From: Deltaproteobacteria bacterium | Lineage (GTDB): Bacteria; Desulfobacterota; Desulfarculia; Adiutricales; JAFDHD01 | NCBI GenBank assembly: GCA_019306365.1 | Contig: JAFDLS010000012.1 | Coordinates: forward strand, 1 to 33,790 | DNA: 33,790 bases | Direction: 5' to 3' | Part shown: positions 1 through 33,790 of the stretch, one piece after another | Layout of the letters: each line of letters starts with the position of its first letter | How positions within the stretch are numbered: the stretch's first letter is position 1 | Position numbers and translations under genes: made by a program | Notes under the pieces: generated by a model | The model's database searches: none | Seen by the model: only the letters and a program-made list of their open reading frames with translations | Told to the model about the DNA's origin: nothing

Positions 1-475
1 CCCTTCCGGGCTGGGGATAACCCTGAGGCTGAGTCCCCCGCCTTCCTCGGGCGCTTCCCATTCTTTTTCCGCTCCCGGCCTGAAACCTATGGTCACGATC
101 CGATTTCCCTCGGGACGTTCCACAGTTCCGATAATCATGTCTTCCTCGCTGGTTATATTGATATCGGCCATCTTTTTAGGATACCCCCAAATCTCACGGC
201 CGGCAGCCAGCGGGGCCAGGGTGTTGACCACGATGTACGGAATGTAAAACCTCGCTTTCCCATCTAAAAGGCAGGGGAGGCCCAAAATGACCTCCTCATA
301 TGGCCCCAACTCATTTTCCGTATATTGGATAAGCAGAATGGTAGCCACCGCCGGAGTGGGCAGCTCCAGCCCCTCGGGCAGAATATTCATGGCCGCTTCT
401 TCATCCGTCTCGTAGGTAATACCGATAGCCTCGACGTTGCGGTAATGAATTGGTCAAACGGCCTTTTAACGACAT
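1..475 (-). pseudogene. Acetoacetate decarboxylase family protein, partial at left edge and frame-disrupted near its N-terminus
   Basis: Reverse-strand translation reads HYRNVEAIGITYETDEEAAMNILPEGLELPTPAVATILLIQYTENELGPYEEVILGLPCLLDGKARFYIPYIVVNTLAPLAAGREIWGYPKKMADI..., an ADC-like pattern. An RBS (GGGAGG) and ATG at 475 give MSLKGRLT in a different frame; the frames join near 452-456. Confidence 0.65.
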
Positions 476-1102
476 CGAAATTCCTCCCTTAGAACGGGGC
501 GCTGACTTGCTTGGATTCTCGGGACAGGCGGAAAAAAGCCTCCAGACGATTGAAAACTCTTTCTAGATGGATATTACTGTACTGTGTCACCCGCACCTGT
601 TCACGACAACCGAGATTAGGCGGCGTTGGCCGCGTTGATCCAATATGTCCATTCCTTTGCCGTCTGCTGTACGGTTTTGGCTGGAGCGTCCGCCCCTAAA
701 ATTTTTCCAACTGATCTGTTTAGAAGTAAAGGTTATTAGCAACTGAGTTTACGTTAGTAAAAATTTATTGTTCCTGTTTCCCCAGTAAAAAACATACTAA
801 TAAATCGCGGCTCAGCCTGTCAATAAGTAATCCGGTGTTATATATGTAGTTTTAAAACACGGGTAACACTCCGAAGGTATATTGAGACCTCTGCAAAACT
901 TCGTTCTTTAGCTGAGACGACCTTTTGGGCCTTGGATTTTCTCTAATTCGCTGTGCTGGAGGCGGTAAAATCGATTTAATCTTCATTTTTGCCCCATTTT
1001 ATTGGAAAAAAGTTGAATTTAGGTTCATTATTACTTGAATTTAAAGGGCAATCTGAGATACACTATATAAAATTTAACGTATAACATGAATAGGAGGGTT
1101 AA

Positions 1103-1402
1103 ATGGCTAAAAAACCTATGACGAAGAGCGACATTATCGACCAGATTGCCAAAGATGCCTCTATTGCAAAGGTTCAAGCCAAGGCTGCTCTGGAATCTTT
1201 TATCGGAATGTGCAGCAAGGAAGTAAAAGCCGGACGAACTTTTCGTGTAGCGGGACTTGGCAGTTTTATTCTGAAAAAAGCCAAAGCGCGTAAAGGCCGC
1301 AACCCCGCTACAGGCGAGTTGATCAAAATCAAGGCCAGCAAAAGAATGAGCTTCAAGGCTAGTTCGCAGGTCAAGGATTTGTTGAATCCCAAAAAGAAGT
1401 AA
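1103..1402 (+). CDS. HU family DNA-binding protein
   Basis: ORF MAKKPMTKSDIIDQIAKDASIAKVQAKAALESFI...GRNPATGELIKIKASKRMSFKAS; classic HU motif GRNPxTGE; RBS AGGAGG upstream. Confidence 0.95.
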   Translation: MAKKPMTKSDIIDQIAKDASIAKVQAKAALESFIGMCSKEVKAGRTFRVAGLGSFILKKAKARKGRNPATGELIKIKASKRMSFKASSQVKDLLNPKKK

Positions 1403-1430
1403 CGCGTTTGAGCCGTGGGCTGATGGTACT

Positions 1431-1461
1431 TTTCTATTTTCTTGAGTAAAGAAAATAGAAA
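1431..1461 (+). terminator. AT-rich perfect hairpin downstream of the HU gene (possible terminator or mRNA 3' stabiliser)
   Basis: TTTCTATTTTCTT-gagta-AAGAAAATAGAAA, 13-bp perfect arms; no clear T-run follows. Confidence 0.45.
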
Positions 1462-1689
1462 CAATTAAAACCGAAATACATATCCATATCGCTGACCGGA
1501 CAGGGGAGGCTGTTGAATTACCTTTTCGCATTGGTCTTTCGTTTCCGGCGAGTCAGTATTTTGGGCTGATCCAACTTGCGGTTTTAAAAAAAATATTCCG
1601 GTCAAGACGCTCCTCTATCGTAGTAGAGCATGTGCCCACGGCTACCAAATTTTTTTTTGCATAAGTAAGCTGGAAACGAATCAGGTGGA

Positions 1690-1751
1690 CATCCCTGGCA
1701 TTTTACCATTTCAACGCAATTGTTGTTTTATTGAAATGGATGCCGGGGATG
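1690..1751. repeat. Long imperfect hairpin/inverted repeat
   Basis: CATCCCTGGCAT-ttta-CCATTTCAA...TTGAAATGG-ATGCCGGGGATG; about 21 paired bases with a 4-nt bulge. Confidence 0.75.
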
Positions 1752-1891
1752 GATAAGTTTATTCTAAATTCACCTGTCTTTTAAAAAAACTGCACAACTG
1801 AAAGAAAAGTTCAATAGAGCGATTCCCATGAATATTTTTCTTTGGCCCTGGAGGTTTGACATAATGTTCAACCAAACCGAAGGCGGCGATT

Positions 1892-2266
1892 TAGAGCGTT
1901 TGTCATAAATAGGTTCCGTTTGGCCTTGAGCCGGTGGGAGCCATAGAAATATTTAAACCTGGAACGGTGTTTCGAAGAGGGGGAACCTTGACAAATCTTT
2001 TTTTATGAAGATTTGAAGGTTAGGTATGTTTTTTCCAGGAGGTTTAGGCTTACAGTTTATATAGTAATTGCCAGATAGTAATTGCCAGAATTATTTTCCG
2101 TTTGATTGCTAAGCTAAATCAAGCCTCTAACAGCGGCTGACATGATGTCACAGGCGCAATTACATGATGTTTTGGCGTTTGTCGTATGGTGGCTTGGGAG
2201 AAAGGCCAAAACTATATCCCTTCCTGCCGCAAGGCCAAGCGGAACTTATTTATGACAAACGCTCTA
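1892..2266 (-). mobile_element. MITE-like element, family 2, copy 1 (terminal inverted repeats of about 37 bp, no ORF)
   Basis: Left end TAGAGCGTTTGTCATAAATAGGTTCCGTTTGGCCTTG and right end (reverse complement) TAGAGCGTTTGTCATAAATAAGTTCCGCTTGGCCTTG; TA at both ends; about 2053-2266 aligns in reverse complement to 19471-19670. Confidence 0.7.
2061..2088. repeat. 14-bp perfect tandem duplication (ATAGTAATTGCCAG x2) inside family-2 element
   Basis: Directly visible: atagtaattgccagatagtaattgccag. Confidence 0.85.
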
Positions 2267-2292
2267 AGCCTTATTTTTAAAGATGCAGGGCC

Positions 2293-4080
2293 ATGGTTGA
2301 AACGGACATCATGCAGTATTCCCCGGTAGCTCAATTCGCTATCGGAACGGATCATAAAATCACTCGCTGGAACCGTGCCTGTGAATTACTGACTGGGCGT
2401 TCAGCCGAGGAGATGATCGGAACCGACAGGCATTGGGAACCGTTTTACCCCAATAGGCGGCCGATGTTAGCGGACCTGATTGTGGAACATGACCGGCTGG
2501 GTATCTTAAAACTTTACGGGGAAAAAAAGGTCGCGCGATCAAAAGTAATTCCGCACGCCTGGGAGTCATCAAGCTTTTTTGAAAACGTCGGCGGGCAAGA
2601 ACGCTACCTTCAGTTTCTGGCCGCCCCCATTTTTGACGTCAAGGGCAACATATCAGGGGCGTTAGAAACCTTCCTGGATATCACGGAACAGAAGCATTTC
2701 GAACAGGCTCTTATGCAATCAGAAGAGGGTTATCGCATTCTGGCTGAAAATGTTCCTGACGGGGTGGCGCTTATGCAGGGGGGCGTCTACGTTTTAGTGA
2801 ATCAGGCTTTCGCGCTTCTGTTTGGTTACAATCACCCGGAGCAGCTTATCGGAAAACAGACTAACACGCCTATTGCCCATGAACATAAAGAGCTGTTCAC
2901 TAAAACACTGCAGGCGATTGAGTCGGGAGAACCACACGAAAAGATCCTCAGATGGCGATGTATCACCCGGGACGGCCGCGAGATCTGGGTAGAGGGGCAT
3001 CCCAATTTCGTTAAATGGAAAAACAAGCCCGCCGTGTTGTCGACCGTCATTGACATCACCGAAACCAGATCTCGAGAGGCCGCCATGCAGGAGGAAGCTC
3101 AGCGTCTGAGGCGGGAAAATATCCAACTGAAATCTACTGCAAGTGACCGCTATAAATTTCGAAATATTGTCGGCAAGAGTCAGGTCATGCAGGATGTTTA
3201 CGACCTGATCTTAAAAGCCGCATCCAGCGATGCGAACGTGATTGTCTATGGGGAGTCGGGAACCGGTAAGGAGCTGGTGGCTCGAGCCATCCATGATATA
3301 AGTGACTGCCGGTCTAACTCTTTTGTGGCGGTTAACTGCGGCGCTATTCCTGAAAACCTTTTGGAGAGGGAGTTCTTCGGGCACAAGAAAGGGGCCTTTA
3401 CAGGCGCGCATAAGGACACCGGCGGCTTTTTGGATCAGGCTGACGGCGGCACTTTATTCCTGGACGAAGTGGGGGAACTGAGCGTCAATTTACAGGTCAA
3501 GCTGCTGCGGGCTATTGAAGACGGCGAGTATACGCCGGTTGGGGGCAACAAGTCTAAAAGGTCGAATTTCAGGATAATAGCGGCCACACTAAAAAACCTG
3601 GTGGAACAGGTGCGGAAAGGCCATATGAGGGAAGATTTTTTCTATAGAATTCATATCATCCCCATACAGGTGCCTCCCTTGAGAGACCGCATGGAAGATA
3701 TTCCATTTTTGGTGGATTATTTTCTGCAGTCCTCTGACGCGAATGAGAAGCTCGTTACCATTCCGCCCGCGATCATGAAGGCCCTGTACAATTATGACTG
3801 GCCCGGAAATGTGAGGGAGCTTCAAAACGCCCTGTCCCGTTACTTGGTCGTCGGACGCCTCGATTTTATACATTCAGAGGACACTTCAGTCGACGCCGGT
3901 GAAGATGTTTTAGAGGAGATTGGGGTTGCCAACCTCAAGTCCGCGGTCGAGCGTCTTGAAAGAAGCATCATTTCCGATGCGCTCAAGCAGACGAACTGGA
4001 ACCGAACCAAAGCGGCCTCCTTACTGGGCATCCCTCGCAAGACTCTTTTCAGGAAGATGAAGAAGATAGGGATACAATGA
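2293..4080 (+). CDS. PAS-domain sigma-54-dependent transcriptional activator (Fis-type HTH)
   Basis: Two PAS-like regions, AAA+ with GESGTGKELVARAIH and GAFTGA, WPGNVRELQNAL, C-terminal TKAASLLGIPRKTLFRKMKK HTH. Confidence 0.95.
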   Translation: MVETDIMQYSPVAQFAIGTDHKITRWNRACELLTGRSAEEMIGTDRHWEPFYPNRRPMLADLIVEHDRLGILKLYGEKKVARSKVIPHAWESSSFFENVGGQERYLQFLAAPIFDVKGNISGALETFLDITEQKHFEQALMQSEEGYRILAENVPDGVALMQGGVYVLVNQAFALLFGYNHPEQLIGKQTNTPIAHEHKELFTKTLQAIESGEPHEKILRWRCITRDGREIWVEGHPNFVKWKNKPAVLSTVIDITETRSREAAMQEEAQRLRRENIQLKSTASDRYKFRNIVGKSQVMQDVYDLILKAASSDANVIVYGESGTGKELVARAIHDISDCRSNSFVAVNCGAIPENLLEREFFGHKKGAFTGAHKDTGGFLDQADGGTLFLDEVGELSVNLQVKLLRAIEDGEYTPVGGNKSKRSNFRIIAATLKNLVEQVRKGHMREDFFYRIHIIPIQVPPLRDRMEDIPFLVDYFLQSSDANEKLVTIPPAIMKALYNYDWPGNVRELQNALSRYLVVGRLDFIHSEDTSVDAGEDVLEEIGVANLKSAVERLERSIISDALKQTNWNRTKAASLLGIPRKTLFRKMKKIGIQ

Positions 4081-4087
4081 CCCTGTT

Positions 4088-4104
4088 TGGACGTTTTTGT
4101 CCCA
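4088..4104. promoter_or_regulatory. Putative UAS 1 for the adjacent sigma-54 activator
   Basis: TGGACGTTTTTGTCCCA; palindromic arms GGAC-N6-GTCC; identical copy at 4159-4175. Confidence 0.7.
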
Positions 4105-4158
4105 TTATTTTTTAATTAATATTATTAAATATCTAAGCCTTTAGTTAAAATATTTTGC

Positions 4159-4175
4159 TGGACGTTTTTGTCCCA
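4159..4175. promoter_or_regulatory. Putative UAS 2 for the adjacent sigma-54 activator
   Basis: TGGACGTTTTTGTCCCA, identical 17-mer 71 bp from UAS 1 (about 7 helical turns). Confidence 0.7.
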
Positions 4176-4261
4176 CCTTTGTTCGCTTTTTTCCTTCTCA
4201 TTCATTTTTAATTAATAATATTTCAAATTAATACAGCTTGTTAGTCGTTGCAACAAAGACG

Positions 4262-4276
4262 TGGCACGCATGTTGC
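4262..4276 (+). promoter_or_regulatory. Sigma-54 (-24/-12) promoter
   Basis: TGGCAC-GCATG-TTGC matches the sigma-54 consensus TGGCAC-N5-TTGC; downstream of UAS pair and upstream of dctP. Confidence 0.85.
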
Positions 4277-4344
4277 CCTTTCAATAGCTGGCTAAATGCG
4301 TTTTTCTTTTAAAACGCAAACAAAATTGAAAGGGGGATCGCAAG

Positions 4345-5421
4345 ATGAGAAAAATTTTTTTTCTGTCAACATTAATTTTATTAATGGCTTGCTTTTTATT
4401 CAGCGGTTTCGGTCAAGGCTCAGCCCTTGCCGCTTCCAAGCAAAAAAACTACGAGTTAAGTTTCACCAGTAACTACATGGACAAGCACCCCACGGTAAGA
4501 AACGCCTTTATACCCTGGGCGAAAGAGGTGGAGAACCTTAGCCAGGGACGGTTAAAAATAACCTATTTTAATCCCAATACACTGGCGCCCGCAAAGGACG
4601 CGTATGATTCCACATTAAATGGAGTTCTTGATATTGGCGCGTGTTATTGCGGTTTTAATCCAGGCAAATTCCCGGTGAGCGACGTTATGGAGTTACCTCT
4701 GATCGTTCCGGGCGCTGAGGCGGGCAGCCTGGTAACCTGGGATCTGTATAATAAATTCCCCGAGTGGCAGGCTCAATATAAGGATGTAAAGATGCTGTGG
4801 CAGTGGTCGAGCGCCACTTATCAAATCCACACCACCAAAAAGCTGATTCAAAAACCCAGCGACTTGAAAGGGTTGAAGATCATCGGCTGGAGCCCCATAC
4901 TTCTTGAAATTTTAAAAGCGTTAGGGGCAAACCCCATGCATATCTCTCCGACCGATACCTATCTGGCCCTGCAGCGAGGCATGGCGGACGGCGTTGTTTG
5001 CCCGCTGGCCCCGGTCAGATCCTACAAGATCAGCGATGCCACGAAATACCATACCATTATTGACCTGAACGTCGGTCCTTTCTGGGCGGGCATCAATAAG
5101 GACCTGTGGAATGATCTTCCGGCAGACCTTAAAAAGATTCTCGATGAAACAACCGGCGTGAAAATGGCCAGGGCGAGTGGAAAGACTCTGGACGACGGAG
5201 CCGCTGAGGACGCTCAGTGGATGAAATCCAAGGGACATAAGTTCTACGTGGTCCCGGAGCAGGATAAAAAAGAATGGTACGCGAAGATTGAATACATGCA
5301 TCAGGACTGGGTGAAGAAGATGGAAGCCAAGGGCTGCAAGAACGCTCAGGCTATCCTGGATGAAGCTGTCAGGTTGGGCAAGGAGTACGCAAAAACCACA
5401 GGCAGAGGCTATGTAGATTAG
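4345..5421 (+). CDS. dctP: TRAP transporter substrate-binding protein (DctP family)
   Basis: Signal peptide then DctP-like sequence (GVLDIGACYCGF, PSDLKGLKI, GMADGVVCP); followed by fused TRAP permease gene. Confidence 0.88.
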   Translation: MRKIFFLSTLILLMACFLFSGFGQGSALAASKQKNYELSFTSNYMDKHPTVRNAFIPWAKEVENLSQGRLKITYFNPNTLAPAKDAYDSTLNGVLDIGACYCGFNPGKFPVSDVMELPLIVPGAEAGSLVTWDLYNKFPEWQAQYKDVKMLWQWSSATYQIHTTKKLIQKPSDLKGLKIIGWSPILLEILKALGANPMHISPTDTYLALQRGMADGVVCPLAPVRSYKISDATKYHTIIDLNVGPFWAGINKDLWNDLPADLKKILDETTGVKMARASGKTLDDGAAEDAQWMKSKGHKFYVVPEQDKKEWYAKIEYMHQDWVKKMEAKGCKNAQAILDEAVRLGKEYAKTTGRGYVD

Positions 5422-5512
5422 GGATTCCCCTTGAGTGAGCCTGCGGATGTATTTTTCCTCCTTGTTTTAACCGCAGGTTCACTTTCAAACCGAATTGAAC
5501 CGGGAGTAAAAA

Positions 5513-7474
5513 ATGGGTACCCGAATTTTGACCGCAGATAAAAGCTCGGCCATCAATTCAAATAAAGGATACACGATGATTGATGCGTGGATAGATGCAA
5601 TCGTGCGTCTTCTTGAAAAGATAATTACCCCTATAAGCCGGAAGCTGGATACTCTCAGCGCCCTGATGGCGGGCATCATGTCCATCCCAATCTTCTTTGA
5701 TGTCCTGGCTCGCTTAATTTTTGGCAAATCCATTCCGGGAATCATCGAACTTGAAGAGTTCATGATGGTCCTGATCGTATTTCTCGCGCTGGCTTTTACT
5801 CAAATACAAAAAGAGCACGTGGATATAAACCTGGTTTTTTCAAGGTTTCCCAAGTGGGTCCAGAACCTCATTGAAACCTTCAATTACTCGATCTGCCTGA
5901 TTGTGTTTTCTTTGATGAGCTGGCAGACCGTTATCCAGGTGATAAAAAAGTTCGGGGAGGTCAGCTTTTCCCTGGGAATCCCGATTTCCATTTTTCTGGG
6001 AGTTGCCGCGTTCGGCGTCATACTGCTTACCATTGTCCTTTTAGCCGATCTTTTAAGATCTATTTCCGTGGTCATCAAAGAAGGAAAATGGCTCGGGCTG
6101 ATGGTTGCTTTCTCCCTGGCCGCGCTTCTCCTGGCCTCACCGTTTCTCATTAAGATGCTGCCCGGCCGTTTCGGCGGGCTTTCGTTAGGCATGATCGGGA
6201 TGGTTCTCCTCTTCATACTGCTTCTGCTCAAAATGCCGATTGGATACGCGATGGCCGTGACTGGATTTTTGGGGATGCTCATCATTAGCAAAAAGGTGGC
6301 GGCCCCCCTCAGCATTCTGGGTATCGCGCCTTATCATTCCACTGCTTCTTTTATCATGGCCGTGGTGCCGCTGTTCATCCTTATGGGCGAGTTGGCCTTC
6401 TACAGCGGGATCAGTAAAGACCTTTTTGACGCCGCCAATAAATGGCTGGGCCGATTGCCAGGCGGTCTTTCCATGGCTTCGGTCGCGGGATGCGCCGGGT
6501 TTGCGGCCGTCTGCGGAGACAGCATGTCCACCGCCGTCACCATGGGCGCGGTGTCTTTACCTGAAATGGAAAAGAAGAAATACAGCCCCAGCCTGGCTAC
6601 GGGCAGCTTGGCTGCCGGCGGCACGCTGGGCATTTTAATACCGCCGAGCGTGGGGTTTATATTCTACGCCATCATTACCGAGGAATCCGTGGGGAAACTC
6701 TTTATCGCGGGCATACTCCCCGGTCTGCTCCTCGCGACCCTGTTTATGCTGAGCATTTTCCTTATGGCTCTGTATAAGCCGCAGATGGCTCCCCGCGGCG
6801 ACAGGACCTCCTTCGAGGAAAAATTAATTTCCTTAAAAGGCGTCATTCCCATGCTCCTGTTGTTTTTCCTGATTCTGGGTGGAATACTGGGAGGCATTTT
6901 CAGCCCCACCGAGGGCGGCGGTATCGGCGCGGTGGGCGCCTTTCTTTACGCTTTGGCCAGAAGACGAATCTCGAAGGAAAACCTGATGGCCGCGTTAAAG
7001 GAAACCGCCAAACTGACAACCAAACTCCTGTTTATCTTAATCGGCGTGGGTATCCTGGGTTATTTCCTGGCTGCTACCCGCCTACCTTTCATTTTGTCGG
7101 ACGTCGTAACCGGGCTCCCGTTCGGCCGTCATGTCATCCTCGGGGCGGTGCTTTTGCTTTTCATCGTCCTGGGCTGTTTGATGAACGTTATTCCCATGAT
7201 TCTGCTCACCCTGCCGGCAATTTTCCCTTCTATCATCGCGTTGGGATTCGATCCGATCTGGTTCGGCGTGGTGACGGTGATCGTGATGGAAATGGGTCAG
7301 ATTACCCCGCCCATTGGCGTGAATGTATTCGCCTTGAGCAGCGTGGCAACGGAGGTGCCTCTGGAAACCATTTTCAAGGGTGTTTTACCCTTTTTCGTGT
7401 GTATGGTCCTTTGTGTAATTATTCTTATCATCTTCCCGCAGATCGCGACATTTTTACCCAATCTGCTTTTTTAA
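5513..7474 (+). CDS. dctQM: TRAP transporter fused small/large permease (DctQ-DctM)
   Basis: N-terminal four-TM DctQ-like region joined to DctM-like region (GDSMSTAVTMGAVSLPEM, GGTLGILIPPSVGFIFYAIITEESVGKLFIAGILPG, EMGQITPPIGVNVFAL). An alternative start is ATG 5576. Confidence 0.92.
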   Translation: MGTRILTADKSSAINSNKGYTMIDAWIDAIVRLLEKIITPISRKLDTLSALMAGIMSIPIFFDVLARLIFGKSIPGIIELEEFMMVLIVFLALAFTQIQKEHVDINLVFSRFPKWVQNLIETFNYSICLIVFSLMSWQTVIQVIKKFGEVSFSLGIPISIFLGVAAFGVILLTIVLLADLLRSISVVIKEGKWLGLMVAFSLAALLLASPFLIKMLPGRFGGLSLGMIGMVLLFILLLLKMPIGYAMAVTGFLGMLIISKKVAAPLSILGIAPYHSTASFIMAVVPLFILMGELAFYSGISKDLFDAANKWLGRLPGGLSMASVAGCAGFAAVCGDSMSTAVTMGAVSLPEMEKKKYSPSLATGSLAAGGTLGILIPPSVGFIFYAIITEESVGKLFIAGILPGLLLATLFMLSIFLMALYKPQMAPRGDRTSFEEKLISLKGVIPMLLLFFLILGGILGGIFSPTEGGGIGAVGAFLYALARRRISKENLMAALKETAKLTTKLLFILIGVGILGYFLAATRLPFILSDVVTGLPFGRHVILGAVLLLFIVLGCLMNVIPMILLTLPAIFPSIIALGFDPIWFGVVTVIVMEMGQITPPIGVNVFALSSVATEVPLETIFKGVLPFFVCMVLCVIILIIFPQIATFLPNLLF

Positions 7475-7501
7475 CAGCGGGTTCAGGGAATAGGTATGAA
7501 T

Positions 7502-7619
7502 GAGACCTCTGCAAAACCAGTAATTTTGTTGAAATCGCGGAAGGCGAAAATTTAACCCGCAGGAATATTACTAATATTTCGAGGACTTAAATTTGAGCCT
7601 GACAAAGAGGTCAGGTCTC
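7502..7619 (+). mobile_element. MITE-like element, family 1, copy B (right end truncated)
   Basis: GAGACCTCTGCAAAACCAGTAATTTTGTTGAAATCGCGGAAGGCGAAAA... shared with copies at 16913 and 23889; ends GGTCTC; 4-bp GAAT on both flanks. Confidence 0.75.
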
Positions 7620-7683
7620 GAATGGGATTTAAATAAAACAATTGATTTTAGGCTGTTATTGTCGTCAAGGAGGTTTCGTTAAA

Positions 7684-9605
7684 ATGGCAAAAAAACCAAA
7701 AAAAGTGGCGGTTATCGGGCTTGATTGCGCCTTGCCGCACATGATTGAAAAACATATCGAAGAAGGCTACCTTCCCACCTTTAAGAAACTGCGTGACAAA
7801 GGCGTGTGGGCTGACAACTGTCTGGTGCCTTTCCCCACGGTGACCCCGCCCAACTGGGCGGCCATCGCCACGGGCGCTTTCTCAGGAACCACGGGCATCA
7901 CTGATTTTCACTACCATTCGGAAGGAGAGGAGCTGGATAACTCTCATATCAGGCAGAATTTCAGCAGCGAGCGCTGTCAGGCGGAATATATCTGGGACGC
8001 CCTGGACAAGGAAGGTAAAAAATGTATTGTCTTGAACTACCCTTCTTCCTGGCCCGGAAAAATGGAAAACGGGATCCTGGTGGGTGGTACAGGTATGACC
8101 ATCGGCGAAACCCGGGCCAATCTTCCCCAGCTCGATATGACCTTTTCCGTGTCCGCTGATCAACTGGTCACGACCGGCTTTTATCCGAACGCGATTCGAG
8201 GTGAATTCCAGGACGCTGAGGACTGGGAAAACGTCGATGAACTGCGAGATGATCCTCTGGAAATGGTTGTTCCGCTCAAGTTTAACGAGGCGGAGATCCA
8301 GCCGGTCGACACCACCTGGTATCTGCTGGCCAGGGAAAATGAGGATGGGGATTATGACAGGGTCACCCTTTCACCCGGCCGGGATTTCAATGATGCCTTT
8401 TGTACCCTCAAGGTAGGTGAATGGAGTTCTAAAATTGTCACGAATATCAAGTTTCCTGACGGATCCGATCATGAGGTTTTTTTCAGGTGTAAGCTCATAG
8501 AGCTTTCTGATGACGCGGAAGATCTTCGTTTTTTGATCGGGGCCATGGTGGAGAACGACGGGTGGACTTCTCCGGCGGAAATCGCCAAAGAGCTTGTTTC
8601 CGAAGAGGGCTGTTTCCACGCCGCCGGCGGAATGGTCATGACCATGCTGGGTTTGATCGATTATGACACCTACGTTGAGATGAACGATCACCTCTCTATC
8701 TGGATGGCGGACGCGGCGACCACGCTGATGCAGAATCACGAGTGGGATCTGTTTTTTATGCATTCTCATCCCATTGACTGGATGTACCATGTTCTGATTT
8801 CACAGCTGGAAAGTCCGGACGAGAAGGTACGCGCCAAGGCCTGGGAAGCCCATCGTAAAATGTATGAGGTTGAAGACCGCATGCTTGCCCGGCTTCTTGA
8901 GGCCGCTGGTAAGGATACCCTGATAGTGTTGGTGTCAGATCACGGCGCCACACCTGACGGACCCACCTTCGATCCGTACAAAGCCTTGGTGCCGGCGGGC
9001 TTATCCGCGATCGTTGAAAAGGAAAAAAGCGATGAGCTTGATCTCAGGGAAAAAATCTTGAGCCTTAGTACCTCTGAGGTTGATATCGCGCAAAGCAAGG
9101 CCATTCCCCAGCGTGAGATCTATATCTACGTGAACCTCAAGGGCCGTGATAAAGGCGGCATTGTTGAGCCTGAGGACTATGAAAAGGTCCAGCAGGAGAT
9201 CATAGACGCCCTGTATGGATACGTGGATCCTGAAACCGGCAAGCGGCCGATAGCTTTAGCCCTGACCAAGCAGGATGCGCGTCTGTTAGGGCTTCACGGG
9301 GATCGCGTCGGTGACGTGGTTTACGCGGTTCAGCCCTGGTTTGGGAGTCAGCACGGCCAGATACTGCCCACTGCCACACAAGGTGTGGGATCGCTGAAAG
9401 GTCTGTTATGCCTGACCGGTCCTGGCGTCAAAAAGGGATTTTCCCTGTGCCGGAAAATGTTGAGGGCGCTGTCATTTACCAGGCTTTTAAAGACCCGAAC
9501 TTCAAGATGAAAGAAATCAAGAAGCTCAAAGACGGGTTGGCCAGGATGGAAGCGGCTCTGGAACGCGGCAGCCGTGAACCCTGGGACCACCATGATTGTG
9601 CCTAG
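7684..9605 (+). CDS. Alkaline phosphatase superfamily / type I phosphodiesterase-nucleotide pyrophosphatase protein, frame-disrupted near the C-terminus
   Basis: MAKKPKKVAVIGLDCALPHMIEK..., VTPPNWAAIATGAFSGTTGITDFHYH, SDHGATPDG. RBS AAGGAGG before ATG 7684. The 7642 ORF runs to 9510; homologous-looking C-terminus PVPENVEGAVIYQAFKDPNFKMKEIKKL... continues in another frame to 9605; junction about 9430-9450. Confidence 0.8.
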
Positions 9606-9707
9606 TAATCAGGCCTGAAAGGAAGACGGGGCGGCTTAATAAGCTCCCTGTCTTCCGGTAAAACCTGGTGTTATTTTTATGTTTATTATGTCAAAGAGGA
9701 AAATAAA

Positions 9708-9989
9708 ATGCTGTTCGTCCTAAATAAATTACAAAATAATATTGGTGAATTGATTCAAATGCTGGGAGGACCCGAGGATAAATCCCTGCTGCTTATTGGT
9801 GACGCGGTGAATTACGGCTCACCGTATATGGTTGAAAAATTGAAACCTCTTTTCGTTGAAGATATCTATGTGGCCGGGGACGCGCTGGAAACCAGGAATG
9901 TAGATCTTGCTCCTGATTGCCAGGTGGTCGATTACGATGAGATTGTTTCGATGATAATGGATGAAGACGAAAAAGTGCTTGCGATATAA
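9708..9989 (+). CDS. DsrH/TusB-like sulfur-relay family protein
   Basis: Small protein, LLLIGDAVNYG...VEDIYVAGDALETRNVDLAPDCQVVDYDEIVSMI, DsrH-like; next to DsrE- and DsrF-like genes. Confidence 0.65.
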   Translation: MLFVLNKLQNNIGELIQMLGGPEDKSLLLIGDAVNYGSPYMVEKLKPLFVEDIYVAGDALETRNVDLAPDCQVVDYDEIVSMIMDEDEKVLAI

Positions 9990-10000
9990 AAGGAGTTTTG

Positions 10001-10399
10001 ATGCCGAAAACATTAACTATAATGCTGTTATCCGGCGCCGCCGAGAATGAGGATTCTATTTTTGCCGTTAAACTGACGAAAGCGGCCCTGAAAAGAGGTC
10101 ATAAAGTAAACATCTTTCTTTACGGAAACGGCGTGAATCTTTCAAAAAAGGAAACAACCATCCAGGGCCCCCTTCACATTGCGGAAAGGCTGCTTAACCA
10201 TATTGAAGATACCAAAATGGGTAAAGAGATGGAAGAAGTCATTAAGATGGGCGCGAACATCGCGACGTGCCATACCAATGAACATGCCAGGGGGATTGAG
10301 GCCTGCGAGTACATAGAGGGTGTCAAATGGGGTGATATCGGCCACACCTTTTGCGACTTCCTCCTGACGTCCGATGTTCTTTTGGCGCTGAACCACTGA
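10001..10399 (+). CDS. DsrE/TusD-like family protein
   Basis: MPKTLTIMLLSGAAENEDSIFAVKLTKAALKRGHKVNIFLYGNGV...IATCHTNEHARGI; RBS AGGAG before ATG 10001. Confidence 0.8.
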   Translation: MPKTLTIMLLSGAAENEDSIFAVKLTKAALKRGHKVNIFLYGNGVNLSKKETTIQGPLHIAERLLNHIEDTKMGKEMEEVIKMGANIATCHTNEHARGIEACEYIEGVKWGDIGHTFCDFLLTSDVLLALNH

Positions 10400-10409
10400 G
10401 GAAATAACG

Positions 10410-10742
10410 ATGATTGATTCGATATGCGTGATAGTAACAAGACCGCAGGGTGAAGAGCGTTCCGCCCTGGGAATAAGGACGTCGTGGGCAACCCTGCAGT
10501 CCGCTATAGTGACGAAGATACTCTTCGTGGAAAATGGAGTCTACAGTCTCCTGAAAAATCCTGGATACAATGCCGCCATGCTCAGGGATTTTATTGACGA
10601 AGACGGAGAGGTTTATTGTACAAAAGGCAGCCTGGATTCCAGGGGCTTATCTGAGGAAAATCTCGTGGATGGCATTAAAGTCATCCCTGAAGAACAGGTG
10701 GCTGCATTAATCGAGGATTGCGAATCCGTGGCCGTGTTTTAA
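10410..10742 (+). CDS. DsrF/TusC-like family protein
   Basis: ICVIVTRPQGEERSALGIRTSWATLQSAIVTKILFVENGVYSLLKNPGYN...; third member of the trio. Confidence 0.65.
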   Translation: MIDSICVIVTRPQGEERSALGIRTSWATLQSAIVTKILFVENGVYSLLKNPGYNAAMLRDFIDEDGEVYCTKGSLDSRGLSEENLVDGIKVIPEEQVAALIEDCESVAVF

Positions 10743-10783
10743 AAATCTATAGTTAATAACTACTCATCAAAAGGAGAACAACA

Positions 10784-11212
10784 GTGAGTACTTTTGTAAC
10801 ATACAAGCGCGAAAGCGACAACGAAGACGTTTTCACTCTAGGCGCAAAAAGCCTTCCTGAGTTACGCATTGATTATACAAGCCTGACCAAAGAAGAGAGG
10901 AATTCTGAACATATGGGCGCCCGGCTGGTCCTGTGCGCCGCTTTGGCCTGTTTTACAAACACATTTGCGAACGCCATGATAAATGAGGGCGCGAAGATCA
11001 ATTCAATGTCAGCCACGGCAACCATAGAAAAAGAAAAAGATGATACTTTCAGGACACATTATACCAATATCCTAATACAACTCGAGGTTGGCGTGGACGA
11101 CGCCGATGCGCCGGTTTTTGAGAGAGTCCGCTCAAATATGATAAATGGTTCCCTGCTTACTTACTCTTTGGATGAGGGCATTGAGATGGATTATGATATT
11201 AGCCGGGCGTAA
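10784..11212 (+). CDS. OsmC family protein
   Basis: MSTFVTYKRESDNEDVFTLGAKS...EHMGARLVLCAALACFTNTFANAM...; OsmC-like size, fold pattern and cysteine placement. Confidence 0.7.
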   Translation: MSTFVTYKRESDNEDVFTLGAKSLPELRIDYTSLTKEERNSEHMGARLVLCAALACFTNTFANAMINEGAKINSMSATATIEKEKDDTFRTHYTNILIQLEVGVDDADAPVFERVRSNMINGSLLTYSLDEGIEMDYDISRA

Positions 11213-11374
11213 TGTGCACAATTCTTGTTTTTTAATATAGTCACATATACTTCTTTTTGCTTCCCCAGTTTTTTCCCGGGGAAAATAGCTGTCATTCTTA
11301 GACATTTATATTGACGGTCCCAGCGCTTCTGATTATGATGCACCCAGAGATTAATATCAGGGGGTGGCTGACAA

Positions 11375-11836
11375 TTGCAGCTCCGTAAAAGCCGGGTCAC
11401 GGATGTACCGCTCATTTATGAATTACTGACCGAACTGGGTCAAAAAGGTCTGCTTCTGCCTCGCTCTTTGAGCGAGCTTTACGATGTGGTGCGTGACTTT
11501 TTTGTCGCTCATCCCGACGGCGAACCTGAAACCCTGGCCGGAACGTGCGCTCTGCATATATGCTGGGCTGACCTGGGAGAGGTTCGTTCCCTGGCCGTAG
11601 ATTCATCATATTGCGGTCAGGATCTTGGCCGCCGGCTTGTTGAAGAGTGTATCGCGGAGGCTAGGGAAATCGGTCTGAAGCGTCTTTTCGCCTTGACCTA
11701 CATTCCTGATTATTTCATGAAGTTCGATTTCAAGCTCATTGAAAAAAACGAACTTCCCCAGAAGATCTGGGCCGACTGCTTTAAGTGCGTCAAATTTCCC
11801 GAGTGTAACGAGGTGGCGCTCGTAAAAGACCTGTAA
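11375..11836 (+). CDS. GNAT N-acetyltransferase, ArgA/N-acetylglutamate synthase-like
   Basis: MQLRKSRVTDVPLIYELLTELGQKGLLLPRSLSELYDVVRDFFVA...EVRSLAVDSSYCGQDLGRRLVEECIAEAREIGLKRLFALTY..FKLIEKNELPQKIWADC; TTG start. Confidence 0.85.
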   Translation: MQLRKSRVTDVPLIYELLTELGQKGLLLPRSLSELYDVVRDFFVAHPDGEPETLAGTCALHICWADLGEVRSLAVDSSYCGQDLGRRLVEECIAEAREIGLKRLFALTYIPDYFMKFDFKLIEKNELPQKIWADCFKCVKFPECNEVALVKDL

Positions 11837-12147
11837 AAAAATCCATCCTGTTTACTGGTTTTCGGTGGTTATTTTTCTGTAACATTGGCCCATTGTAGGA
11901 GGCATTTTTTTTAATAGATTTCCATAAACAGATGATGCCGTTTCAGGTATTCGGGGCAGGTCGTAATATTTTCGGAGCGCTCAATTTCCTTCTTGCCTTG
12001 AGAAGGCCTAACAAACTAAAATTCCAAAAAATACTTGACACTAATATTGGCTCATGTTAATGAAATAGAAGGTTTACAGACAGATGAACCGCTCCGTCTG
12101 AGTTAAGCGTTTTGGACCTGGTACTCCTTTCCTAAGAGGCGGCAGAT

Positions 12148-13059
12148 TTGTTCAGAAAAAAATTCATTTTTCTCGTTTTTCCTCAGGGAACAAACAAGAT
12201 AAAGCGGTTTACAATACCCAAATTTGTCCTTCTGCTGGGGGCGCTTTTTATCTTTGGTCTTGTAGCTTTTTCTCTCGTCATTAATCAGCAATATCTTAAT
12301 CAAAAGGTTCAATTGGCTGAATTGGACCGCCTGCGTCAGAAGACGGTTAAACAGAACGTGCAGATATACGCTTTTGCTGACAAGGTCAGGGTTCTTCAGC
12401 AGGAAATGATTAAACTCACACAGAACACTAAAAAACTCCGCGCCATGACCGAGGAAAATCAGGAACTGAAAAGGGCAACCACCCTGGCCCTCGGCGGTTC
12501 AGACAGCGCGATGGCCAGCCTAGAAAGCAATAGGCGGGTTAATCAGGAGACGCTCGTCCGTCAGCTGCACCTGGACCTGGATGGTCTTTTGGCGCAGGCC
12601 AGCTTTTTAGAGCAGAACCAGTATGAACTAGATAAGTATTTTGAAGATACGAGGTCTCTTTTATCTTCCACGCCGTCTCTAATGCCCTGTAAGGGCTGGA
12701 TCTCCTCTAGATTCGGTTATCGTCTCCATCCTTTGAGTCAGCAAAGAGAGTTCCACCGGGGCATTGATATCAGCGCTCAAAAAGGAACTCCGGTCATAGC
12801 GCCTGCTGATGGAATCGTTATTTCAAAAAGTAAACAGCCTGGTTACGGTTTGATGGTTGTTATCAACCATGGTTATGGTATAATTACGCGTTATGGACAT
12901 CTGAATAAGACCTTTGTGGAGCTTGGACATCGAGTAAAAAAGGGAGAAAGATTTGCTGAGGTCGGTAACACCGGCCGAACCACCGGTCCGCACCTGCATT
13001 ATGAAATTGTTCGAAACAGGGTTCCGGTCAATCCAATCCGTTATCTGGCCCAAAGATAA
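12148..13059 (+). CDS. M23 family metallopeptidase (membrane-anchored, coiled coil)
   Basis: N-terminal TM, coiled coil, SRFGYRLHPLSQQREFHRGIDISAQKGTPVIAPADGIV...TTGPHLHYEI; TTG start likely. Confidence 0.93.
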   Translation: MFRKKFIFLVFPQGTNKIKRFTIPKFVLLLGALFIFGLVAFSLVINQQYLNQKVQLAELDRLRQKTVKQNVQIYAFADKVRVLQQEMIKLTQNTKKLRAMTEENQELKRATTLALGGSDSAMASLESNRRVNQETLVRQLHLDLDGLLAQASFLEQNQYELDKYFEDTRSLLSSTPSLMPCKGWISSRFGYRLHPLSQQREFHRGIDISAQKGTPVIAPADGIVISKSKQPGYGLMVVINHGYGIITRYGHLNKTFVELGHRVKKGERFAEVGNTGRTTGPHLHYEIVRNRVPVNPIRYLAQR

Positions 13060-13107
13060 AGGCCGGCTAATAAGTAGGTTGCTGAAAAAGGGAAAAAATA
13101 ATTTCTC

Positions 13108-13134
13108 CCCCGATAAGAACCTTATCGGGGTTTT
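13108..13134 (+). terminator. Rho-independent terminator between M23 gene and secA
   Basis: CCCCGATAAG-aac-CTTATCGGGG followed by TTTT. Confidence 0.85.
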
Positions 13135-13160
13135 CATTTTATAGAGAGAAACTTAAAACC

Positions 13161-15677
13161 ATGTTCGGTCAAGTGATAAAAAAAATTGTTGGCAGTAAAA
13201 ATGACAGGGAGCTTCGCCGACTGAACCCGCAGGTTCAACAGGTCGGAGATCTCGAACCGGAGATAAAAAAACTTTCTGATGACCAGCTAAGGGCCAAGAC
13301 TGGTCACTTCAAAGAGCAGCTCGCAAACGGTGCTTCTATCGATGATTTACTGCCCGAAGCCTTTGCCGTCGTCAGGGAAGCTTCTGTCAGAACACTGGGG
13401 ATGCGTCATTTTGACGTCCAGATTATTGGCGGCATTGTGCTCCATGAAGGCAAGATCGCCGAGATGAAGACGGGCGAAGGTAAAACCCTTGCCGCGACTT
13501 TACCTGTTTACCTCAACGCGCTTACTGGCAAAGGCGTTCACGTCGTAACGGTCAATGACTACCTGGCCCGCCGTGACGCCGAGTGGATGGGTGCGATTTA
13601 TAAATTTCTGGGGCTCTCCGTCGGGGTGATCGTTCATGATATGAATGACGCCGACAGAAGGGAGAGCTATGCCTCGGATGTAACCTACGGAACCAATAAT
13701 GAGTTCGGGTTCGATTACCTGCGGGATAACATGAAATTCTCACTGGACGATTATGTTCAGCGGGAGTATTACTTCTGTATCGTGGACGAGGTTGATTCCA
13801 TCCTCATTGACGAGGCCAGAACACCCCTTATCATCTCCGGGCCATCGGACGAATCCACGGAATTATATTACCGGATAAATCAGGTCATCCCTAAATTGAA
13901 GGCCGTTGAGGACTATACCATAGATGAGAAGGCCCGAACATCGACCCTGACTGAAGAAGGAATCTCTCACGCCGAAAAAATTCTCAAGATTGATAACCTG
14001 TATGACCCCAAATATCTGGAGATTCTGCACCACCTCAATCAGGCCCTTAAAGCTCATGCGTTATTTAAAAGAGACGTCGACTATATCGTCAAGTCAGGAG
14101 AGGTGATTATTGTCGATGAGTTTACCGGGCGTCTGATGCCTGGCCGAAGGTACTCCGACGGACTGCATCAGGCTCTGGAGGCCAAGGAAGGGGTTAAGAT
14201 CGAACATGAAAACCAGACCCTGGCCTCTATCACCTTTCAGAACTATTTCCGAATGTATGACAAACTGTCAGGCATGACCGGTACAGCTGACACGGAAGCG
14301 GCGGAATTTCGAAAAATATATAACCTCGACGTGGTGGTTGTCCCCACCAATGAGGAGATGATCCGGGTCGATTATCCTGACGTCATTTATCGCAGTGAAA
14401 AGGAAAAGTTCAACGCCGTCGTCGAAGAGATAGCAGAACTCAATGCCATTGGAAGGCCGGTTCTGGTCGGCACCATCTCCATCGAGAAGTCCGAACTCCT
14501 GAGCAAGATGCTCAAAAGAAAAGGCATCCCTCACAATGTTCTCAACGCCAAACATCACGAAAAAGAGGCGGAAATTGTGGCCCAGGCCGGTCAAATGGGA
14601 GGGGTGACTATTTCAACCAATATGGCTGGCCGTGGTACGGATATCGTCCTGGGCGAGGGTGTGGCCGATTTGGGCGGCCTGCATATCCTGGGCACTGAAC
14701 GTCACGAGTCCAGGCGTATCGATAATCAGCTTCGGGGACGATCTGGCCGTCAGGGAGATATGGGCACCTCCCGTTTCTATCTTTCCCTGGAAGACGATTT
14801 GCTCAGAATATTTGGAGCGGAACATATTCAGGGCATTATGAGTCGGCTTGGAATGGATAATGGAGAACCGATCGAAAACAAGCTTGTGACCAGAGCCATT
14901 GAGAACGCACAGAGAAAGGTGGAAGGCCACCATTTCGACATTCGAAAGCATCTCCTGGAATATGACGATGTCATGAATCAGCAGCGGGACGTGATATACC
15001 GCCAGCGCCGAAACATCCTGGCAGGGGAGAATCTCAAGGATGAAATTTTTGAGATGATCGAAGATCTCGTTGATGGGGTGATTGAAAATTTCACCGATGA
15101 AAAGTCTTATGCTGAGGAATGGGACCTCAAGGCTTTAGAGGATGTTGTGTTTGAGTTATTTGGTCTGCGCCTTGATTTCGGCCCTGTTGAGGATCTGACA
15201 CAAGACGGTCTAAGGGAAAAAATCCTGGATCAGGTTCGAGAAGCTTACCAAAAAAAAGAAGAGGAGTTCGGCGCTCCGATTATGAGGGAACTGGAGCATT
15301 TCATTTTGCTTCAGAGCCTGGACAACCAGTGGAAAGACCATCTTTTGAGCATGGATCACCTGAAGGAGGGTATTGGCCTAAGGGGTTATGGCCAACGGGA
15401 CCCCCTCAGAGAGTATCAAAAAGAGGGTTATGAGGTGTTTATGGAGATGGTCGAGCGGATCAAGGCTGAATCCATTTCCCTTCTATTTCATATCCGTCCA
15501 AACAGGGAAGAAAGCCTGGCCATGTTGACACCGCAGGAGCAGGAGATGCAAATGTCTCATGGTGAGAGTGAAAAACGGGCGCCCGTCAAACGGGAAGGCA
15601 GAAAGATCGGCCGAAATGAGCCGTGTCCCTGCGGCAGCGGTAAAAAATATAAAAAATGCTGCGGCCAGAACGTATAG
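13161..15677 (+). CDS. secA: Preprotein translocase subunit SecA
   Basis: [25 protein letters not shown]..., [35 protein letters not shown]-terminal [17 protein letters not shown]. Confidence 0.99.
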
Positions 15678-15695
15678 CAAAGGTTTCTATGAGCA

Positions 15696-16892
15696 ATGAT
15701 TGACGAAGATATTATAACGGTTAATGGTTTTAAGGCTGCGGCTGAGGCGGCGGCTTTACGCAAGGAAGGCCGCCTGGACGTGGGGCTTATCGCGGCGGAT
15801 GAACCGGTTGCCGTGGCCGGGGTTTTTACGCGAAGCGCGGTTAAGGCCGCTCCTGTCTTGTGGTCACGGGAGCGGACGGCGCGCGGCAAGGCCCGGGCCA
15901 TTCTTGTTAACAGCGGACAGGCAAACGCCTGCACCGGCGCGGGCGGAATGGAAGCCGCGGCTCTTTCCGCGCGAACCGTGGCTCAGGAATTAGGCTGCGA
16001 AGAGGATGAGGTTCTGCTGGCTTCAACCGGTGTAATTGGGGAACCTTTGAACGAAACCGCCATGCTGAGAGCCATCCCGAAATTGAAAGCCGGGCTGAGT
16101 CCAGACCGGCTGCCTGAGGTGGCCCGCGCTATGATGACCACCGATACCAAACCCAAAATCGTTCAAGCCCACGGGGAGATCGACGGACATCCCTTCAGGA
16201 TTGTGGGGCTGGCTAAAGGCGCGGGCATGATCGCTCCCAATATGGCCACGCTGCTGTCCTTCCTGCTTACGGACGCTGTCATTTCGGCGGGACCGCTTCA
16301 ATCCATCCTGGGACCGGCCGTGGAAGGAACCTTAAATCGGATTACTGTTGACGGCGATACATCAACAAATGACACGGTCCTGGTTTTAGCCAGCGGTCAA
16401 GCCGGATTTGAGCCGCTGACCCTCGAAGAACCCGCCAGGCTGAAGGTTTTCGAGCAGGCGCTGGCAGACGTTCTGGCCGATCTGGCTCGTATGCTGATAG
16501 CTGACGGTGAGGGCGCGACCAAGCTGGTTAATATATTCGTAACAGGGGCAGTGAACGAAGATCAGGCCAAAACAGCCGCCATGACCGTGGCTAACTCCCC
16601 ATTGGTCAAGACCGCTCTTTTCGGACAGGATCCCAACTGGGGAAGGATCATGATGGCCCTGGGCCGAAGCGGCGCTGAGTTCGATCCTTCAAAGGTGGCT
16701 ATCTTGTTTGATCAGGTGACCCTGGTGCGGGGAGGAATGCAGGTGGGTATTGAGGACGAAGCCGCGCAGGTAATGCGTCAGGATGAATTTTCCATATCCG
16801 TGGATCTGGGAGCCGGTTCCGGGCGAGCCGAGGTTCTTACCTGCGACATGTCACATGATTATGTCAGCATCAACGCGGATTATCGAAGCTAA
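15696..16892 (+). CDS. argJ: Bifunctional glutamate N-acetyltransferase/amino-acid acetyltransferase ArgJ
   Basis: [82 protein letters not shown]. Confidence 0.97.
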
Positions 16893-16912
16893 TTAATTTT
16901 TCATTATAATTT

Positions 16913-17053
16913 AAGACCTCTGCAAAACCAGTAATTTTGTTGAAATCGCGGAAGGCGAAAAATTAACCCGCAGGAATATTGCCAATATTTCGAGGACTTA
17001 ATTTTGAGCCTAACAATGAGTTCGGCTAAAGGGCGAAGTTTTGCAGAGGTCTC
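16913..17053 (+). mobile_element. MITE-like element, family 1, copy C (141 bp, intact ends)
   Basis: AAGACCTCTGCAAAAC...GTTTTGCAGAGGTCTC inverted ends; internal sequence shared with copies B and D; flanked by AATTT direct repeats (16908-16912 and 17054-17058). Confidence 0.85.
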
Positions 17054-17131
17054 AATTTGGAGCCGTTCAGTTTTGGCCGGGCGGTTTTTTTTATTTTACC
17101 GGTAAGTTATTTACCGGCAGTTTAAAATTAA

Positions 17132-17147
17132 TTGAACGTACGTTCAA
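17132..17147. promoter_or_regulatory. Palindromic operator candidate upstream of DUF134 gene
   Basis: Perfect palindrome TTGAACGTACGTTCAA. Confidence 0.7.
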
Positions 17148-17155
17148 AAAAACAC

Positions 17156-17184
17156 TTGACAAGAACCTTTTTAGTTTATATATT
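17156..17184 (+). promoter_or_regulatory. Sigma-70-type promoter of the DUF134 gene
   Basis: TTGACA (17156-17161), 17-nt spacer, TATATT (17179-17184). Confidence 0.75.
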
Positions 17185-17201
17185 ATGAACAGATGTTCAT
17201 A
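17184..17201. promoter_or_regulatory. Second palindromic operator candidate overlapping -10/start region
   Basis: TATGAAC-AGAT-GTTCATA; shares TGAAC-N4-GTTCA with the upstream palindrome. Confidence 0.7.
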
Positions 17202-17213
17202 AAAGGAGGCGGT

Positions 17214-17588
17214 ATGCCGCGGCCGAGAAAATGGAGAAGAGTGCAAGCCCAGCCCAAAGTGACTTATTTTAAGCCTGGTGGCGTACCGGCAAGAAATTTG
17301 GGCGAGGTGGTCTTGCCGGTCGAGGGCCTCGAGGCCCTGCGCCTGGCGGACCTGGATAAGGTGGACCATGAAGACGCGGCCGTTGAAATGGGAATTTCCC
17401 GACCGACTTTTAGCCGCGTTTTATCGGCGGCCAGGAGCGCGGTGGCGGAAGCTCTGGTTCAAGGCCTGGCCATCCGAATAGAAGGAGGCGATTTTTTCAT
17501 CCAGGGACCGCCAATGCGCGGTTTTGGCCGCTTTGGCCGGCAACGTCGGGGCCGGGGAGGCGGTCGTGGTGGTTCACATGAGCGTTGA
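17214..17588 (+). CDS. DUF134 domain-containing (HTH) protein
   Basis: MPRPRKWRRVQAQPKVTYFKPGGVPARNLGEVVLPVEGLEALRLADLDKVDHEDAAVEMGISRPTFSRVLSAAR; RBS AAAGGAGG before ATG 17214. Confidence 0.9.
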   Translation: MPRPRKWRRVQAQPKVTYFKPGGVPARNLGEVVLPVEGLEALRLADLDKVDHEDAAVEMGISRPTFSRVLSAARSAVAEALVQGLAIRIEGGDFFIQGPPMRGFGRFGRQRRGRGGGRGGSHER

Positions 17589-17726
17589 GCATAGAGGCCG
17601 TTTTTTCCGGCTCCCATGTTCAAGCTCCTGTTTGTGCGGCGGCTTATGTCTGTTTCTTTTATGAGCGATTTTTAGAAATCACAAGGCTGATTCAAAAAAG
17701 AGCCTTTTATGAAAGGAGGGTTGTAT

Positions 17727-18062
17727 ATGCCAGGATATGATAGAACCGGTCCCCAGGGTCAAGGCCCGATGACAGGAGGAGGCTTCGGCCTCTGCGGCGG
17801 AGGCAGATCAACCGGCAGGCGATTCACCGGCCTGGGCATTGGCCGCGGCAGTCGGCCTGGAGGTGGCGGTGGAGGCCGCGCCTTTGGCGGCGGCAGGCGG
17901 CAGCAAGGCGTTTTCCGACATGGCTATGCCGGGAATTATCCCGTTTTTGATACGGTTAAGCCCGCTGGTTCTGAAAGTGAGTTCCTTAAAACTCAGGCCG
18001 ATGATCTCAGGGCGCGGCTGAGCGAAATAGAAGCCCGTTTGGCTGACATGGAAAAAAAATAA
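17727..18062 (+). CDS. DUF5320 domain-containing Gly-rich protein
   Basis: MPGYDRTGPQGQGPMTGGGFGLCGG...C-terminal coiled coil LKTQADDLRARLSEIEARLADMEKK; RBS AAAGGAGG upstream. Confidence 0.88.
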   Translation: MPGYDRTGPQGQGPMTGGGFGLCGGGRSTGRRFTGLGIGRGSRPGGGGGGRAFGGGRRQQGVFRHGYAGNYPVFDTVKPAGSESEFLKTQADDLRARLSEIEARLADMEKK

Positions 18063-18076
18063 ACTGCCTAAAATAA

Positions 18077-18111
18077 ATACCGGCCGGGAACCCCGGCCGG
18101 TATTTTTTTGT
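18077..18111 (+). terminator. Rho-independent terminator after DUF5320 gene
   Basis: AATACCGGCCGGG-aac-CCCGGCCGGTATTTTTTT; strong GC stem followed by T-run. Confidence 0.88.
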
Positions 18112-18131
18112 ATACGTAATTTATGTAAGGC

Positions 18132-19001
18132 TCATTCCCATCTTACCTTCATGGGTTTTCTATCAACCGCCCGCAGATACTTAAGCCTTGGGTAACCCAG
18201 TATGAGAACACTGTAAACACTGTGACCGGAAGGCAGCGCTAACTCTTCAATGAGCGGTTGGTAGCTGTTGGCCGCGGCCTCGAAAAGACCGATATAACAG
18301 GTCTCTAACCCCATGGTTCTGGCCGCTAACACCACGGTTTGGGCCGCGATCACACAATTGTCTTTTGGAGTGCTGGTCAGTTTCGGCGAGTGAAAGATCA
18401 TGACGGCAGGGGCTTTGTGAAAGATAGGGTCCATGCCCGCGTCTCGCGCGATAACTAAGTTCCGTCTGGATACCACGGTTTCCAGAGCGTATTCAAGATC
18501 TTCGGGGATTTTCTTGCCGTTAGCAACGAGTTTGGCCGCTCTTTGCTCCACATCATCAATCATCTCCTTGAAAAAATCGACGTTCATATCCGACAATTTT
18601 TTGATCCTCTCCGGATCCCGAACGAACAGAATTTCAAAGGTCTGGACGTTGCTGCCGGTGGGTACGTACCGGCAAAGATCAACCAAGGTTTCCAGATCAT
18701 TTAAAGGTATTTCTTTCTTTTTAAAGTTTCTATGACTTCTTCTCTCTCTAACGAATTGAATGAACTGGCTGGTATCAAATTGAACTGTCTCTGGATATTC
18801 AACAAAACCATCCATGTTCATTTTATGTTGCGTAATAGCCATGGTCGGACAGAGAGCAACGCAGTGGCCGCAGAGATTGCAGTTGGTTTCATTGGCTTCG
18901 ACGCTTATTTCACCTTCTTTAACGCTGAAACATCGAACACATCTGCCAACGCATAACCCGCAACTGTCGCATTTCTCTTTATCTATGGACACCCAACTCA
19001 T
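18132..19001 (-). CDS. Nitroreductase family protein with N-terminal 2[4Fe-4S] ferredoxin domain
   Basis: CDSCGLCVGRC...CNLCGHCVALCP then RERRSHRNFKKKEIPLNDLETLVDLCRYVPTGSNVQ. Confidence 0.93.
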   Translation of the reverse strand: MSWVSIDKEKCDSCGLCVGRCVRCFSVKEGEISVEANETNCNLCGHCVALCPTMAITQHKMNMDGFVEYPETVQFDTSQFIQFVRERRSHRNFKKKEIPLNDLETLVDLCRYVPTGSNVQTFEILFVRDPERIKKLSDMNVDFFKEMIDDVEQRAAKLVANGKKIPEDLEYALETVVSRRNLVIARDAGMDPIFHKAPAVMIFHSPKLTSTPKDNCVIAAQTVVLAARTMGLETCYIGLFEAAANSYQPLIEELALPSGHSVYSVLILGYPRLKYLRAVDRKPMKVRWE

Positions 19002-19470
19002 AATTTTCCTCCATATTATTAACTATATTTCCACCTACAAGCTTATTCCTGATAAGCTATATCGGTTATAAAAAGAAGAATATTAGGGGACTGATTAAGT
19101 AGTCCTGGCGCTATTTGACTTCTTTACGCCTGTAAAGTTAATCTTGGCCAACTGTTTATGTCAAGAGGTAATTAATTTTTCGAACCGGTCGGGTATATTT
19201 TTGTTTAGTTAAATCAAAAAAAGTTAACCTGTCCATCCTCAAATTATCAGATTTCCGTTTTAATTCCTGGTAGAAAACAGCCGAGCCGCTTATGAATTTA
19301 GTTAAAATAATAAAGCGGTGAAAGCGGCGGGTGCAAACCAGCTCTTGCTTATTTAACCTGATTGATCAGAAGCAGGGATAATCATGCGAATGCATTTGTA
19401 AAAGAACTGCGTCAAATAATTTGGATAATACGTAAACAGGTATTGACACTGCGCTGGACTTTTACCGGGC

Positions 19471-19670
19471 TAGAGCGTTTGTCATAAATATGTTCCGTTT
19501 GACCTTGGGGCAGGAGAAGAATTCGTTACGGCCATGATCGTAAACCGCCTTACGACAAACGCTAAAACATCATGTAATTGCCATTTGTTATATCATGGAA
19601 GCCGCTGTTAGAGTCTTGATTTACCTTAGTGATCAAACGGAAGGAAATTTTGGCAATTACTATAACTGCA
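19471..19670 (+). mobile_element. MITE-like element, family 2, copy 2
   Basis: TAGAGCGTTTGTCATAAATATGTTCCGTTTGACCTTGGGGCAGG...TACGACAAACGCTAAAACATCATGTAATTGCC...GCCGCTGTTAGAG.CTTGATTTA..TTAG..ATCAAACGGAA...GGCAATTACTAT aligns to reverse complement of 2053-2266. Confidence 0.7.
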
Positions 19671-20218
19671 GCGTTGCGATAAAAGTAAAAGTTCGAATAG
19701 GGAAGAAATTTTCTTGACATGTTTCCCGATGCTTATTAGTATACGTTCACTCAATATTATTAATTTAAGCTCCTTTTTCCTATGTGTGGGATCGCACAGG
19801 GGTGGGTTATTTAACCTGGGGCTGAGCTTGTTGTTCCTTTTATTTTTTATATAATTATAACAAAGATCATAAAAAAGGAAGTTTGAAGCTTCCACGCTTG
19901 ATGTGTTTTTACTATGAAACAGTTGGGTGTGACCAATCACATGGAATATCCCCGGCTGTGAGGGGAAATGTATCGGTTTCTGCAAATATTGCCGGTTTTG
20001 CGATATTTAGTTCAATTAAATCAGAGGGACCGAGCAAAGGTTCACCAAATTTAATCAAAACTAATCGATCAATTGTTGATCTAGAAATATTTCAAACGAT
20101 TTGGAATCGTTGGTAAAACATCTATGAAAAATCATGGCTATTCAGTCGGAGAGACAAGATAGTGGGTCTGGATAATGTTCACCTTTCTTTGTAAGGCTAC
20201 CGCTAAGGAGTTGAAAAT

Positions 20219-21862
20219 ATGATAAAATCACATAAGGAATGGCGATCTTTTCGGGTTCGACTCTCAATTTTTTTGTTAGCGCTCAGTTTTTGTTTGTCCG
20301 CTGTGGCGTCTGTGTTTGCGGGCGAAATGCTTACGGGTGAAGATGTATTTAAGTATAGCAACGCCGGTGCTGCGCATGGCGGATATTACCGCAGTAACAT
20401 GACTGCCCCTAGGTCTTTGGATCCCCACATGGAGACCTATGCGAATACAACCGCGGTGACGCACAATACCAACAACGGTCTACTGCGTATCAACCCCAGG
20501 ATGGATGGAGTTGAGTTAGACCTGGCCGAAAGCTGGAAGCAAATAGACGCCTTAACGTATGAATTCAAGATTCGTAAAGGTGTGCGTTGGCAGGATGTCC
20601 CGCCGGTTAACGGTCGCGAACTGACTTCAGCCGACATAAAATACAGCATTGAACGTGTGGCCGGAATGCACGGTCAAAAGTCACATTTCAAGCATCGCTA
20701 TTATTTTGAGAATACGCTCGCTTCTATTGAAACCCCTGATAAGTACACCATCATTTTTAAAACCAAAAAACCGTTTGCTCCCTTTATCAGTTATATCGCT
20801 TCTCCCTGGACCGCCATCGTGGCCAAGGAAGTGGTCGATGAATTTAAGGACCTGAAGCGAAAGGCCATAGGAACCGGACCCTTTATCCTGAAAGAATTTG
20901 TGCGCGGGTCTCATATTATAATGGTTAAAAACCCGAATTACTTTAAGAAAAATCGGCCTTACCTCGACAAGATACAATTGAAGATAATGAGGGATCCGGC
21001 GGCTGTGGTGTCCGCCTTTATAGCTGGAAAACTGGATAGCACGGGAGCTTATTTTTTCCAGATTCCAACCATCAAGAAACAGTCGCCTGAAGCGAGAATC
21101 GTAAGGCGCGAAGGGACTCATATGTGGACCCTGAGGTGCCCGCCCTGGATTGAGGGGACTAAACCGCTCAAGCCGCCTTTTGACAAAAAGAAAGTCAGAC
21201 AGGCCATCGCTATGGCCATTGATAAGCGGAAGCTGCTCAAACTGGCCTGGGGCGGGTTTGGCACGCCGCAAATCGGTCCTGTGACCAATGCCTTGAAAAA
21301 ATACGCCTTACCCGAATCTGCTCAGGTTGAATACAACCCGGAAAAAGCCAGGAAGTATCTGGCTGAGTCCGGATATCCCAACGGTTTCACGGCCGAGCTT
21401 ATTACGTGGAACCTTCCCTATATGACTAAACCAGCGCAGGTGCTAAAAGAAATGCTGGGTGACGTGGGTATCAAGATCAACCTGAAAACGTTAGAGATGG
21501 CTCAGTACTTCAATCGCGCTTACCGGTTTGATTATGAGATGGCCCTGCACGTGATGACCGCTCCGACCGACCCGGAAGAGATGCTCACACCTTATTTCGG
21601 CAAGGTGGACACATCCACTTTTTATAAATGGAGCGACCATGACATCTGGGCCATGATTGAAAAGCAGTCAAGCATCATGGACCCGGAGGAACGTGTGGCC
21701 TACATCAATAAGATTCAGCGAAAGATTGTTGATGAGTCACCCAATGTCTTTTTGTACACCCAGTACCGGTATTCTGTCAGCAGGCCATATGTTCATCACA
21801 AATATTACCTGCTTGACTTTCAGCCGTTTTACGCTGAGTTCACCTGGATGGAGAAGCATTAA
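20219..21862 (+). CDS. ABC transporter substrate-binding protein, family 5 (peptide/nickel type), paralog 1
   Basis: Signal peptide; RSLDPHMETYANTTAVTHNTNNGLLR, LAESWKQIDALTYEFKIRKGVRW, VRQAIAMAIDKRKLL. Confidence 0.93.
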   Translation: MIKSHKEWRSFRVRLSIFLLALSFCLSAVASVFAGEMLTGEDVFKYSNAGAAHGGYYRSNMTAPRSLDPHMETYANTTAVTHNTNNGLLRINPRMDGVELDLAESWKQIDALTYEFKIRKGVRWQDVPPVNGRELTSADIKYSIERVAGMHGQKSHFKHRYYFENTLASIETPDKYTIIFKTKKPFAPFISYIASPWTAIVAKEVVDEFKDLKRKAIGTGPFILKEFVRGSHIIMVKNPNYFKKNRPYLDKIQLKIMRDPAAVVSAFIAGKLDSTGAYFFQIPTIKKQSPEARIVRREGTHMWTLRCPPWIEGTKPLKPPFDKKKVRQAIAMAIDKRKLLKLAWGGFGTPQIGPVTNALKKYALPESAQVEYNPEKARKYLAESGYPNGFTAELITWNLPYMTKPAQVLKEMLGDVGIKINLKTLEMAQYFNRAYRFDYEMALHVMTAPTDPEEMLTPYFGKVDTSTFYKWSDHDIWAMIEKQSSIMDPEERVAYINKIQRKIVDESPNVFLYTQYRYSVSRPYVHHKYYLLDFQPFYAEFTWMEKH

Positions 21863-21934
21863 AAGCCGGGTTTAACCCGTGACGCGATAATAAAGACCTG
21901 AATTAAAGCTGTGTGGTTGTCTCATGCGAAGAAT

Positions 21935-21962
21935 CCTGGATGGCCAGTTAGGCCGGCCAGGG
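21935..21962 (+). terminator. Intergenic hairpin after SBP paralog 1
   Basis: CCTGGATGGCC-agtta-GGCCGGCCAGG then GTTTTAAAA; preceded by GTCTCATGCGAA shared with hairpin at 23731. Confidence 0.55.
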
Positions 21963-22016
21963 TTTTAAAAATATTTTAATGATCACCTTAAACTCTTTTT
22001 TTTAGGAGGAGGTAGT

Positions 22017-23660
22017 ATGAGACATTTATTTACAACCAGGCAATGTTTAAAACTGCTACTGGTAACCTTTTTTCTGGTGATCGGTATAGGTCTGATTTTT
22101 GCGTCCACCGGGTTCGCGCGTGAACTCCTGAAGGGTGAAGACGTTTACAAATTCAGCGACAAAAACGCCGTCTCCGGCGGAACCTATCGCAATGCTTGGG
22201 CCACCATCAGATCTCTGGATCCGCATATCGAGACGGCGGCCGCCACAACCTCTTTCGCGAACATGGTTTATAATGGTCTTCTTCGCCTCGCTCCTCATAT
22301 GGACAACATTGAACTGGACCTGGCCAAGAGCTGGCGACAGATAGATGACCGGACGTATGAGTTCAAGCTGCACAAAGGGATCCGTTTTCATAATATCCCA
22401 CCGGTAAATGGCCGCGAACTGACCTCAACAGACGTTAAATACAGCATTATGCGCATAGTAGGGAAGTACGGTAAGAAGGCTCTGTTTGCCCACCGCTACT
22501 ACTTCGAAGACAAACTTGAGTCCATAGAAACACCTGACAGATATACCATCGTCTTCAAGACCAAGGAGCCCTACGCCCCATTTGTCAACTATCTCGCCTC
22601 CGCGTGGACCAAGGTTGTGCCTCGGGAAGCCGTGGAGAAATGGGGTACCTTAAAAACAAAGGCCATTGGGAGCGGACCATTCATGTTGAAGGAATATGTC
22701 AAGGGTTCCCACATGACCTTTGTGAAGCATCCGAAATATTATAAGAAAGGTCTGCCGTACCTTGATGGTATCAATGTCAAGTTCATGCCTCGGCCCGCCA
22801 GTTACCTGGCCGCATTCCTGGCAGGCAAACTTGATGGTCAGGGTTTTTATCATTTCCAGGTCCCGACCATACAAAAGGAAGCTCCCGACGCCATCCTTTA
22901 CGAGTGGCCCGGATGCTACACGCGAATAGTGCGGACGCCTCCCTGGGCTGAGGGGACGGTGCCTCTCAAGCCTCCTTTCAACGACAGGAGGGTTAGACAG
23001 GCGATTGCCCACGCTATCGACAAAGTGAAGCTTCTCAAACTGGCGTGGGACGGCAAAGGGCAGGTTCAGATCGGGCACGTGCCTATACCTTATAAACCCT
23101 GGGGCCTGCCGGCAAAGGACCAGTGGGAGTATAATCCTGAAAAGTCCAAAAAGCTTCTGGCTGAGGCCGGATATCCCAATGGGTTCTCCTGTGAGCTCAT
23201 GACCTGGAACCTCCCGTACATGACCGGGCCTTCTCAGGTGATCCAGCAGATGCTCAAGCAAGTGGGCATCAACGTCAAGATAAACGCCCTGGAATTCGGC
23301 CAGTACTTCAACAAGACCTATAGATACAAGTATGAGATGGCCTTCCATATCACAACCGCCGGATATGATCCGGAAGAATGGCTTGTCCCATACTTCGGAA
23401 GACTGGACAAGTCGACTTATTACAAGTGGAGCAATCCGGAACTTTGGGATATGATCGATAAACAATCCAGAATAATGGACAAGAAAAAACGCGTCGCCTA
23501 TATCCATGAAATTCAGCGTAAGGTAATGGAAGAGGCCATGAGTCAGATGATGTTTACGACAAACCGCTACTGGGCTGTGAGGCCTTACGTACATCTTAAA
23601 AACTACTTCCACCCGTCTTCAGCATTTACAGCTGAAAGATGGTGGATGGAGAAACATTAA
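22017..23660 (+). CDS. ABC transporter substrate-binding protein, family 5, paralog 2
   Basis: 547 aa, same length and colinear with paralog 1 (RSLDPHIETAAATTSFANMVYNGLLR, VRQAIAHAIDKVKLLKLAW, GYPNGFSCELMTWNLPYMT). Confidence 0.93.
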   Translation: MRHLFTTRQCLKLLLVTFFLVIGIGLIFASTGFARELLKGEDVYKFSDKNAVSGGTYRNAWATIRSLDPHIETAAATTSFANMVYNGLLRLAPHMDNIELDLAKSWRQIDDRTYEFKLHKGIRFHNIPPVNGRELTSTDVKYSIMRIVGKYGKKALFAHRYYFEDKLESIETPDRYTIVFKTKEPYAPFVNYLASAWTKVVPREAVEKWGTLKTKAIGSGPFMLKEYVKGSHMTFVKHPKYYKKGLPYLDGINVKFMPRPASYLAAFLAGKLDGQGFYHFQVPTIQKEAPDAILYEWPGCYTRIVRTPPWAEGTVPLKPPFNDRRVRQAIAHAIDKVKLLKLAWDGKGQVQIGHVPIPYKPWGLPAKDQWEYNPEKSKKLLAEAGYPNGFSCELMTWNLPYMTGPSQVIQQMLKQVGINVKINALEFGQYFNKTYRYKYEMAFHITTAGYDPEEWLVPYFGRLDKSTYYKWSNPELWDMIDKQSRIMDKKKRVAYIHEIQRKVMEEAMSQMMFTTNRYWAVRPYVHLKNYFHPSSAFTAERWWMEKH

Positions 23661-23730
23661 AAGGAGGACTTACAACCGCCGGTTGGATGAAAATTTCAGA
23701 GGAATAAATTTTTGATTGTCTCATGCGAAT

Positions 23731-23765
23731 GAATCTTGGGCGGTCAAATCGGCCGTCCAAGATTC
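23731..23765 (+). terminator. Intergenic hairpin after SBP paralog 2
   Basis: GAATCTTGGGCGGTC-aaatc-GGCCGTCCAAGATTC; 15-bp arms with G-U pairs; preceded by GTCTCATGCGAA as at 21919. Confidence 0.6.
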
Positions 23766-23888
23766 TAACAATACCAGTATCCTTATATTTTTAATTAAGG
23801 AACCGGTGGGAGGCAATCAACAAGGACGCCCCGAATCTATTCTGTTACACGCAGTATTGATTCTGGAACCAAAGACCATATGTATCCT

Positions 23889-24062
23889 GAGACCTCTGCA
23901 AAACCAGTAATTTTGTTGAAATCGCGGAAGGCGAAAAATTAACCCGCAGGAATATTACCAAGTATTTCGAGGACTTAATTTTGAGCCTGACATATGCCGC
24001 TGCAACGTCAGCGAAGCGGTGCTCATGAGGTCAGCTAAAGGACGAAGTTTTGCAGAGGTCTC
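23889..24062 (+). mobile_element. MITE-like element, family 1, copy D (174 bp)
   Basis: GAGACCTCTGCAAAACCAG...ACGAAGTTTTGCAGAGGTCTC inverted ends; body nearly identical to copies B and C with an extra internal segment. Confidence 0.82.
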
Positions 24063-24143
24063 AAACTGCAAATTCCGTTTCATTGAATATCAAGTGAGGA
24101 AGAAGAAGGAGACCTGTTTCTCAGAACATTAGCAACATAAAAT

Positions 24144-24174
24144 CAGCCGCCGGTCTTTTTACGGCCGGCGGCTG
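24144..24174. terminator. GC-rich hairpin upstream of DppB-like gene
   Basis: CAGCCGCCGG-tctttttacgg-CCGGCGGCTG followed by AAAAAA on the + strand. Confidence 0.6.
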
Positions 24175-24201
24175 AAAAAAAGAAAGACTAAGAGTGTTTC
24201 A

Positions 24202-25146
24202 ATGAGAAGATATATTTTTAGACGCGCTTTACTGATTATACCTACGATTGTAATTGTTTCTTTCCTGGTTTTTTGCATAGTCCGTCTGATCCCTGGAGAC
24301 GCGGTGGAATTGATGGTCGCTGAACAGGGGTTTGCTGACGACTCAGAAGAACTCAGAGAAATTTTAGGTTTGGACAAGCCTATTTTGACGCAGTACTTCA
24401 AATACGTTGGCGGCGTTTTCAAGGGAGATTTAGGAATATCGCTTTGGAGCGGAGAGCCGGTGCTTTCAGAAATTACCCGGCGGCTACCGCTCAGCGTCGA
24501 ACTGGCCACGCTGGCGCTGATCTGGACGTTTTTACTCGGCGTCCCTATTGGAGTTCTTTCCGCGTTAAAACAGGATAGTTGGCTGGACTATATCATGCGC
24601 AGCTGGGCTATAGGGGGCCTGTCCATACCTGGTTTCTGGATCGCGACTTTGATTCTGGTTTTCGGCGCCATCTGGTTCAAATGGGTTCCACCCATGGACT
24701 ATATCCCCTTCAGGGAAGATCCGCTTCAGAACCTTTCACAGCTTATAGCGCCCTCCCTCGTTATGTCCATGGCGATGTCAGCCAGCATAATGAGGATGAC
24801 CAGGACCATGATGCTGGAGGTGATGCAGGAGGATTATATTCGAACGGCCAAGGCCAAAGGACTCACGGGATGGGTGGTCGTAGTTCGTCATTCCCTGAAG
24901 AACGCCATGATACCGGTCTTGAGTATCATGGGACTTCAGCTGGCCTTTTTAATCGGGGGCACGGTCATCATGGAGAGTATTTTCGTTCTGCCCGGAGTGG
25001 GCAAGTATCTGCTTGACGCCATCACCTGGCGTGATTATCCGGTTATACAGGGAATAAATCTCTTCATTTGCACCTTGATTATTACCATCAATCTTACTGT
25101 GGATATATTGTACGGATTTCTGGATCCCAGAATTCGTTACCAATAA
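24202..25146 (+). CDS. ABC transporter permease (DppB type)
   Basis: MRRYIFRRALLIIPTIVIVSFLVFCIVRLIPGDAVE...EDYIRTAKAKGLTGWVVVVRHSLKNAMIPV...GGTVIMESIFVLPGVGKYL. Confidence 0.95.
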   Translation: MRRYIFRRALLIIPTIVIVSFLVFCIVRLIPGDAVELMVAEQGFADDSEELREILGLDKPILTQYFKYVGGVFKGDLGISLWSGEPVLSEITRRLPLSVELATLALIWTFLLGVPIGVLSALKQDSWLDYIMRSWAIGGLSIPGFWIATLILVFGAIWFKWVPPMDYIPFREDPLQNLSQLIAPSLVMSMAMSASIMRMTRTMMLEVMQEDYIRTAKAKGLTGWVVVVRHSLKNAMIPVLSIMGLQLAFLIGGTVIMESIFVLPGVGKYLLDAITWRDYPVIQGINLFICTLIITINLTVDILYGFLDPRIRYQ

Positions 25147-25184
25147 ATATAAGCGAAATTTAAAGTATCGTACAGAGGAATCGT

Positions 25185-26111
25185 ATGAGCGATGTTACAG
25201 AAATTACCCCGGAATATTTTGAGGACGATTTCGACCTTCCGAAAAGACGTCATTGGTTTTTTGATCTTATAGTCCAGCTCGTGACAACCAAACCGCTTGG
25301 GGCTATTGGAGGTTTTCTGGTTCTCAGCCTGGTCTTAATCGCCATTTTCGCGCCATTTATAGCATCCTCTGGTCCCAATGAAATCCATGAAGAGTTTATT
25401 GTCCAGCAGCCAAGCCGAACCTTTTGGTTCGGCACTGACGCCTTGGCCAGAGACGTCTTCAGCCGAATCATCTATGGATCAAGGGTCTCTTTGACTGTCG
25501 GGTTGGGAGCCGTTTCATTCTCGATCACTCTGGCCACTATTATCGGCGTGCTCTCCGCTTACATCGGCGGGATCGTCGACACGGTAATTCAGCGCTGTGT
25601 TGACGCCATGATGTCCTTCCCTTGGCTGGTAATTATGCTGACGGTCATGGCGCTTCTTGGACCGGGAACCGGAAATGTTATTCTTGCCCTGGGAATCGCT
25701 GGATTTGCCGGATCTTCGCGCGTTATTCGAAGCGCCGTGCTGGCCATTAGAGAAAGCGAATATATACTTTCAGCCAGGGCAACCGGATGCAAACAGTGGA
25801 TCATTATTATCTATCATATTCTCCCCAACGTGGCCGCGCCAATCATCGTTCTGGCCACCCTCGGACTGGGCAACGCCATCCTGGCGGAAGCCTCACTCAG
25901 TTTCCTGGGTTTCGGCGTTCCGCCCCCGGCGCCTTCCTGGGGCAGAATGCTCAGCGGTGACGGTCTGGACTACATGCTTCAGGCCCCGGGTCTGGCTATC
26001 TTTCCGGGTCTTGCCATCAGTATCGCTGTTTTCGGATTCAACATGCTGGGAGACGCCCTGAGGGACCTGCTTGATCCGAAGTTTCACGGCACGGGGAGAG
26101 GCGGAAAATAG
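25185..26111 (+). CDS. ABC transporter permease (DppC type)
   Basis: FWFGTDALARDVFSRIIYGSRVSL...EYILSARATGCKQWIIIIYHILPNVAAPIIV...LSFLGFGVPPPAPSWGRML. Confidence 0.95.
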   Translation: MSDVTEITPEYFEDDFDLPKRRHWFFDLIVQLVTTKPLGAIGGFLVLSLVLIAIFAPFIASSGPNEIHEEFIVQQPSRTFWFGTDALARDVFSRIIYGSRVSLTVGLGAVSFSITLATIIGVLSAYIGGIVDTVIQRCVDAMMSFPWLVIMLTVMALLGPGTGNVILALGIAGFAGSSRVIRSAVLAIRESEYILSARATGCKQWIIIIYHILPNVAAPIIVLATLGLGNAILAEASLSFLGFGVPPPAPSWGRMLSGDGLDYMLQAPGLAIFPGLAISIAVFGFNMLGDALRDLLDPKFHGTGRGGK

Positions 26112-26208
26112 GCGCCCTCTCAGGAGATAAATGAAGACAACCCTTCTATAAATATATTTAAAACGCTCACGCACGGGCGGGGAAAATCCCCGCCCGTGGC
26201 GCGTTTCA

Positions 26209-26853
26209 TTAAAAAAACAAGGTTAGAGCGAAGATGGTCAGATTGCCCAGCGAATGAATCAAGATGGGAACCATCAAACAGCCTTCGATTTCGTAAGCCA
26301 GGGCAAACACAAAGCCCCCGGCTATCTGTGTCAGCGGCAGGACCGCCCCCCCTGGATGAGCGGCAATAAAAAGAAGGGTGCTTATGAGCAGGGCCAGAAG
26401 CACGCCCCATCTTCGAAAAAAACCGTATATTATTCCCCTGAAAAAGATCTCTTCCGCCGCCGGAGCCACCAGCCCGCCGACAATAAAATATACAACCACG
26501 TTCCGGCTCTCAGACGGAAGGGAGGTTTGGATGAGCCTTATTGGGTTGATCCCGGCCGCGTAGACAAGGGCCATGCATAACGCGGCGGCCAGTCCGAATC
26601 CCGCTGCCCAGATCAGTCCTTTAATAATGCCGGGCAGGATCTGGTCTCTTGCCAGGCCAATGGATGAAAGACCGCTGGTCCAGAAGAAAATCACCAGGAG
26701 GATGAGGGATACTTCAACAACTCGCGCCGCCCCGACGACGGGGATTATGACAGACTTGCCGGACGGCAGGAAAATTCTGGCGGCTGCCTCAACCAGGATA
26801 ATAATGGCGACGCTTGAAAGGAGGATTTTCAATTCGATCTTTTTTGTTTCCAT
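26209..26853 (-). CDS. CPBP family intramembrane protease
   Basis: METKKIELKILL..., APAAEEIFFRGIIYGFFRRWGVLLALLISTLLFIAAHP...; EExxxR and downstream His motifs; ORF extends to 26898 but ATG 26853 is likelier. Confidence 0.88.
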   Translation of the reverse strand: METKKIELKILLSSVAIIILVEAAARIFLPSGKSVIIPVVGAARVVEVSLILLVIFFWTSGLSSIGLARDQILPGIIKGLIWAAGFGLAAALCMALVYAAGINPIRLIQTSLPSESRNVVVYFIVGGLVAPAAEEIFFRGIIYGFFRRWGVLLALLISTLLFIAAHPGGAVLPLTQIAGGFVFALAYEIEGCLMVPILIHSLGNLTIFALTLFF

Positions 26854-28352
26854 CCCAGCCTCCTCAGAGCGCGGTAGGCATACCCCTGCACGTACCAATC
26901 CTCAGATTCCTTCAACCGTTCGATAATTTGTTTCTCCATGCCCCTTTTACTCCGAAAACCTAAACCAGCGTATACCATACAGACGACATTCCGGTTGGGG
27001 TCATCCCATAAAGCGAGTAAATCCTTATATGTTTCGTCCCGTCGGCTCACACCCAGGGCTTGAGCCAGCCAGTACCGCTCAGTGATACGAGGGCTGGACA
27101 GCAAGCGGCGATAGGCCGGGAAATCACCGATCTCCATTCTTTTATTTTTTATCGTTCTAAGCGCCGCCACGCGTTTCTGCCATTGTTTTGATTTGAGGGC
27201 CTGGGACATATCGTCAATCTCCCTGGCCGCTCCTTTGCTCTGGATGATCGGAATTAAAAGAGCCAGGCCCAGCAGGAAACACAGGGTCGCGGCTACAATG
27301 GAAGAAGCCGCAAAATCCATATAGAAACCCGCGAAAAAACGCAGTATCGAAAAAGCAAATATATACATCATGATGGGCAGGCCAAGGAGAAGCGACCAGA
27401 TGGTGGCCTGCCGAAAAAGACCATATGGATCGCTTTTAGCTGAAAATCTGTTTAAAACCTGACCGGGACGGTTTAAGAACTCTTGAGAAGAAGCCTCAGT
27501 AATGGTTTTTCCTTTGTTCTCGAAAACCAGCAAATCGTCTTTCATGGTTATTGTGAGGTCAGCCGGAAACCCGTTTTTCAGGGGGAGGTAGTCAAACCTC
27601 AGCAGTCTAATTTCCATTCGCTTTCTGTGTGAGTCGTCATCAATGGATTCCAGATTCGCGGTCCTTAAAATCTTCTGATCCAGAGGTTTGAAGACTTCGG
27701 CGGGATAAAGCGTGTACCGGTAGTAGGCGTTGTTGATTGTCCTGCCCACAGGATTTGATAAGAGCAGGTTGTCTCTGGTATTGATGAATATATTGCTGTC
27801 AGATTTTGACGCCCACATCAAGAGCAGGGCTAAACCGACAATCGGGAGAAGATAAATTATTCTCATCAAACGGGATTTCTGCCCGGACTGCCTGGGCCGG
27901 CGTCTCAAATTGAGCCCAAATACCGCCGGGGGTATGAACAGAAAGTATGAGGTGACTAAAAAATTAAAGCCTTGCCAGTTTAGTGCGAAGAGAAATACCA
28001 GCCAGAAAAGCAGGAGCAGTATTAGCAGGATCTTGTTTCGGCTAAAAAGCTGATCCCAGAGAAAGGCGCAGGCAAATGAAAGAATCGAAAGACCGGAACC
28101 AAGGCTCAGGGTAAAAAATAGCCCTCCCCAGAAGGCGGTTCCGAATTCCTTGAGATGGATGGCGATGTGCTGGTTGGGCACTGACAGGTAACCGGCTGCA
28201 GTTACCGCGATGATTGTCTCGTGAAGATTCAGGTTTGAAAGGTAAACCTGAATGGTGGCCAGGATCTGTGATATTATCAATCCCAGGAAGATGGTGCTGA
28301 AGGCGCCAAAGGTTCTGTTTATTCCCGGTTCAAATCCTTTCTTTAATCTCAT
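26829..28352 (-). CDS. Multi-TM protein with C-terminal HEAT-like repeats
   Basis: N-terminal TM segments, C-terminal RVAALRTIKNK..RYWLAQALGVSRRDETYKDLLALWDDPNRNVVCMVYAGLGFRSKR..YVQGYAYRALRRLGW repeat pattern. Confidence 0.7.
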   Translation of the reverse strand: MRLKKGFEPGINRTFGAFSTIFLGLIISQILATIQVYLSNLNLHETIIAVTAAGYLSVPNQHIAIHLKEFGTAFWGGLFFTLSLGSGLSILSFACAFLWDQLFSRNKILLILLLLFWLVFLFALNWQGFNFLVTSYFLFIPPAVFGLNLRRRPRQSGQKSRLMRIIYLLPIVGLALLLMWASKSDSNIFINTRDNLLLSNPVGRTINNAYYRYTLYPAEVFKPLDQKILRTANLESIDDDSHRKRMEIRLLRFDYLPLKNGFPADLTITMKDDLLVFENKGKTITEASSQEFLNRPGQVLNRFSAKSDPYGLFRQATIWSLLLGLPIMMYIFAFSILRFFAGFYMDFAASSIVAATLCFLLGLALLIPIIQSKGAAREIDDMSQALKSKQWQKRVAALRTIKNKRMEIGDFPAYRRLLSSPRITERYWLAQALGVSRRDETYKDLLALWDDPNRNVVCMVYAGLGFRSKRGMEKQIIERLKESEDWYVQGYAYRALRRLGWKQKRSN

Positions 28353-28903
28353 AATCCTTGACCGAGGGCGTCAGAGAAAAGTACCGAGCAATACCGGCAG
28401 AAACGAACCGCTTTTTTATCGATGTGATCCAACTCATGGGCAAAGCTCATGACGCAGTCTTTATTATCACAGTGGACCAGGTTGAATGTATGACCCAGTT
28501 CATGAACCACCTCTTTAACCACCCTTTTCGCCAGCATCTCAAAAGGAACCGGGTTCTCTGAATTTTTACCGGACAGACGGTAAGTGGAAACCACAGCGGC
28601 CTGGCCGGGGAGCATGGCTTCTCCATAGACAAATGTCAAAATAGGGAGAAACAGATCCACGTCAGTCAGTCCCGCGATGCGCTTGCAGCCCTGGGGAGCG
28701 TTTTTGACCAGATCGTTGAGGATTGCCTTGGCCAGGTATTGCTGCCTTCCACGATCATAAGCGAAATCCGGAGGCGCGCAGGCCTCGAGAATGACGATAG
28801 GAAATGGAAATAATTGTCTTAATTCTTTGACTAAGACCTCCAGAATATCTAAATCGATTTGCCCATAAGGTCTCAGTCCAATGAAGTTATCCTCAGGCAT
28901 CAC
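28349..28903 (-). CDS. Archaemetzincin family zinc metalloprotease
   Basis: HELGHTFNLVHCDNKDCVMSFAHELDHIDKKAVRFCRYC: archaemetzincin-like Zn motif with CxMx(n)CxxC. Confidence 0.9.
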   Translation of the reverse strand: MMPEDNFIGLRPYGQIDLDILEVLVKELRQLFPFPIVILEACAPPDFAYDRGRQQYLAKAILNDLVKNAPQGCKRIAGLTDVDLFLPILTFVYGEAMLPGQAAVVSTYRLSGKNSENPVPFEMLAKRVVKEVVHELGHTFNLVHCDNKDCVMSFAHELDHIDKKAVRFCRYCSVLFSDALGQGL

Positions 28904-30245
28904 TGGGTTTTTTAAGGCCGTATTTCTTTATACGGTTATAAAGCGTTACCCGGTCGATGCCCAGAGTGGAGGCGGCTTTTGAGATGTTCCATCGGGTTTC
29001 TTCCAGGACTTCGATAATGTGTCCCTTTTCCACCTCCTTCAGGGTGCCGTCTTTAGGGGTATAAGATGGTTTTTCCTTATAGAAAGGAAGGTTTTCAGCC
29101 TGGATCGTTCGGCCCCGTCCCACTACCACCGCCCTTTCGATGGCGTTTTCCAATTCACGAACGTTGCCGGGCCAGTCATAGAGCATCATTTCGTCAAGCG
29201 CGTCACGGGAGATGTTATCAAAAGGCTTGTTTAAATCCTTGGCAAACCGGCGCAGGAAGTGGTTTGCCAGAAGAGGGATGTCTTCCTTGCGCTCTCTCAA
29301 AGGCGGGACGTGGATGGTGATGACGTTGAGCCTGTAGTAAAGGTCCTGGCGAAAGATACTTTCCTGGATGGCCTGCCCCAGTTCTCGGTTGGTGGCCGAC
29401 AGGATGCGAAAATCCGCTTCAATGGGCTGCGTGCCGCCAACGCGATAGAAGCTTTTTTCCTCAAGAACACGAAGCAGGTCGATTTGCATCTTCATGCTTA
29501 TTACACCTACTTCATCAAGAAAAAGGGTCCCGCCTTGAGCCAGTTCGAAACGTCCCTTTTTGGCGAAAACAGCGTCAGTGAAAGCCCCCTTTTCATGACC
29601 AAACAGCTCGCTTTCCAACAGGTGTTCAGTGAAAGCGCCGCAGTTAACCGCAATGAACGGACCGTAAGCGCGTGGACTTTGGGTGTGAATGGCCTTGGCG
29701 ACCAACTCCTTACCTGTGCCGGTCTCGCCTGTGATCAGGATGTTGGATTCAGCCTCGGCCACGTCGAGAATCAGGTTGAAAACGTTCTGCATGGCCTTGG
29801 ACTGACCAATAAGACTTTCCAACCGATTCTTTTCCCTGATTTGGTCCTTCAGAATAATATTTTCCTCGGCCAGGCCCTGGTAATCGATTACTTTTTGGAT
29901 CAGCAGTCCGATTTCGTTTGGATCAAAGGGCTTGAGCAGGTAATCGTAGGCCCCGTTTTTCATGGCTTTGATCGCGCCGTCAATGGAGCCATAAGCCGTG
30001 ATCATGATCACCGCCATGTCAGGTTCTTCTTCTTTCAGCCTGTCCAGCAGTTCCAGGCCGTCCATGCCTGGCATCTTGTTATCTAAAAACATCACGTTAA
30101 AGCGTTGTTTTTTAAGCAGATCCAGGGCGTCCTCGGCGCTGGCAGCCGTTTCAACCGCGTAGCCGTCCATCTTCAGCCAGCCTGAAAGCGATTCCCGAAC
30201 GATTAACTCATCATCGACCACCATGACGCGGATATTTTTTTTCAT
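28893..30245 (-). CDS. Sigma-54-dependent response regulator (receiver-AAA+-Fis HTH)
   Basis: VMVVDDELIVRESL..MFLDNKMPGMDG, GETGTGKELVAKAIH, ELFGHEKGAFTDA, WPGNVRELENAIERA, ISKAASTLGIDRVTLYNRIKKYGL. Confidence 0.96.
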   Translation of the reverse strand: MKKNIRVMVVDDELIVRESLSGWLKMDGYAVETAASAEDALDLLKKQRFNVMFLDNKMPGMDGLELLDRLKEEEPDMAVIMITAYGSIDGAIKAMKNGAYDYLLKPFDPNEIGLLIQKVIDYQGLAEENIILKDQIREKNRLESLIGQSKAMQNVFNLILDVAEAESNILITGETGTGKELVAKAIHTQSPRAYGPFIAVNCGAFTEHLLESELFGHEKGAFTDAVFAKKGRFELAQGGTLFLDEVGVISMKMQIDLLRVLEEKSFYRVGGTQPIEADFRILSATNRELGQAIQESIFRQDLYYRLNVITIHVPPLRERKEDIPLLANHFLRRFAKDLNKPFDNISRDALDEMMLYDWPGNVRELENAIERAVVVGRGRTIQAENLPFYKEKPSYTPKDGTLKEVEKGHIIEVLEETRWNISKAASTLGIDRVTLYNRIKKYGLKKPSDA

Positions 30246-30290
30246 TATGCTGCTCTCCTATATATCCTAAATAATTATCAATACCCACGG

Positions 30291-31829
30291 TTACGATTGA
30301 GGGTGGTATGCTGGCAGCCTGATTAAAAAGGTTGTGCCGCTTGGGCCTGTTTTCTCAACGTCAATCTGCCCTCTGTGTTCTTTGATGATGCCGTAAACAA
30401 CGGATAACCCGAGTCCTACTCCTTTTCCTTCGTGTTTAGTGGTAAAAAAGGGTTCAAAGATATGAGGCAGGTCTGATTCCGAAATTCCGGAACCGGTGTC
30501 CTTGATTCTGATTTCAATCAGATCTTCTTTTTCATCATAATCTGTGGACAGGATCAATTGGCCGGTTTTCGTTTCCGACATACTTTCGGTGGCGTTAAAT
30601 ATCAGGTTTATCATGACCTGCTGTATCTGATTGAGATCGCAATACAGCCGAGGTATTTTCTGCTGATACTCCTTTATAATTTCAATGTGATGCAGAGATA
30701 AATGGTGCGCGTTCAGGTCGAGGACCTTCTCAATCAATTCATTGATGTCAGCTACCTCCGGTTCCACCTTGGATTGGCGGGCAAAGGCCAGGAGATTGGA
30801 GACTATTTTGGAACATCGAACGGTTTCAGTCTCCATGAGTTTTAGCTGGTCGATAATGGTCATCATTACATCAGCGGAAAGGTATTTTTCCATAATGGTT
30901 CTTCGGATCAAGCGGTTAAAGGTCAGAATTCCTGAAAGAGGATTATTCAGTTCATGAACCACTGAGGCGGACAGCTTACCGAGCGAGGTCATTTTATCCT
31001 GCTGGATTAGTTTGCGATGTGTCTCCTCGAGTTGCTGGGTTCGCTCCTCCACCGCCTTTTCCAACCGGCGGGTCATCTCCTCCCGGGCTTTATAACGCTC
31101 CGTTATATCACGAGTTATTTCGACAAAACGATTAATTTTTCCATCCAGATCCTTGAAAGGATGGATGGTCAGATCAATAATACGTTCTTCGCCCTCCAAT
31201 GTTTGGTGAGTGTGAATGGCGCGAACGGGTTCGTCCAGCTTCCGGGCTGATTCCAGAGGGCACGGATGTTCAGGAGGCCGGCATGGAGCAAGAGAATGGT
31301 GAAAAACTTCATGACAATTGCGGCCTACGACATCGTCCTCGGAAAATCCCATCCTTTCCAGGAGCGGTTTATTAGCCTGAACGATTTTATAATTGTCGTC
31401 AATGACTACAATGCCGTCCCGAATACCGTTGATGATAGTTTCCAGTTCATCCCGTTGGGTTGTGATTCTTTTTTCATCGTGCTGGATCATATCCCAGAAA
31501 AGTAGTGATCCGGGGTGAGCCACGAAACAAATATCCGGGGGTCGGGTATTAATGACGTCCTCAAGGATTTTATCATCAGGCGTAAAAATAAAAATCTGGT
31601 TTATACCAATTTCAGGCTTATAAAAATCATGGTAGTCCGTGGTTGTAAATATACCAAGCTCTCGTCCCACTATCATGGCTGGAGCGTCCTCATTCGGGTC
31701 CGCCACGGCTGTGATTTGGGCTGATATGTGCTTTGTTTTATAATGCCGGTATGCTTTCAATATCAGGTCTCGGGTGATTTCATCGCCGCCGATAATCCCG
31801 ATTTTAAGGACATCATTGTAATTATTCAT
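30291..31829 (-). CDS. PAS-domain sensor histidine kinase with N-terminal dehydrogenase/Rossmann-like domain
   Basis: N-terminus LKIGIIGGDEITRDLILKAYRHYKTKHISAQITAVADPNED; PAS; H-box SASVVHELNNPLSGIL; GTGLGL-type ATPase (EGKGVGLGLSVVYGII). ATG 31829 favoured over ORF start 31877. Confidence 0.88.
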   Translation of the reverse strand: MNNYNDVLKIGIIGGDEITRDLILKAYRHYKTKHISAQITAVADPNEDAPAMIVGRELGIFTTTDYHDFYKPEIGINQIFIFTPDDKILEDVINTRPPDICFVAHPGSLLFWDMIQHDEKRITTQRDELETIINGIRDGIVVIDDNYKIVQANKPLLERMGFSEDDVVGRNCHEVFHHSLAPCRPPEHPCPLESARKLDEPVRAIHTHQTLEGEERIIDLTIHPFKDLDGKINRFVEITRDITERYKAREEMTRRLEKAVEERTQQLEETHRKLIQQDKMTSLGKLSASVVHELNNPLSGILTFNRLIRRTIMEKYLSADVMMTIIDQLKLMETETVRCSKIVSNLLAFARQSKVEPEVADINELIEKVLDLNAHHLSLHHIEIIKEYQQKIPRLYCDLNQIQQVMINLIFNATESMSETKTGQLILSTDYDEKEDLIEIRIKDTGSGISESDLPHIFEPFFTTKHEGKGVGLGLSVVYGIIKEHRGQIDVEKTGPSGTTFLIRLPAYHPQS

Positions 31830-32112
31830 ATTCTCAGCTCCAGCCTGGTTAAAAGGGCATGGGTCACTGCCAGACAATATCAGGGTAAGTTATTCGCTAT
31901 TAAAAATCAAGATAAGTCCCATACTTAAAACCAATTTTTTTAATTCTATTAGTATATGTTTAGTATATGCAATGTTCAACCAGGGTCCTATTTTACCTCA
32001 TTGTTTGGCCAAAGTTAAGACTGGGAACTTAAATTAGCGTATTTTGGAAAGAACTATGAAATTACTTGACCGGTTAATGATATAGTGGTATCTAAAATAT
32101 TTTTCTTAATCG

Positions 32113-32667
32113 ATGAGGAAACAGATGCCCACTTCAAAAAGAACTCTAATGGACGCTCAGCAGATCGCTGCAGCTTTGGAGCGCATGGCTCGTGAGATAC
32201 TGGCGTCCCATGCCGAGGTCGGGAAACTGTGCCTGGTTGGTATCCGCACCGGTGGAGCCTTTTTGGCTCAGCGGCTTCAGTCTCTCCTCGAAAAAGAAAG
32301 CGGGTACAGTATTCCAACCGGGATCATAGACATCACTCTCTATCGTGATGACTGGACTTTGATCGCCGCGAAACCGATCGTGGGAAAGACCGCGCTGAAT
32401 TTTTCAATTGACGATAAGCACATCATCCTTGTGGATGATGTGCTGTTTACAGGGCGGACGGTACGAGCCGCGCTGGACGCGCTGATTGATTTTGGGCGGC
32501 CAGCAAAAATTGAGCTGGCTGTCCTGGTGGATCGCGGTCAGCGTGAGCTGCCCATTTGCGCCAATTATACGGGAATGACATTACAAATCGGTCCGCAGGA
32601 AAGAATCAATGTCTACCTGTCCGAACTTGAATATCAGGATGAGGTGGCGGTCGAAGAACAAATTTAG
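32113..32667 (+). CDS. pyrR: PyrR bifunctional pyr regulator/uracil phosphoribosyltransferase
   Basis: LVGIRTGGAFLAQRLQ..IDITLYRDDW..IILVDDVLFTGRTVRAALDALIDFGRPAKIELAVLVDRGQRELPICANYTG. ATG 32125 (MPTSKRT) is an alternative start. Confidence 0.95.
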   Translation: MRKQMPTSKRTLMDAQQIAAALERMAREILASHAEVGKLCLVGIRTGGAFLAQRLQSLLEKESGYSIPTGIIDITLYRDDWTLIAAKPIVGKTALNFSIDDKHIILVDDVLFTGRTVRAALDALIDFGRPAKIELAVLVDRGQRELPICANYTGMTLQIGPQERINVYLSELEYQDEVAVEEQI

Positions 32668-32766
32668 GTCAAAAAGCGTACAAAGTTCTATTGACAAGCG
32701 AGGTGCTGTCTCATATAAACACAAAGGTGTCAGAATGAGTAAATTGTATCCCAAGCGGAGGCTGGA

Positions 32767-33790
32767 ATGACTGAAAGTCAAAACAACGCAGTCGGATCAG
32801 TCATGGTCGTAGGTGGGGGCATCGCCGGAATGCAGGCTGCCCTTGATTTGGCGGATTCAGGCTATTTTGTCTATCTTGTTGAAAAATCCCCTGTCATTGG
32901 CGGGACCATGGCGCAATTGGACAAGACGTTTCCCACCAATGACTGTGCCATGTGAATTATCTCGCCTAAACTGGTCGAGGTCGGCCGGCACATCAACATC
33001 GAGTTATTGACCCTTACGGACATCAATCAAATTTCAGGCGAGGAAGGCCGTTTCACGGTCAACCTTACCAAGAAAGCCCGTTTCATTGACATGGACAAGT
33101 GCACGGGCTGCGGGGACTGCGCCGAGGTATGTCCCATTGGAATGGTTGACGAGTTTAATCAGGGCCTTAACGACAGAAAAGCAACCTTTAAACCTTACGC
33201 CCAGGCCTTTCCCGGCGCGTACACCATCAGCAAGCTTGACACCGCGCCGTGCACTGTAACCTGCCCGGCCAACGTCAACGCCTGCGGGTATGTGTCACTG
33301 ATCTCCCAGGGCCGTTTTAAGGAGGCCATGGAGGTCATTATGGACGTCCTGCCTCTGCCCGGGACCTTGTCATCCCTGTGAGGCCAACTGCCGGCGCGCC
33401 GAGGTCGAGCAGTCCATTTCCATACGCGACCTTAAACGCCTGGCCGCAGATCAGGCGGACGTCCTGGACGTGGAGATCCCCTGCGAAGAGACCAAACCGG
33501 AGAAGGTGGCCATCATAGGCGCTGGTCCGGCAGGTCTTTCCGCGGCCTATCAGCTTGCCCGAAAGGGTTATAAATCAACCATTTTCGAGGCCTTGCCGGT
33601 TCCCGGAGGCATGCTTCGGGTCGGTGTCCCGGACTACCGGCTCCCGCCGTCGGTTCTGGACCGTGAAGTCGAGGCCGTGACGCGTTTGGGTGTTGAGATT
33701 AAATACAACTCACCCCTGGGACCGGACCTGAGCATCGACGACCTGTTCGGTCAGGGCTACAAGGCGGTTTACCTGGCCATGGGGGCTCAC
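32767..33790 (+). CDS. hdrA: HdrA-like FAD/FeS protein fused to GltD-like oxidoreductase, partial at right edge; in-frame UGA (probable Sec) and a downstream frameshift
   Basis: [72 protein letters not shown]...[12 protein letters not shown]...; after frame change at about 33368: [29 protein letters not shown]...[23 protein letters not shown]. Confidence 0.85.
32953..32955 (+). other. In-frame UGA, probable selenocysteine codon
   Basis: HdrA motif TNDC-x-M-C-I-x-(S/A)-P-K-L-V-E has Cys at this position; reading frame is open on both sides. Confidence 0.75.

Follow-up and report, generated by a model that had tools for sequence, protein, structure and literature searches.

A conserved gene cluster joining an alkaline-phosphatase-superfamily enzyme to DsrHEF-like and OsmC-like proteins in sulfur-respiring bacteria

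The locus and its control region

The window, meaning the whole stretch of DNA that was analysed, comprises 33,790 nucleotides. Genes were assigned by Pfam and NCBIfam searches, and all of those named by an earlier note on this DNA are present on the plus strand at the positions in Table 1. They encode a TRAP importer with DctP, DctQ and DctM all present, an alkaline-phosphatase-superfamily enzyme referred to here as the PDE, a trio of DsrH-, DsrE- and DsrF-like proteins, an OsmC-like protein and a GNAT. The earlier note had counted the last of these as part of the cluster. This was rejected, as the gene encodes an ArgA-like acetyltransferase of the PRK07757 family (190.8 bits, cut-off 154), is separated by a gap, neighbours M23, secA and argJ, and is not found in the clusters of relatives. 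Judged by sequence comparison, the other genes form one conserved system. A terminator at 7502-7619 was also considered and rejected: the element is an imperfect inverted repeat only, with no terminator call there and no Rfam match.

Table 1. Positions of genes, control elements and key residues in the window
Feature	Position	Strand	Basis or remark
Sigma-54-dependent activator, PAS-PAS-AAA+-Fis HTH	2293..4080	+	domain search
17-bp repeat TGGACGTTTTTGTCCCA, first copy	4088-4104	+	
17-bp repeat, second copy	4159-4175	+	identical to first
Sigma-54 (-24/-12) promoter TGGCACGCATGTTGC	4262-4276	+	TGGCAC-N5-TTGC, zero mismatches (pattern search)
DctP TRAP solute-binding protein	4345..5421	+	PF03480, 2e-39
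Fused DctQM TRAP permease	5513..7474	+	PF04290 7e-23, PF06808 3e-96
Alkaline-phosphatase-superfamily (NPP-like) cytoplasmic metalloenzyme (PDE)	7684..9510	+	PF01663, 2e-34; frame broken
PDE remainder in displaced frame	9443..9605	+	ends REPWDHHDCA-stop
PDE arm codons, WDHHDCA and stop	9582-9605		Cys codon 9597-9599; stop 9603-9605
DsrH/TusB-like protein	9708..9989	+	PF04077 5e-5, just below cut-off
DsrE/TusD-like protein	10001..10399	+	PF02635 8e-8; Cys90 codon 10268-10270
DsrF/TusC-like (DsrE/F-like) protein	10410..10742	+	PF02635 1.5e-9
One-cysteine OsmC-like protein	10784..11212	+	PF02566 7e-5, below cut-off; Cys56 10949-10951, Ser123 11150-11152
GNAT	11375..11836	+	outside conserved unit

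The activator gene, of the AAA+/Fis type, lies directly upstream of the two repeats and the promoter. The repeats, for which 0.12 are expected at three or fewer mismatches, are candidate binding sites for this activator. A homologue of the activator adjoins the clusters in most relatives. In relatives' clusters, similar sigma-54 sites stand ahead of PDE, BCCT or OsmC genes.

The true start of the PDE is an ATG preceded by AGGAGG. Its open reading frame stops early, exactly 61 nt being missing near 9442 by comparison with the homologous loci L011 and L038, and the true C-terminus continues in another frame, in which the codons of a terminal cysteine arm survive. The deletion is probably an assembly artefact of this MAG. 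The earlier reader missed the penultimate cysteine of the arm because the frame is shifted. The enzyme keeps the metal-ligand set and threonine nucleophile of the NPP branch: in L050 numbering, D14, T52/T54, D364, H368, D418, H419 and H553 are conserved in all sequences covering them, apart from one P at position 52.

Importer type varies among clusters, being TRAP at the source locus and BCCT or TauT/Ssu-type ABC in others. The DctP belongs to a subfamily in which GLKI-I-(G/C/A)-W replaces the usual GLKIR; with the motif arginine lost in 5/5 sequences, the small organic acid that the earlier note had named among possible substrates is not supported. Choline-O-sulfate, another possible substrate, is suggested by the BCCT carriers and by a neighbouring gene for the choline TMA-lyase CutC at one cluster; the Trp box of the BCCT proteins is altered and no sulfatase formylglycine signature was seen in the PDE. 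A selenocysteine-assisted organometal (Sao) system was considered: SaoA and SaoP are the best-named matches of the ABC variant, yet score far below cut-off, and a literature search found no paper on it.

Recurrence of the cluster

A core of PDE, DsrH-, DsrE-, DsrF-like and OsmC-like genes recurs in the Desulfarculia and a Chloroflexi MAG and, among the Desulfovibrionia, in 19 of the 297 sampled, with gene order kept in unrelated lineages. The earlier note had held that a neighbourhood not conserved in relatives would count against its proposal; instead, PDE, OsmC, trio, importer and sigma-54 regulator recur across two phyla. A search of the PMC literature found no relevant paper describing the gene cluster, which is conserved yet undescribed in sulfur-respiring bacteria.

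That dsrAB and dsrC are absent, as had been noted earlier, holds for the window; the source genome carries both elsewhere (G000:C237 and C82). In addition, dsrA scores over cut-off in 10/10 trio genomes tested, the Chloroflexi MAG included, and a DsrC homologue occurs in all genomes tested. Some order-level relatives (G008, G019, G028, G030 and G034) have the PDE and an arm protein, in most cases alongside an ABC importer, and no detectable OsmC or trio, so the relay proposed below is not universal. In another genome, G001, the trio lies on a different contig from the arm proteins.

The cysteine arm, the trio and the OsmC-like protein

The arm reads WD(K/H)HDCA-stop, which places a cysteine in the penultimate position, as in DsrC/TusE. 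It is carried either by the PDE itself, in the TRAP type, or by a separate protein of ~190 amino acids, and AlphaFold models it as flexible, with low pLDDT, in both. Among 33 arm-bearing partner proteins, whose identity to the first sequence ranges from 26 to 87%, almost nothing is invariant except PWDKHDCA. No Pfam or NCBIfam model matches the partner protein over cut-off, and the AF2 model of this protein only weakly resembles the alkaline-phosphatase superfamily; neither it nor the PDE, which falls in PF01663, belongs to the DsrC family. For DsrC it is proven that the penultimate Cys111 accepts sulfur from Cys78 of DsrE (PMC3397948).

Arm and trio are coupled. Counts for the motif are 4/4 in the source class, Desulfarculia, and, within the Desulfovibrionia sample, 19/19 trio genomes versus 54/297 overall (hypergeometric 4e-16, genomes counted regardless of kinship). 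Copy numbers match as well, with two of each in G444, G542 and G627.

The three contiguous trio genes belong to the DsrE/DsrH superfamily, PF02635 being over cut-off for two of them and PF04077 reaching 23.8 of 24.4 bits for the DsrH-like gene. The curated TusBCD/DsrEFH models are not reached (TIGR03012, 24.4 of 89.25 bits; TIGR03010, 33.9 of 94.15; TIGR03011, 31.2 of 49.2). The earlier note had asked for a conserved cysteine in the DsrE-like protein, and Cys90, within TCHTxEx(x)RG, is invariant in 9/9 sequences. The protein weakly matches the DsrE structure 2hy5, and Cys90 aligns with a cysteine of YchN; its equivalence to Cys78 is drawn through the superfamily, because alignments with DsrE/TusD end before Cys78. 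The DsrH-like proteins have no cysteine near position 20 (4/4).

The OsmC-like protein scores 23.5 bits against a PF02566 cut-off of 27.5, and with a profile it matches E. coli OsmC (1qwi/1nye) at ~2e-5. Here, the peroxidatic Cys56 is kept and the resolving cysteine is replaced by Ser123. Loci with DsrHEF encode this one-cysteine form (26/26), and those in which a lipoyl carrier and dihydrolipoyl dehydrogenase (Lpd) stand in for the trio encode a two-cysteine form (13/13); the PDE tree shows several such replacements. Sequence comparison shows the unit to be conserved and reveals the arm, the link between arm and trio, and the exchange of OsmC partners.

Proposed function and comparison with known systems

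We propose, with a probability of roughly one half, a sigma-54-controlled operon for uptake and processing, in which an adduct formed on the arm cysteine passes to OsmC and DsrHEF and probably on to DsrC/DsrAB. The importer would take up a small zwitterionic or anionic compound, on which the cytoplasmic PDE would act in a reaction involving the arm, on the enzyme itself or on the degenerate partner protein. The adduct would most likely be persulfide sulfur, possibly an S-sulfonate or other thiol adduct. The one-cysteine OsmC and the trio would take it over via DsrE Cys90; in related clusters the two-cysteine OsmC, the GcvH-like lipoyl carrier and Lpd would fill this role. What we infer here is the arm chemistry, which way the adduct is transferred and what the substrate is, and the cluster probably takes apart a sulfur- or phosphorus-containing nutrient. 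A sulfur relay with importer and phosphatase-superfamily enzyme had been suggested before, and is strengthened by the invariant DsrE cysteine and the DsrC/TusE-like cysteine on the PDE system.

The redox protection also suggested by the earlier note remains as a rival, one we regard as unlikely: the arm cysteine would be a redox-sensitive catalytic or structural thiol, and OsmC, partnered by either lipoyl-GcvH/Lpd or DsrHEF, would do no more than reduce or repair it, or the proteins would detoxify peroxides or persulfides. Consistent with this, OsmC/Ohr proteins are thiol peroxidases and lipoylated proteins reduce their disulfides (PMC5962072), and the two-cysteine OsmC always stands beside Lpd and mostly beside a GcvH-like protein bearing the lipoyl lysine, an extra copy in L086 being the exception. 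Yet DsrHEF trios, which are sulfur carriers and not known reductants, repeatedly replace the lipoyl/Lpd pair, the resolving cysteine is lost exactly where DsrE is present, and the geometry of the arm is that of DsrC.

In a bolder reading, sulfate reducers would gain respiratory sulfur from organic compounds, namely sulfate esters or sulfonates, by a new route that needs no ATP activation: the PDE would load the cysteine of its own arm with a sulfo or sulfane group, and OsmC with interchangeable DsrHEF or lipoyl/Lpd modules would deliver this to the Dsr machinery. We consider this decidedly improbable. Less likely still is direct reductive sulfite release, in which the PDE would take the sulfo group off an imported organosulfate or sulfonate and place it on the arm cysteine (Cys-S-SO3-, as in assimilatory APS reductases) and a thiol relay would free sulfite for DsrAB. 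Published work on DsrC and DsrE-type proteins agrees with this, in that Cys111 of the former also binds sulfite and the latter can carry thiosulfonate groups (PMC3397948, PMC4175335), as do sulfonate/betaine-type importers, the CutC neighbour and the dsrA and dsrC of trio genomes; against it stand the missing formylglycine signature, the nearest solved relatives of the PDE (phosphodiesterases, alkaline phosphatases and phosphonoacetate hydrolase), and two arm-bearing genomes, G008 and G034, without over-cut-off dsrA. Least probable is that the operon simply serves to break down a phosphorus compound such as a choline phosphodiester by phosphodiesterase or phosphonatase action, with DsrHEF/OsmC as a merely linked Tus-like or stress cassette: the phosphodiesterase-branch catalytic residues are intact, the choline-specific phosphodiesterase ENPP6 is among the fold matches and many PDE paralogues in G001 lack the cassette, but this leaves the invariant arm, the link between arm and trio and the correlation of OsmC with its partner unexplained, the cassette has no TusA or TusE, and importers of three types occur in the recurring trio clusters.

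If the proposed relay is correct, DsrE-type sulfur transfer would have an acceptor of a second type, in which the cysteine arm is attached to an enzyme of the phosphatase superfamily. To our knowledge, few physiological partners of the OsmC family are known, and DsrHEF and the lipoyl carrier/Lpd pair would be interchangeable ones. The nutrient would be an unrecognised organic one of sulfate reducers, and the cluster sometimes lies beside choline-degrading microcompartment genes. Each step is testable in Desulfovibrio-type bacteria, marine and freshwater, that can be grown in culture.

Several known systems resemble parts of the cluster. From the NPP/phosphonoacetate hydrolase branch, matched in fold with a best E of 6e-14 and in catalytic residues, the PDE differs by its ~12% identity, a large insertion, a cysteine directly after the first metal-ligand aspartate, and the HDCA arm. 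Assimilatory APS/PAPS reductases likewise have a C-terminal cysteine arm, which accepts a sulfo group; their fold is unrelated, and no ATP-activated substrate is known for the PDE system. Ohr/OsmC thiol peroxidases share family and peroxidatic cysteine, and lipoyl-dependent reduction is plausible for the two-cysteine form, whereas the source form has no resolving cysteine and is found together with DsrHEF. Lipoate carriers function in sulfur metabolism (PMC6067878). In the sHdr-LbpA sulfur-oxidation system a GcvH-like lipoyl carrier, sometimes with Lpd, is linked to DsrE-type carriers, whereas the two alternate between PDE clusters; a lipoyl synthase gene lies beside some of the latter, which occur in sulfate reducers with importer, PDE and OsmC, and no Hdr-like complex genes were noticed in those read by eye. 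With DsrEFH-DsrC and TusBCD-TusE the source cluster shares three contiguous small DsrE-superfamily genes, the conserved DsrE cysteine and a flexible penultimate-cysteine arm within the gene set. Unlike them, its trio scores far below the family cut-offs and has a DsrH member without the cysteine near position 20, there is no TusA, the arm sits on an alkaline-phosphatase fold instead of a DsrC/TusE fold, and an importer and an OsmC protein accompany the trio.

A conserved core and its importers

The gene cluster forms a conserved system that has not been described before, built of parts of known kinds. All genes named in the earlier note are present in the window (contig C275), whose source MAG (3.59 Mb, 383 contigs) is 90.5% complete: DctP, a fused DctQM, a type I phosphodiesterase of the alkaline phosphatase superfamily (PDE), DsrH-, DsrE- and DsrF-like proteins (the trio), an OsmC-like protein and a GNAT protein. 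The neighbourhood is also conserved in relatives, as the note's reading required: tblastn and gene maps reveal a near-constant core of PDE, OsmC and DsrH-E-F (genes outside the window were called by a simple script and cross-checked by blastp/tblastn against window proteins). Membership of the GNAT was not upheld. It is an ArgA-like acetyltransferase, matching NF005840 above cut-off, has M23 peptidase, secA and argJ as neighbours and is unseen in relatives' clusters, and OsmC is the last gene of the unit as read here.

With the DsrE-like protein as query, the window's class, which includes Desulfarculus and is most likely Desulfarculia, gave matches in 4 of 63 genomes. Others were found in 19 of 297 genomes in the class of a Pseudodesulfovibrio MAG (L008; class taken as Desulfovibrionia) and, among 395 sampled across the phylum, in the window's own genome only. 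The named carriers comprise Desulfovibrio sp. DV and four MAGs, assigned to Pseudodesulfovibrio, Desulfovibrionaceae, Desulfarculus and Chloroflexi. Distant DsrE-like relatives occur in archaeal MAGs (L014, L015; Euryarchaeota, Thermoplasmata), that of L015 near genes resembling haem/tetrapyrrole synthesis.

The core is accompanied by three importer types. The TRAP type is ordered PDE-DctP-DctQM-regulator-OsmC-H-E-F (L050, L088, L090; a fourth locus, L089, starts inside DctP) and the BCCT type BCCT-PDE-H-E-F-OsmC-small protein-EamA-regulator; in the third, a TauT/Ssu-type ABC transporter is joined with OsmC-H-E-F. Sigma-54-like sites also lie 5' of PDE, BCCT or OsmC genes in relatives' clusters, which makes control of the operon by the linked activator plausible. 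The inverted repeat within the window's cluster, which has no match in Rfam, may be an attenuator or a mobile element of small size.

Features of the cluster in window coordinates, forward strand
Feature	Position	Remark
PAS-PAS-AAA+-Fis activator gene	2293-4080	upstream of importer genes
17-bp repeats, two, identical	starts 4088 and 4159	upstream
Sigma-54 promoter	4262-4276	perfect; upstream
29-nt imperfect inverted repeat	7502-7619	between dctQM and PDE gene
PDE gene	7684-9510	frame broken
PDE break site	9437-9445	
Trio genes	9708-10742	
DsrE-like protein	10001-10399	
OsmC-like gene	10784-11212	

The cysteine arm

BCCT- and ABC-type clusters contain an additional protein of ~190 residues with no family match over cut-off. 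Its C-terminus matches that of the TRAP-type PDEs, both ending in PWD(K/H)HDCA-stop (the arm, with a penultimate cysteine as in DsrC/TusE), and the PDEs of BCCT and ABC types are without this end, so that the arm of a cluster is borne by either its PDE or its partner protein. In 33 aligned partner proteins (26-87% identity to the first sequence) hardly any column is invariant apart from R181 and the stretch P186-A193, PWDKHDCA. Since order-level relatives exist without OsmC or the trio, enzyme, arm and importer can stand alone.

AlphaFold models of PDE and partner have confident bodies (mean pLDDT 90.7 and 91.4) and a low-confidence arm, so the arm is probably flexible. Fold searches matched the PDE to PafA/SPAP alkaline phosphatases, NPPs and phosphonoacetate hydrolase (E 6e-14 downward), and the partner weakly to the same superfamily (YejM, sulfatases; E above 0.001). 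The PDE metal-ligand set and Thr nucleophile are conserved, and Cys directly follows the first metal-ligand Asp in 33 of 38 sequences.

Near 9442 the window's PDE is short of exactly 61 nt that are present in two relatives. The dsrA (G000:C237) and dsrC (G000:C82) of the same genome also appear as frame-shifted pieces, with small internal deletions and model positions missing; an assembly error is therefore likelier than a true pseudogene.

The enzyme family is expanded in G001, a genome of the same genus as the window's, which has roughly twelve PDE paralogues (contigs C2, C10, C36, C70, C82, C85, C93, C167, C181). Most of them lack the arm, and several have acyl-CoA, hydrolase and dipeptide-type ABC genes close by. 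One of the paralogues (L027, G001:C70:16316-17998) has two in-frame TGA codons, which may reflect a frameshift, pseudogene or recoding. Some Chloroflexota have several arm-bearing PDE copies (L036 and L037 in Chloroflexi G443:C53; L142 and L143 in G821); in G821 one contig carries a pair of arm motifs at a spacing of 103 nt, with no trio nearby.

Exchange of the OsmC partner

An arm DNA pattern matched 54 of the 297 genomes of the trio search, including all 19 with the trio (hypergeometric 4e-16, genomes treated without regard to kinship); the reversed pattern, as control, had no matches among those listed. Each of the three two-trio genomes (G444, G542, G627) has two arms, and in the window's class the arm occurs in 4/4 trio genomes. 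The remaining arm genomes that were opened (Desulfovibrionia) mostly contain BCCT, PDE, arm protein, OsmC, dihydrolipoyl dehydrogenase (Lpd; 462 bits vs a cut-off of 408.8) and a GcvH-like protein in which the lipoyl-lysine motif is present; in some cases lipoyl synthase accompanies them.

OsmC has Ser at the resolving position in 26/26 trio loci (the Chloroflexi OsmC taken from a separate reading) and both cysteines in 13/13 Lpd loci with a called OsmC; L086 has an additional, second OsmC with two cysteines. Mapping the trio label on a maximum-likelihood tree of the PDE requires 8 changes, at least 5 of them on well-supported branches. Partners have therefore been exchanged several times, and OsmC follows the partner. 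OsmC and partner probably move together as a cassette, which argues that the trio and lipoyl/Lpd modules are functionally equivalent. In G001:C41 (L046:13536-14639), OsmC-DsrHEF come after a same-strand gene judged by eye to resemble a Cys/Met-metabolism PLP enzyme; the PDE was not found near them, and the arm proteins of this genome are on contigs C85 and C167.

A model and its relation to known sulfur carriers

The importers found belong to types whose substrates are betaines, sulfonates and small anions. Relative to the motifs of known transporters, DctP lacks the usual ligand Arg and the BCCT Trp box is altered. In L123:12239-17000 (G716:C2), genes for a two-cysteine OsmC, Lpd and GcvH-like protein are directly followed by choline trimethylamine-lyase CutC. 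Together, importer types, CutC neighbour and altered motifs suggest that the substrate is not a plain carboxylate but some unusual zwitterion or ester. Eut/Cut-type microcompartment genes adjoin other clusters.

All parts are most simply explained by a model in which the substrate would be imported and acted on by the metalloenzyme, leaving an adduct on the arm cysteine; OsmC would resolve this adduct, and sulfur or electrons would be relayed by DsrHEF here and by lipoyl/Lpd elsewhere. As dsrA is above cut-off in 10/10 trio genomes tested, the Chloroflexi MAG among them, and a DsrC homologue is present in 24/24 genomes tested, DsrC/DsrAB is the likely sink.

The conserved cysteine looked for in the DsrE-like protein is Cys90, which is invariant. 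In Allochromatium, sulfur passes from DsrE Cys78 to the penultimate Cys111 of DsrC, which binds sulfite too (PMC3397948), and DsrE-type proteins can carry thiosulfonate groups (PMC4175335). Lipoylated proteins reduce Ohr/OsmC disulfides (PMC5962072), and dissimilatory sulfur oxidation makes use of GcvH-like lipoate carriers, for which lipoylation is dedicated (PMC6067878). As far as literature and database searches show, both the placement of the arm on a protein of alkaline-phosphatase fold and the exchange of DsrHEF for a lipoyl module are new.
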